Shown here: one piece after another, positions 1 through 64,000 of the stretch
Layout: each line of letters opens with the position of its first letter
How positions within the stretch are numbered: position 1 is the stretch's first letter
From: Pomacea canaliculata
Taxonomy: Eukaryota > Mollusca > Gastropoda > Architaenioglossa > Ampullariidae
DNA: 64,000 nt
Reading direction: 5' to 3'
Assembly (NCBI RefSeq): GCF_003073045.1
Contig: NC_037592.1
Span: forward strand, 1,709,371 to 1,773,370
The notes under the pieces: generated by a model
Database searches by the model: none
Seen by the model: the letters and a program-made list of their open reading frames with translations, nothing else
Told to the model about the DNA's origin: nothing
Position numbers and translations under genes: made by a program

Positions 1-3000
1 TGCTGTTAATAAATAATGATGGTGTAATTTAAAGTGAAAGCCATGTCTAGTGACATGAAAAGGAAATCTTTTTAAAAAAGAAGAGTTCATTATCTATCAC
101 ACCTTTGATGCGAGTTTATCAGGGTCAGAAATACATTATTTGATTGGAGACTCCCATAAAATCCTGGAGATAATGAGTAGCAATTAGTAACCACACAACT
201 TCAGCAGATTAGCATTTATTTTCCCCTCATGAAAATTCCCTTGCTGTTACCAGTGTTTAAGGTCTAATATTCTTTCTGGAGACCAGTAAATTAATTTTTG
301 TTAAAATATCTAATTTAAATAGTTCATATGTAGCATTACCAACACAGGGACATCATTCTCTGTGGCTGATGTAATAACTAATACAATAAACTAATAGAAT
401 ATACTAGTATAACATTCTACATCTGATGATACCTTGATCAGTGCTCGTTATGTGTCTAATTTCACACTTGATTTCAACACAGTTTTCGAACTGAAAGTCA
501 CCAGTTGGTATCAAATTATAGTTTATTCTCTCTCCTGAATTACAAAATTGCTTATTTAAATTCTGTGTGAATTAAACACAAAAGTGGAATAGTGTCTAGG
601 CCGAAATGGGCTTGGTAACATAGTTCCATGACGTATTACATATTTTGCATCCAGTCTTAAAACAAGCTACCCAATTTGAGAAACGAGAACAAATTATTTT
701 TTGTTCCTGTATTGATGTCTAAAATGCAACAACAGAATTGTGTAGGATGTTGGGAAGTAAAGGAATTTTCATATTCACAGCAACTTGGTCAAATTTACGT
801 ACCTAAAACTAAGCTTGTGAGTAATAAGATATTAAGAACAGAGTGTACAAAGTTTAGCTGACCGATCAGTGACCATTGTTCAAAAACTTTACTGAAAGCT
901 TTGTAACTGACATGAGACTATTCGTCATGGGACTGTCCTACTTCTGATACGCTATTTGTATGCTGTTTGTTTCATTAGTTGGGAGGTTAATTTGCCTTTC
1001 TCTCTCTCTCTCTGTAGCAGCAGTTACATGCCCTGGGTAAACACCACCAAGATGTGGATTTTGTGAAGACTTTCAGTTTCTATATAAACTTGTCTGCCTC
1101 ACAGCAGTTCTGTAAAACCAAAGTAACTTTTAAAAGTAAAAAATTGTGAAAGGGAAATGAAAATGTGGCAGTGGAAAGGACAAGCATGAAAGCTACTGTT
1201 TTGATTGTCTGGACTCAAAAAAAGAAGACTTTGCTGTTTAACTTGCTGTGATGCCCAGAGAATATGTTCCTCCGTTAAGTTTCCCAACTTTTTTTTATTC
1301 CTTTAGTGGACAGCTGTTGTGCTTGTGGTGTTTATCATGGATCTGAGGAAGGCCGCTGTGGCTTTGCACCTTTTGTCATCGTTGTTTGCCATATTTAATC
1401 TTATGCAATCAGCATAACAGCAGTTGGTTAGCCTTAACTCCTTGGGCTTCCATACATGAAAGGGATGACATATTTGAGAAACAGATTTTTTCTGAAATAA
1501 TTGGTGTTCCAAAATATAGCATGTACAATTTTCTGTGAAAAATGCTTTGGAATCCATGGTGTAGGAAGGAAAGTAACACAGGCTGAATTGAAGACCTATT
1601 GTGTCCCACAAGAACTATTGTGTGGGAAAAATACTAATGCATCGCACAAGTTTTCCCCAAACAGAGCTAAAGTTAGAGGTCAGTTTAAAGACAAGAGGAA
1701 TGAGCAGATGTCAGAAAATGGCTTCAGGTATGAACAATCAGTATTTTGTGAATGCAGCAGACATGGTTCAGTTCACTAACCTGTGCTGTCCCCCATCCAA
1801 GGGTCATCATTGCTGCAGTTTTTCTCAAGATGTTTGCTAAAGCCATTCCCAGTTGTCCGCTCAGTCTCTGATGGCTGCACTCATAAAATGTAAACAAGCA
1901 TTTTGCTGGAGCTTTGTTCTTGTACCTTTAAACATTCATCCACATGAACTCTACTTTAGAATTTGTGATCTTTGCTTGGGATTAGTGTTTAAATTGCAGG
2001 GGAAGAAGTGACAGTGTGTGTGTGTGGTGTGTTTTGATGGAAAAGAACACCTGAAATAATACCCTTTTGTTTTGCCACAATGAAGACCTGTTTTCTAGGA
2101 TAGACATGTGTTGTATAAAGACATGGCAAAATTTCTTACTATTATTTAAATTTTATTTTGGAAGTTTTCTTCTCTATTGTGATGTCCCTTTGGGGCCAGT
2201 AGAAAGTATTTCTACAGTAGGAGAGATGTAAAATGGGGGCTGCATGTACAGATGTTACTTCTTTGCCCTTATTTTTCTCTCTCTCTACCTCTTGTCCTCT
2301 ACATTCCTCAAACCCACATCTACATCTACACATAAGCTCAAACATCTACAGATCTACATCCACACCAGCTGCACTCACAAGTTTGCGCTGCTCTGCTATG
2401 CAACTGATGTGGGGTACAGTGCACCAGGCCTTCACTCTCTTCTCTTTGACTGTTACGTGTCCATATATGAAGCAGTTAATGTCAGCATTAAAGTAAATGC
2501 CATCTTTATTAAGCTGTGTTAATATGGTAGTTATTACTGATACTGTTGAAGGGGCTCTATAATTTTAGCACTATAAGCTTTTGAAGCTGTGCTGTCATTC
2601 TAGAATTTTCTCCAGCTGACTTATGAATGACTTCTGGTATCTTTGGGTGGAAGGGGGGAGTGCTTTTCCTATCAATGATTTTTGCACAGCTAGGAAATGG
2701 GATGGTGTGGGCTTCATTTCTGTGATGCTTCCAGAATTCTTATCTGTATATAGCGCACATGGTATGTATGACTATGCCTATTATCTTTATCGTGCACTTC
2801 CGGCTCAACTGTCACACTAAGTAACTCTTATTGTGTGTGTTTGTGAGAGAGTTTGTGCACACATGTTGAGTACATGCATGTACAAGTTTAATATATAATG
2901 TGTTATATCTCAGTGTTACATAGCTGTGGCTGGCCCACAACCTTCTGAAGGTTGTAAATTTTGATTGCACTCTGATGCCTGTTTGTGGTGGCTTTTAGAC

Positions 3001-6000
3001 ATCTGTGCCAAATGGTGAGAAGAATGTGATATCAACATGAACAGCAGATTTCAAGCGAAGGTTGAAGAGTGTGATCCCAGTATCATGTGCACAGTTTCAG
3101 GTTGAAACAGTTGTGACCATAGTTGCCTGTAGATTGGATAGCAGGAAGTAGGTTAGGATTTTATCACCTAATCCAGGAGTTGTCTGTAGTCTAATCAAAC
3201 CTAATACATATCTGCCTTTGAGGAAAATTAGGCATGCATGTGACCTCCACCCCATGTGTTGGTTTGACCTCTTCCACTTTTGATGTCAGCTCATTGCTGT
3301 CTGCAGTATCTGAACCACATCTGTTTTGATATCAGCTCATTGGTGCATGCATTGTCTGAACCACATCTGTTTTGATCAGAATTTCATTGAAACACTGGAA
3401 GCAAACCACCTCCACCCTCATTTAGTTTTGATTGGCCAAACTTGTTTCTTGTGAACTTTCTAAGTAGTGCATATGAAAATCATGTGACTTGTGAAAAATT
3501 GCTGCAGACAATGGGCACCTTTAGTTTCAGCTGAGTATCCTGATTTGTTGGCATTAAAATTGCCTATCACTTTCAGAGATCTTTATTCTGCAATTTGTCA
3601 TTGTGCTGATTATTGAATTTTTGTTATTGAATAGTAAATTGAGTAAAGTTGGTTTAATTTCCATTCTTGAAGTTCAGCATTAGAGACCTTCCATAGCTTT
3701 GATGAAAACAAGTACAATGGTGTTGAGTGAATTGCTGAAAAGTACTATCTTACAGAAAAATTGTTATCTTTTGCTGTTATCAATCAGGGCAGCATTTTAA
3801 TTGTGTTTTCAACAGTGCACATTGTTCCTGTCTTTATAGCAGTTTGTTTTGCGGTTCTCCCTAAAGTTTAGAAAATTCACTTCTTTCTGGTCCAAAGCTG
3901 CCACAAATTAGGGCACATCTTGATACTAAGTGGCTTCTCTCTACAAGAAATATTTAGGACAGACTTCATCAGTCAACATGGGAGGTGTGTACTGCTTGTG
4001 CTTTTAGCTGTTCTGAGAAACCATACAGAAACTGGAACACATATTCTTTGCTCACTTAATTATAAACAAGGCAGATAGCAAGTAGATAGAGTTGAATGTT
4101 AAAAACTACATTCTAGTCAAGTGCAAGATGTCTTTACAGTGCACTTCACACTCACCAAATCACAGTGTAGCTTGCACGTAGTAGAAGACCTTAGAGATCA
4201 AACCTTGCGTATCACTTGTAATCTAGACATGACCAGATGTGTAGCAGCCTTGAAACCAAAGTGCTTAAAAGTAACAAAGCTTAAATTTTAAATGTCCAGA
4301 AGAGGGGGATGTTGCTAGTACTCTGAGCTTTGGAGTCAACGTTGAAATAGCTTGTCCACAAAGTCTTGAGGAAAACAGGCCGAGGTTATAAGTGCCTTTA
4401 GGAAATGGATGTGTATAATGCCTAAGGTATTCATGCTTCAGCTTTTGCAAACTGGGAGCTAGTGTTTCCGTTAAGTTGCCAGATGATATGGTGTCAGTAG
4501 GAAGCAGATGGTGCACTGTAAGTGTCCTTAGGTAATTGGTCAGGTGTACAGTAGGTAACGAACAGAAGATTTATGTGTTGTGTTCAGTGAGGCAGGCATT
4601 ACTGGCTTGATGGTGAGGCTTCAGGAACTCAACTGTCCTGTATTGTCATAGAAAACATCCGCAGTATCTTTTGAATGTTGTCATTTGGAAATGGCTATCT
4701 GAAAGAAAAGGGAGAAAGATGGAAGGGGGTAGATAATTTAAAATTTTAAAAATTTTTTATCTAACCTTAGATCATGCTTTTTTCTGCTGTTGATAATCAT
4801 TTAATGGGATTCCGTGTAGCTTTGCCTGGGAAATCTTCATGTTTTGGCAATGTGTGCCCTGATGTTCTGCATGTAAAGAAAGTCATTTAAAAATATGATG
4901 CTTATTCCCATTTGATAAGACAATATTTATTTTTGTGTGTTGTTCTCTGTGAGGTTGTTTATGGGGAAGTGAGGAATGGACCATGTTATGTGCATGTTCT
5001 GCTGGCCGGCAGTCAGCAGTTTAGGATGAGACAGAACACACACCACTCAAGAAGTCCAACTGTGATGGTCCTACAATGTAAATCGTTCAGCAGATTGCAA
5101 AACACATACCACTTAGCAATGTTTTGCATGCATTGCCCTGGTATTTCTTGAGTAGGTTGGCACAAACTCCTATAAAGCAGTTCAGACAGTCTGAAAAAAC
5201 TCTTTCTTGCAGATCATCTAGTCATGGTTTCTCAAATTGTTTTGGTTGAATTTGTACTTTATGGCTGTGTTTGCTTGTTTCAGCTCTCCCCTGCTCCTAT
5301 CACTACCTCCTTCTCTCTGTAATTTATAACCAACTGTGATAATACTGAAGGAAGACCATGTCTGGTGTCTTGAACGTATCTGCCACCATCTGTTGCCTGT
5401 GAGCTTATTTCAGGTTCCAACATTTCCCTGCTTAAGCTCTAGGGACTACTAAGAGCAGTCAAGATATAGTGAGGTCTAGCTGGAGGAAATGCTACGCTAA
5501 ACTATGTGGTAGTATTCTGCTGTACTAAATGTCAGGGTTTAGTTAGCAGCATCCATCTTGTGGTCACGCCATCTTGGCTTCTTGTGTTGGACAAAGGTAA
5601 AAAAAAGTGGATTACATCAGCGTTTGCATCTTCACAAGCCTTTTCCTTTCTTGACCGTTGTGTTTAAGGTTTTTCTTTAAGGTAATATGAGTTATTAATG
5701 GAGATTTTACCACTTTAAAGAAAAATTAGTATCAATGTTTCCTCCAAGATGCGGCCCTCTGTTCCACTTATATAGCTGGCGTTGTTGCTCAAGGTAGGAG
5801 GTTCCCAAATGAAGGTGTCTGGAGCATCTTGTATACACTTGCATACACTTGTTACATGTTACACTTGCATATGCTTGCTACTCTTGTATACACTTGTTAC
5901 ACAGTCGTGCATAATCAAGTGGTTTGTGCATGCAGTCATGTGTAATAGGGTTGTGTGGATAATATCCACTGTAAATAGTAGATGAGGGGGGGGGAGTTGG

Positions 6001-6680
6001 GGCAACTTTTCCAGAGGAACTTTCCATAGATAATGTCGCCTGCATAGTTTGGTTTAAATGAGGAATTTAGGAAATACCCCAAGTCCCTGATCGTAGTAAT
6101 AGGTGGTGAATTCAGGACTGAGGTTGCGTGAAAATAATACTTTTCAGTTACCTAGTGATTGCTTTACAGTTGCCCCAAAAAGAGCTTTCATCTTTGGGGA
6201 CAAGAGCTTTGAGAAGGGGCATTGCTGAAAGACAAAGTCATTCATTTCAGCCGCAGACTTGAGATTAGGGATGGTGAGTCGGGCTGTGATGTTCTTGTTC
6301 ATAGTGGTTGATGTGCTTATTTTGACGACCTTTTGCTTTATAACTGGGATGTAGTCCGCTTGTCTTTCCATAGCATTGATATTTCTTTGTTCATTGCTCT
6401 GGGGAGGTTTTGTTGTTATTATTATTTATTTAAAAGAAGGTTGTGAGACTGGTGTGCGTGAGATTACCTTGGCACAAGTAGCAGGAACAGCTTGGTTCTT
6501 GGACTTAACGTCCACATCCAGTGCCAAACGGCATTAACTAGGTTTATCGTCTTGTCTTCTCCTTTTTTTTTTTTTTGAAGAAAAATTGCAGAACACCGCT
6601 TAACAGAAAATTTTCTAAAGGATATATATATATACTATTTTCTTGTCACAATCTTCTCTTTTATTCCTTTTGTTTTTGTT
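1..6680. other. Gene-free AT-rich stretch
   Basis: I find no open frame with a recognisable domain or a coherent set of splice sites here. The longest frames are under 100 codons and have no protein-like composition. The stretch holds a 46-bp tandem repeat near 3.3 kb, degenerate TACACTTG repeats near 5.83-5.90 kb, and scattered CT and GT runs. It could be intronic, intergenic or a long 3' UTR of a gene outside the window. Confidence 0.5.
3278..3375. repeat. 46-bp tandem repeat, about 2.1 copies
   Basis: The words TTTTGATGTCAGCTCATTG and TTTTGATATCAGCTCATTG start 46 bp apart (3278 and 3324), and the leading TTTTGAT recurs at 3370. Both units end in CTGAACCACATCTG. No coding frame runs through them. 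Confidence 0.75.
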
Positions 6681-6706
6681 TTGTTTGTTGTTGTTTTTTG
6701 TTGCTG

Positions 6707-6738
6707 TTTTTTTTTTTTTTTTTTTTTTTGGGGGGGGG
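6707..6738. repeat. Poly-T then poly-G tract
   Basis: About 23 T are followed by nine G. The Lys-rich or Phe-rich frames over this site are artefacts of the homopolymer. It may be the reverse-complemented poly-A end of a retroposed sequence, but no element body is recognisable next to it. Confidence 0.7.
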
Positions 6739-6739
6739 A

Positions 6740-8180
6740 GGCTATATGTGTATTGCACGCGCAAGCACAGACCTTTGCGGCGAGACAGGAATGTTTGGGT
6801 GGTCGGTGTAAGCATCCTAATCCTGACGGCGACGCCGGTGACCTGTCATCAAATGTCATTAGTGATGATATGTCGTTGGTCAAAAACACGTTCTTGGCGG
6901 TCTGCTGTCGCGTGCAGATGGAAGGAGCGGCACGTGCAATCCTAGACAAGGACGTCACAGTAGTAGGGATGGATCCAAGCATGTTGTCAGTGACTTTTAT
7001 TGGCCTCCCAGTGATGCTAGCTTCCCTCTCTCCTCTCTATCATTTAGCCTCGCCCCTGTCCCCAGTATTATTATCAGTGTGCTATCTCCGCCAATATATT
7101 CTTGCGCATTCACTGCACAAACACGGGGAGCGTTCGTAGTGCATTACAGATGCTGGGGGGCTTCTCTGATGAAGGTGATAGCCTCATCAGACGATAAAAG
7201 GGCGGGTCATTTCAGTCGGCGATATTGGTCTCTTTGCATTATGTCAGTTGGTCTGTTTTTATTTTAATTATTTTATATTTGTTCTTATGTTCGGTGTCAG
7301 CGTGTATTTTGACCGTGAGTGCCAGTTTATCTGTTGTTTACATTGGGTGTTATGAGGAGGTGTTTGTACTGTCAGTGTCTGTAATGTTCTCATGTTTGTC
7401 CTTTGTACCCGGACTGTCCGTGTCTCTGTCCGTGTCTCTGTATTTCACGACTGCTGTCAGTGTCAGTGTCAGTGCCAGAGAAGCTGTTTGCATTGTGCCA
7501 TGATGTCGGTGGTTGTTGCAGCCTTGTGTCTGGCCTCACAGAGGACAACGCTCAGCAGTTGCTCTTATTCATTACAATCATCCGGGTCTTTTTCTCACTT
7601 TTTTGGCTAACTTGAGAATTATATAATGAGGAATAAACGACAAAAACAGGCCAATCGTCTTTCTTTAATTCTTTACGGATGTGAACACTGTTTGTGCACC
7701 TGAAGTTGAAATGCTGCGAGTCATTAGCATGCAATTTTTTTTTAAGGTACTTTGCTTGGTTCAAAACCCATTCGTTGTTTCCTCGTCATTTGCGACCCCA
7801 AAACTTGGAAACGCATGTCATTGTTATTTTTAATTCGAGAAATGTTTGAGCCTCATGTGTGGGCATTTTAAATATCATATTTTTAGAAGTAAAACTTAAT
7901 AAATAAGATAGCTTATTCATTTCTGAACACAACTGTGTTTCTTAAAGTACGTAGGAAGTACGTTTAAACAGGAATTCTTTGCATTTTCCCACGCTACCTG
8001 TCGTCCTGTTTGGAAAATGGCTAGCAAATGCTTGGGAGTGAAATTTCGATTTACACAATATATACAGACATAAACATGTGTTTTATTAGAATATACATTA
8101 CAATTTAAATATTACTTACTATTTTCTTCTCTTTGCGGTTGTTGAAGTATATATCCATGTCAAAGTGAGTGACCGCCAAC
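6740..8180. other. No supported gene; one open plus-strand frame of unknown status
   Basis: A plus-strand frame stays open from the poly-T tract to 7139. Between about 6760 and 7010 it has balanced, protein-like composition with three cysteines and acidic and basic residues (for example ECLGGRCKHPNPDGDAG). It has no recognisable domain and no convincing upstream acceptor. Downstream the sequence is simple CTGTCAGTGT-type repeats and AT-rich DNA. I do not call it a gene. Confidence 0.4.
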
Positions 8181-8381
8181 GACTCTAGAATGTTCGAGGG
8201 TAGGGAGAATAAATAGCAGGGTTGACAGAGGTGTGGGAAGCTTTTGTGAATTTGAGAGAGAGAGAGCAGTTAGGCCAGACGCTGAGCAAAACTGAATAAA
8301 ACACTTCAGTGCGAAATTCAATCTGTGTTATTTCTGGTACGACAGCCCACTCTACGTAGCCATTTGACGTGTTGGTTACAC

Positions 8382-8484
8382 GTGAATGACGAAAGAGCGT
8401 GAGTGACGAATGCGTGTATGAATGACGTAAAAAAGCGAGGACGAAGAGGAAGCAGTTCGTCGATCTGGACTGAAACATTTCATT
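8382..8484 (+). other. Possible 5' exon end, similar to a segment at 55.96 kb
   Basis: GTGAATGACGAAAGAG followed by further TGAATGACG-type words matches the segment at about 55,959-56,020, which lies inside the exon cluster of the 52-58 kb locus. A clean donor, ATT|GTAAGT, follows at 8485. This may be a first exon or its upstream part for the gene ending near 10.4 kb. There is no direct evidence for its transcription start. Confidence 0.35.
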
Positions 8485-8935
8485 GTAAGTAAAAAAGTGA
8501 CAGCGAACCCCTAGTACTACTACATATATATGCTAAATTTATCAAAACAATTGCGGACAATTTGTTTCTATGACCGTCGTGCTGTATTAAGAAAGCTGTG
8601 CCATCTTAATTCTGTCCACTCCATCTGTCCTGTATATGTCCAATCACCTGTCTCTTAAAATCGTCTACTGTTGATCGCACGTCCCGCTTTGGTAAATCTT
8701 TCCTGACTCAATCACCATATTCTTGCTTTCGTAGTCGAATTGTTCCACGAGGAAATCCAGGAAACCGGCGGAGGAACAAATCCATTGCAAATAGAAGCAT
8801 TAATATACTTGTATTTAATTTTGCTTTTGCTTATGATTGAAAAGTGAAAAAATGTACATGTTTTCTGATTGGTTATTATTTCATCTTAGCACGAACTTAT
8901 ATCCCCTGGACAGCTGGCAGAGGATTTTTTTTTTT

Positions 8936-9048
8936 CACTTAACTGCTAGAACGAGGCACGGAACCACAAAACTTCCGTTTTTTCACATTTAAGATTAACT
9001 ACTAAAAAGAGGCAGGAAACGACATAGCTTCCGGTTTATTCACTTTCT
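8936..9048. repeat. Imperfect direct repeat, two copies of about 58 bp
   Basis: Two neighbouring segments share the order 'taact-a, gaggcA-GGAA, ACnACA, CTTCCGnTTT, TTCAC' with moderate divergence. No coding frame or element name can be attached to them. Confidence 0.5.
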
Positions 9049-9049
9049 T

Positions 9050-9315
9050 TGTTACGGCTCGCCGAGACTAACAGCAGATCACTTCGCATGGACAACACAC
9101 CAACCTCACTCGCGCTAGTGGTACACGTTCACATGACGGAGACATACGTACGACACACCAGCACTCGCTGGCACTGACACGCTCACACAAGTATTTAGGT
9201 TTCAAACACAAATTTATTTACATGATATACATGAGCAACTACTGTAATTATTCTAGCCTACCTATCTAGCCAAAGCCTAGCACCTAACTCCCTGAGGTGA
9301 GGAAAAGGAGGCTGA
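9050..9315. other. No gene seen
   Basis: The stretch between the direct repeat and the first duplicated intron-exon unit contains no supported frame, RNA gene or element end. It does contain short inverted CG-rich words near 9.06-9.18 kb. Confidence 0.4.
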
Positions 9316-9773
9316 GTGATGCCAGCCGCTATTTCCAGCGGACCAAAAATCTCTGATCCAAATTTCATTTGATTGTTTCAATGTACCCTATAACACACAC
9401 ATGTGCATTAATGAAGTCTTTTTTAATTTTTTTTAGGCTGCAGACATGCCACGTCAGGTAAAAAAGATAAAAAAGCACAGCTGTCGTAATATTAACAGAG
9501 GTAGGGCGCAACGCCCAACAGCGCTCCTACCAGAACGCAGCCAAAACCAATCAAGAAGCTGCCAGACCAATACTTCCACAACCAGCAGCCAGATGAAAGG
9601 GCTGTTGGAGAGGGACTAGCAACTGGTATACATGGAGAGGGAGTGATGCCATCCGCTATTTCCAGCGGACCAAAAATCTCTGATCCAAATTTCATTTGAT
9701 TGTTTCAATGTACCCTATAACACACACATGTGCATTAATGAAATCTTTTCTTTTTTTTTCTTTTTTTTTTAAG
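9316..9773 (+). repeat. Tandemly duplicated intron-exon unit, period 337 bp
   Basis: The segment starting GTGATGCCAGCCGCTATTTC at 9316 recurs at about 9651 with few changes. Both copies run through an intron 3' end (AATGTACCC, CACACACATGTGCAT, long T tract, AG) into an exon starting GCTGCAGAC. The two exon starts, 9437 and 9774, are 337 bp apart. The same intron 3' pattern occurs before the small exons at 53,551, 54,055 and 58,352. Confidence 0.8.
9437..9704 (+). CDS. Basic low-complexity exon, copy 1 (unknown family)
   Basis: The exon follows a T-tract and AG. In phase 0 it starts AADMPRQVKKIKKHSC, then a basic, Arg/Gln/Ser-rich segment. Compared with the copy at 9774, the frame slips near the QQPDERAVGEG stretch, so this copy is probably decayed or spliced differently; a donor-like CAG|GTAAAA lies 21 nt into it. 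The AAD start and phase match the AADSDD exon at 54,055. I do not recognise the family. Confidence 0.4.
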
Positions 9774-10028
9774 GCTGCAGACATGTCGCGTAAGGAAAAG
9801 ATTCAAGATTCAAGATTCAAGATAAAGAAAGGCAAACACGGCTGTCGTACCAACAGACATAGGACTCAACGTCCAACTGCAGTCCCCCCACAACGCAGCC
9901 AAAACCCGCCAAGAAGCTGGCAAACCACTCAAGCACACCACCAACAGCCGGCTGACCAAAGAGCCGTTGGAGAGGGTTTAGCCATTGGTGTCGTCGGAGA
10001 GGGAGCGGCAGCAGCCACAGGCCTCTAG
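9774..10028 (+). CDS. Basic low-complexity exon, copy 2 (unknown family)
   Basis: This starts after a T-rich tract and AAG. It reads AADMSRKEKIQDSRFKIKKG, then an Arg/Gln/Pro-rich segment with QQPADQRAVGEG and a Gly/Ala-rich end before a stop at 10,026-10,028. Near 9797-9820 a 7-bp word (gattcaa) is repeated three times in frame, absent from copy 1, which shows recent slippage. The following terminal exon is open in the next frame, so an intron or frameshift must lie between them. The protein looks nuclear and basic, but its function is unknown. Confidence 0.45.
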   Translation, partial: AADMSRKEKIQDSRFKIKKGKHGCRTNRHRTQRPTAVPPQRSQNPPRSWQTTQAHHQQPADQRAVGEGLAIGVVGEGAAAATGL

Positions 10029-10368
10029 GGCGCCGGCCCTTCCAAGACAAGAACATGACCCAGCAATCGCGGGCCCGTCGTCCGCCTATCCCCCGGCGAT
10101 CGCCGGGCCATCCTGGGCCGAAGATACAATTCATCTGGTACCTATCACCGGCACAACTGCGATTGCTTGCATGGATCCGCTGCTAGCGTCTGTTAGCTCG
10201 TATCTCAGACTGGGATCACCGCGCATTGAGCGCATCTTTGTGATGCGGATACTAGCGCGTTACAAAACTCCATCATCATCACTGTTGCCTCCAAGGGAAG
10301 CACTTAAAATGAAAATGAAATTTCTCAAATCAATCGAAAAGAAAGCACAGAAATATTTGCCAGAGTGA
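10029..10368 (+). CDS. Terminal exon with BESS-like motif (unknown protein)
   Basis: In the frame ending at 10,368 the last part reads MDPLLASVSSYLRLGSPRIE, then a MRIL segment and a Lys-rich tail ending KYLPE. The pattern of leucines and the closing basic helix resembles the BESS protein-interaction motif (D..LL.S...LR......R.....M+IL). That is my inference, not a profile hit. Two polyadenylation signals follow, supporting a true 3' end. The same frame is open upstream from 9985, overlapping the previous exon in another frame. The domain type is shared with the exon cluster at 52-57 kb. Confidence 0.45.
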
Positions 10369-10402
10369 ATCTTTTCTCCTAAACAATTTTCATCTGACAT
10401 TA

Positions 10403-10435
10403 AATAAACTACCAGTCTATTGTTACAAAAATAAA
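10403..10435 (+). promoter_or_regulatory. Polyadenylation signals
   Basis: AATAAA occurs at 10,403-10,408 and again at 10,430-10,435, some 35-67 bases after the stop of the BESS-like exon. Confidence 0.6.
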
Positions 10436-10458
10436 ATGCTATATTTTAAAAATACATA

Positions 10459-11110
10459 CAGGTAGTCCTTGGGTTACGACGGTCTCGAGTTACGTCGTTT
10501 CGTGGTTACGACACTCATTCCCACTTACAGCGACAGTGATAACAAAGCAACGTAGTGGGCTTATTACTGAGATGGAAAGATTATTGGTGCTTTGGTTGGA
10601 AGACCAAAATCAACGCCGTATCCCTGTGAGTTTTATGGTCATTCAGGAGAAGCTAGGTGACTGTTTGAGGCGTTGAAAAGAGAAAAGGGGAAGGAAGTGA
10701 AATATTTCCATAACATGTGCAAGGTGAAGCTAGTGCTGATGAGAAAGCAGCAACTGAGTTTCCTAATGCATTGGCTAAGATAATTGAGGAGTGGTTACTG
10801 TGCTCAACAAGTGTTCAACGTGGATGAGACAGGCTTGTTTTGAACGTCTGCCTAACCTAACACTGTTTCTGTTACTGCACTTACAGTACAGTATTATTAA
10901 TACTGTACTACAATATTTTACTGTACTTATGTTTATTGATAATTATGTTACTGTGTTAGCATAGGTGTTGGATAGGCTACAGTCTGTTATTATGTACTGA
11001 ACTTTTATTATGGTACAGTACTGTATGAACGTATGATCCGACTTACGTCGAAATTCGGTTTACGACGCCGCGTTAAGAACGGATCCCCGTCGTAAGTCGA
11101 GGACTACCTG
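10459..11110 (+). mobile_element. Tigger/pogo DNA transposon remnant with intact TIRs and TA duplication
   Basis: The left end CAGGTAGTCCTTGGGTTACG and the reverse complement of the right end, CAGGTAGTCCTCGACTTACG, form matching terminal inverted repeats typical of Tigger/pogo elements. Both are flanked by TA (10,457-10,458 and 11,111-11,112). Inside, broken plus-strand frames still spell Tigger transposase pieces: MERLLVLWLEDQNQRRIPVS near 10,570 and QQVFNVDETGLF (the first catalytic Asp region) near 10,810. At 652 bp against roughly 2.4 kb for full elements it is internally deleted. It is non-autonomous and decayed, and inserted just after the polyadenylation signals. Confidence 0.9.
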
Positions 11111-11200
11111 TACTGTGTAAAAATGGATATTTGCGTGCATGAAGCTCTGTATTAGAACTGAGGCAGTCGCATAAGTCGCATGGAGTGGGGTTTTGTTTTG

Positions 11201-11292
11201 TTTTGCGTTGGGATGTTTTCGTTCTCTAATATGATCAATTTTCTATCAAGCCTTTCATGAAACCTTATTGATTGCCAAGTGAAACCATATAT
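11201..11292 (+). mobile_element. SINE body fragment, copy A
   Basis: This shares a body of about 90 bp with copies at 12,450, 59,235 and 59,529: TTTTGC-TTGGGATGTTTTCG, TCTAATATGATCAATTTTC, CTATTGATTGCC-AG-GAAA. The tRNA-like head is missing here. Confidence 0.7.
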
Positions 11293-11299
11293 ATAAACA

Positions 11300-12290
11300 A
11301 TTCTATGTCAACCATTTCATGAAGACCCACTACTATATACACAGCATTGGACAATTGCTTCACTAATTGTTTTGAAGATAGAAATCGCATCGGCAAATAT
11401 GCGTGTTATACTTTAATCACCCTTTTCTTATCTGGGACAACGTGGAAAACACGCGAACGAAACCAACATTTCCTCAGCATCTACTGTCAACTCCAGTTTG
11501 ATCTGTTACCATGGCATCAGCAAAAATAGATCAGAGAGATTGCGATGTGGCTTGGCTACTACGTCAGCTGTTATGGGTGATCAGCCTGCAACGAGCAACA
11601 ACTTAAGTGTGTGCAAGTAAGTCTATTCTGGAGATCACAGTCACAGCCACTGGAATTCTTCCTGTGGTGTTCATATTTACTATTGTAAAAGTGATGCAAA
11701 CAGAATGTGTTATATTAAGTTTGTATTTATATGTATTTATAATACTTAATTAGCCAAATGCTTTAAAATTATGAATGCCGGGTATCGCCCAAGGCGACCA
11801 ATGCCCCCTTAAATAATGTCTTTAGACCCTTTCTACATGTCCAAGGTCACCTTAACCCTAACCCTAACCCACCGGAAGGGAGAAAGAACAAAGTCTGGTG
11901 CAGGGGTAGAAAAGTCACTTTTGCGGGTGGCGAGGTAGTGAACGGCCGACGGAGGTCCGTCTTGTGTCAGACGTAAAAGGGTCCGAGGGACTTGGAGTAC
12001 TATTGTACATGAAGCAGGGACTGCTGAACATTGCAAGTAACAGTGATTTGTGAACTATGGTGAGCTTGTGAACGGGAGAATTAACAGTGACTTGTTATCC
12101 TTAGTGAACTTGCGAACATTGGAATTTGTAAACTCTAACTTTGTTGAACTTGTGCACCGTGGGATTATCACCAGGAGAACAACACCCGAGAGATAAGTCT
12201 CATGATTTATGTAGTAACCTGGCTTTTTAAAAAAAATCATGTTTATATGGCTTGGGAAGATTTATCCCTAAACCTTTCAAGTAAAAGCTA
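11300..12290. other. No supported gene; telomere-like repeat inside
   Basis: No frame has family support. At 11,851-11,870 there are three TTAACCC/CTAACCC units. Around 12.03-12.17 kb the words 'gtgaact-tg-gaac' recur irregularly, suggesting old short repeats. Confidence 0.4.
11851..11870 (-). repeat. Short interstitial telomere-like repeat
   Basis: CTTAACCCTAACCCTAACCC is three units of the complement of TTAGGG, the metazoan telomere repeat. It is too short to imply a chromosome end. Confidence 0.7.
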
Positions 12291-12293
12291 AAT

Positions 12294-12530
12294 AAATGAG
12301 GGCCCAAAGCAAGCGAAACGATGTTTAACTACACGTAGAGAGCTAGAGAGCTCCCTGAGCTATGCCTCTGTAGTGTAGTGGTTATGAACGACGTCTTAAG
12401 ATTGAAAGTTAGGGAATTTAAAACTAAGGGTTTTGTGTGTGTGTGTGTGTTTTGCTTTGGGATGTTTTCGTTCTGTAATATGATCAATTTTCTCTCACGA
12501 AAACCTATTGATTGCCGAGAGAAATCATGT
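12294..12530 (+). mobile_element. tRNA-derived SINE, copy B (head plus body)
   Basis: It starts AATGAGGGCCC and carries the word AAGCGAAACGATGTTT, also found in the 59 kb copy. It then has a tRNA-like region: box A-like TAGTGTAGTGGTTATGA near 12,370 and a degraded box B near 12,412. A GT microsatellite and the conserved body with TAATATGATCAATTTTCTC follow. The box A with its T-A-G-T-G-T-A-G-T-G-G spacing is that of tRNA-derived SINEs. The body is shared with three other copies in the window. Confidence 0.65.
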
Positions 12531-12640
12531 TTGTTGAAGATAGCCAGATCTATTGTTTGGTTCAGAAAATTTGTCAAGAGAGTGGAAATCTTTCTCTTCA
12601 AAAGCTGCTTTCAAATGACATACATGACATAGAAGTGCAT

Positions 12641-12723
12641 GTGCATGTGAAAAAAATTGCATACTTTGCGAAGATTAGGGTATCGACTTGCACGAGTGTC
12701 ATACAACATCTTGCACACCAAAG
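12641..12723 (-). pseudogene. Duplicated end of a beta-propeller exon with its intron start
   Basis: On the minus strand this reads ALVCKMLYDTRASRYPNLRK and then a donor GTATGC. It is nearly identical to the end of the exon at 15,755-15,947, and the match continues into the first intron bases, so it is a genomic duplication and not a retrocopy. The left breakpoint lies at GCTTTGGTG, inside the exon. This copy has Arg where the main copy has Cys (CGT versus TGT). Alone it cannot be a complete exon, because no acceptor precedes it. Confidence 0.65.
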
Positions 12724-12739
12724 CCTTTTTTTATAATTT

Positions 12740-14420
12740 GTTTTTTTTAGCTAGGAAGGGGATAGCTCCACAGCATGTGTTCAACGTATGAAGACATCCT
12801 GTGCGTGTATTCATATGTTTGTGCTCTATACGCATGTGCGTGTGTATGAGGGCTAATTGCTGTGTGTGTAAGTGAGAGAGAGAACGACAGAACCGATGGG
12901 TGAGGATGGATGGACGTGGGCATACAAGAGTTTGCGTGCAGTTGATAAAGGGAAAGAGCGAAAAGTCCTTACTTGGGGTGAGGGAAAATTGGTGTCCTTA
13001 CAAACCCTCCTGGAGACATTTCCCTTCTTGTTCTGCAGGTGATTCTACGGGGCTGGAGATTGACGTTTTTGTTTTGTAACAAGTCTTGAACGGACTTGGT
13101 GTTGTAGACCTGGGTACAAATCCTGATCAGATTTGTATTGTATTGTACAAGTTCTGAAAAGACTTGGAAGTTACCAGATTTGTTTGTATCTTTGTGTAAC
13201 ATTGAACCTGTTGAGGTGAGTGTGTACTTTTGTTGATTCTCGGTGAGCCTGTGTTAACTGTTTGAAGAATGGGGAAATTTCTGATGAGTGTGATATATTT
13301 GTAGTATATTTTATGAACCTGATTTAAAATAGTTGAGTTTAGAACTTGCCATTTGTCTAAAGAATGGTTTTGTTTGTTTGTTTGTTTTTTTTTCCTCTTC
13401 AGGTTTTTTGTGTTTTTCTCTTTCGTTTGTTGCTCGTATTCTTCGTATCCGCCATCGTTGAATTAACATTTTCAGGAAGGGCGTCGACGGCAGTGGATAC
13501 TTTGTCTCATTTTCAAGTGGAAACTTTGTGCTACTTCAAGTGTAGATTTTGTGTTGTTTTAAAGTGGAGACTTTGTGAGGAACTGCATTGTCGGCAAAAA
13601 CATTGAATATTTTGAGACAGAAGAAACTTGTTTTAGGACGTGTGGGTAGGGAAATTTGGATTTATTTTGTTTTCTTTTCATTTCAAATTATATTATTTTT
13701 TAAATTTAAATGGTTGTCGGTGTTTTAATTTATTTATCTCCCTCGTCTGAAAGGCACTGTAGAGTGCAGGTGACATAGGAACTATGTAAATTTCTGATAT
13801 CTCAGAGAAAATTTTTACAGGAAGTCAGCTTCATTTCTCTGGAGCTGCTGTTGAAACCTAGTAGCGGGAGTCTGCTCATGGCCGATGCTCCCACAAGAGA
13901 CAGGCAAGAGCAAAATCAAGCGTTTGTCTCTCACAAGAATGTTGCCGAACCAGGCAGGTCTTTCGTGAAAGCCATAGTACGATTTTCGTTTGTGGAACAT
14001 ATAGAAATCACAGTCAGAGCGGAGCTGCTTGAGGTGACAGACCTCCGACACATTGGTCTTTCATATAACAATCGGTGTATTCAGCGGTGAGACATAGAAG
14101 TGAATAGAGCGACACGGAGGCGGCAGACATTCACTGCGATCCCTTGTGGACTCTACTTCTGAGAGGCATGCAGTGGAAATCTGTGTATGAGGACGGACCT
14201 TCCACTGTATTAGCAGCACGAGTATAACGGATGCTATCACCGATGCTACCTACCGAAGGGTAGCGCTGAATAATTTCAATACCGAAGGTGTTTTGACCGT
14301 TCTGACAGTTACAGCCGAGCAACTTGCGGAGTAAGACCTCCGAAGTGTATCAGGACATTGATAACGGTGCAGCGACAGTGAATCTCCTAAGACCTAACCA
14401 ACAACACCAAAGCGGGGCAG
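12740..14420. other. No supported gene
   Basis: This holds GT-rich and GAGA-rich simple sequence (12.83-12.90 kb), a TTTG run near 13.37 kb and several unassignable frames. A frame at 13,851-14,090 (plus) has protein-like composition (VRAELLEVTDLRHIG), and a weak echo of its nucleotides occurs near 14.31 kb. This may be old element sequence belonging with the pol fossil that follows. Confidence 0.35.
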
Positions 14421-14429
14421 CAAAATAAA

Positions 14430-14578
14430 ATAAGGAGGAAGGAGTGCCAGCAAGCACTAGACACGCTAAAAATGATGTCCTCAGAACCAGTGATACAACC
14501 AATTTCGCAAAACCATTTACTGTAAGGACGGACACCTCCTCCACCGACTTAGGGGTTGTCCTGATGCAGTGTGAGTAC
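14430..14578 (+). mobile_element. Fossil fragment of LTR retrotransposon pol (Ty3/Gypsy type)
   Basis: A short plus-strand stretch resembles the end of reverse transcriptase and the start of RNase H of Gypsy-type pol: a KECQQALDTLK-like segment and TDTSSTDLGVVLMQ, matching the family pattern TDAS..GLGAVL.Q. It is a small, broken remnant with no LTR recognised beside it. It looks old, but age cannot be measured from one piece. The family call rests on this motif alone. Confidence 0.55.
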
Positions 14579-14579
14579 A

Positions 14580-15750
14580 CTTGTTTCTTGCAATAAATTG
14601 TTCTCGCTGATATTTGACTTATTAGTCAGCTTGGTAAAAAACATTCTGCTGGAATCTTGTCCTCCCCGGGTCACTAACTCATTGCCACTGCTTATCAGGA
14701 GTCGATGCAGGAGAGAATCCGCTCAGATAGTCAGAGAAAGTCAGTGTCAGAGTCTACCTGGGCTTAATATTGCTGACGCACCTATACACAAGATTTACAG
14801 TACAGATAATCTCTGTGTGTAGGAGATGTGTGTGCGTATGCACACACTTTGGATCAAGATTTATATGATAGATGACGTGATATGGTTTTACATTATTTGA
14901 AGTATAAATGAAGTAATCAGTATAAATGAAGCAATGTATCTCTAATTCTTAAAAGTCACTTTTCCTAAGTGCCAATTCTTGGAATAATACATTCTCTATG
15001 CCACTCAGAATTGACACATCTACCTTCAGCTTCCCGCACAGGATCGTAAGCCTCAGCACAAGAAGACAGATTGGTCATCATCGCTTTCCTACTCATCAGG
15101 GCTGAAAAGTTGTCCGAATAGCAACCGACGAAAGAGGAACAGTCTGAGGGTGACTTTGAGCTTGATGTGTGAAGACATATGTGATCAAGTTTCCCTCCCC
15201 TGTTCCAACCCAGACTGTGTAGTCAAGATGCAGATACAAGTAATGCGGGCTTTGTTGAAGTACATCTCATCATCCTGTAAACACAGTCACAACATGATGA
15301 ATTGTGATGTACATGAGACTACATACTTCTATGTAGTACATTTCATGCTCATGTCAATACAATCATAGACATAGTGGCACAGTGTACATACACCAGTAAA
15401 AGACTGAATACTTTGTTGAAGAACATTTCATGCTTCCATCAACACTGTCACAGTATGACTATTTGCGTATAAATATTTTAGAGGAAATTCGCCTATCCTT
15501 AAACATGATAAAAGAGCATTAATATGTTGCAGTATGCACAAATTTGTTATTTAATTATTATGACAGTAAATAATCTGATTTACACATAAACAGGAAAATA
15601 AATATTTAAATAATATAACATAAAACAGCACAGACAGACAGGCAATGGCGTGTGCAACATAGCATGCAAAATAGATTTATACAGAATTGCCAGACAATAC
15701 AATACAAATGACACGCATGACAGAAGCATAGCTGCATGTGAAAAAATTGC
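14580..15750. other. No supported gene
   Basis: AT-rich DNA with two diverged copies of a 'gtTGAAG-ACATtTCATgCT' type segment near 15.26-15.44 kb. No supported frame or splice pattern is visible. Confidence 0.4.
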
Positions 15751-15754
15751 ATAC

Positions 15755-15947
15755 TTTGTGAAGATTAGGGTATCGACTTGCACAAGTGTCATACAACATC
15801 TTGCACACCAAAGCGTCAGGATCCCAGAGTTCTAAGATTGATGATCCACGCACTGAGATCCAGACACCCGGAAGTCCAGGTTGCAGTGTCAGAATGTGAT
15901 CATACGGGTTGGATGACACTGCGAAGCTGTCCATAGCGTCTAGTGTA
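15755..15947 (-). CDS. Beta-propeller protein, exon c (JIP3/ARHGEF10-like pattern)
   Basis: A strong acceptor (TTTCTTTACTGTGCAG) precedes this 193-nt exon, and the donor is GTATGC. It enters with one base finishing a codon and leaves in phase 0. It encodes TLDAMDSFAVSS, then a blade-like segment GLPGVWISVRGSSILELWDP and MLYDTCASRYPNLHK. The order 'T-x3-SF, ...GVW-S-R-SS-L-L' matches beta-propeller blades of JIP3/JIP4 and ARHGEF10/17 proteins as I remember them. The identity between those families is unresolved. The next exon would lie at lower coordinates and was not found. Confidence 0.6.
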
Positions 15948-16240
15948 CTGCACAGTAAAGAAACAATTATTTTGAGAAATAGTTTCAGTCCCCATAGCAC
16001 TGAGTACTGACAGTAGCATCACTGCCATGACATCTATTTCATATTCCATCAAGTCACTCCACAAATGACACCATTGCAAACAAGTGGATCTACCAATGAA
16101 CTGTCCAAGGTAAATAACAAATGTAATATCTAAAACTACTTTTTTACTAACACACAACAAATGCGATTAATTTATACACTGTGATATGTCTTTTTCTGTC
16201 TGTAACCATGGAGTTAAGAAAGGTGGGAGCAAAAGACTAC
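15948..16240 (-). other. Intron between beta-propeller exons b and c
   Basis: The flanking phases agree: exon b ends with two bases of a codon and exon c supplies the third. No other feature is seen in it. Confidence 0.45.
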
Positions 16241-16321
16241 CCATCATGGATGAAAGAGACGGTGTTGTCACAAGCACACAACAGCTGGCTGTCCAAAATG
16301 TATGCGAGCGCGTGTAAACAT
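16241..16321 (-). CDS. Beta-propeller protein, exon b (candidate)
   Basis: This candidate exon is 81 nt. The acceptor ACATGTAG is weak and the donor is GG|GTAGTC. It reads CLHALAYILDSQLLCACDNT then VSFIHD, one propeller strand set. It takes one base to complete the codon left by exon a and leaves two bases that exon c completes, so all three exons are phase-compatible. The order (LADGT blade, then C-x-A-x-DNTV-x-FI, then GVW-S-R blade) follows the JIP3-type propeller. The poor acceptor makes this the least certain of the three exons; exons a and c are also directly phase-compatible without it. Confidence 0.4.
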
Positions 16322-17382
16322 CTACATGTAAACCACGCTCGCCGCACTCTTCCACCTTTTTCAACAAAAAGGTCCGGCCAACGGTTACCACATTTAATGT
16401 TTTAAGGAACTAAATAGTAATGAAACGTGAATGAAACAAGAAAAAAATGATTTTTATCCCCTTACTGTCCTACATTATGGTTGTCCGACGGGCAGATGGG
16501 ACGACAGACTGCTGTCCTGCAAATTAAATCCGAATGAATTTACAAACGGGTTACATCCAAACGAGCGTGTTGATAAAGATGGAAATCACAAAGTTCGGAG
16601 TCCGAGGTAGATAACGCCGTATCCCGCGTATCGGTGTAGTCGATATACTCCTATCGAACCAACATCCACACCACACCTCAACATACAAGGCGATGTCCGG
16701 GCTCCACCTCTTACGGATGAACGTCGAAGATTAACGTTAAGGACCGTTAACGAAATTGTAATCCTCTTCAGAGATCTTATCCCTCTGACTGCTCGTCTCC
16801 GTCTGTCCCGAGAGAAGTTAGTTTCCCTAACTTAACTCTCTCCTTTGCTTCTAATGACCAATCAGGCCATTAGCAACCCGGTAACTAGGACGTCCTCTTA
16901 ACAACCTCTCTTGGAGACTGTGCCAGCCAATCATAATCACTATATTGAAGAGTTGGCATGGCTTCTGCCTCAATTGATTGCCATCGCCCTAGTTACGTTT
17001 TGCTACGCTCACTGACGTCAAACTTCATAAATGATGTAAAAGAATGAGTCGCGAGGGGTCGCGTCAGCACCCGAGCGACTGCCCTCCCCTGACATCAAAG
17101 ACAAATAAAAAAAATAGAAATCTAACTATATTCGCCTGAATCGCGAATCGTTACAGTCGCTGGTGATTGACCAATAGGAATGTACATAAAATCATAGAAC
17201 ACTGAGTTCACATTCACGTTCTGTAAAGACAATAAAACCAACAGTTTCAGTGAGCTAAATATCAATAAGTCTCTTTGCTATCACTGAGATAAATAAGGAT
17301 GCTTACCATTAGTGAGTTAAATGTGAAATGTTTAATCTTGGAAGAGCTGCAAAGATGTTGAAAACTATGTGTTTCTTTTCAC
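16322..17382. other. Intronic or gene-free stretch
   Basis: It lies between propeller exons a and b. A GC-richer segment at about 16.48-17.16 kb begins TGTCCGACGG and ends GTTACA, which recalls LTR termini. No target-site duplication or second copy was found, so I name no element. Confidence 0.4.
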
Positions 17383-17592
17383 CTCAGATGAAACACTCTG
17401 CTGAGATGACAGCCACCACAAAGGTGTCCATCACTGGTGTAATCATGTAAAGATGAGCACAGAATATATTCCATGTCCAGCACAGCTACAGTTCCATCTG
17501 CCAGACCAGCAAACACACGCCAGGTTCCACTATCTTCAAATACGCAGAGTGAGAGAACAGCATCATGCAGATGTTGTTCCCAAATGAGAATG
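17383..17592 (-). CDS. Beta-propeller protein, exon a
   Basis: The acceptor TTCTTTATCAACAG and donor AG|GTGAAAAG bound a 210-nt exon. It encodes ILIWEQHLHDAVLSLCVFED, then WRVFAGLADGTVAVLD and about 30 further residues. 'D-x-VLSL ... V-x-x-x-LADGT-x-A-x-x' is the pattern of a blade in JIP3/JIP4 (sunday driver) and ARHGEF10/17 beta-propellers. Such propellers are scaffold or protein-interaction surfaces in the cytosol. Upstream exons at higher coordinates were not identified, so only an internal part of the gene is in hand. Confidence 0.6.
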
Positions 17593-17649
17593 CTGTTGAT
17601 AAAGAACAACATGAATCATTATTTGAAAATTCACACACACATATATATA

Positions 17650-17915
17650 TGTAGCCAAGTGGTGGGAGGGGTTGTGGACTGACGACAACAACCCAACACT
17701 CAAACCAAAAAGGCAGAACAGTCAGCAGGAGCACAAGCCTTTAATGTACTTACTAGAAACAATGGCCACGGCTGCGTCGCATGTGTCTTCCTTAACTGAT
17801 CCCCTGTCGTCTGCCCTCTCCCAATTTCTTTTACGTCATCCGTTTGTCGTCACCTTATTTTGACGTCACACCTTATGTCATTTGCTCAAGAAACTTCCCA
17901 AATTACATCCTCTAT
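17650..17915 (+). repeat. Dispersed repeat sharing a motif with 50.1 kb
   Basis: TGACGACAACAA followed by CCAACACTCAAAC, AAAGGCAGAA and CAGTCAGCAGG occurs here at about 17,679-17,733. The same ordered words occur at about 50,109-50,162, next to the gag fossil. It may be the end part of an LTR-type element. No paired terminal repeat is visible here, so only the shared repeat is claimed. Confidence 0.5.
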
Positions 17916-17917
17916 AT

Positions 17918-18185
17918 CAGTGCTGCTCAAAGTGTGGTCAGGTGGTCCGCGGCTGACAGTCGTCATGTCAGCAAAGTGATGTTTACAGTGATGTATTCCT
18001 CGCATTAACATTTTAATTACAAAGAACGAGGTACACGTAGTTTTATGTCAACTTATTACTATACTACTGTCACAGAAGTACATTTAGTTTTGAATTGTAA
18101 TGAAACAACTGCGGCAATTTAAATGTGAAATTCATAGTACAGACTGATTTTTAGGCCTTGGTGGTCCGCCATAGCTTTTACTTAA
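17918..18185 (+). mobile_element. hAT-like non-autonomous element, one end recognisable
   Basis: It begins CAGTGCTGCTCAAAGTGTGG with GTGGTCCGCGG shortly after, the left end typical of Charlie-like hAT elements. An inverted-sense counterpart, GGTGGTCCGCC, is at about 18,160-18,170, but the last bases of a right TIR and the 8-bp duplication are not evident. Coordinates on the right are approximate. Confidence 0.45.
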
Positions 18186-18299
18186 CAAATAATGTTCAGC
18201 TGACTCGCTTTAGGGACTGTTGAAGGGACTATTTGTTAAATGTCTATTAAATAAATTTCAGTTGAAGTTGCTCGTTGAATAATTTAATGTCCGAGATTA

Positions 18300-18595
18300 A
18301 CGTTACACATGCCTGAGAATAAACTTGTATCGTCAGCAAATAGTCGGATGTTTTATTGTGTCAACAACAATATCATTAATATAAATTAAGAATAGGAGAG
18401 GGTCCAAACAGCCCCATGGGGACACCTGGAGGCACTCTTCAATATGCCACTTTTCCACCCTTCATTAATACAGCTTGAATACCGTCCAATAAATAACTGC
18501 CTAGAATATTTTAAAAATTTCCATCGAATACTAAAACTTTCTAGCTTAAGAAGAAGCCCTTTATGCCAACTCTATCAAATGCTCTGGAAATATAA
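18300..18595 (-). mobile_element. LINE reverse-transcriptase fragment
   Basis: On the minus strand, broken frames spell AFDRV..KGLLLKLESF, a GVP.G...GP segment, LFLIYINDIVV and LFADDTSLFS. These are consecutive landmarks of a non-LTR reverse transcriptase (KAFD region, VPQGS-LGPLLF and the ADD catalytic box). At least two frame changes separate the pieces, so it is a dead fragment. The clade (Jockey, CR1 or L2) is not resolved. Confidence 0.75.
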
Positions 18596-18599
18596 AAAT

Positions 18600-21500
18600 A
18601 TAGCCTGTGCAGTAATCTTTTTAACCAACTCAGGATCTGTTTCAAAAAAAAACAACAACATAAAACGAGCAATAGTCATCAGGTTACTGAGCTATTCAGT
18701 CAGAATTTACAACATCCGTGAAGGATGTTAATCTTTTCCAGTGATTTGTTCCCCACTACAAACTGAACTGCTCTTTGACAAAAGTGCTTACACTCTGAAA
18801 TGAGCTGCTTTTTTAACTTAAGAAATAAGCAAAAGAAATGGTAAAGAGGGAAAAAACCAGAAAGGTAAGGACACCTGTGAATTCCACCCTGTAATAATAA
18901 GTAGAGGCAAGCACCGCCCACGGCACATGCACGCGGATACAACCTTAAACATAACCTCATGTGTGAGTAAACACATTAAGACTAGGAAAGAACTGCAACA
19001 TAAAATCTTAATAATGAGGGATGTGAGCCGTAACTGTTAAATATTTGATAACAATGGACAAAGTGGGTTAAACATGAAGGTAGCAAAAGCAAAATTTGAA
19101 CACGATCTCCAAAAACCAAGACACAGCAGAGCACATTCATAAAATAAAAGTTAAAATAGTGACAAAAAATAAATGTAATGTCGACACTTAGACCTATGTT
19201 ACTCTTACAGTATGATAATGTCAGGTATACTCGTGCTGTGTGGGTGAGAGGAGGTGTACATGTGTGTGTGAATGCGAGTTGGTGTGGACTGTGCTCAACA
19301 AATCACTACATAAACACCAACTGACATACTTTTAATAAGAGGATGCTTACAGGTTTTTATTCATTTAAATCAGAGCTAAATAAAATCTTACCTGGTGAAA
19401 TGACGAGTAAGCCACCAAAATGGGAAATATTTAAAATTAAGATTTAAATAATGTAAGAGGCAATGACTGGTGTGTTGTCAGAATAAATCATTTTTCCCAG
19501 GAGACTAAATAAATTAAAAATAACAGTCACTACCCGCCTTACTTAACAACTTATAAAAACAATGCTGAGAATAGTTCTTGTTTCTTTACCCCAGGACACC
19601 TTTGCCACTTGTGTAACTACTGCACTGGGGGTAAAACCACATCTGCTTGTCATGATGGCCCTCTATAACGTAGTGAGACGGTTTCCTGAGTTTCCCATGG
19701 CAACCACTTACCTTCACAACTGCCGCTCAGGTGTTAAAAGTGTCTCACTTGACTAGACTGAGCTTGGTCGTTTGGTAAGTTGGGTATTTAAATAATTTTT
19801 ATTTGAACAGGTGAAAGAAAAGATGTGGTATGAATCAGGCCACACAGCAAAGTTTTAAATCAGGAAAATAGTTTCTTGGGGTAAACAGACAAGACGTTCG
19901 GACACGCACCCGGAATCTAAGTCTACCCTCTTTGTTTACAGAAATAATCCCACAACTTCTTGTTTGGATTCCACCAAATATTGCTCACTAACCTGCATTT
20001 TTTTAAAGTGTTTTATTGTATACCACACACCAAGTGCTATGTGTATCAATAAACCCACAGCCGTGAAAAACAGAGCCATAAACTTGAAAAATATTTTCTT
20101 GTACGGAGGTGGGTTTTTTTTTTTTCTTCTATAGGATCAGGTATGAGTAAAATCAAGGATGGACTGCGGCTTTGGAGATTTATAAGCACTTATGTCGAGG
20201 CTGAAAAGTTCTTTATCTGACCTTGCTGGCAGACGACACGCCCCACCCCCATCTTCCACCTCCCACGTCCCTCCGACTGCTCGTACGCATGCGCCCACGC
20301 ATACACCTGGCAGGTTGCGGTTCATCAGGACTTGTTTAGCCCAGGAATAAACAACAGCCTGGCGTTTCTTTTTGCCCCGCTATCATCCAGCTTGTGTACT
20401 CATTAATTTACACAGGCAGCTCATTGTATTGTGATAAGTCCTGTTGGCTGCTCAGGAAAAAACACTTTTACTATTTTTTTTCAAAATTCACCAGAAGAAA
20501 TAAAATGCTCACTATCTTTTGGGAGATCCAAAAACATTGAGTGAAACCACCCTACCGGTAACATCAAAACACAATGAACAGTTTAAAGATTCACACTTAT
20601 AAAAGAAGCAGAAGCAGATACTTACGAAGAAAGTATAACAGAGGTAAAAAAAAACTTAAAGTAAGACAAATACAGTTGATGAAAGTAACGGAGCGTAAAA
20701 ATGTTTCGTGGACCACAATGAGCTTTAAACAGCGGGTCACTACAGCCGCCAGTCAGTAAATCCAACTGACATTTCCATAGCAACACTTTATTTTGAGGTC
20801 TGACAAGTCTCTGGGGAGAACCCTGACGCGTTTACCAAACCAGTCAAATCTGGCCAACAAGAAAAAGTTGAAACACGCCCGTCATCTATCTCACCTGCAC
20901 GGTCCGTGTCCCCATGCTCCCTCCATGGCTCACAGAACTCGGTCATCAACATTCTGCAGTTGTGAGCCACCCGTGACCCCAAAGGTTATGCTATGGTGAT
21001 GTCACCTGACAACGAGCCGCCACGGTGACGGTTGTATAACAGTTGATGCAGAGTTCCCTGTGGTTGGAGGAGGTGGTGGTGGTGCGTGGAGCAGCTCCTC
21101 CCCCTATCCCCACTCTCCACCCTCAAGTTTCCGAGAATGAGAGCGACATCTCTTGTCTATGTTCAGCCGGGAAGATTCAGTCTGTCACAGACCCTCGTGT
21201 AACGCCCTCATGCACTCATGTCCAACAACAAAAAAAAAAAAAAAAAAAGACTTTATTTTTAGCGCAAAGTGAATAAACAACACTCGTCTACACGGTGACC
21301 TTCATTGGATCGTGATGACACTTTGGTAACCCTGGTAACAACAGTCAGGTCCACCGAGACAGCAGCAACTTGAACAGCAACCAAGCGTCCATAATAACAG
21401 CAACATTTAACACTCCCAATTGTTTCTTATTTCAATTAAACTAAAGTAATTGCGAAATGAAGCTGATTGGTTAAACTGTCACTAGTTCACGAACAGCTGA

Positions 21501-21765
21501 TGAGAATGAATAACAAATAAATCTTGGATGAAATGCTCAACCAGACTGTGCAAAGAGACACAACATTACATTGTTACACTGCTGACAAGAATGATGAAGA
21601 CGATGTGCAGGACGACAGGGGAAGGTAACCACAGTTACAGCGAGTATCTAGTCCATGGTGTCTACAGGTCCTCTTCATGCTCACAAATATCAACAGAGTC
21701 CTTCGTCCATGAATGAAGATGTACCCAGCCTGGTCCACAACAAAAGTACTTCGATTGTCTGAGTA
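18600..21765. other. No supported gene
   Basis: AT-rich with no supported frame or splice chain. It has an A-tract at about 21,231-21,248 and a GGT/GGA-rich patch near 21.06 kb. Short frames near 19.56 and 20.80 kb show no family signal. Confidence 0.4.
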
Positions 21766-21767
21766 TT

Positions 21768-21900
21768 ACATTCCACGTACTACAGTTGTCTAAACATTCC
21801 ATTACAAATATTACAGTTGTCTAAACATTACATTACAAATATTACAGTTGTCTAAACATTACATTACAAACATTACAGTTGTCTAAACATTACAGTCCAA
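21768..21900. repeat. 31-bp tandem repeat, about four copies
   Basis: ACAGTTGTCTAAACATT begins at 21,782, 21,813, 21,844 and 21,875, an exact 31-bp spacing. The rest of the unit is CATTACAAATATT with few changes. No unique spacers are present, so it is a minisatellite, not a CRISPR array. Confidence 0.9.
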
Positions 21901-22517
21901 GTACAGACTGCCCAGTTTCCTGTCTATCACGCCTTATCGCAGTGTCTAGTATCATGGCGCTGTGTCTATCGCAAGTGTAGCAGGACTTTAACACGTTTCG
22001 TTGTCAACTGTCTTCACATCATATTTTTCATCGCTTGTTTGCTTGTCATTGGCTGGTCGCACCTAAAAATAACATTGACGTCACGCATCGTCACGTCCGG
22101 AGCAGGTGGCTGTTGTTGATGACCTCCCATGACCTCAGCGCCATATTTGAAATGTTAATGAGATGAGAATAGTGCTGCTAAAAACTGATTTCAGGGAAAT
22201 CCAAAGGAGAGGACAATGGCGACCTGTAGAAAGATGTTGATGCCGGTATTCAGGCAGACAGCTTTGTGGGAAGGATTGTGTCACGTGACGTGTTGAGGGT
22301 GGAAGGAACCGGTCTCCACACTCCCAGCTCCAAATGTCAAGAAACTTATTTATGAGCGCTAAATATAAACCACAACTCCTGAGCTCATACTCAAAACGTG
22401 GAGGCAGTAATAATTCCAAAGCGCAGTAAATAACAACATATACTTTGTACTTTGTTAACAAAGCAGCAAACCTAAAGAGTTGTAATCCAAGGGTTGTCTT
22501 CAAGAATCGAAGCCAAG

Positions 22518-22730
22518 CAGGACTAATAACACCAACATCCCATAATGTTATACAATCACTTTCAATGTTGACAGTAGGACTAATAATACCCAAATACCAT
22601 AATATTCTGCAATCATTTCCATAGTTGCCAGCAGACTAATAATACCAGCATGCCATATTATTCTATAATCACTGCCATAGTTGACAGCAGGATTAATCAC
22701 ACCAACATGCAATGTTGCTCAATCATTTAC
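22518..22730. repeat. 58-bp diverged tandem repeat, about four copies
   Basis: GGACTAATAACACCAAC recurs in variant form near 22,518, 22,576, 22,634 and 22,691, and each unit carries an AATCA-TT and GTTGACAG-type segment. The 152-codon minus-strand frame across this region is a by-product of the repeat. Confidence 0.75.
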
Positions 22731-22839
22731 GATTAGTTCCGTAATTTATTTCCGTCATGACAGTAACGAAATATAGTATAATGACAGTGTGAAATGACAC
22801 GAGGGTGTTCAGTATGATTAATATAACCCTTGACAAACC

Positions 22840-23461
22840 GTTTGTAGAAGATGGAGCTAGTAATACCTTAAAGAAACTAAAAGGCAACAAATCAAGTGGC
22901 GAAAGATAACATCATTAAGGAATTGATGAAAACTGTTGTTAGCAAGAGACTAGAGGTGTTTGCTGATGTCGGCGGTTGTAGTGTCCAAGCTGGACTATTG
23001 TAACTGTGTGTTGATCTCCATCACTGTCTGCTGGACCAGTCCACACAAGCTGACAACACCGCATTCGTCATTGTAGTGCGAGGCTGATGATGGCAGACCA
23101 CGTGTACACCACCTGCACTGGATTACAGTTGAGGTTCTCATCCAGTTCAAGATGGTCAGACTTTGCTGTCATGCTGTTCATGATGTCGTCCCTATGTCTC
23201 TGTCTGAGCTTGTGGCCAGACTAGTCTCACCGGTCACTTCGCTCTGTCCACGCTGGTCCTCTCAGTCCTGCCTTCCTGCGGGGACATTACATGCTTTCCG
23301 GTCTACCCTGACTATTCCTTTCTCTACCTTACTTCTCTCTGTACATTCCTTGATATTCCTGACAATGTTCACTGTACATGTGAGTGTGTGACACGACATC
23401 ATCACCTGCTGTCCCCTGTCTCATAAAGCACATTCAGCTCGCCTCCGTCTGGGGAAGGCGC

Positions 23462-23538
<77 letters not shown>

Positions 23539-23540
23539 CA
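22840..23540 (+). mobile_element. LINE 3' end (CR1/L2-like) with (ATT)n tail, internally deleted
   Basis: Broken plus-strand frames read a LKKLKGNKSSG-type segment (start of reverse transcriptase) and then directly VVVSKLDYCNCVL and IQFKMVRLCCHAVHD with LSELV, which belong to the end of reverse transcriptase. The core catalytic part is missing between them. The element closes with GGGGAAGGCGCTTTATT, a hairpin-like 3' end, and about 25 ATT units (23,463-23,540), the usual tail of CR1/L2-type LINEs and their SINEs. It is a dead copy. Confidence 0.8.
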
Positions 23541-23544
23541 AAAC

Positions 23545-25440
23545 TGGGTGCTGAACACTTGACTGTTTGTGTCCATTGCCTAGTATAATAAGCTTCCTAT
23601 TTGGTTTAAGGAGTAAGAGTGTTTACTGTGAGCACCAAACAGCATTAGATACAATTATAAAAGTATTTCCTTTGGTAAAAACTGCTGAAAGTATCTTTTA
23701 ATGGTAATTTTTACCATTTTATTCTTTTCATAGATGTACACAGACATTCCACACAGACGTACTAAATATCTATGTAGAGCACAGGTACACATTTTTGACA
23801 GACATTCTACAAACATCTACATAAAACTTCTACATGGATTTACCCACAAATTTCTACACGTGCAACAAACACATTAGTCACTCGTATACCAAAACTCGTC
23901 CACTGATTTTTAAAATGATTGTAAACACATAACCTTTGGCATGCACAATACAAGACAACATCCACACAGTGTTACCACCAGAATCGTGAGACTTTGCTAC
24001 ATTGCACCCCACGGGCGGTGTTTTACAGCAAATTGTAAAGTCCGTGGGTGTAGCAAGTGGCAGGTGAGTGGATAATAAGTTAACATCGGCGATCGCTGTG
24101 TTGCTAGGTTGTCGGTGGGCGAGGGTTGTGTGAATAGTTGGACTGACACGACAGTCTGCACTGTCCTCGTCGGCGGTCAAACCTGCTTGTCATTAACATT
24201 AACGCGGGTTTTCTTTATTTTCCTGTGTAATCATTCAGTGTAATACTTCTAAATCTCGGAACTTTTGTCATTATTGTTATCACTCTCTTCTTGCGGGGAA
24301 ATAAGTGACTTTGGCGAGGGCTAAGACGCAGGTACAACGCTCCAATCGTGTGTTGATATCCGTACAGAAACACTCCTTCTACCTTCTGCCATCTTCTACC
24401 CGTTACATCCGGTCTCTGGACCTGTGGTGTGGACAGGACCATTGGCAGCCTGGATGACAGTTTTTCACATGAATTATGCAAACTGGGAGTAGCTTCTGGC
24501 TACATATCTTTCATTTCATATGCATTCTACAGACAATAATTTATACATGTCATGTTGCGTGCGTCCGTGTCTGTCTGTGTTTCTGCCAGGCCAGGATATG
24601 GTTCTATAATCTATATTGTAGTATTATTATTCCTATCCACTTCTGTCTCTCGTGCGTGGAGTCTCTATGACATCATCGAGTCGATCACGTGCTACCAAGC
24701 CTTCTGGGCAGCTCTTCCGTGACGTCATCAGTCTGCGGGACCCGGATAAGAGGGTGTTTTCTGTACCGACTGCCGGGTGCAGACTGCGCACTATGCCGGG
24801 TGCGGGGACTGGTCGCCGGAGAGGAATGTGCAGACATTGCAGGGTAGTGCGGGTCTTCAGTGGGGCCGGGTGCACGACACGTCACTAGGCTCTAACTCTG
24901 AGGCGAAGTAGTCAACTGAAGTGATCATAAACTAAGTCGTAAGCTAAACTCATCCTGCTTGTGGCCCTACACCCGGCTCCGTAAGACAGGGAGGGTAGGT
25001 CAGCGTCTCCGAGTCCCTACACTCCCCTGTGTGTGTGTGTCCACACCTCATGAGTGCGTGCGTGCGTTAGAGTGGGTGAGTGAGACAAGTTGTTTGTGTA
25101 CATTTCTTTCTGGTCATACAGGTATGCGTGCACTGGCGATGGATTTACTAGGATCTCAAACTTATTTTCGGTAGAATGTTTATGTCTGCACAATAAACCG
25201 ATACAAAACATTCACCTCCTACAAAAGCTTTTAATACATTCCCATATCTGCCCACCAACCTATCTATCCATATATATATATATACACACACACATACAGA
25301 CAGACAGCTAATTCTGGTCCATCCAGGATATAGCCCTCCAGTTATAGCCTTTCAACGCCTCTCCCATCCAGGACTAGTAAGCAAAAAAAAAAAAGAAAGT
25401 ACAAATAAAGGTGACTCTTGATGCCTGCTTGTCTCAGACA
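23545..25440. other. No supported gene
   Basis: Between the LINE tail and the shell-type gene promoter I see no supported frame. A GC-richer patch at 24.65-24.90 kb has open frames on both strands without domain signal. GT and TA/CA microsatellites lie near 25.02 and 25.27-25.31 kb. Confidence 0.4.
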
Positions 25441-25623
25441 GTTTTGTTTAATGGTTGTTTAAAAGGCTGATTAATGTCAGGTGCGAGAGTTTCCCGGATG
25501 TGTGGGTGCTTGACAGCAGCCATGTCTTGTGCTGGTGCTGACACCACCCTTGTCTGGGGCTCGCTGGTTGTGACGCACGTCACGCTCGGCCAGGCAGGCG
25601 TGGAGGTGGGTGTGACGTGCTGC

Positions 25624-25630
25624 TATAAAA
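25624..25630 (+). promoter_or_regulatory. TATA box of the shell-matrix-type gene
   Basis: TATAAAA lies about 30 bp before a GC-richer leader that ends in a perfect splice donor at 25,871. TGACGCACGTCACG just upstream (near 25,570) holds a CRE-like palindromic TGACG/CGTCA pair that could be a regulatory site. The start site itself is inferred from the spacing. Confidence 0.6.
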
Positions 25631-25654
25631 TGCTTGGCTGCAGGCAGTGCCGGA

Positions 25655-25871
25655 CACACCGACACCTGGCGGCAAAGGGCAGTAAGAACTTCGGGCCCTT
25701 TCTACAAGTGAGTGAGAGAAGAAAGAGAAGTCAGAGAAAGGAAGCAAAGAAAGCAGCCGCACGACACCGAGCGTGAAGATCTCGCGAAGTTTGGACAACG
25801 ACGATTACCTTTATTTTGCCGCACAGACCCGAAGCTTCACAGTTGTTACCTGAAACAAACCTACCTGACAG
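25655..25871 (+). other. Probable 5' UTR exon 1 of the shell-matrix-type gene
   Basis: The leader runs from about 30 bp after the TATA box to CTACCTGACAG|GTAAGTCT, a consensus donor. It contains no long frame. The next acceptor that fits is at 27,288, in front of the exon with the initiator ATG, giving a first intron of about 1.4 kb. First-exon-only 5' UTRs are common in secreted-protein genes. Confidence 0.55.
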
Positions 25872-26177
25872 GTAAGTCTTTATGTGGTCGTCTGCTAGCA
25901 AAGATTTCTCTCCCTGACCTGATGCTCGTCCCCTGTAATTTGTCTAAACACTGTGTTGGATTCCGAGTCCGAGGTGCATACACTACATAAACATTCTGTC
26001 TTGGCTTCTGTTGTGATGGGGGAGGGAGCATGGGCAGGTGTGTTGTGGGTACTAGTTCTGTTTAACCAGGTGTGACGTGTGCTGAGTGAGGCAGAGAAGT
26101 TATATGTACACACCTTGATATTCTGAACTTACAACTGATTTCCTCGCGTTAAAGAAAACAAAAGATCTTTAGTAAAC

Positions 26178-26240
26178 TTTCAATTCAATTCAATTTAACT
26201 TTATTATCTCACGAGGAGAAATTACAAGACGTAGTAAAAC
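26178..26240 (-). mobile_element. 3' tail of a LINE or SINE inside intron 1
   Basis: On the minus strand: GTAATTTCTCCTCGTGAGAT, then AATAAAGTTAAATTGAATTG with repeated AATTG. This '..TTTCTC..G..AATAAAGTT' end with a short tandem tail is typical of Jockey/RTE-like retroposon 3' ends. A related tail on the plus strand occurs at 51.17-51.24 kb. The body is not identifiable. Confidence 0.5.
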
Positions 26241-27288
26241 AACTGGCTTATAATAAAAAACTTATAATAAAAACTTAATAAAAACTTAATTCCACTCAAA
26301 CTATCATCTCACTTTGACTTCATCTATCCCGGGGTTATTATGCCTTAATGATGATAATGACTATGACGATTCCTTATTAACGAGGGTGGTAGAGTAAGCA
26401 AGACATGATTTTTGTCAATCTAGCCCTCGCCCTTAAAGGGACAAGAAAAAGTTGAGTAGCTAACTAATTACAAAAAAGTAATAATAAACATGAATTATCC
26501 TACATTGTGGTAATGTGTTTTAGTAATTGTCATGACGAGATGCTAAACTCACAGGGAGGACACAGCCCTTCTCATCTTCCTGATAAATTACCTGCCCAAA
26601 CAGGCTATCTTTAGCTCTGCAACACGTCACACCAGTACTTTACGCACCCAGCCCAAGGCAGTGACATTTTCTTTCTTAACCAGATTTCACAGTTTCAAAA
26701 GTGACAAGGTTGAGGTGATGTCACAGAGTGCCTTGCCCTTGACATGACACAGGTCTAGTCGGTCACGAGTCGCGGATGTCACGCACATTACAGACGAGCA
26801 GCAGGCAACATCCTGGCCACGTGACGTTGATTGAGTGACGTCGCACTGAAGGTCTGTGTTGGGCGCCCCACTAGAAAGACAAGTGCTACGTCACAGCCTC
26901 CCTAACCCCATTCCCACCCAAATACCAACAACCACTCGACTATCTGGTCATCAAACTGAGGCTGAAATACCGTTTTCTGTGCTTGTTGCTATGGAAACAA
27001 TTTCTAGTTCTTTCCGATCTACTGATCTCTCAGTGGACACGGTGGCCATCCAGCCGACCTTTCTTGTAGCAATGTTGTTCTCAGAAAAGTTGTCACTAAT
27101 TTCCAACAAATAACCGACAAACGTCACAGGTATTGTGTAAGCAGGTAAACATCTTCCTTTAAGTTGTTGACGTGGTGAGTAAGGCAGCCATGTCCACAGT
27201 GTTCGAACATTACTAATCCCAACATTCAGAGTATTCATCATACAGTGACGACTCCTCAGTGACAATTGTTGTTTTGTGTTTGATTCAG

Positions 27289-28175
27289 GAAGTGAGGAAA
27301 CAGATGATGGAGGTACGATCCCCAGCACCACTTGTCAAGTTCCTCATCTTGACGCTGAGTGTCACCCCCTGCACCAGCTTCACCTACCCGCCCCGCGCTT
27401 CTTACCCACAGACTGGTGGCTATGGCAACAAGGGCACGCAACTGCAACAACAAATGCCAATTGGCTTTCTCTACCCCAACCTCCTCAAGAACCTGAATTC
27501 CGGCTACAACTGGCAGGCACTACAACAAGCCTTACAGCAACGGCAATACGCTGGACAGCAGCAGCAACAACAGCAGTACCTGGACCGCCTGCTGCAGACC
27601 CTGTACGGCACATCTCACACAGGACAGGAGGAGGAGGCCGGCCAGCAGACACAGACGTACGAAGACATCGAGGACCTGCAGGAGGCCATTACAAGTGTGC
27701 TGGATGCAGTGTACGGCCACGTCAGCACAACTCCTTCCTCCAATGAAGATGACGATGATGTCGAGGAAGAAACTACTCCAACCACTGCTGCTGTGTCCAG
27801 TACCACGCAGTCATCCTATAATAATAATCACGATGATGACGATGAGGATGACGATGAGGATGACGATGATGATGAAGAAGCAGTGACAACTCCACGCACA
27901 GTTTCAGAGTCCAGTACCACACAGCCACCCTTTGTTGACGACAGCGATGAAGAAGAGGAAGACGATGATGAAGTAACTACGCTGTCGCCGGTGACTGAGG
28001 TCACAACCCAGTCCCTCGATGATGACGATGATGATGTTACGACGACAACTCCAGTCGTCAAGGACCTTCGCCCCTGACAGCAGTAACGAGGATGATGACA
28101 GCGAGGAGAATGAAGAGACCACTACGACCACCACAACAACTGCAGCACCTACAGCGTCTGCTAACACAGGGCCTA
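27289..28175 (+). CDS. Exon 2: signal peptide, Gln-rich and acidic region
   Basis: Acceptor TTTGATTCAG, donor CCTA|GTAAGTT (phase 1). The start codon is at 27,304, directly before a hydrophobic signal peptide. A Gln-rich part contains a run of seven Q, followed by blocks of Asp/Glu alternating with Thr/Ser/Pro (TTTPVV type), suited to calcium binding and possibly O-glycosylation. Compared with the linker exon at 31,071 there is one extra base near 28,063 (GTCAAGGACC versus GTCACAACC). As it stands the frame then ends at 28,077, giving a 257-residue acidic secreted protein. The frame of the last 100 bases is the one that fits exon 3. Confidence 0.8.
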
Positions 28176-29250
28176 GTAAGTTACTACAGTATCTCGAGAT
28201 ACGAGCGAGCTAACGAGGGGAAACTGGTGACGTCACAAGGTAATTAATGCAGCTAATTAACATTGTGTGTCAGCTCCCATTGCCTGTAGTCTTCATGATG
28301 GAAGCTATGTAACTCGCATTTTGCTATTTGTCGACTACCTCATTACGACACATTACAAAGAAGATTCTTTATATTTCCTCATTAGACTTTCCGTTTTGTA
28401 TAAAGCACTTTTTTTGACCTGGACTTTCTGCTGAGAGACAGGGAGTGGATGTGAACACGTTCATGTCTCTGTCCACAGACATGTGTGACGGCTGTGAGCT
28501 CCGTCATGGCGTAGGGTACAAGCCCCACCCCAGTGACTGCACCCTGTACGTACAGTGCCAAGCCGACAAGAATGGACTGCCGGTGGTTGCAGGGGTCAGG
28601 CCGTGTCCCCACGGGCTGTACTGGAACCAGGACAAGCTGACCTGCGACTACCGCCACAACGTCAACTGTGTCGATGGTAGGTGGTTACTGTCGTTAATGT
28701 TGTCACGGTGTCTTACAACAGGTCTGACCGCTGTTCTTGTTATCGACTGTAACAATTGGCGAGGATTTGGCGAAATTTTAATTTATTTTTTTAAAACCTG
28801 AGTTGTTCCTGCATTCGTCTACTTGTGTCTATCTCTGCTTCTCTCTATCTTTCCTTTATCTTCCTCTTACAGCGTCGCGTGTGTGTGTGTGTGTAAATGT
28901 GTGCGTGTGAGTGTGTGTGTGTGACTGTGTGTGAGAGCCTCCTAACTACACTTGTTCCATTCTCCGCGGTCTGCAGACATCTGTCGTGCCGGTGCCGTCC
29001 GTAAGACCAAAGCCTCCGCCGCCTCCTGCCGTGGCTACTGGGACTGCAACTCCGGCACCGCGCTGGCCAAGTGCTGCCCCATCAACTACAGCTACAACCC
29101 CTACATCGCGCGCTGCACCTACAACCCCACGTGCCGTGACGACTGCCTGACCTCCACAGCTCCTTGTAAGACTTTGACCTTCTGAAGATGCACATGTAGT
29201 TATTACTGGTGGTTGTAATCATAACAGACTCACTTGAATCCTTTGTAGAA

Positions 29251-29299
<49 letters not shown>

Positions 29300-31160
29300 A
29301 TGATGATCTGTGTGTCCAGTTGTTGCCGAGTGTCCCAATGGCATGCGTCCAGTGCCGGGTGACCGCACCAAGTACGAGGTGAAGACTGGAAACACGTGGA
29401 CACTCATGTCCTGTCCGGCTAACCTGGGTTTCTCCACCCTGCCCTGTGGATGCAACGTGCATCTCAACACCAACGTACAGCAAGGTAATGCACGAGGCTT
29501 CCTACCTCTCTGTCTACCTGTCTACCCACTCTGTCACTGATAAGTGCAGGTAGTCGAGCATGACCATTTTGCTTACTTTCCATGTCACGTGACTCACATT
29601 GGTGTATGGATTGATGCACGCTTGAACAGTGAGGTTAGATGTGTCTGTATGATGATGTTTGTAACCAACCGCTTCCTGTGGTGCGCAGAGTGCGTCCCGG
29701 AGCTGTACCTCCCTTTCATCTCGGACACCCAGGACCAGTCCGGCCGCCAAGTCTTCGTCAAGAACGAGGGTGTGCAGGTGAGAGACGGCAAGGCCTTCTT
29801 TGACGGCAAGAGTCGCCTGACGGTACCACGCTTCTCCAACACCTGGTGGGGCTCCACGGTGTACGTGCACCTGCGCTTACAAGTCCGCACTGACCAGCAC
29901 CCGCCGCCTGGCTCTCGTCTCCAACGGTGACTGTCAGGTTCGACCCTCGCTGGCCGTGTGCGCCGGGCCCGCAGGTGTCGAGTTCTACGCTGAGACTGAG
30001 AACAGCCCCCAGCCGGTCAACTTCACCGTGTCCACCTTTGACCAGGTCAGTGAACAAGGGTTGCACGTGTTAGCTCAACCTGCTTCGCCCTCTAAGGCTA
30101 AGACAACGATTTAAAAAAGAAGATAGATGTACTGTAACGCAGATAAGTAGAGGGACACAGCTGCAACGAGATTCCAACGCAATGTTCTTGTCGGTTGGCA
30201 GGGTTATGGATGGCAGGACGGCTGGCAGGACGTCTTGTACCGCCTGGACGCCGGCTCACTTTATGGCCACGTCAGCCTTAACCGCGATAGTCGTGTTGCA
30301 CTTGGTGAGTTTTACAAACTGCAGAAAACCCTTTTTTTTCATCCTTCTTGTTTCCAGTCTTTCTTTCAGTAACTCAGCATGCACGAGAAAAAAGAGAGAA
30401 GCAGAAGATTTCGAATTTTTATTTATCCTCTCCTGCAGTTATAAGTGGCAGTAACACATACTTAAACTAGTCTGTTTAATTGTTTTTAATGTTGTGTTAC
30501 CCAGCTAACCTGGAGGTCCGCCAACGCGGCCTGGTGATCGGTAGCGGTGGTGGCTGTGATGACTTCAACGGATTCATCGATGAAGTGAGAATTCGACTTT
30601 CTTGACCATTTGGTTTACCTCAGAGGTTAAGCGAGCACCCGGATGATAACGTATTGTCTGGCACCAGCTTTGTGGTCATGTTTGTAGAAAATGACAGATA
30701 ATGAGAACACGTGAGGCGGCCAGTAGATTTTCTCACATAACGAGGCACAAAGTTGTGTTGGTGGGGGGGTCTATCATGTATACGAAACTAAGTTCTCCAC
30801 CATGGCTGACTCTACTTGAAACCGACAAGTCATCAGATATACGAAACTAATTCGGCTGGCTCTACTTAAATACCGACAAAGTTGTGTTTTGCTTTAGTTC
30901 TTTGATTTGAAACCTGAGGAGGTAGGTGCCAATCTGTTGGTTTACGAGAGACTTTACAAGAGTAAAATAAAAGCTTTTTTGTCAGGTTCTCTTTGGGAGT
31001 TGAAGATAAGCGATGCCTCTGACAATGTTCAGAATAATGTCAACACTCTCTTGCTGTCTCTTCTCCTCAGGTCACCGTCTATCTGTGTCGCCCTAAAGAG
31101 AAAGACGATGATGAATCAACCACAGTCGAGCTGGTGGACACTGTCACAACCCAGTCCCCT

Positions 31161-31192
<32 letters not shown>

Positions 31193-34100
31193 TACGACGA
31201 CTCCAGTCGTCACAACCTTTGCCCCTGACAGCCGTGAAACGGACGACAGCGAGGAGAATGAAGAGACCACTAGGACCACAACAACAACTGCAGCACCTAC
31301 AGTGTCTGCCAACACAGTCCCTAGTAAGTTACTACAGTATCTACTAACAGTTCCTAGAGAGAGTGACTAGATTATCTACTAACACAGGGCCTAGTAAGTT
31401 AGAAAAGTATGTGCTAGCACATTGCCTCATACATAACAAGAGCATATATTAGCACAGTGGGTCTAGTAACACAGTGCCTAGTAAAAGAGCATATCTACTT
31501 AGTGTCTAGTGAGATTACAGTATGTGCTTACACACTGCCTTGTGTTGTAGTACTCACTGCCCACTACGTCACGCCTAAAGCTAAACATGTGAACAGCTAA
31601 CTTCTAAAGCTAAACATGTGAACAGCTAACTTCTAAAGCTAAACATGTGAACAGCTAACTTCTAAAGCTAAACATGTGAACAGCTAACTTCTAAAGCTAA
31701 ACATGTGGACTGTCAACTGCGCCTTAAGGTGTCCAGGGTCTGTTGCTATGGATGACAGAAACAAACTTACTGCAAAGACTTGTTACCACAATCAGCGTTC
31801 TTCCCCTTACCCGCTCAACCCTCCGTTGTTCTCGAAATACGAACGACCTTATAAGGAGAGGCTGGTGACGTCACAATGTGCATAATTAGCATAAAGTTTC
31901 AACGCTCCCATTGGCTGTATTGTTCACCACGTAAGCTGATACGTTTGTTTGACTGGTGATTGCTCTTGATCATTGATTGGAAATCGCCCTTGATAAACTG
32001 ATGATTGGACTAGACGCTTGTATCTCGAGAACCTAAGGTAGTAAGTGGGGAATAGGGACTATAAGACACAAACATTTCTACCCGCCCACCACCCACACAC
32101 CAACAAGCCACCCGTCTATCACACCTACGGTCGTTGACACATTAGAAATACGGTTCTTAAACCAGTTTGTGTTTCCTCATTATACGAAGCCCTTGTTTCT
32201 TACCTCTTAGAGGCTAGAGGTAGAAATCTTTGCATGTTTACCTGGACTTTCTGCTGAGAGACAGGGAGTGGATGTGAACACGTTCATGTCTCTGTCCACA
32301 GACATGTGTGACGGCTGTGAGCTCCGTCATGGCGTAGGGTACAAGCCCCACCCCAGTGACTGCACCCTGTACGTACAGTGCCAAGCCGACAAGAATGGAC
32401 TGCCGGTGGTTGCAGGGGTCAGGCCGTGTCCCCACGGGCTGTACTGGAACCAGGACAAGCTGACCTGCGACTACCGCCACAACGTCAACTGTGTCGATGG
32501 TAGGTGGTTACTGTCGTTAATGTCGTCACGGTGTCTCACAACAGGTCTGACTGCCACAGAGTTGTTGCTATCGACACTGTAACTGTAAACGTGGATTTGC
32601 TGTGGCTGCTACTGCTACAGACACTGCACTGTCTTGCTGAGGACTAGAGCAACATAAACTAGTGATGAACGCATACTTGCTGCTATAGACTGTGTAGACA
32701 GCTCTCGGCTTCATAAACCTACCTACAAAATAGCAATGAGAAAGGGGGAAATGACTGAAATCTCAAAATATTCACAATAAACTTCGTGGCTGAAAGTTTC
32801 ATGTTATTTGCAAGAAATAGCAACTGAGGTAAAGGGAGAGAAATCCTGTTGTCAGATTGGATGGTGTCATATGAAAAAAAAATACATTTATTTGAAAATG
32901 TATACACCTGTCATCTCTAGCTACTCCAACCTGTCTACCTGTGTCTCTATCTCCCTCTGTGTGTGTGAGAGCCTCCTAACTACACTTGTTCCATTCTCCG
33001 CGGTCTGCAGACATTTGTCGTGCCGGTGCCGTCCGTAAGACCAAAGCCTCCGCCGCCTCCTGCCGCGGCTACTGGGACTGCAACTCCGGCACCGCGCTGG
33101 CCAAGTGCTGCCCCATCAACTACAGCTACAACCCCTACATCGCGAGCTGCACCTTCAACCCCACGTGCCGTGACGACTGCCTGACCTCCACAGCTCCTTG
33201 TAAGGCTCTCATCTACTGGAGTTGTTGTTAATATTATTGGTAGTAGTAAACAAGTAGATTATGAATCATCCTTATCAATAGATAACTTTTTCAATAATCT
33301 ATAAATAGAAACCAGACGTACCGTAGATTCTCATGTTATATTTATAATAGCTTATACGTATAAACTTTCGCATTTGCTAGGTAGTTCACTATTCTGTGGT
33401 CATTTACTAGTCTCAATGGCATATATATATATTAGTAAAGATTTGTCTCCGTGATGCAGGGATGCAAAAATTAAAACTAAATGTGGAAAGAGTCGGACGA
33501 GGGGTCACGTGTTTTTACGCCAAACCCGCAGTTAATTCAGATTCTCTTCCTTTTTCGCGACTGTACCCCCAAACACCCGGTCCTGTAGACAAGTGACACA
33601 TAGAGAGAGACAAAACACAGTGTCCCCGAGAGCAGATGTTGACATAAAACAGTCCATCAACAAGCGCTTAGCCGCTGCGCCAACGATGCCCAGTGCAGAC
33701 GACAACGACGACGACGATGATGATGATGATTGATGAGGATTATTAATGATTGATGATTGAGATGATGATGATGATCTGTGTGTCCAGTTGTTGCCGAGTG
33801 CCCCAATGGCATGCGTCCAGTGCCGGGTGACCGCACCAAGTACGAGGTGAAGACTGGAAACACGTGGACACTCATGTCCTGTCCGGCTAACCTGGGTTTC
33901 TCCACCCTGCCCTGTGGATGCAACGTGCACCTCAACACCAACGTACAGCAAGGTAATGCACGAGGCTTCCTACCTCTCTGTCTACCTGTCTACCCACCTG
34001 TCTTACAATCTACCTCACCTACCAGTCCACTGGTTTACTTACCCGTCTACCGATCTATCAATCCTTCTACCAGTGTAATCCCATATCAGTCTATTCAGTT

Positions 34101-36212
34101 GTTTACCAGTCTACGTAGTCAATCCACCAGTCTGCCAGTGTACTCACCTGTATTTTCTACTTTCGTCTATTCCTGTTCTACCTGCTCATTTTTCCTAGCT
34201 CCCTTCAGCTGACCTGACTTGAGTCTCTTTCACTTGTATTTTATTTTTATTTTTCTGCCCATTTCTTTTTATTCTCTTCCTTCATTAAATTTGATTTCTT
34301 TGTACTGTTTACTTCTTTCTCTCCTGATGTGAGAATTGACTTTAATCGCAGTGGCTCACACTATGCTGGGGTAGGGGACTGTTACAAGACATGACATGAT
34401 CAAAGTAATACTTATAAGAATCAAAATGTTATGTATCATATCCTCTAGTGAGTGCACTTGACTCTGGGGCAGTTGGTCGCATGTGTAAAGCCCGCAGTCC
34501 CTGGATAACCTACCAGTTTATCTTCTAATCCAGTAGAATTGGGTACCTGAGTCATAAAGGAAGGCAACATGGAGCGGTTGGGCTTGACTTAGACTCGGTG
34601 AACCACTTACGCACACTGCCAAGACTCCTGCTTTCGGCTGGGACGATTTTTTTTTTTTTTTTTTTTGGTTCATTTTCGTTTTTCTAATATGGTTGTGTGG
34701 AACGTAGCACACTTACTCGTTATTTCCGATATAACGCGACCGTGATAGCAGACCCCACCCTAGCCCACCACCACCTTCGAAAGTCCAAACAGACTGTCAC
34801 TGATTAGTGCAGGTAGTCGAACTTGTCCTCGCTTGCTTTCCATGTCACGTGACGCACATTGGTGTATGCCTTTATGCGCGCGTGCGCAGGGAGGTTACAT
34901 ATTACTATGAGTGCGTGCTTGTATGATGTTTGTAACGAACCGCTTCCTGTGGTGCGCAGAGTGCGTCCCGGAGCTGTACCTGCCTTTCATCTCGGACACC
35001 CAGGACCAGTCCGGCCGCCAAGTCTTCGTCAAGAACGAGGGTGTGCAGGTGAGAGACGGCAAGGCCTTCTTTGACGGCAAGAGTCGCCTGACGGTACCAC
35101 GCTTCTCCAACACCTGGTGGGGCTCCACGGTGTACGTGCACCTGCGCTACAAGTCCGCACTGACCAGCACCCGCCGCCTGGCTCTCGTCTCCAACGGTGA
35201 CTGTCAGGTTCGACCCTCACTGGCCGTGTGCGCCGGGCCCGCAGGTGTCGAGTTCTACGCTGAGACTGAGAACAGCCCCCAGCCGGTCAACTTCACCGTG
35301 TCCACCTTTGACCAGGTCAGTGTAACAAGGGTTGCACGTGTTAGCTCAACCTGCTTCCCCCTCTAAGGCGAATGTCAACATTTAAAAAAGAAGATAGATG
35401 TACTGTAACGCAGATAAGTAGAGGGATACAGCTGCAACGAGATTCCAACGCAATGTTCTTATCGGTTGGCAGGGTTATGGATGGCAGGATGGCTGGCAGG
35501 ACGTCTTGTACCGCCTGGACGCCGGCTCACTTTATGGCCACGTCAGCCTTAACCGCGATAGTCGTGTTGCACTTGGTGAGTTTTACAAACTACAGAAAAC
35601 CCTTTTTTTCATCCTTCTTGTTTCCAGTCTTTCTTTCTTTCAGTAACTCAGCATCACGAGAAAAAAAGAGAGAAGCAGATTTTCGAATTTTTATTTCTCT
35701 TCTTCTGCAGTTATTAGTGGCAGTATCACATACTTAAACTAGTCTGTTTAATTGTTTGTAATGTTGTGTTACCCAGGTAACCTGGAGGTCCGCCAACGCG
35801 GCCTGGTGATCGGTAGCGGTGGTGGCTGTGATGACTTCAACGGATTCATCGATGAAGTGAGAATTTCTTGACCATTTGTTTTACCTCTGAGGTTAAGCAT
35901 GCACCCGGGTGATAAAAAAAGCGAAACGATGTCAATTTCTTTTTTGGGTGATGGTGGCTGGATGACAAGAGGGCCAAAGGGTAGGGTGTACAATGCGCCA
36001 AAAATAAATCGAATTTATACTTTGAAGTTTTAAGACATGAGAGCAGTTAACAGTAAGATAGTTTCAGAAAGTGTGTGGTCAAGGTATCTAGGGGAATTCT
36101 AGATTAGTTGGACCCGCTGAAAATAAGTGAAATGTTCAGAATTGTGTTCATATCTGTTGCTGTCTATTCTCCGCAGGTTACCGTCTACCTGTGCCGCCCT
36201 GAGCTGAAGTAG
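27304..36212 (+). CDS. Secreted acidic chitin-binding / laminin-G-like protein with two tandem modules (Pif/BMSP-like shell matrix type)
   Basis: One 15-exon gene; exon 1 is untranslated. Order: signal peptide (MMEVRSPAPLVKFLILTLSV, cleavage near CTS-F), Gln-rich segment, Asp/Glu- and Thr-rich region, then module 1 (two chitin-binding type-2 domains, a Cys-rich segment, a LamG-like domain over four exons), an acidic Thr-rich linker, module 2 of the same make-up, and a short end (LCRPELK). All exon phases agree, giving about 1113 residues once two single-base insertions in module 1 are set aside (exons 2 and 6). Chitin-binding plus LamG plus acidic runs is the recipe of molluscan Pif and BMSP shell proteins, which bind chitin and calcium carbonate in the extracellular matrix. 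Pif and BMSP usually start with VWA domains, absent here. The TATA box is upstream and AATAAA downstream. Confidence 0.85.
28176..28478 (+). other. Intron 2
   Basis: GTAAGT to CTCTGTCCACAG. Its last 50 bases are nearly identical to the end of the matching intron before 32,302, showing that the module duplication includes introns. Confidence 0.7.
28479..28676 (+). CDS. Exon 3: chitin-binding type-2 domain 1, module 1
   Basis: 198 nt, phase 1 to phase 1. It has the peritrophin-A/CBM14 cysteine pattern: MCDGCELRHGVGYKPHPSDC, TLYVQC, RPCPHGLYWNQDKLTCDY and a last Cys in NVNC. GLYWNQDKLTCDY is the diagnostic end of the family fold. It is identical in protein sequence to exon 9 (32,302-32,499). 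The domain binds chitin outside the cell. Confidence 0.9.
28977..29165 (+). CDS. Exon 4: chitin-binding type-2 domain 2, module 1
   Basis: 189 nt after GCGGTCTGCAG, donor T|GTAAGA. It reads DICRAGAVRKTKASAASCRG, YWDCNSGTALAKCCP and SYNPYIARCTYNPTC, a diverged CBM14 domain that keeps its cysteines, followed by CRDDCLTSTAP. It differs from exon 10 by two residues (R/S, Y/F). Confidence 0.88.
29166..29319 (+). repeat. Intron 4 with GCT and GAT trinucleotide runs
   Basis: About ten GCT units (29,250-29,280) are followed by about nine GAT units, just before the acceptor. On the minus strand they make His/Gln/Ser homopolymer frames, which are not genes. The matching intron of module 2 has GAC/GAT runs at 33,698-33,775. 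Confidence 0.8.
29320..29484 (+). CDS. Exon 5: Cys-rich segment, module 1
   Basis: 165 nt, phase 1 to 1. VAECPNGMRPVPGDRTKYEV, then WTLMSCPANLGFSTLPCGC and VHLNTNVQQ. This Cys-rich linker sits between the chitin-binding domains and the LamG part. Its protein sequence is identical to exon 11. Confidence 0.85.
29689..30045 (+). CDS. Exon 6: LamG-like domain part 1, module 1
   Basis: ECVPELYLPFISDTQDQSGR, DGKAFFDGKSRLTVPRFSN and VYVHLR begin a laminin-G/concanavalin-like sandwich. The exon is 357 nt, against 356 nt for exon 12. The extra base is one T in CTGCGCTTACAAG (about 29,876), which shifts the frame. The splice phases around it (1 in, 0 out) fit only without that base. Confidence 0.82.
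30202..30304 (+). CDS. Exon 7: LamG-like domain part 2, module 1
   Basis: 103 nt, phase 0 to 1: GYGWQDGWQDVLYRLDAGSL then YGHVSLNRDSRVAL. These are beta strands of the LamG fold. Its protein sequence is identical to exon 13. Confidence 0.85.
30505..30584 (+). CDS. Exon 8: LamG-like domain part 3, module 1
   Basis: 80 nt, phase 1 to 0: NLEVRQRGLVIGSGGGCDD then FNGFIDE. The F-x-G-x-IDEV ending is the signature of LamG-3/pentraxin-like domains. It differs from exon 14 only in the first residue (A versus G). Confidence 0.85.
30585..31070 (+). other. Intron between module 1 and the linker exon
   Basis: GTGAGA to TTCTCCTCAG. It has no similarity to separate gene ends: no polyadenylation signal in a convincing place and no promoter, which supports one continuous gene. 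Confidence 0.6.
31071..31323 (+). CDS. Linker exon: end of LamG 1 joined to acidic Thr-rich spacer
   Basis: 253 nt, phase 0 in and phase 1 out. VTVYLCRPKEKDDDESTTVE finishes the first LamG domain (the last exon of the gene begins VTVYLCRPELK and stops). It then runs into nine Asp residues, TTTPVVTTFAPDS and an acidic Thr-rich tail equivalent to the end of exon 2. This exon proves that the two modules belong to one transcript unit rather than to two neighbouring genes. Confidence 0.85.
31575..31707. repeat. 29-bp tandem repeat in an intron
   Basis: AAACATGTGAACAGCTAACTTCTAAAGCT-type units are spaced 29 bp apart (31,583, 31,612 and on), about 4.5 copies. They lie in the intron after the linker exon and are absent from the matching intron of module 1. 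Confidence 0.88.
32302..32499 (+). CDS. Chitin-binding type-2 domain 1, module 2
   Basis: 198 nt, same phases and same protein as exon 28,479-28,676. The flanking introns are also alike for at least 50 bases on each side, pointing to recent duplication or gene conversion. Confidence 0.9.
32500..33010 (+). other. Intron, module 2
   Basis: It starts GTAGGTGGTTACTGTCG like its module 1 counterpart, then diverges in the middle, and becomes alike again in the last 45 bases before GCGGTCTGCAG. Confidence 0.6.
33011..33199 (+). CDS. Chitin-binding type-2 domain 2, module 2
   Basis: 189 nt. It reads ICRAGAVRKTKASAASCRG, YWDCNSGTALAKCCP and NPYIASCTFNPTC. The phases are identical to the module 1 exon. 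Confidence 0.88.
33200..33787 (+). other. Intron, module 2, with GAC/GAT runs
   Basis: GTAAGG to GTGTGTCCAG. It is longer than its module 1 counterpart (154 bp) because of about 430 bp of extra AT-rich sequence and a GAC/GAT stretch at 33,698-33,775. Confidence 0.6.
33788..33952 (+). CDS. Cys-rich segment, module 2
   Basis: 165 nt, phase 1 to 1, with the same protein sequence as 29,320-29,484 (VAECPNGMRPVPGDRTKYEV start, CGC-VHLNTNVQQ end). Confidence 0.85.
33953..34959 (+). other. Intron, module 2, with repeat debris
   Basis: About 1 kb. It starts like its module 1 counterpart, then has a run of 'ctaCC-gTcta'-type diverged repeats (33.98-34.17 kb), a T tract (34,649-34,666) and ends alike again from about 34.79 kb. 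Confidence 0.55.
34960..35315 (+). CDS. LamG-like domain part 1, module 2
   Basis: 356 nt, phase 1 in and 0 out, open throughout: ELYLPFISDTQDQSGRQVFV, VYVHLRYKSALTSTRRLALV, DCQVRPSLAVC and PVNFTVSTFDQ. NFT is a possible N-glycosylation site. It shows the undisturbed reading frame for the module 1 exon. Confidence 0.88.
35473..35575 (+). CDS. LamG-like domain part 2, module 2
   Basis: 103 nt, phase 0 to 1. Starts GYGWQDGWQDVLYRLDAGSL. The flanking introns are almost identical to those of the module 1 exon. Confidence 0.86.
35777..35856 (+). CDS. LamG-like domain part 3, module 2
   Basis: 80 nt. GNLEVRQRGLVIGSGGGCDD and FNGFIDE, phase 1 to 0. Confidence 0.86.
36177..36212 (+). CDS. Last coding exon
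   Basis: After TTCTCCGCAG it encodes VTVYLCRPELK and a TAG stop. It corresponds to the start of the linker exon at 31,071 but stops instead of entering the acidic spacer. Confidence 0.85.
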   Translation, partial: VTVYLCRPELK

Positions 36213-36533
36213 AGAGCTGAGAGCAACACGCAAAGCCACCCCGTGATTTACTCCACTAAAAACAAAGGACCCACGACACCTTTGCTTCCAAAGACAGCAT
36301 AATACAAGCCTTTCGCCTACATACCTTTTACTACGACATGGTGCTCAGCAAGGAGGCACGCACGAAATGCACATGCTTCTTCTCTTTCGACCGTTTCGTG
36401 TGCTGCCTCCGACCCCCAACTCTTTCGAGTGTCCCTTGCAGTCTCCAGCAAATCTGTGATCGTCAGAAGTGCCACTGATTGTACCTAAGCTTTAAAAACT
36501 ACAGAAACTAGAACTTTTGTCAAACACTTTTCG

Positions 36534-36539
36534 AATAAA
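36534..36539 (+). promoter_or_regulatory. Polyadenylation signal of the shell-matrix-type gene
   Basis: AATAAA about 320 bases after the stop codon. No comparable signal ends module 1. Confidence 0.65.
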
Positions 36540-36559
36540 CCAATTTTATTTTTACAATC

Positions 36560-39000
36560 GAGTTGATTGATGATTACGCTGCCTCTCACGTGATTTCTAA
36601 GATTCACTTAACCAGTACGCACTCAAGCGCCCACCCGCACGCAGTCCTATAGCTCACCCACGTACTCGCTTGCACGCGCACCCGGACTTATGCGCGTACA
36701 CACGGACGCGGGCAGACAAAATCTAAGCAGCATTGTTTCTGGCGTACTTAAGAATAATTATCATATTAATAATAATAATATTAATAAACGAGATTTATAC
36801 ATCTCTTTTCCCTATTTAACAGTGGGTTCAATGAGCTGTACAAAACAAATACAGTTATACAATGAACATGGAGCAAAAAGTGTTAGCAAACAAACGGACA
36901 GACACACCAACAGATTAAAAAGAACTAGGGTATCTCTAGTGAAACAACGCACAAAAGAAAAAAAAAAGCACGGACACCTATCAAACCTACCCTAGTCATG
37001 CGGTCCCATCTGGTGCTCGACAGTGTGCTGCTTGTTGTCTTCTCTTGTGTCGCAGAAGTTTAGGTTTTGAGTAAATATAAATGATTGCAGGGAAAAAACA
37101 ATAGATCAACAGGAAAAGAAAATAATAAATACATGTAGTGGGAGTTACCGGTTTTAACCTTCACATACTCAATATGTACACAAGATTTTTGTGCGAGTGT
37201 CAACACTTTTTTAAAGTAAATTTCTTGCTTTTTGTGGCCTTGGTAATGTTATCCATTACCTTTAACAAAAAATTAAGCTTACCCATTTTCTGATTGACCT
37301 GACAGCACTAGAGTATATCATAACACACCTACAGTCTCCTTTTTGTTTATCCACACGTTACGCTAAGGTACGTCTGGTGAACGCCGCGACGTTTCATCTA
37401 TTTTTCGAGGCCTGGAAACATCAAATCCTCCAGACACTGCCAGACACAAAGTTTCTTCCTGAGTTTTCCAGTCACTGGAATGTTCTGCCTCACTTCACAA
37501 AACCTATCCCAAACTTGTTCGTATATCACTGACTACACACTCTTCGCTTTCGATTGCGAAAGCTCACAGACAGAAATCTGTGGAAACGCTTGTCGATTCT
37601 GCCATTGTTGTACGGGTACTCACTCTGGGTAAGAGCAATCAGAGATATATGTAGGCCTACCGATCTCTGAACAACAGATCACTACATGTACTCAGGTGGA
37701 CAAAGAGGCTCTCCTAAAATGCGCTTGATGTTTTTTAAATGGAATTTTTAAAAAAAATCGCAACAGGGTGCAAACAGATAGTCGCAATAATTTTATTTTT
37801 ATAAACATATAACTTCTTGTAGTCTCTTTCAAAATGTACTTATTTTACGCGATTTCTGCAGAAAATCACACGTAAACGGTCGACCTGAAGCAATCTATTT
37901 TAAAATCTACTTCATTTTTTTTCAACAAAAGTGGTAACAAAGCTCAAACTGTCGGTCGTAAGTCGGGTTGGGGAGGTAGTCGTAATACAGAAGATGTTTA
38001 TATAGCAAAATACGTCCATGAAACATTTTCAGGTGGTAACTATGAGGGGTCGTAATCGGGAAGTTCTTAACAGAGAGGTTTTACAGTATTACCATCTTGT
38101 TTGTTTACATCTGCACATAAGCACCTTGTTTTACATCACAGGGGTGATCGTCCTCATGCATGCAAGCAACAAGCACATCTCAAGGGCACTCACAACATTC
38201 CCACCACATGCTGAGGAGAGATCACTCAGGGTCTCTTTGCTTCTCGGTTGTGAATATATGATGGTCACATGAAGAAAGGAAACCAGTGTGGTTTGATTCT
38301 GCATATGAAGACATATTAGTTATCTTAGTTATATTGCATATAACATGGTTGATGCATAATTAATGAGTAAAGAAAGGCTAATCTACACTCATGTAGGTTT
38401 TTCCAAACTATAAGAAATGTCCAAATCCCAACAGCACAACAGCACAACAGTAAATCAACATAACTTTATTTTTAAGTTTAGGAAGATTGGTACAAGGTAA
38501 AGTCCCTTTATATAAATACTTGTGTACCTGGTATAACCCTGAATGTCCATAAAAGCATATTTTTGTGGCTTCACCTGAAGGGTAGCTTGCCATCTTTCAC
38601 CTCACTGCTTCTTTCCGACATACTTAGATATCCCATGACTACATAAGATCTGCTCAGTCAGACTCTCTCTTCTTTCTAGGAACCTTGTTTCCTCTCTCTT
38701 TCTTTCTCTGTTTCCTCTTCCATTCTTTCACTTTTGGACTGTAATGTCAGCTCACTACCCCACAGATAGATACGGATAGATACGACAAAGAACAGTAACC
38801 AACAGTAACTGAAAACTCTTTTGGTCATTTCACCTGTTCATCTGTTATGGACCACTCATTCATTGTTAACAGCTATACCTATTTTTTCTCTCATCTTCTC
38901 TCTCTGTCTCCCACTCTCACACACACACCCAGCTATACTTTCATCCATTCACTATCACTGACCAGAGGAAGTGTAACATCCAGAAAACAAGTTCAGTCGT
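36560..39000. other. No supported gene
   Basis: Intergenic stretch between convergent genes (plus-strand gene ending near 36.55 kb, minus-strand gene ending near 39.02 kb). Short AAT microsatellite near 36.76 kb. No frame has family support. Confidence 0.45.
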
Positions 39001-39017
39001 TCTCCAGCTCTTATTGT

Positions 39018-39299
39018 TCACTTGTCATCACCAGAAGCTCCATCACCTGCAACATCTTTAGTATTTTGTATCACACTGATGGTGCTGCTGTTCTGGGATT
39101 CCTCACCAAAGTCCTCCAAGGACAAGATAGGGTGCTTGGCTGTAGAGCAGATCTCCAGCAGTTGCCGAAGGGTCTGGTTCTCAACCTCCAGCTGGGCCAG
39201 TCGCTCTTGAAGGCGTCCAGCATTCTCATCATCCACTCGCACAGCTTGCTGCATCACACTGGCCATCTCTTTCATTTTGTCCATCAGGTGACACACTTC
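39018..39299 (-). CDS. SIKE/FGFR1OP2 family protein, exon 3 (C-terminal)
   Basis: After acceptor CTTAAGCAG the exon reads EVCHLMDKMKEMASVMQQAV, a coiled coil with RLQERLAQLEVENQTLRQLL, and a Ser/Asp-rich end before TGA. It corresponds to the second coiled coil of SIKE1 and FGFR1OP2 (EMGEVMRKAV..., QEKLAQLELENKELRELL in SIKE1). Phase 0 in. The stop codon is at 39,018-39,020. Confidence 0.85.
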   Translation of the reverse strand, partial: EVCHLMDKMKEMASVMQQAVRVDDENAGRLQERLAQLEVENQTLRQLLEICSTAKHPILSLEDFGEESQNSSTISVIQNTKDVAGDGASGDDK

Positions 39300-40089
39300 C
39301 TGCTTAAGAGACATAAGCAATTCTCTATTCTATTAATTGCATGCCATGTGGAACAGAGCTATCTAAAGGCACGAGAATAAGATTATATATGGCAATATGA
39401 ATGCATATAGATTTTTAATATTTGTGAGAGAAACTAAATGTGCCAGTATAAATTATTATAAATGGAGAACTAGAATCAAAAGGAGACAATTTGTGTTCAT
39501 GTTTAATGTTCTAATGTTACTAATACAACAATTTTCTGAAAAAGGTTAATAAAGATGTTTGGTATTTGTATGAAATTTAAAACATGCAAGGTTATTAATT
39601 ATTGGATTTTAATGTCATGTATTTGTACAACAATACCAAAAATCTTCTTTCTAATATTACTCTTTTTAAAGTTTCATCATCTCTAACAATTTTTTTTATG
39701 TTTAATGGTAGCATCAGGACAAAAGAAACTAATAAATACAAACAGCAACCTTCAGTCAAAGAAAAAAACAAAATAAATGGTCACAAGACTTGAAATATAA
39801 AAAAAAGTGTTGAACTATGAAGACATAAGGTGTTAGAATGCAAAAGATTGATTTTTACATAATTAGATTTAAAGTCATAATTTTGTTTTTTTTCCATCTA
39901 CATCATTTATAATCATTATTTTTAAATTGAGGGAAATTCATGCACACTAAGGGAGCAGCATCAGTATCATGGTAACTTTCTTACAGAGTGAAGCACACAA
40001 TAAAGCAATTTAGATCTTTATTATTTATGAATAAATTAAGCAGTGAAAGAACAAGAAAATATGTACATAAGTACACACAATATTCTTAC
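39300..40089 (-). other. Intron of the SIKE/FGFR1OP2 family gene
   Basis: AT-rich intron, GTAAGA to CTTAAGCAG. Vertebrate FGFR1OP2 has an extra segment between the two coiled coils (253 residues), absent here, as in SIKE1 (207 residues). I see no exon for it in this intron. Confidence 0.6.
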
Positions 40090-40341
40090 CTGAGATTGTT
40101 GAGTGCGGCTGGCAAGGGCAGCATCCATACGGTTGGCATGCAGGAGGCTCACAGTGTGCTGGCGATACTTGTGCATGATCAGCTGCAGGGCTGACTGATG
40201 CTCCTCCAAGGCTAGAGCCAGTTCTCGCTTCTCCTGCTGTAGCTCACGGATTTGTCTGTTTTCCTGTGCAATGCCGATCACTAACGCAGAACGAGGTCTG
40301 TGCTTGGCTATCTCGTTTAACTCTGTCAAGTCATCCTGATA
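40090..40341 (-). CDS. SIKE/FGFR1OP2 family protein, exon 2
   Basis: 252 nt, phase 0 on both sides, acceptor TTTGTTTTTAG, donor CAG|GTAAGA. It encodes YQDDLTELNEIAKHRPRSAL, the hallmark IAQENRQIRELQQEKRELAL, and EEHQSALQLIMHKYRQH. This core (HRPRS, QENRQIRELQQE, LEEHQSALELIMSKYR) is diagnostic of FGFR1OP2/SIKE. Confidence 0.92.
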
Positions 40342-40786
40342 CTAAAAACAAATTTCTCAAGGTAATGATGAAGTATGTGATAAAAAATAAAATTCAAGGC
40401 ATCATTATCATGACATTATTTCCAAGTCTTACTTTAAAAGCCTTACTCTCTCTCTTTCACACACACACAAAACTCCACCCTTTAAGACCTAAAAATTTGT
40501 CTTCAATCAAAATGGAAGTAGTAGGAAAGCAAATATCAGTTGATAACAATGGCCACAAAATCTGTTACAGAGCTAACAATATAAAAAGACATTGCTTTTA
40601 AAAATGCTGCTGAAGAATCTGAAATGACAACATTTTGCCCATATGTACTGGAGCAAGAAATACATTTTTAATTTTTTTTTATTGAATCACAAAAATTCTG
40701 ACATAATTTCACATTAAGCTTTCACTTCGTTAATGAGGAAGTTTGGTTTGTTTCTATTCATACATACAACAGACACAGTTGCATAC

Positions 40787-40921
40787 CTGCTTCATGGCAT
40801 CAATGCGCTTTTGCAGGGTCTGTGTTGTTGATATAAGGCTGTCTGTTGCATGGTCTTGTTCTTTTAACCTAGTAACCAGCATTCGTGCATCCCCCAGCAA
40901 TTTTTCAACTGTCAGAGACAT
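40787..40921 (-). CDS. SIKE/FGFR1OP2 family protein, exon 1 with start codon
   Basis: The start MSLTVEKLLGDARMLVTRLK matches the conserved family N-terminus (MSCTIEKALADAKALVERLR in human FGFR1OP2), which fixes the ATG at 40,921. Then DHATDSLISTTQTLQKRIDA and MKQ, donor GCAG|GTATGC. The exon extends upstream as 5' UTR to an acceptor near 41,000. With exons 2 and 3 the protein is 222 residues. The family forms coiled-coil parts of the STRIPAK phosphatase complex and, for SIKE, restrains IKK-epsilon/TBK1; a role here is inferred from family membership. Confidence 0.9.
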
Positions 40922-41049
40922 CTCCTGCTGAGCACTGCTAGGAAATGGCTGTCGTGATGTCACCAGCAGAATCAGGTTCTTTTCATCTAGCTCACCTTTC
41001 TGATATAACAAAAAACATACACAGGTGATTTGCGACACTAATAATTTTT

Positions 41050-43955
41050 AACCATTTTTAGGCCTCTACAAAAATGGGTATACTTGCTTTAATATTATTT
41101 GTCCTCTCAATGAGAGTACACACAATAAAATAACTAGTATTTGTTTAGCGTATCTGACAACCGAGTCGGACATCAAATTATGATCTACACCTGACAAAAC
41201 CTTTACAAAGACGTCAATATTACTACGAAGTATAAAGATAAACAATTTTCTGAATAACAAGTAATAAATAAAATACACTTCTGGCATATATCACAACAGA
41301 CGACATACAAGGGCTCAACTGAAGGACTCAAAATTATAAAAGGCTGATCGTGCAAAATGCTCGATGATGATGTATTTCTCAGCATTATAGCGGTATGAAA
41401 ACGAATATTAATGTACGCAGTATGCTAGATTCGACAATAAAAAGAATCGCTTAAGCACTAACTTTATGTAAATTAATTAAGGTCGAGTAGATACCCGGTC
41501 TGTTTAACTTAGATCGAGAGATACTGCAACTGGACGCCAGAGGAAGTTATATTCCAAGGGAGCTAAATCAATTACACTGGATTCAGTAGAAGAGTAGCTG
41601 TTCTTGGCACTATTTTTTTTTTTTTTTTTCTTCTTTCTCTCTGTCGTTCGATGCTTTAGCAAAACTGCTACGGCAGTTTAGTAGACGATTATACAAATAC
41701 ATTAGAAGCAATTTAAACAATTTGCTGAAATAACAAGGGATACTATAATTATTTTGCCTTTACAGTTCTAAGTATAACATTGTCGGACAACGTATTACAT
41801 ATATATAGTGTACACCTGTGTTGTGATTAATAATAATAACATTTGTAGAACACACATCCCGGTGTGGAGACGATCAAGCTCAGTTGGTTGTACTTGAAAG
41901 ACTACAAACGAGTCAACCAGATAGGAAAATGGATGACAAGATGACAAATATCAACGATGTGCATGGTTGAAGACGAAGAACTGATTGGAAATGAGTGGAC
42001 TACAGTACACTTGATTATGAAAGATATTTCTTAAGGCATTGGGCTTTGACGTCGGACTTGAAAGTTTCGAATATAGGCACAAAATGCAGACATGAACGTC
42101 ATCAAACACCACAGAACAGAAAGAGGCCTTCCAGGATGCTAATTAAGAAATGGGGCATCAAGCTCCAGGACATCGATGTTTTAAACAAGTTTCAGGGATG
42201 ACCAACAAATGAGACCAACCACAATCCCTTCTGTCTTTTTCTGGGCATGTCCTGCAGGTCTGACCACTACTTACACACGGGCAGAGCTGTGACCTCAGGG
42301 AACCACACTGTAAGAAAAACTCTGGTTCACCAAAGAAACACCCTCTTCATAACTGCAGAAAAACAAGTTTGACGCTCATGATCCCTGGAACTGGAAAGAA
42401 AAGAATTAGTTTGGAGAGAAAGGGGCAGAGAAACAGCTTGGTCTTAGGCGAAGAGGCGTTGGCCGAATTTCTGCCATCTGATGCGAGGCAACACCAAACA
42501 GACCGAAGAAAGCTCAACAGTTCCTCTTACTTCTCTGGAAGCTAAAGTCTCTTCTCTACCTCCCAGAGATTTCTTCAGCTATTTTAGAGATCCCATGCGA
42601 TGCCCTTCTCATTTATCTGTTTTGAACAACAGTTTATCAGCGAAGGACAAGAACAGTTGCATCGTGTTGTATTCAAATACACAAAAGTTTTCGGGACAAC
42701 TCAGAGTGATCGTTTGACTTTTGAAAGTGTCTGCAATTCTACGAGATGACAGACATGTCCTGTCGAGAGAGTTTCACCAGCTTCCATCCGATCCCCAAGT
42801 TGTGTACCTGCCTGCGGGACCAAGAGATCGAGACTGTCCTTCGTTGTTTCGGCCATCTGAACACTCCTGTGTGCGAATGAATGATGATCATAAGTAAACC
42901 TGAGCCATGATTGTATGAGAGTCTATGTGGTATTGTTGTGTGTTGTGGTATTGCTTTGTGTTGTTATCAATATAGAACTGCATCTAATTGCCCTCTGGGA
43001 TAAAGTTTCATCTATCGGAGTAGTGGAGCTTACGGTTTAAACGAAATGAAAGTGTATCATGCCTATCAGTCAAGGCTTTAAAGTCTCTTTGTTTTCTGTG
43101 ATATTTGCCGACGAATTATTGCCTATACCCTTGCACGTGGTGTAATCTGACGGAAGAAGATGAGTTTATCCGGAAACCAGATTTCGGAGAAACCAAAAGA
43201 AGGAAAAGATATTTTTTAAAAAAAATAGAAGGGAAAGAGAAAGAGACACACGTGGTTCAAAGAAGAGGATTCTTCTGCTTGTCTTTAGAGATAAAACGGG
43301 TAGACATTGCTGTCAAAGCGCCGTCTTCCTGCACTAGTAAGGACAAAGGTAAATAAAGGTGCAGGTAAATAAAGGTGGAGTTACGGGAAGTACATCGACG
43401 TGTACAGTGCAACATATTTACCCATGTCAGAAGGTCTGTACTGTCACTCGCCAAAGTATGTTGTTCAGGAACATTTATAAGAAGGGTTGATCATGAAGAA
43501 TGTTGAAGGAGGCTGGGTGGGGTAAAGCAATGAAAAGAGAAAGACGGACTACAGACACGTACTGTACCTACGTTTCGCTCTTGTGTGTAGGCTGAGAAAT
43601 GAAAAAAAAAAAGAGAAAGAGACAGAGACCAGAGGCGGCTTTAGGAATGCTCGGGGCCTGGGGCTGACCATCCGCGCGGGGCCGGGGTAATGGAGTACGT
43701 GTATCAACATCCCTATTGATGTGATGCCGGAAGCAATGATTTATATACAGAGCAGCGACCCCTCGCCAAAGACACAACGTTAGAAAACGACGAATCGGAC
43801 GGAGAGGACAGGAGGAAATCAGTGGCGTGATGGAACTAAAAGACGATGGCGACGACAGAGTGGCTGAATATGAAGACAAAGGCATTTTGGGGTGAAGTGG
43901 TTTAATGTGTAGAATTAGACACTTGTTTCCACCGCCCATCGATGTTTTCACTCAT
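41050..43955. other. No supported gene
   Basis: Upstream of the SIKE-type gene; its untranslated first exon and promoter should lie here but I cannot place them. Short plus-strand frames at 42.0, 42.5 and 43.1 kb have no family signal. GC-rich words CAGAGGCGGCTTTAGGAATG and CGGGGCCTGGGGCTG near 43.63 kb look like one end of a hAT-type element, without a visible partner. Confidence 0.4.
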
Positions 43956-43959
43956 CCCA

Positions 43960-44052
43960 ACTCTCCCCACGACATGGTAATGAGGTCACAACTCCCCCAC
44001 GACATGGTAATGAGGTCATAACTCTCCCCACGACATGGTAATGAGGTCACAG
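43960..44052. repeat. 30-31-bp tandem repeat, three copies
   Basis: CCACGACATGGTAATGAGGT occurs three times at 30-31-bp spacing, joined by CACAACTCCC or CATAACTCTC variants. Confidence 0.85.
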
Positions 44053-44054
44053 AG

Positions 44055-46165
44055 TTTAGTTGCTTTTTGTAGAAGTCCGTCGACTTCCTGAGCATGTTTA
44101 CCGTTCTTTCTGTTTTTGTGCACCTGTCCACGCAGTGGCTTTACATGGTTTTCCACTTAGCAGCGTGGCGTTTGATCTGTCTGTGATGACTGAAGTTATA
44201 TATTAACCGTCAGATTCATTTTCTGTTCTTTCCAGTTGTCACGCAGTATGGCAGAATAAGCCTAATGAGCTGCGCCTTGTGTACATTGCCTTTTTATGCA
44301 TGATTTTTTGGCTTGTATATTGTCACTGTTTTTTAAAACTTTGTCCCACGTGATTTTGGCCTGTTTCTGACCTCGCTTGCATACGTACAGAGACAGAGAG
44401 GAATCGTCCACTCTCACTTCACGTGTGTATGAAGTAAAAGGGGAGGAGCTTGATGACGTTGAGGGTATGTCGTTGTCATTGCCATAAGCATCACCATCAT
44501 CGTCACCATCCTCACTAGCTGCAGTGTGCGGGTCTCCTGCCTTCGACCTTCATTTCATTTTCATTTCATTAGTTTGCAACCCTATTCCATAGCTTCAGAG
44601 CCTACCTTTTACCCTCACCCTTAGAATGGCATTGTCCAAGCAGCTTGGTTTCCTCTTCACTTTGACCATTTGTTGTTTGAAGAAGGGGGGCACTTTCTGC
44701 TTCTTTTAATTTGTATTTTATGATTATTATTTTTTGTTTGTGGAATATGGTTTTGCTTGCAGTACGTATGCCGCGAGAGGACTCTTGCTGGGATAATTAA
44801 GAAAGAAAATGTCACCTGACGTCGTGCAGTTTCACAAGCCGTACTCTTAACCCTTTGTCCGACAGAGTCGGGTTGCGGTCCGTGGTAGATCAGACCCTCG
44901 GTGTGCGGAAGTGTGGCCTCGCCGACATGATAAATGCCAGCCAGACCTGAGAGTTCGAAGGCGGGGGTGCGTAAGACTTGGTCAGTTAGCTGCGAAATAT
45001 ATATATGATATAGCCACCATACTCTCTCTCTCAAGTTGTGTCTTGGTGTGCACGGCGTGACCTCCAGAAGTAGCTCTCACGTGCTCTCTTGCCTAGGCCT
45101 TCCGTGTGCCGTGTTCCTCTTGCTCAACGCCCCCTTTCCTTCCCATGTGCACGCCTCAGTCATGTTTTGGCATTTTGTCTTCAGTAATAATCTTTCAAAC
45201 TTCGACTTCGGTGGGAGCCATGCTAACGCCATTTCCGCTTTCTGTCGCTTAAAAGACAAAACTACCAATATTACAGCAATGTTCATTTGACTAATTACTC
45301 CATTTTCCAATATTTGGAAGTTGTAACCTGTGCAAGAAGCTTCAGTTTTCGCCTCTAAAAGCCTTTCCTCTGTAAAGTCGCTGCCTTTGAATAGAAGAGA
45401 AACATACTGAGTGTTGCTAAGAAGACGACTCAGTAGTTCACCTAGGAACTAGGGCGTCTCAAGTTGTATCCGTCTCAAAGAGTTGCTCTCTCCATCCCTC
45501 AGTATTGTAGGCTCGACGTGTCTTCGCGATGTTACCTCCCGTGAAAAACGCGAGAACCAGAACAAAGTAAGGACATCGGCGGAGCACCTCAATGAGGTTT
45601 TGAGGCGTCTGTTGCAGTGTGTGTGTGGTTGGTGGGGTGCGCTTGTAAATATGTGCGTGCATGGATGAGTGCGAGAGTGCGTGAGCAAGCGAGTGAAGGA
45701 AGGATATATGCAGGAAAAGGTAAGGAAAAATACTGTGGTGCTTTCCATTTGCTTTTTGCACGCTCTGCAAATATTATTTATTAACCTTCTTACAGAACTT
45801 CCGCTTGCTTTTTGAGTGATCGAGTTTTCGCTTTGCTTGACATGTTGTTGCATGTGTGTTGAAGTGGTTTTTTAAAAATTATTATTATTTTGTTTATGGC
45901 ATAGCGTAGCTTTCCAGTGTTTAGTCTTCCTTGTTTTTATCAATCAGTTCTCATTTACTTCTTTCCATAACGGTTATGTCTGGCACTCAAGATGACTCAT
46001 GTAATATAAACGTGCTAAAAGTATTTATTGATAACGCAGAAAGAGCAAACAATCAAAAACATGACTGACATCCATAATCTTTTGAGCAGACAATCAGATG
46101 TGTGGTGTCCTGTCCTTTATAGCATAACAAAGTGCTTTTTAAAGAAAATGCTCAGCAAATGATTA
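44055..46165. other. No supported gene
   Basis: No supported frame. Short frames on both strands at 45.0-45.9 kb lack domain signal and splice context. Confidence 0.4.
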
Positions 46166-46173
46166 GTGTAAAG

Positions 46174-46522
46174 CAGGGGTGGGCAAATAGCGGCCCGAAA
46201 GTGTTCAGAAGCCTTTGGCAACAAAAAAAAGAAGTTACGCTTAGTCCTTCCCACACCTGCTGCGTATGTAATGGCCGGCCGGTCATTGCTTTCAGATGCA
46301 AACTTGCAGTCAGTTATGAGAGTATCTGCCAGTAATTTGAGCCAAATTTTAAAGAATGTTTCAGCAAAATTGTATTCAAAACATTTTCTCATTAAATTGC
46401 TTAATTGTTCATTCCTCATTATGCGTTTGTTTAAAATTTGGCAATTTTACATGGTTCGTATTTCAAACAAGGTGCGGCCCTCGGACTAAAATGCGGCCCT
46501 CGCAACAAAAAAGTTTGCCCAG
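46174..46522. mobile_element. hAT-type MITE with 8-bp target-site duplication
   Basis: The 349-bp element starts CAGGGGTGGGCAAA and ends GTTTGCCCAG, whose reverse complement CTGGGCAAAC matches the left end apart from a short gap. GTGTAAAG flanks it on both sides (46,166-46,173 and 46,523-46,530), the 8-bp duplication made by hAT transposases. GCGGCCC words lie just inside both ends. No transposase is encoded, so it was mobilised in trans. Confidence 0.88.
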
Positions 46523-46530
46523 GTGTAAAG

Positions 46531-49330
46531 AATTCATCAACTTAAGCCTTTCGCGCTTAAATTTCGCAATTTAATCAATTTCAATATTTCTAGCTAGCTC
46601 GAACTGTGTTTTATCATGGCGTCGAGTACCACAAATTTTCAATAAACAGTCGCGATATTAGATGCTGTTCAAATTGTCTCACCTTTTGCTATGCAAACAT
46701 AACAGTTTATCCGCTGATACTGCCGTGTGCACACTGCTGAAAGTTTCAAACAATGGTCATGTACGTGTAAGATATCTTTTACTTTTAAATAATGCCTACA
46801 TGGTTACTGTAATAAGAAATATAATTTGTTTGGGTTTTGGTAGCTTTGGTACGAAAAAGTTTAATCAGAAAGTCAAGATTTATTTTTTATTCACTTTCCA
46901 ATGTGCTATGGTTGCCACAAAATCTGTTTCAATACAGTTTACGAGTGAAGTTTTTAATTCAAATATAGATGTGTGAGAGTAGCCAAAGAAGCCATAGATG
47001 AAGTTAAAAAGTTCGGTCGATTAGAGACTGAAAGGTTTTTTTCCCCCTGATTGAAAGTGTTCAAATCGACTGTGGGTTTTTTTTTTTTCTTTGGGTTTTT
47101 GGTTTTTTTTTTGCATCTTTATAAAAAGTTGTTAAAAAGAGAAAATAACTACGTGTCTTTCACAATTTAAAAAAAGCAAATTGTTTCTTTGACAACTTAG
47201 CTTGCGCTAATGTTGAATTTTACTGTATTGGGACTCGATTTTTGAAAGCAGTCAGAAGAGTATAATGGTTATACTCATGAAAAAGATTACATTTATTGAT
47301 TCTCAAGTCACTCATAACTGAAAAACCATTCGTGATACAAGATCATTATGAGAGTGTCGATTTCCTGCCTGGCCACTCTGTTCCTCTCTTTTCTATCAGC
47401 TCAGAGCTAAATGAACAGCGTTAGGATGTTACCTGCGCCTGTGATTGCTATTGTTTTGCGCTAAAAGCCTACAAGCTGAAAGTGATAGCGAGCCCCGGTG
47501 TTGGCCAAGGAATATTTCTGCCTTGGCTTAAAGTATTGTTAATAAATGTCTTCTTGTTGGATCCCCTACCTCACGTTGTTCAGTCTACATTGTGCCCACG
47601 AATCATAGAGCACTTATAATCAACGAGTACGGCAACAAGCTTTAAATTGTTATTGAACTGCTTTACAAAAATTCCTGTCTTGGTTTAAAGCTATACTAAC
47701 CGTTGATAACAAAAATAGCATTTTAAACACTTAAATAACTTAAAGTCTTAAAAGAACAGAAGAATTAGCAGGTGGAGAGAATGTGATTGCTAATCTTTTG
47801 AAACAAACTTTTCGCCGTGTAGAGTGCACATAGCGGTTTCTCACAATTTTACCAGAGTAGCTGGGCTTGATATCAATGGCTTGGCTACTAGAAATTGCTT
47901 TGTCTCTCAATTCACACTTGGTGCTTATCTCTCTAGACATTTAAAACTTATTGTCACAGATTTATCTTCATATCTACAAATGCCACGTCTTTCACTACAT
48001 TTTTTTGATAGCTGGACCCGCGGTCGTCTGCTCATGTTGCATTGGTTTTGTTTTTTTGTTTTCTTGGGGGAGGGGGCTTGGATTTTAGTCTGTAATCTTG
48101 TCCTGTTGTCATGCATGAGCAATCCACTGTGATCGAAGGCAATGATACAAAATATGCTGTTATACTGTGAAAAGTATGTATACCGTAGTATTTGTAGAAG
48201 TGTTGTGCTTCCTTTGCTCATGGAAAAAAAATCTGATGTTGATGTATGCACCCTGCAAGTCTCTTCGGATTTACACTATGTTAATTAAATTTCCACTCTG
48301 CTTAAAGACAAATCTTTCACTTACATTTTCCTTGCTACATGCTCTTGAAATCTTTTTATTTGTCTCTGTTGAAATAAATCATACAACACCCATACTATTT
48401 TCTGAACTCTTTTTTCCAATGTTTTCTTATAACATGTGTTCTTTCAACTTATGTTAAACTAAATGTACAACACTAACACGCACATAAACACATGCATGCA
48501 CGCATGAACTAAAAATAGTATTTGTAAATTAATAACCATATAGACAGACTTTCAGACAAATAGCCTGAAAAATATGTATTGAATATAGCTAACACGGCAT
48601 TCAATAAATCATAGCTGAATTATATTGCTTTGTGTGCGGCTTCTTCAAATAATTTTTAGCTGTTTTCTTTCAGATTGGTTTGCTTAGTTTCTGCCCACTT
48701 GAGCTTGTAGTCATTTTGTTTGTTATAATTTTTTGTCATTATCATCTTTTGCTTTCAACATTATACAGAGGAGCTACTTTTTGTATGTCATCGATAAGGG
48801 GCGGACTCTCGTCGATCCGACCCTGTTGACAGAGCTCCCACTTTTCGTTTGCTTTCTCTGATCTCCCTCAAGCATCGTGTTTTATTTGATAATCACAGTC
48901 ACAGTCACAACCTTCATGAGGAGTCAACATGCAAAAGGTGAATACCTGCATGTGTGTTGGCACTAGAAGTGCCCTGAGTGCAAACACAAATGAAGAGCCT
49001 TGAGCCTTGAAATGTAAATATTTACAAATATATAGCCTGTGTTCAGTCAAAGGTTGTGTTTAATGCGTTACATTATTTCACTGATAACCCAGATGATGCA
49101 TAATTTAATAATTGAAAGCAAGTGACTATTTAATATACACACATCAATGGAGGAGTTCATTGCATTTACAAAGTGTCTACACACATGCTAAACATACAAA
49201 GTGGCATTTAGAGAGGGCAATATGGTAGTTTATGTTGAAAACTCCTTTATACAAGTATGTGATTCCAACACACAAAATATAACTTCATTGACCAATGACA
49301 AGCATTAGTAATACCAGAGGTTAACTTTAA
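46531..49330. other. No supported gene
   Basis: AT-rich with T tracts near 47.08-47.11 kb. Frames of about 100 codons at 46.66 and 47.82 kb are low-complexity or hydrophobic without family signal. Interpreted as intergenic. Confidence 0.4.
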
Positions 49331-49549
49331 CATGTCCACCACCGCCACTCCTGAGTATGGTACCTCTGCTCCGCCGGTCCCTCGCAAGGAGATGGGGAGA
49401 TGTTTTAGCTGCAAGTCCTGTATGTGCCCTCGTGCCCACTATTCAGTGACCGTCGTTACCTTACTGCCGGTGTCGAGCAACGCCATCACTCAACTGCCAT
49501 GAATTACAACCTCCGCCTTCGGACACTTTCCAGTCAGGCCAGCTACACT

Positions 49550-49894
49550 TTATTTACCTGTCATCCTGTTACGGACGACGGGGGCAGTCACTTTCCCTGA
49601 CCGGTCGGGCTGCAGTCCTCCGATATGTAGCCCCTTAACAAACTGGCCGTTCGCTTTCGCCTGCAAATTCTGGAGCGTCGCGGCGTATTCGTCGACCGCC
49701 TCATCACGTCGCTGTCGGCAATTGTAGGAACTGGCAATGATGTCGACATCTTTCCGTTCGCCGTACGCCTCCACTAGGACACCCAAGATCTTTCTCGGCG
49801 TGCCTATTGCGTCATGCGGGAGCATCAAAACTCGACGTCTGGCAGGTCCCTCCAGCGAGCTCAAGATGTAACCACAAGCCGCATTCTGAGACAT
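49550..49894 (-). mobile_element. Fossil gag fragment of an LTR retrotransposon
   Basis: A minus-strand frame of about 114 codons has the gag capsid pattern: AACGYILSSLEGPARRRVL, then LVEAYGERKDVDI and RRDEAVDEYAATLQNL. This resembles Ty3/Gypsy-type gag (L-G-x-A, L..L...YG......R...ESV.+Y...L..L). Only this piece is seen; no pol or matched LTR pair lies next to it, so it is a partial, broken copy. Confidence 0.6.
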
Positions 49895-50089
49895 CGGGTT
49901 TAAGGCGAGAGCTAACTCAACCTCTCTTTCAATCTCGTCGACACTCGTTGGTCCACCGGCAAACTACTGAAAGCGGAATAACTAGTATGGTCGTAGAGCC
50001 CCTGCCGTGCTGTCGTCCTCTGCAACCATTGTGCACCTCTCTGCTGACACTCATCCTGCTCTCAGCGCCAAAGATGGAACCGAGTGTTG

Positions 50090-50170
50090 GGGGGGGGGGG
50101 GGTAGCGTATGTGACGACAACAAACGTCCAGCACTCAAACAAAGGCAGAAACAGTCAGCAGGTGTGCGCC
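50090..50170 (+). repeat. Dispersed repeat shared with 17.68 kb
   Basis: TGACGACAACAA, CCAGCACTCAAAC, AAAGGCAGAA and CAGTCAGCAGG occur in the same order as at 17,679-17,733, after a run of 14 G. Its position beside the gag fossil makes an LTR-type origin plausible. Confidence 0.5.
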
Positions 50171-50265
50171 AACACTAGTCCCGCCAAAACTAGCAACAAC
50201 GCCGGACTACCCGCCCTCTACAAATCCATAGAGCGCTGAAACAGATGTTGACAAATGCCTCCAAG

Positions 50266-50560
50266 CAGGGCCGCCGAGAGCTAGCCGGGGCCCCGGGACA
50301 GACGACCTCTCCGGGCCCCTTATACTTGTAATCGTAAATTATTTTCCCAGTATATAATGTATGTTTACAATTCGAATCTCAATATCTACACTCAAACTCA
50401 ACTTCTGCATGTGTAATGCTTGGGTGTTCTGTCCTTAGACCTTTCTTTAAAAGAAAAAGAAAAGGAGAAGAAAAAAAAAATCCACTGACCAAGGCCGGGC
50501 CCCCTTGACAGCCGCGGGCCCGGGTACACCAGACCCCTGTCCCCCCCCCTCTCGTCAGGC
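50266..50560. mobile_element. GC-rich hAT-like non-autonomous element (approximate limits)
   Basis: It begins CAGGGCCGCCGAGAGCTAGC and is rich in GGGCCCCGGG-type words at both ends (50,270-50,330 and 50,490-50,530), a make-up common to hAT MITEs that start CAGGGCCG. It abuts or interrupts the LINE piece on its right. The right end and target duplication are not certain. Confidence 0.4.
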
Positions 50561-50564
50561 CTGC

Positions 50565-51072
50565 CTCCAAGTTGATGAGCACAGAAACGTAATGTTCTGC
50601 CACAAATACCATCAAGACTGGAGGCCTTGCGATCATTCACTCGCTGAAACAGCTCCACAAACTACTCATGACAAATCTCAACCTTCTGTACAGGGTGAAG
50701 AGAACTACGCACATCTTTCATTTGCACTGAGAAGTCATGAGACTCGAATCGAGCAAAGAAAGCATTCCGAGCATTAGGCATGGCCGTACTCTCAACGCAT
50801 GAGATCGAGATTTTGTCTTTCGACCTCTTACTCCGACCGTCACTATTGGCCATGTTGTTGAGTCCCTGCCAAGCTACTAGGATGTTACCTGTAGCAAACT
50901 GAGACTCGATTTTGGACTTGTGTTGCACCTTGACCCAACGGACAGCATCACGGACCTCTCTATGTACCAATTTTCTGTCGTGGGCAGAACCCGTGAAGAA
51001 CACATGTTTCTTCTTGTTACCCACTGCTTTTAGGTCTTTGGTCACCCAAGGTTTGTTGTTAGGATAAAACAT
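50565..51072 (-). mobile_element. LINE fragment (endonuclease-to-reverse-transcriptase junction)
   Basis: The minus-strand frame from 51,072 has KPWVTKDLKAVGNKKKHVF and later FATGNILVAWQGLNNMA, the linker typical of LINEs (KPW.T...K.....+K..F, ...N.R..W.G+..+). After a frame change it reads LFQRVNDRKASSLDGICGR with RFCAHQL, the start of reverse transcriptase (VN..KA.GPDGI..R.LK.CA.QL). It ends where the GC-rich element starts. It is a dead fragment. Confidence 0.8.
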
Positions 51073-51134
51073 AAACTGCTTTGATGGACTGGTGCAATCT
51101 ACACTTTTTTACTCCTAACTTTTACTCCTAACTG

Positions 51135-51240
51135 TGTGTTAAATGTCTGTATATGTATATGCCTGCCCTTGTGAGCGAAGACAAATTTCTGTCCTGGGTC
51201 TCCTGGACAGACAATAAAGTCTGTTTTGATTTTGATTAAG
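51135..51240 (+). mobile_element. 3' tail of a retroposon
   Basis: GCGAAGACAAATTTCTGTCC, then GACAGACAATAAAGTCTG and TTTTGATTTTGATT form a polyadenylation-like signal with a short tandem tail, as at the 3' ends of Jockey/RTE-type LINEs or their SINEs. No body is recognised to the left. Confidence 0.5.
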
Positions 51241-52340
51241 TCTGCTAATTTACAAAGCAAGTGCTCAGTAACAAAACGAAAGTGGTACATCGTAAAAAAT
51301 GGAATGGCTTGATAAAAAAAATTCCTAGTTTCTTACATTTATTCTAGGACCATACCCTTCACACTCACACACCTTTCACTTAGTATTCAGCAGTTGAAAT
51401 GATAAAGGAAATGATTTTTTGTATATATATTTTTATTGCTTCTGCACTTTTGGAATAGCATCAGGTTTGCCTGCAGCGACATGTTCAGATATTGAGTAAA
51501 TGACAATTTCCTGACAAGTTACTAATTGCAACAAAACCCAAATTCCTCTCCTCGACATATTGACTATTGGGCAATAGTGTTCAAACTCTTCCTATCATGG
51601 ACAGACAAGCAAAGCATTAGGCATGTTTAACCAGTGCTTGTATTTGTGGGGATTTGATTTTATAACCTTTTACTTTAAGAATTCTTGAAGAAATATTTTG
51701 TGTAATCTAGCACTTCTTGACTTGGTTCATTCCTTACATCTTCACCCTTGCACTTAGTTCATGTTTTTCAGAAAGTCATCAGTTTGTGAAGCTTATGATT
51801 CAAGAATCTTTATTTTTTTCACCCTTTCAAGGGTATTGAGATATTCAAAATATACACATATTCACACGCATTACTATATATTTTATATGCAATATCCCTC
51901 TCACACACACACATTCACTGGTCAGTTTGTAACAGTTAATACATTAAAGACCATTTTTTGCCTCACTCACTTGTTCTTTCCTTCTTCTAGCCCTTTCATG
52001 CAAATCGCATCACTGCATGTGTAATCAAATAAATCAAAGTATATAAGCACATGTAAACAAGCAAAAAGTTTTGGAGGGGATGTTTCTGCCCCTCCATTTC
52101 ATTCTTACCTAAATACAGATATATACACATACATTCTTACTTATATCTGCATACATATATAAAATTCCCCCTTTACACACATACTCATTGATGTTTATAT
52201 ATATACACAAACCACATGCACATACATATATATATAAACCTTCACTCTCCCTCGACACACACGTACTCATATCAGCATATATGTATAATCTAAAATCTAT
52301 TTTCACACATGCGCACACATCTGCTTATGCATACATTTTT
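51241..52340. other. No supported gene; TA/CA-rich simple sequence
   Basis: AT-rich. From about 52.10 to 52.33 kb it is dense in ACATATA, CACACA and CATACA words, so the Tyr/Ile/Cys-rich frames there are simple-sequence artefacts. Confidence 0.5.
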
Positions 52341-52342
52341 AG

Positions 52343-52590
52343 GTATCTTCAATCAATATCAGAAGATCTGCCAGACGATGCCGTTTTCGAGCTCAATTAC
52401 AAATTGTTCGATGAGGTCCATTGCTTTATTAAAGAGAAAAAAGCATCCAACAGAAACGGAATGGACGCGGCTGGTTCCAGCAAACACAAAAGCCTGTAGT
52501 TTAATGTTTATGTAACCATTCGTTTCAGTTTGAATGTTATTTTTGTTCAAGTTATTATTTCATTGTCATTTATTTTTAAAATGAATGGTT
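52343..52590 (+). pseudogene. BESS-like motif copy 1, spliced form (likely retrocopy)
   Basis: RYLQSISEDLPDDAVFELNY, KLFDEVHCFIKEKKASN and NGMDAAGSSKHKSL end at TAG (52,499). The part up to AAAAG (52,492) matches the exon at 56,122-56,339, and the part from CCTGTAGTTTAATG (52,493) matches the exon at 57,033. In the 56-57 kb copy a 693-bp intron (GTAAAC...TTTTCAG) separates the two. Here they are joined exactly at the splice junction, so this copy probably came from a spliced RNA. The frame is open across the junction. Confidence 0.55.
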
Positions 52591-53126
52591 TGCGCTTTGT
52601 GTGTGTGGGGGTAGATACAGGGATGTAAACCTCACCTGGACATTTCAACCTCCAAAACCCATCCGTTCATTGAATATTCGTTACCAACATACGCTACTTG
52701 CACCTGCGATCAATGAGGGCTGCTAAAAGTGTATATACATCACGCCAACAGTGTATATATGTCATGTTAACAGTGTACTATGTCCCGCTGGTATATTTAG
52801 AACTAAACCACAAGCTATTTGATCAAGTACATCATTTTGTTACACAATAAAAAGCGTCCAACAGAAACTGTAGTTTTGACAATCAGAGTTATTATAGTTA
52901 CTGATAAAAGAGAAGCGAAGGGAGCCACAGCCAGGTGGGGGGCCAGGTGTGATTCTGCACACCCACTCATCGAGACCCAACTCCCACTCCTCAAGACAGA
53001 TCTACCTCTTAAAGAGACCCAACTACATCTCTTCAAGACTCTCTTCACCTCCTCAACTCACCTCCCCTGTTCAACGTAAAGCCAGCAGCTAAGGGACACT
53101 TCTTTGTCCGTTTTTATTATTTGCAG
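52591..53126. other. Spacer with a short 42-bp coding-like duplication
   Basis: At 52,972-53,055 the word GAGACCCAACT recurs 42 bp apart and encodes a periodic ETQLPLLKT / ETQLHLFKT pattern in the frame open from 52,819 to 53,079. Its start (REAKGATARWG) resembles the sequence at 55,880. Otherwise no gene is seen. Confidence 0.4.
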
Positions 53127-53321
53127 CAAAACACAGAAGAGTGAATAGAGCTAAACCCTGGGAGGAGTGATTCTGCTCCACAAAGCAGAGGGTATCTGCG
53201 CTCCATTACTGATGGTCTATCGGAGGAAGAGTCTCTCCAGTTGAATTATACATTGAACTCCGAGGTGCGTCGATTTCTCAACGAGAGGAAAGCGCCTCAT
53301 TAGAGACGGCCAGCAGAAAAG
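53127..53321 (+). pseudogene. BESS-like exon copy 2
   Basis: Acceptor TTATTTGCAG, donor AAAAG|GTAAACC. It holds SDSAPQSRGYLRSITDGLSE, LNYTLNSEVRRFLNERKAPH and a stop. The first third has stops in the frame that leads into the motif, so this copy is probably decayed. It is nearly identical to 55,215-55,407. Confidence 0.45.
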
Positions 53322-53401
53322 GTAAACCATCATAAAGAAAAAGACACGCTATCAAGGTGTCTTGGAAGAGAGTAGCCCTGTACATACAATAAAGAACCTT
53401 T

Positions 53402-53550
53402 TTAGAACTTATATATACTCTAAAGTAAATATACTATTTATTTATTAATTCCAACCATGTCGATTTAATTTAATGTAGTTAATTTAATGTACCCCCACAC
53501 ACATATGCATGGCTAGACACATTAATTAAGACTTTTTAAATTATTTGCAG
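53402..53550 (+). repeat. Intron segment repeated through the cluster
   Basis: ACTTATATATACTCTAAAG with TATTTATTTATTAATTCCA recurs at about 53,408, 54,142, 55,497 and 56,789. GTACCCCCACACACATATG then TTAATTAAGACTTT recurs before the exons at 53,551 and 54,055, and in part at 58,290. These show that the cluster grew by duplicating exons together with their introns. Confidence 0.75.
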
Positions 53551-53605
53551 AGAAATAAAGAAGAGGATCTGCCTGGACCAAGCAAAGGGAAAACCGACAA
53601 GAAAT
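53551..53605 (+). CDS. Cluster mini-exon: RNKEEDLPGPSKGKTDKK
   Basis: Acceptor AAATTATTTGCAG, donor T|GTATGT. The 55-nt exon is phase 0 in and phase 1 out. It encodes a charged, Lys-rich, probably disordered segment. Its last T plus the first two bases of the next mini-exon make Cys, keeping the frame open. Confidence 0.55.
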
Positions 53606-53794
53606 GTATGTAAAAGTTAAACATCAGATCTGTAGAAAATAGTTCTGGATATTATTTTCACTTTGGACCAATGATACCCTATGAATGACATTATAGATTT
53701 CAAAATGACCTTAGAGGAAAAAAATTCTTAAATGTTTAAGATCTAATGTTTTCTAATTTTTGAAATGACTTTTTTCTCTCTTTTTTCAAAATAG

Positions 53795-53823
53795 GTAAAG
53801 GAAAGAAAAGGAGATTAGAAGAG
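53795..53823 (+). CDS. Cluster mini-exon: NLS-like KGKKRRLEE
   Basis: A 29-nt exon between TTTTTTCAAAATAG and GAG|GTAAGT. With the T carried in it reads C-KGKKRRLEE, a basic cluster of nuclear-localisation type. A second copy at 57,284-57,318 has the same phase and encodes MEGKRKRRRQE, so selection for basic residues is plausible. Confidence 0.55.
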
Positions 53824-54054
53824 GTAAGTCCGTTATGTTTCTTCTGATTTTATTTACCTGATATAGTAGGTTGAAATATACACATGCATAATGTCTTCTT
53901 TTTTAAAAAAAAAAAGCTTGGCTTCTGGTCAGTTTGAAGTACAAGCAGAATGTAGCAATTTTTTTTTAGGATCAGGTTAAGTTAATTTAATGTACCCCCA
54001 CACACATATGGATGCCTAGACACGTTAATTAAGACTTTAAAAAATTATTTGCAG

Positions 54055-54112
54055 GCCGCCGATAGCGACGACAGCAGGAGCAGCACACCCACACCTCAAA
54101 GAGAGAATCAGG
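54055..54112 (+). CDS. Cluster mini-exon: AADSDDSRSSTPTPQRENQ
   Basis: Acceptor AAAATTATTTGCAG, donor G|GTACGT, phase 0 in and phase 1 out. The Ser/Asp/Pro-rich segment looks disordered and phosphorylatable. Its AAD start and the intron in front match the exons at 9437 and 9774, linking the two loci. Confidence 0.55.
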
Positions 54113-54415
54113 GTACGTACAATACGGAACGTTTATTTAACTTATATATATATACTCTAAAGGAAATATAATATTTATTTATTAATTCCATGTCCAAAGT
54201 CAATGCAGAATACCACGCTCATCAGAGAAGGATTAGAGCACAAGTTAACAAATACATGAAAGGCTTCTCAAAATCTAGATCTGAGAATCTCCTCTCAGAA
54301 CTCTTTCTGTAGGATTGGTTTCAGTTGCCATTAGATTATTTGTATTTAGTGTGATCGATACCAACACAACCAGGTACGGAGTGTCAGAAGTCTTTTTGCG
54401 TGGTTTTTTTTTCAG

Positions 54416-54565
54416 CGAAAGGTGGCTCTCGCCACAGAAGAAAACTTAAAGCTATCGAAAACTTATGTGGCCTTATCCAGTCCGCAGCGGAGGGACTATA
54501 CCTAGAGCAAGTACTTCCGCTAGGCATAACGACGAAGTTTTCAAGAATTTGCCACTGGTGGAGAG
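54416..54565 (+). CDS. BESS-like exon copy 3 (diverged)
   Basis: After TTTTTTTTTCAG it continues the frame of the previous exon: A-KGGSRHRRKLKAIENLCG, then LIQSAAEGLYLEQVLPLGIT, with donor GAGAG|GTAAACC. 150 nt, phase 1 to 1. Four consecutive exons (53,551; 53,795; 54,055; 54,416) read through in phase. The helix pattern is that of the other copies but with few identities. Confidence 0.5.
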
Positions 54566-55001
54566 GTAAACCATCATACAGCCAGTAACTAAGGCTCTAA
54601 GGTCATAGATGAACAAGTTTTGTAAATGGTTGAAACATGCAGAAAATAAAAACAGCATGCCTGAGATGAAATTTAAAACCAGGACATTCATTTATCTTTA
54701 TTCTCATACATGGAAATATTTAGTTACAACACATTTGGTCCCCAGAAGAATAAGTAGTCTTTCTTCTTTTGGAAATTGTAAATTCAGTTATATGAGAACA
54801 TTGAGATGATGAAATTCTCATACCAACGGTCTACCATTTTCCAGACTCCAGCGCAAGAGATGGCGCACAACGAGGAAACACGAAATTACCTGTGACTTCT
54901 GCTTGCTGTCATCCAGTTTTTGTGTGTTTAATTTCTTTTTTAACTTTTGCGTTAAAGACTCGAATAAATCATAAACTGAAGCGTTATCGAAGTTACGAGC
55001 T

Positions 55002-55118
55002 GTGCAACAGCTATTTGGTTTTCTCCAAACTATATCTGAAGGATTATCGTTGGAAGACTTCTTAAAACTTAGTCTCATTCTCCATACAGAAACTAATAAA
55101 TTTCTCATTGCCGAAAAG
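55002..55118 (+). pseudogene. BESS-like exon copy 4
   Basis: QQLFGFLQTISEGLSLEDFL, KLSLILHTETNKFLIAEK, then donor AAAAG|GTAAACC. Upstream, KLKRYRSYEL lies in another frame, so one frameshift separates the basic start from the motif. A related short exon-like piece (SSARDGAQRGNTKLP) follows an acceptor at 54,844. Confidence 0.4.
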
Positions 55119-55214
55119 GTAAACCATCATAGAGAAGACTCCACTCACCTCCCCTGGTTCACCATAGAGCCAGCAACTAAGGGACACCTCTTTGTCCATT
55201 TTTATTAGTTGCAG

Positions 55215-55407
55215 CAAAACACAGAAGAGCGAAGGGAGCCAAAGCCAGGATGGAGTGATTCTGCCCCACAAAGCAGATGGTATCTGCGCTCCATTTCTGA
55301 TGGTCTATCGGAGGAAGAGTCTCCAATTGAATTATACATTGCACTCCGAGGTCCGTCGATTTCTCAACGAGAGGAAAGAGCCTAATTAGAGACGGCCAGC
55401 AGAAAAG
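55215..55407 (+). pseudogene. BESS-like exon copy 5
   Basis: Acceptor TTAGTTGCAG. EERREPKPGWSDSAPQSRWY and LRSISDGLSEEES, then after a 2-base loss relative to copy 2 LNYTLHSEVRRFLNERKEPN. Copies 2 and 5 are about 95% alike including the intron starts. The frameshift makes this copy unlikely to give the full motif. Confidence 0.45.
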
Positions 55408-56121
55408 GTAAACCATCATAAAGAAAAAGACACGCTATCAAAGTGTCTCGGAAGAGAGGAGGAGCCGAGTACATACAATGCAGAACGTTTTTATAACTTA
55501 TATATACTCTAAAGTAAATATACTATTTATTTATTAATTCCAACCATGTCCAAATTCAATGCAGAATACCACGGATGAAAGAGCATGAATGACAAAAGAG
55601 AGTTTTTTACAACTTGACAGTATAACATTTTTTTGTGTTTTGTTTTGTTTTGCTTGCATATGTATAAGATAAATTGTGATGATTATGAAGGGAGGCAAAA
55701 CCAGGGGAGAGTGATTCTGCCCCACCAAGGAGAGGGAGGAGGTTGAATGAAAAAAATGGGGAAACAAAAGATTTTCTCATTAAAGGTGAGCTTTACAGCA
55801 AAGCTTACAGAGGACATTATTAGAGATCTCCTTTTTGGAAGTACATGATATGTGAGTCAATGTTATTATTTGCAGAAAAATCTAGAAAAGCGAAGGGAGC
55901 CACAGCCAGCTGGGGAGTGATTCTGCACTTGATTTAAAAAAAAAAACGGATGGAAAAGCGTGAATGACGAAAGAGATTGAGTGACAAAAGTTCTCAGAAT
56001 GCGTTTATGGATGATGTAAATTATTTGCTGTTGACCTATTTTGTCTTCTTTCTTCACTGATCGATACCAAGGCAATAAGGTACGGAGTGTAGGAAGTCTT
56101 TTTGCATCTTTTTTTTTTCAG
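55408..56121. other. Intron-like stretch with degraded exon pieces
   Basis: It contains the repeated intron word near 55,497, two degraded copies of the REPQPG-type exon start (55,690 and 55,875), and GTGAATGACGAAAGAG at about 55,959, shared with 8,382. Confidence 0.45.
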
Positions 56122-56339
56122 CCTATAGAAACACAAAGCGGGGTAGATGGTCGCTCAAAAAAGCCAGAACAAGCGAGTACCTATTTTGGTACATGCAATC
56201 TATTACGGAGGGGCTTCCAGAAGAGGCAGGACTTGAAATCAATTACAAATTGCACACTGAGTATTACCAGTTTTTGGAAGAGAGAAAAGCATCTCATTAG
56301 ATACAGAATGGGCATAGCTGGTTCCTACCAGCAAAAAAG
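56122..56339 (+). CDS. BESS-like exon copy 6, intact
   Basis: After TTTTTTTTTTCAG the exon reads, in the phase left by AADSDD...ENQ: A-YRNTKRGRWSLKKARTSEY, then YMQSITEGLPEEAGLEINYK and YYQFLEERKASH with a stop at 56,298-56,300. Helical spacing and the E-[DG]-LPEE turn recall BESS motifs, which mediate protein-protein contacts in insect transcription factors; this is inference. The next donor, AAAAAAG|GTAAACC, leads to the exon at 57,033, whose copy at 52.5 kb encodes the extension ending KSL. Confidence 0.55.
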
Positions 56340-57032
56340 GTAAACCATCATAAAGCCATTAACTAAGGCTCTGACATGAAAGATGCAGTAACTAAGGTAA
56401 ACCATCATAAAGCCAGTAACTAAGGCTCTAACGTCATAGAGGAACCAGTTTTGTAAATAGTTGAAACATGCAGAAAATGAAAACAGCATGCCTGAGACGA
56501 AATTTAAAACCAGGACATCTATTTATCTTTATTCACGATCAACTCTAAACTGTTGCACCACTAGACTGACCTCAGCGCGAGAAAGATATGAGTGCAGCTA
56601 GGGAATGCATGTTTGAACGGTCAGCAATGGAGGAGTGGGGTTTTATTATTTTCTTACAAAGTTCAAATTGTGCATAATCATTTGCAAAGATTATGGTTGC
56701 CTGCGGTTGTTACATGGTCTCCAAAAAAAGGAGAGGGGCAATGGAAGAAAGGAGGAGCCCTGTACTTACAATACAGAACATTTATTTAACTTATATATAC
56801 CCTAAAGTAAATATACTATTTATTTATTAATTCCAACCATGTCCAAATTCAATGCAGATTAGATACCTTCGATCGATTACCGAAGATCTACCAGAAGAAG
56901 TGTGTTATTTACGTAGGTGGATGACTGTTTAGTCAAGCAAATTGTTACTTCATATATGGATTATTTAGGTAAATGAATGACAGCAAAGTCACAATGTATT
57001 GAACCTGTGACTTTCATTTTTTTTTTTTTCAG
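56340..57032 (+). other. Intron absent from the 52.3 kb copy; partial motif inside
   Basis: GTAAAC to TTTTTTTTTTCAG. Inside, TTAGATACCTTCGATCGATT near 56,867 begins another partial motif copy (RYLRSITEDLPEEV), and the segment 'ACGTCATAGA-GAACAGTTTTG, AACATGCAGAAAATGAAAAC' at 56,428-56,528 repeats 54,600-54,700. Confidence 0.5.
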
Positions 57033-57150
57033 CCTCTAGTTTAATGTTTATGTAACCATTCGTTTCAGTTTCAATGTTATTTTTGTTCAAGTTGTTCTCA
57101 TTTCATTGTCATTTATTTTTAAAATGAATGGTTTGCGTTTTGTGTGTGTG
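57033..57150 (+). CDS. Last exon of the cluster gene (SL-stop and 3' UTR)
   Basis: CCTCTAGTTTAATGTTTATG follows a long pyrimidine tract and AG. In the frame seen in the spliced copy it adds only Ser-Leu-stop, then a 3' UTR about 95% identical to 52,499-52,590. Confidence 0.45.
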
Positions 57151-57283
57151 TGTGTTTTGGGGGTGTGTAGATACTGGGATTTAATGCATATGTGGTCCTT
57201 TGGCTGCCTTAAAAATACTTTAATGTTTTAGACCTAATGTTTTATAATTTTAAAGTGACTTTTTTCTCTTTTTTTCAAAATAG

Positions 57284-57318
57284 TGATGGAAGGGAAAAGG
57301 AAAAGAAGAAGACAAGAA
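57284..57318 (+). CDS. Cluster mini-exon, second copy: MEGKRKRRRQE
   Basis: A 35-nt exon between TTTTTTTCAAAATAG and GAA|GTAAGT, phase 1 in and phase 0 out as in the 53,795 copy. The basic run KRKRRR is NLS-like. The intron that follows is also shared (GTTTCTTCTGATTTTATTTA). Confidence 0.5.
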
Positions 57319-57579
57319 GTAAGTTCCTCATGTTTCTTCTGATTTTATTTACCCATTCCTGACGGCTGTTTACTTTGCATGCTTGGGAGTAGTGTTAGCT
57401 CAGGAAAGGCATTTTATGTTGCTTTTGCTTGCTTTTTGACAGTTTTATTTTGTTAGCCTTATTTTCTACTGTATTTATCTTCCATAAATCATTGGTGTTT
57501 TATATGGGTATTCTTATACTAGTAGGTTGAAATATGCACATGTATAATGTCTTTCTTTTTTTTTAAAAAAAAAAAAAAA

Positions 57580-58840
57580 AAGCTTGGCTTCTGGTAAGTT
57601 TAAAGTACAAGCCGAGTGCAACAATTTTCTTTAGGATCGTTTTTTTTTTTTTCCGAATACCTATGGATACCAAAAAAATGGATACCAAAAGACTCCGGAA
57701 AGAGGATCTCAACCAGACCTGGGCAAAGGCCGGCCCGCCTCCTATCTCTGACCGGCCCGCCCGATTTAAAAAAAAAAAAAAAAAAAAAAAGCTTGGCTTC
57801 TGGTAAGTTTAAAGTACAAGCCGAGTGCAACAATTTTTCTTTAGGATCGTTTTTTTTTTTTTCCGAATAGCTATGGATACCAAAAAAAATGGATATCAAA
57901 AGACTCTGCCAAGAGGATCTTAACCAGACCTGGGCAAAGGCCGCCCGCCTCCTATCTCTGACCGGCCTGCCCGCTTTAAAAAAAAAAAAAGCTTGGCTTC
58001 TGTAAGTTTAAAGTACAAGCCGAGTGGAACAATTTTTCTTTAGGATCGTTTTTTTTTTTTTTCCGAATAGCTATGGATACCAAAAAAAATGGATACCAAA
58101 AGAAGCCAACAAAAGAGGATCTTAACCAGACCTGGGCAAAAAGGCCGGCCCGCCTCCTATCTCTGACCGGCCCCGCCCGCTTTTAAAAAAAAAAAAAAAA
58201 AAAAAAGCTTGGCTTCTGGTAAGTTTAAAGTACAAGCCGAGTTGCAACAATTTTTCTTTAGGATCAGGTTAAGTTAATTTAAATGTAGCCCACCCCCAAA
58301 AAAATATGCATGCCTAGACACATTAATTAGACTTTTTTTTAATATTTGCAGTCAGATTCTAAAACAAGTCAATATGATATATGAAGGGAAAGCGAGATGC
58401 GCCACAAAAGTCCCTATGTTTCTTCTGATTTATTTAACCTGTAAAACCTGACTACTGTGTTTACTTTGCATGCTTGGGAGTAGTGTTAGCTCAGGAAAGG
58501 CATTTTATGTTGCTTTTGCTTGCTTTTTGACAGTTTTATTTTGTTAGCCTTATTTTCTACTGTATTTATCTTCCATAAATCATTGGTGTTTTATATGGGT
58601 ATTCTTATACTAGTAGGTTGAAATATGCACATGTATAATGTCTTTCTTTTTTTTAAAAAAAAAAAAAAAAAAAAAGCTTGGCTTCTGGTAAGTTTAAAGT
58701 ACAAGCCGAGTGCAACAATTTTTCTTTAGGATCGTTTTTTTTTTTCCGAATAGCTATGGATACCAAAAAAATGGATACCAAAAGACTCTGCCAAGAGGAT
58801 CTTAACCAGACCTGGGCAAAGGCCGGCCCGCGTATCTTTT
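57580..58840. repeat. Tandem array of about 200-216-bp units with hAT-like words
   Basis: AGCTTGGCTTCTG starts units at 57,581, 57,790, 57,990 and 58,206, and again at 58,675. Each has an A tract, AAGTTTAAAGTACAAGCCGA, TTTCTTTAGGATCG, a T tract, AGCTATGGATACCAAAAAAA, and ACCAGACCTGGGCAAAGGCC with GGCCCGCC. CAGACCTGGGCAAAGGCCGG looks like the end of a hAT element. The segment 57,370-57,580 (TACTTTGCATGCTTGGGAGT onwards) recurs at 58,458-58,670. Confidence 0.8.
58352..58391 (+). CDS. Cluster mini-exon remnant: SDSKTSQYDI
   Basis: It follows the same intron 3' pattern (CCTAGACACATTAATTAG, T tract, AATATTTGCAG) as the exons at 53,551 and 54,055. It reads SDSKTSQYDI and stops, so it is a truncated or alternative end. 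Confidence 0.35.
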
Positions 58841-58844
58841 TTTC

Positions 58845-59057
58845 TTGAACAGTGAAGCAACTTCGGAAGCCTTCGGAACTTCGGAAGCCTTCGGAAGCGT
58901 GACGTCAGCGACCTTGCACACTTCCCTTCTAAGCCAACCTCCGCTTCACTCTTTGACAGCTATGAAACTTGTTCTGGGGGCTTATTCTACAACTTTTAAA
59001 TACTATGAAGGGTGGCACAAAGTGAATTATGACAGGCAAAATAGCTCAAGGCCTTAA
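58845..59057 (+). other. Short frame with duplicated ACTTCGGAAGCCTTCGG
   Basis: The word is repeated in tandem and gives SEAFGTSEAFGS. The rest (SLTAMKLVLGAYSTTFKYYE) has no family signal. I do not call it a gene. Confidence 0.3.
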
Positions 59058-59082
59058 ACTGATGACAGATAAAGGTAAAATC

Positions 59083-59334
59083 AATGAGGGCCCATCCAAC
59101 ACAAGCGAGACGATGTTTCTACAAGTACGTTAGATTGCAATGCTTCGTAAGCTTCGCCTCTGTAGTCGAGTGGTGAGGTGTGAGGCCTGTTGTTTGAAAG
59201 TAGGTGTGTTCGAAACTTGGGGTGGCGATCGTTTTTATTTTGCTTTGGAATGTTTTTCGTTCTCTAATATGATCACTTTTCTATCAAGCTTTTCATTAAA
59301 ACTTATTGATTGACAATGGAAACCATATAATCTA
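59083..59334 (+). mobile_element. tRNA-derived SINE, copy C (head plus body)
   Basis: It starts AATGAGGGCCC and has the AAGCGAGACGATGTTT word, box A-like CTGTAGTCGAGTGGTGAGG near 59,160 and box B-like GTGTTCGAAACTTGG near 59,206. The body follows, with GGAATGTTTTTCGTTCTC and TAATATGATCACTTTTC. Box B is better preserved here than in copy B. Confidence 0.7.
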
Positions 59335-59528
59335 GTGTTTGCAAGCGACCATTTGTTTGACATGATCAACAATGTTAAAATTTAGGTGGAACTAGTCATT
59401 TTATGTATTTTGTTGTTGCTTCCCTTCGATCACTCTTTACAGGCCGTGGGGTTTTTTCTGTCCTCTACAATCGAATGCGATTATGCTATGCTATGCTAAA
59501 AATGCAGAAACTTAGGGAGGTTCTCTTT

Positions 59529-59614
59529 TCAGTTTTCATTCTCTAATATGATCAATTTTCTGTCAAGGCTTTCATTAAAACCTATTGATTGCCGAGAGAA
59601 GTCATGTAATCTAG
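59529..59614 (+). mobile_element. SINE body fragment, copy D
   Basis: TTTTCAGTTTTCATTCTCTA, ATATGATCAATTTTCTGTCA and CCTATTGATTGCCGAGAGAA match the body of copies A-C. No head is seen. Confidence 0.7.
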
Positions 59615-59619
59615 CTGTG

Positions 59620-61170
59620 TATAGTCTTAAAAGTCTAGTCTTATTGATAGACACCTAATCTCTACTATGATACTTTGATAGTGAAATGTACATATTTTAC
59701 ACTTACAGATGTTTAAAATTGCATCAACACAGTAATAATAATTATTGCTTTTGAAAGAACATATTTTTATTTTTATATGTGTGTTTCTTTTCTCAATTCA
59801 AACTACTCCCAGCCACTGCGAGATTGTTAGACACGCCTTTGCGAAGTGATCTGTAATTTCAAACGATGGAGCTAGTATTCAGCAATCGAGGGGTATAGGT
59901 AAAGTTCACGTTTAAAACATAGGAAAACTAAAGGGCTGATGTTGTAGTGAGGTGACAATTTTAGTATAGCAATGCACTAACTGAAACTCAACTGAAAGAC
60001 AGAGGGCGAAAGCTGCGCTAAGCAACAACTTCAGTCGCTTCCTTTCTAAAAAGTGGGAAAAAACCATTTAAATATAAAATGTATAATATGTTTCTCATAT
60101 ATTCATACAGGGCTAGATGTATATAAAAAAACCCTCAACTTTTGCTCATTCTGTTACCCTAGTAAATAAAGATTTATCATTTGTCAACAATAACATAAAC
60201 AGATTTTTGGTCCACCTTGGGCTTTCATTCTGTCAGACATTTGTAAAAACCATACTGAAAACATGTATACTCAAAGCTCACAGTCCAAAAAAGTTTATTC
60301 AGAACCCTCAGAGGGCATGTAGAACAAACTGTATTATACACAATAATGAAATATGTGATGAATGCACTGTATATTTGAAGAACTATATACACAGAGAGTA
60401 AACGAAGAAAAAGTAATTAAATGTTCACTATGTACACAATAACAAACTTTGATCTGAATTCTTTTCACCGAATTTGCTATGATGTTGGCAATTAGATTAT
60501 TCTTATAAGTTTTGTTAAAATCTTTCTTAGTGCTACCAGATATTTAAACTTGTAGGAGATTGGATTATTTCAGCAGAAGTTCACAAAATAATTTAATTCA
60601 TGTTCTTTTTCGAAAACTCCCATAGAAGTATTGAGAGGTTTCATACCCAACATTATTTAGATGGCATTTTTTTTTTTACATAAACATCCATTTTACATGA
60701 TGTACATTTTACAACAGTCAAAATCATTGCACATGTATCTTTCTTTTTCTCTAATTCTGTAGTTACAACAGTGTTACAATAAATTTTACTTTCATAAGTT
60801 CTAGATTCAGAAATATGAAGTATCACATCAAGGAAAATGAATAATTTAATAAAGCAGCACAGATAAAATCGTTTGCCACACACGTGTCCATGAACATGAC
60901 TACATTCTCCATTGATTATCATGTTAACGGCAAGTTTTTTAATAAATAGAAAAAAACAGCAACAGGAATCCCCCTTATAGACACAAGAAGAAAAAATATA
61001 TCCTGTAAGAAAAGGTCTACTTCCAAAACCAGCTTTCACAACCCGATACTGTTGAATAAATTGGACGAGTTTTATGGTTATATTATTGAAACATAGAATT
61101 TATATTTATAAAAGCCTATCATTTTTCACTCTGTAAATTATTCCTAAAGTTGATCACTTTGCATGATGGC
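59620..61170. other. No supported gene
   Basis: AT-rich DNA downstream of the MULE-type gene. The minus-strand frame at 60,653-61,039 is Cys/Phe/Lys-rich without a recognised domain. It could be 3' UTR of the transposase gene. Confidence 0.4.
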
Positions 61171-61176
61171 ATTTCC

Positions 61177-62990
61177 CTAAGCTTTCATTGTTTTTAACAC
61201 ACTGGCTAATTTACTGTGTGCTGCTTTGTGTTTTTTTCTTGGCAGGAGCTGACAGCTTTCTGATAAATTTCTCTTTTTTGTATTATTAGAAAATTTTGCA
61301 TTGATTGGTTTTCTGCCACTTTGCAAGCACCGCCTGCCCCCAACATATGTTGTTCGACGGGCAATTGCTGATGGCTGAACAGGAATAATACCCCGTCGAA
61401 CAACTGAAGAGACTCCAGTGTTTTCTCCAAAATTGAAAAGTGCTGTCGACAGTGCACTTGTGGTTCTTAACTTTTCAAATTTTTTAATAAAACTGTCAGC
61501 AGCTGGCAAAAGTTCGTCATTATTTTCTATTTCTTTTAAAAGTTTGTCCATGGTTTTTTTTAATTGTTGTATTATATCATCATTCTGTCTGTTAGTGGTA
61601 TGGATGTCAAACTCGTCCTCGGAGTCATGTGTCGATATTTCTTCAATCCTGTTGTTGTTGTCAGTCTCAAATTTTGTGTCTTCAGTTTCCAAATTTGTAC
61701 TGGAAGTATGCGGTTCAATGATGTCTTCTCGATTATCAACAAGAGGCTGGAACCATTCCTCCTGAATATTATCATGTCCAGTTGCTAGCTGGAAGAAATG
61801 TCTCCTTGCTTTGATATCCTTAATAGGAAATATATTACATGAAGAAACATTAAAAAATTTTATGACAGCATGCTGGTGCTTGCAGGGTGCACCTGTCATG
61901 CCATTTGGGCAAGAACACATGTCTGTGTTCATGTCTACTTGGTATGACTTACCATGTTCATTCTCACTTTTTAACTTCAAAAATAAAATCTCCTACAGAC
62001 TGAACCATTTCCCTCTTAATATTTTCTGTACCATATAAATAACGTCTGCTAACTGTAGCATCTCTCCTACCATTGGCAAGGTTCAACAGCCGCCTTTCAT
62101 AGTAGGCAGGAAGCCGTGTTAATAAGAAATCAAGCAGCTGCTGAGTGTTATAGGCACGTGTGCGGCAGAAGATTTTATCTTTCAAAACATGCATAGCTGC
62201 TTCACAGTAGTTGTTTGTGTTATTTCCACGCACAGGAAGGTCTTTTCTAAAAGTGACTGCCCATAGACTTTTTCGTTCAAACTGCTTTTCTAAATACAGT
62301 TTGAATTTGGGATTGTTCCTAACAACATCATCTCTACAGGCATTATCATAAACATTAACTATTTCATCATCACTCTGAGCATAAACCATTTTTTTGATGA
62401 TGCTCAGTAGATGAGGCCTGCTTTCTTTTTGTATGTTGTTTCGGGCCTCCCAGAGGAAGCGCCAAGCGGCCTGAAGTACATGAAACGTACAAAGAAGAAG
62501 TGTTGCTTCAGGGAATGCAGCTTGCAGGCTCTGCCTTTCAGCACTACTGTCATCTGTGAGGAACACCTGAGGTCCTCTATTACCCCTTCCAAAAAAAGCA
62601 TCAGAGGGCAAAAGTTCTTTATACAGTGACAAGGCATCTGTTATTACTTCTGTTGCTTCAGAAGAAACAATAAGGCAGCCTAAAGGGAGTCCACCTGCAA
62701 CACTGTGAGTGAGAAGCAGGAAAACTCTGAAGTCATACCTGTCCACCCCCCCTGAGGCATCCATAAAAACGAGTTCACCACTTGCACGGTGCAGTGTGTG
62801 CACTCTCATCATGAGGGGAGTGCAGACAGCTATGGCTATCTTCCCTGATGCTGTTTCTTTTACCTTGCAGAACTCCCCATTTAGTTCTGCATTGAATGTC
62901 CTGCAAGCTGTCTCTAGGCTGTCAATCAGCTGTTCTGAAGAGGTTGAAGAGGATGAAGGGTATTTCTCATCAAATACTTTTTTGTACAGC
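61177..62990 (-). CDS. MULE-type transposase with SWIM zinc finger, main exon
   Basis: Acceptor TCCCTACATTTCAG. DDE landmarks in order: FMDASGGVDRYDF (first Asp), VFLTDDSSAERQSLQAAFPE (second Asp), CTFHVLQAAWRF, and TNNYCEAAMHVLK (catalytic Glu). A SWIM zinc finger follows: CSCPNGMTGAPCKHQH (CxCxnCxH). The C-terminal part is acidic, then basic (RGIIPVQPSAIARRTTY, RKKHK). A run of five A on the coding strand (61,968-61,972) holds one base too many: the DDE part ends at VKK-stop and the SWIM part opens in the next frame, with EVKSENEHG restored by dropping one A. It cuts and pastes DNA if active. It could also be a domesticated gene, as introns are present. Confidence 0.82.
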
Positions 62991-63607
62991 CTGAAATGTA
63001 GGGAGAGGAAGAAATGAAATAAGAAAGAGTGTCTTATTTTCTTTGTTTGGAATAAATTAAAGTTAATTAACCTAATGGCTTAGTCCTTACATCGACCAAA
63101 TACACATGTGATATTTGCTCATCAAAAAAAGACTTTACTACAAGAGCTGAAGTATGCTACAAGAATAAAATAAAAACACAGATAAAATTTTTTAAAAACT
63201 GACATGTTTCATGCTTGCTCTGTCCAAACTAAGGACATTCAACACCCCTTACAATAGAAGAAAAATAGCTCAATGTTCAAATCATAGACATTTTAGGCAC
63301 TATTTACTTCTCATTTCTTCATCAAATCAATATTGCAGTTTCTGATAAAATTTTATAATATAATAAACCCAAAAACCTTGATTGTAAGGGTATAACATTA
63401 GCAATTATACTGTGCTCTAACGCTTAAGGCACATATTTATTTATGTGAACTTATTTTTAATTGTATAGTAAACGTATAAGAATACACAAGTAAAGAAACA
63501 CTAGGGACTTGGGGATTATGTAGAACAGGTGAAATTATGGTCAAGTCATGTGTAAAATGCTATGAACATCTAATTCTATTGATAAACCAGCTGCAGATGT
63601 TAAGTAC
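62991..63607 (-). other. Intron of the MULE-type gene
   Basis: GTACTT to TACATTTCAG. The phase agrees (two bases plus one make Arg). AT-rich with no other feature. Confidence 0.6.
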
Positions 63608-63969
63608 CTGTAACAAAACTGCACATCAGGACAAAAAGCTCTGTCAGCAGCCTGATATATATAGTTGGCTCCATGTTCCATTTGCAGGTCCATCTGATGC
63701 ATTTCAAGTGCTGAAGATGGAGAGTGGCCCTTTGAAAAAAGCCATTTGAATTTGGCGATTGTCTCATCATTTACATCCCTATGACGTAGAGAATCAGCAC
63801 TATACAGACTATGATTGTGAGTGTGTTCAATCTGAAGGCATGTAGGGAAATCTTTCAAAAGCGGGTCTATGTTCTTTGCTCTGCAAAAAAGGATGTAACA
63901 TCTCACTGACTGTTCATTGCTATGAAAGTTACATAACCATACACCCATCACAGCTTCAACAATGATCAA
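63608..63969 (-). CDS. MULE-type transposase, upstream exon (partial at window edge)
   Basis: Reads LIIVEAVMGVWLCNFHSNEQ, IDPLLKDFPTCLQIEHTHNH and VQFCYR, then donor CAG|GTACTT. The C...H-H spacing and the EHTHNH stretch resemble the FLYWCH/WRKY-like DNA-binding part in front of MULE catalytic domains (inference). No ATG in this frame lies at the left limit, so the exon start or an upstream acceptor is at or beyond about 63,970-64,000. Confidence 0.65.
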
Positions 63970-64000
63970 ATGTCGTCTTCCCCATATTTACTATGTAAGT

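Follow-up and report, generated by a model that had tools for sequence, protein, structure and literature searches.

A cluster of short exons with matching phases, followed by repeated copies of one terminal motif, raises the question of whether such exons belong to a protein-coding gene family and how their copies have evolved. The window, i.e. the whole stretch of DNA analyzed here, comprises 64,000 nt of the Pomacea canaliculata assembly GCF_003073045.1 (contig NC_037592.1, positions 1,709,371-1,773,370, forward strand). According to our data it probably contains a block, decayed in part, of an extensive tandem family that encodes small two-helix proteins and whose members exchange sequences through near-identical introns.

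Exon B (53551-53605, 55 nt, CAG acceptor, GTATGT donor), which like all features of the window lies on the plus strand, starts in phase 0, leaves 1 nt over and encodes RNKEEDLPGPSKGKTDKK. It is followed by the basic mini-exon C (53795-53823, 29 nt, TAG acceptor, GTAAGT donor), whose product KGKKRRLEE resembles by eye a nuclear localization signal (NLS), and by exon D (54055-54112, 58 nt, CAG acceptor, GTACGT donor) encoding the Ser/Asp-rich segment AADSDDSRSSTPTPQRENQ. The two terminal exons are E (54416-54565, 150 nt, CAG acceptor, GTAAACC donor) and F (56122-56300, CAG acceptor, TAG stop), the latter containing an intact two-helix module with the end ...FLEERKASH and having relatives in L009 and L010. 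By splice sites and phases, the open reading frame is continuous to the stop in the order B-C-D-F and also continuous in the order B-C-D-E. The earlier note had proposed the exons at 53,551, 53,795, 54,055 and 54,416 or 56,122, and its splice sites and coordinates proved exact to the base. It had also reported a basic run in the mini-exons at 53,795 and 57,284, and both are present; the second exon C (57284-57318, GTAAGT donor) encodes (M)EGKRKRRRQE with an internal ATG, a layout that corresponds to L009 4848-4876. Exon E, which carries the two-helix module, is 150 nt long against 155 nt in the closest relative (L024 5742-5896), and because of this 5-nt gap its C-terminal part is frameshifted relative to the family.

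Nine HMM matches to the terminal motif were obtained in the window. Since the matches at 55278 and 55318 represent both halves of a single copy with a frameshift, the number of copies is eight, where six or seven intact or frameshifted ones had been noticed before; exon F is the sole full, intact copy. The copy at 52323-52499 (RYLQSISEDLPDDAVFELNYKLFDEVHCFIKEKKAS...) has lost its 5' part, which is kept in an L012 copy with a stop near its end. An in-frame stop lies upstream of the motif at 53135-53321, where AAAAG/GTAAACC follows the stop codon. The copy at 54975-55118 has a 4-nt deletion compared with its L024 relative and the donor AAAAG/GTAAACC, that at 55209-55407 a frameshift near 55,318. 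A fragment resides at 55750-55845 and a truncated copy, IRYLRSITEDLPEE, at 56858-56899, with similar fragments in L024 and L025. The repeated donor AAAAG/GTAAACC described earlier recurs in two of these copies, and exon E shares its GTAAACC; in F-type copies a putative GTAAACC or GTAAGCC donor is positioned 3' of the stop codon. We looked for a start exon of the window unit and found none. As two terminal copies also bear 4- and 5-nt deletions, the unit looks decayed; the exon at 56,122 is intact.

A genome search for further copies, which had been suggested as a check, disclosed the motif at at least 113 places (54 on C3, 36 on C6, 20 on C11 and three on C9), weak and partial matches being counted and only the best candidates scored. 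All of them are on four of 24 contigs, mostly in clusters, and their abundance is far above chance expectation. Literature searches for a family of this kind and for homeobox arrays of Pomacea yielded no description of it, in agreement with the view that the family is undescribed. For the divergence analysis of C3 terminal exons, 20 of 54 listed motif matches were kept; those without a standard acceptor or donor, or with a stop, were dropped, so that the lack of frame-0 stops in this set results from the selection. Among pairs of 15 distinct exons, differences at codon positions 1, 2 and 3 amounted to 0.325, 0.205 and 0.516. Computable pairs of C3 E exons gave dN/dS values of 0.02-0.33, many pairs being saturated and the slices including a few codons past the donor as well as overlapping or frameshifted copies of L024 and L025. 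Synonymous sites of C3 pairs are near saturation; mainly these sites differ in the C3 family because the protein is constrained.

The exon lengths fit this picture. An E-type length of 2 mod 3 was found in 21 of 27 exons, the other six having frameshifted lengths; the 27 derive from 31 exons with an acceptor, and as none of the four omitted ones (window 54416, L033 2716, the F exons of L009 and L010) is 2 mod 3, the full set gives 21/31. Some frameshifted copies may reflect homopolymer errors of the long-read assembly, while others look real. In most copies, the length differences of exons B, C and D are multiples of three: the L024 relative of exon B has 43 nt, a 12-nt in-frame difference, exon C has 26 nt in L024, in L009 it has 29 nt and contains an internal ATG, and exon D lengths of 58, 79, 61, 52, 49 and 46 nt are all 1 mod 3, though the AG acceptor of the 46-nt copy in L024 is lost. 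Exceptions are exons D of 50 and 47 nt in L034 and exons C (27 nt) and D (78 nt) in L010; in four L033 copies we looked for an exon D acceptor and found none. The L009 member is complete as a sequence, from ATG to stop, with 93 codons. Arrays on four contigs, the conserved frame and the three-periodic differences bear out the proposal of a multicopy family that probably encodes a protein.

The copies might instead be remnants of a transposon family without a host gene. They are multicopy and many are broken, a few dispersed partial matches occur on C1, C7, C8 and C10, and a MULE transposase is situated at 61-63 kb of the window. We consider this very unlikely, as the motif places are mostly clustered on four of 24 contigs and their reading frame is conserved. 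The MULE is a dispersed element with 66 matches in all, none of the others in another cluster, and a role as vehicle of the family found no support.

The strongest result, which is new and absent from the earlier note, is a contrast between exon and intron divergence. Four long pairs from C3 show differences of approximately 1-3% in introns and flanks, but of 19-37% in exons. Between the window and L024, 61 of 266 exon sites differ compared with 21 of 744 elsewhere (p=2e-21); the respective values are 56/167 and 14/1294 for L024 and L032, 61/167 and 11/1031 for L025 and L032, and 32/165 and 8/966 for L024 and L025. Exon B of the window differs from L024 at 9 of 43 aligned sites, the next intron at 3 of 189, and exon E differs from L024 5742-5896 at 28 of 151 sites plus five gap columns, with 4/302 and 2/82 in the neighbouring introns. 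Over the 27 E exons, the median difference is 0.341 against 0.048 in the flanks, and the exon value is greater in 337 of 351 pairs. The contrast is weaker between L009 and L010 (26/244 vs 46/1047 and 25/285 vs 26/926; in a third alignment 13/103 vs 12/1688). It was also looked for in the C6 copies and not seen there; their dN/dS values range from 0.11 to 1.48, with few changes behind each value, and thus lend no support to constraint on C6. The earlier suggestion that exons were amplified together with introns is supported.

Introns under functional constraint beside exons evolving at the neutral rate would produce a similar contrast, and 476 bases of the window, comprising exon D and parts of the introns on both sides, are indeed 87% alike between C3 and C6. 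Against this, near-identity extends beyond the introns that adjoin exons: 1.3 kb of L024 and L032, mostly upstream of the exon, differ by only 1.1%, and between the window and L010 even 1.1 kb of microsatellite-rich DNA shows no more than 47 differences at 1070 sites plus 83 gap columns. Little probability is therefore left for constrained introns.

Other observations point to a movement of whole exons. Near-identical exons (L024_2335 and L033_5682, no substitutions, a 1-nt length difference) are present in two opposed blocks that are separated by about 100 kb. In recent duplicates the exon excess is absent; one comparison gave 8/327 in exons and 47/1502 otherwise, i.e. no contrast either way, with whole switched exons (L033 reverse strand, ~1097-1266 and ~2457-2626) being unannotated and counted as 'other'. 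Thus, recurring cassettes and the lack of an excess in recent duplicates favour a process in which old exon cassettes are switched en bloc among introns that have been homogenised. Selection on the mature mRNA sequence, by which spliced-in sites including synonymous ones are driven apart, e.g. to escape small-RNA silencing, with introns free to stay alike, could also explain why divergence ends at splice sites and affects synonymous sites most. In L024, exons 2852 and 3099 encode proteins that are 93% identical although some 25 of the 37 synonymous sites have changed, and the opposed arrays (10.72-10.80 Mb minus, 10.83 Mb plus) could yield antisense RNA. Yet exons of recent duplicates are nearly unchanged, and a 34% exon difference beside 1.1% in the flanks is better explained by block movement, so that we judge such selection quite unlikely as the cause. 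Hypermutation directed at exons, by a deaminase or error-prone copying, would likewise confine divergence to exons, and rapid exon-limited change is described for venom genes in the excerpt of PMC2711939. However, 440 transversions against 141 transitions at fourfold sites reveal no deaminase bias, the recent duplicates have no exon excess and the protein is conserved; the substitution spectrum and the duplicates make this highly improbable.

We regard the following model as probable. Intact members would be small proteins in which a short N-terminus, basic and NLS-like, is joined by a brief linker rich in Ser/Asp or Gln to a C-terminal two-helix module of 45-55 residues, several terminal exons standing in tandem behind one N-terminus. 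As each in-frame E exon has a length of 2 mod 3 and begins in phase 1, two of them cannot be joined in frame and tandem copies are mutually exclusive; splicing would then pick one E exon per transcript. Alternative C-terminal motifs on one basic N-terminus, as the earlier note had supposed, are supported by tandem E exons that have equal acceptor phase, lie out of frame with each other and, if spliced as predicted, exclude one another. The arrays would exchange through near-identical introns, by which introns and flanks have probably been homogenised, while old, diverged, protein-constrained exon lineages appear to have moved en bloc between array positions.

AlphaFold2 predicted two helices for the exon F module (3-25/31-55, pLDDT 84, pTM only 0.49), and two helices were likewise predicted for a second module (5-28/33-54, pLDDT 88, pTM only 0.58), suggesting a hairpin of two helices. 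Solved structures gave no meaningful match by fold or sequence. The motif had been likened to BESS, a membership that is not supported: PF02944 exceeded the Pfam gathering threshold in 0/30 and 0/22 members (overlapping sets), none of its 15 genomic matches lies in a cluster although it finds a true BESS motif at C1:17.088 Mb (35.4 bits) in the same genome, and none of 105 MADF matches falls inside the clusters. An hhalign comparison of the module profile with one BESS sequence of P. canaliculata gave E 0.046 and a probability of 1.15% over 13 columns, which is not significant. Pfam describes BESS with three helices. A predicted two-helix fold of about 40 residues, shared with the C-terminal module of MADF-BESS/BEAF transcription factors, is generic and thus weak evidence of kinship; MADF-BESS proteins moreover have an N-terminal MADF, whereas the snail clusters lack MADF, and members tested lack a Pfam BESS match. 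As the module is predicted to be a two-helix hairpin, it remains plausible that it acts like BESS, whose domains homodimerise according to the accounts in PMC10573801 and PMC5021357. Most likely, the module would mediate homo- or heterodimerisation of nuclear factors.

On C6 and C11 the module exons sit among homeodomain exons ending at position 46. In the full place lists, 26 of 46 homeodomain places on C6 and 11 of 28 on C11 are at most 5 kb from a module exon, the footprint being 0.4% of each contig and the binomial p nominal, with clustered places taken as independent; on C3 (54 module places) and C9 (three) the counts are 0/13 and 0/2. In a Pfam genome scan (best 150 of 271 candidates scored), many exons on C6 and C11 exceeded the PF00046 cut-off, as did five of six exons of C6 that were scanned one by one (best E 7.8e-12). 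On C6, third-helix exons (RWFxNRR) come next and the following exon starts at position 47; in the one C11 locus examined no such exon was seen. We take an intron between positions 46 and 47 to be a mark of the PRD class. A profile of the C6/C11 homeodomain exons, run against the window and 13 C3 loci, scored only with L030 (8.8e-5, the rest 0.8 or worse), an unrelated homeobox gene. The homeodomain at C3:1,442,872 was rejected as missing N-terminus, since it belongs to a separate homeobox gene, presumably Dbx-like. As the related C6/C11 arrays carry the same module beside divergent homeodomains, the family on C3 may have branched off without a homeodomain and act as partner or competitor of these factors. 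The homeobox link goes beyond the earlier note, as do the exon/intron contrast and the apparent decay of the window unit.

In the excerpt of PMC5322547, divergent lophotrochozoan homeobox genes resemble the C6/C11 arrays in their divergent homeodomains, expanded clusters and split after position 46; a two-helix companion module is not mentioned there, and no homeodomain exon was found in the C3 arrays including the window. Snake venom genes (ASSET), as outlined in PMC2711939, have introns more than 85% alike and profoundly different exon segments. They share with the C3 arrays alike introns and exon-limited divergence, but their products are secreted toxins in which amino-acid changes are in excess, while the C3 family has a constrained protein and near-saturated synonymous sites. 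Dscam, in the part of PMC3236188 that describes it, has mutually exclusive exons of 130-160 bp arranged in tandem and separated by introns of roughly 100-200 bp, a layout and sizes shared with the predicted tandem terminal exons of C3; gene conversion between paralogous exons was not found there, whereas the C3 cassettes look exchanged and the introns homogenised.

Exon-limited divergence beside alike introns is thus met here in a putative small nuclear protein under constraint, and the C3 arrays are a clean test case of how gene conversion, intron crossing-over and selection separate exon and intron histories. That they represent exon-cassette switching in an intracellular regulator, where identical introns would serve as exchange platforms and the homeodomain-free proteins, through mutually exclusive dimerisation modules shuffled from old pools, would bind and tune the homeobox factors of the sister arrays on C6/C11, possibly under an mRNA-level arms race, is a speculative and rather unlikely extension. 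The tandem homeobox link itself suggests a cluster of regulatory genes that evolves rapidly, here in an invasive snail.

The splice sites and phases proposed in the earlier note for a series of short exons in the window proved to be exact to the base. According to the sequence reading, exons B (53551-53605), C (53795-53823, the basic mini-exon) and D (54055-54112) have lengths of 55, 29 and 58 nt, respectively, and together with the terminal exon F (56122-56300) they form a single frame up to the stop: RNKEEDLPGPSKGKTDKKC KGKKRRLEE AADSDDSRSSTPTPQRENQ A YRNTKRG...FLEERKASH. The alternative terminal exon E (54416-54565) likewise joins in phase, but a 5-nt gap in the alignment with its nearest relative puts the final portion of the exon out of frame. 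By motif search no start exon of the window unit was found, while in the related locus L024 a short exon, ATGGAGGAG, directly followed by GTAAGT, is located upstream of B. A copy at 0.07 Mb of contig C3 (L009) comprises 93 codons, beginning at an ATG inside exon C and continuing across D and F as far as the stop, and shows what a complete small family member looks like. In the window, nine HMM matches represent eight copies of the terminal motif.

Further features of the window were a MULE-type transposase on the minus strand (61177-63079, two overlapping reading frames, PF10551 with E 7.4e-7), which is identical to a copy on C9 across the 300 residues searched, has dispersed copies elsewhere and is probably a recent insertion. 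Tandem repeats of approximately 200 bases, made up of a family intron with poly-A/poly-T tracts, occur at 57556-58745, run on past the window and are also present in locus L012 (2078-7877). A 286-codon open frame (27217-28077) without a convincing Pfam match has a hydrophobic stretch near its start as well as Gln-rich and long Asp/Glu/Thr stretches; by eye, it looks like a secreted acidic protein.

The module encoded by the terminal exons was modelled by AlphaFold2 as two helices (pLDDT 84.1 and pTM 0.49 in the first model, 88.1 and 0.58 in the second). Two predicted helices are also found in the dimerising BESS domains of approximately 40 residues (PMC10573801, PMC5021357). Sequence tests did not identify the module as BESS. 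Identity with BESS is thus not shown, while it is plausible that the module, with its two predicted helices, works in a BESS-like manner.

Three protein searches of this one snail genome (Pomacea canaliculata, GCF_003073045.1) yielded at least 143 matches at no fewer than 113 places, mostly clustered, with at least 54 places on C3, 36 on C6, 20 on C11 and 3 on C9. These are lower bounds from the best candidates scored, and weak and partial matches are counted. The assembly has 440,159,624 bases in 24 sequences with an N50 of 31,531,291 (PMC7566022; the same N50 in PMC6129957), which is also the length of C6 in bases; the window occupies positions 1,709,371-1,773,370 of C3. Among 15 distinct C3 terminal exons, codon positions 1, 2 and 3 differed at 0.325, 0.205 and 0.516, and when the 190 pairs formed by 20 in-frame E exons were pooled, the proportion of differing sites was 0.627 for synonymous and 0.224 for nonsynonymous sites. 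Pairwise dN/dS ranged from 0.02 to 0.33 for E exons (where computable), from 0.05 to 0.35 for F-type pairs and from 0.11 to 1.48 for C6-type pairs, the latter with few changes each. The length of 21 out of 27 E exons was 2 mod 3. Such exons start in phase 1 and end in phase 0, so that splicing two of them together breaks the frame; provided that the GTAAACC donor is used, they would be mutually exclusive by construction. Several terminal exons exhibited single-base length differences (L024 2335-2502, within a homopolymer run; L033 3840-4249, reverse strand). These differences, like single-base homopolymer frameshifts in general, may be long-read assembly errors instead of real frameshifts.

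On C6 and C11, divergent homeodomain tandem arrays with many broken copies were detected (C6: 3.06-3.16, 4.21-4.24, 6.21-6.26 and 8.56-8.59 Mb; C11: 7.24-7.26, 8.98 and 13.66-13.69 Mb). Their homeodomain exons end at position 46, followed on C6 by a separate RWFxNRR exon. A module exon was present at a distance of at most 5 kb from 26 of the 46 homeodomain places on C6 and from 11 of the 28 on C11, counts that include ordinary homeobox genes, the module-exon footprint being 0.4% of each contig. Conversely, 34/36 module places on C6 and 17/20 on C11 were this close to a homeodomain place. No homeodomain place was within 5 kb of a module on C3 (0/13; 54 module places) or C9 (0/2; 3 module places), and a profile of the C6/C11 homeodomain exons detected no such exon in either the window or the family loci of C3. 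The C3 and C6 arrays have in common introns that end in the acceptor TTATTTGCAG and are therefore related at the DNA level. Targeted searches of an open-licence literature library listed no description of the exon family or of the Pomacea homeobox arrays on C6/C11.

Exons differed far more than the DNA around them. Between the window unit and that of L024, 61/266 exon sites differed, against 21/744 elsewhere (odds ratio 10, p=2e-21). The contrast was sharper in longer duplicates (exon 56/167, elsewhere 14/1294 for L024 and L032; 61/167 and 11/1031 for L025 and L032; 32/165 and 8/966 for L024 and L025). It was weaker in two alignments of L009 with L010 (26/244 vs 46/1047; 25/285 vs 26/926) but clear in a third (13/103 vs 12/1688). 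Across six loci, 27 E exons had a median difference of 0.341, compared to 0.048 in the adjoining 85 intron bases, and the exon exceeded the flank in 337 of 351 pairs. C6 pairs lacked this contrast, synonymous distance being at most 0.08 in those 7 of the 28 pairs that had an aligned flank below approximately 5%. Intron constraint alone does not account for the contrast in C3, since over 1 kb of the non-exon DNA lies on the upstream side of the exon.

Exon differences were largely two-state (below 0.10 in 54 of the 351 pairs, 0.10-0.20 in nine, above in 288), and near-identical cassettes reside in both of the opposed blocks on C3, which are separated by about 100 kb; exons L024_2335 and L033_5682 showed zero substitutions and one single-base length difference. 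Where tandem duplication was recent, in L033, L034 and L032, four comparisons gave no exon excess (exon vs elsewhere 1/1163 vs 46/2670, 1/210 vs 14/3334, 0/167 vs 8/1438 and 1/156 vs 12/3015), most of the 46 differences falling within one whole switched, unannotated exon. In a fifth (8/327 vs 47/1502), the latter count also holds such an exon. A deaminase as source of the exon differences is at odds with 440 transversions and 141 transitions at fourfold sites, a spectrum that fits saturation. Because of the two-state differences, the distant near-identical cassettes, the recent duplicates and this spectrum, we favour exchange through identical introns as the origin of the pattern. Such exchange would homogenise the introns and at the same time move old, protein-constrained exon lineages as blocks.
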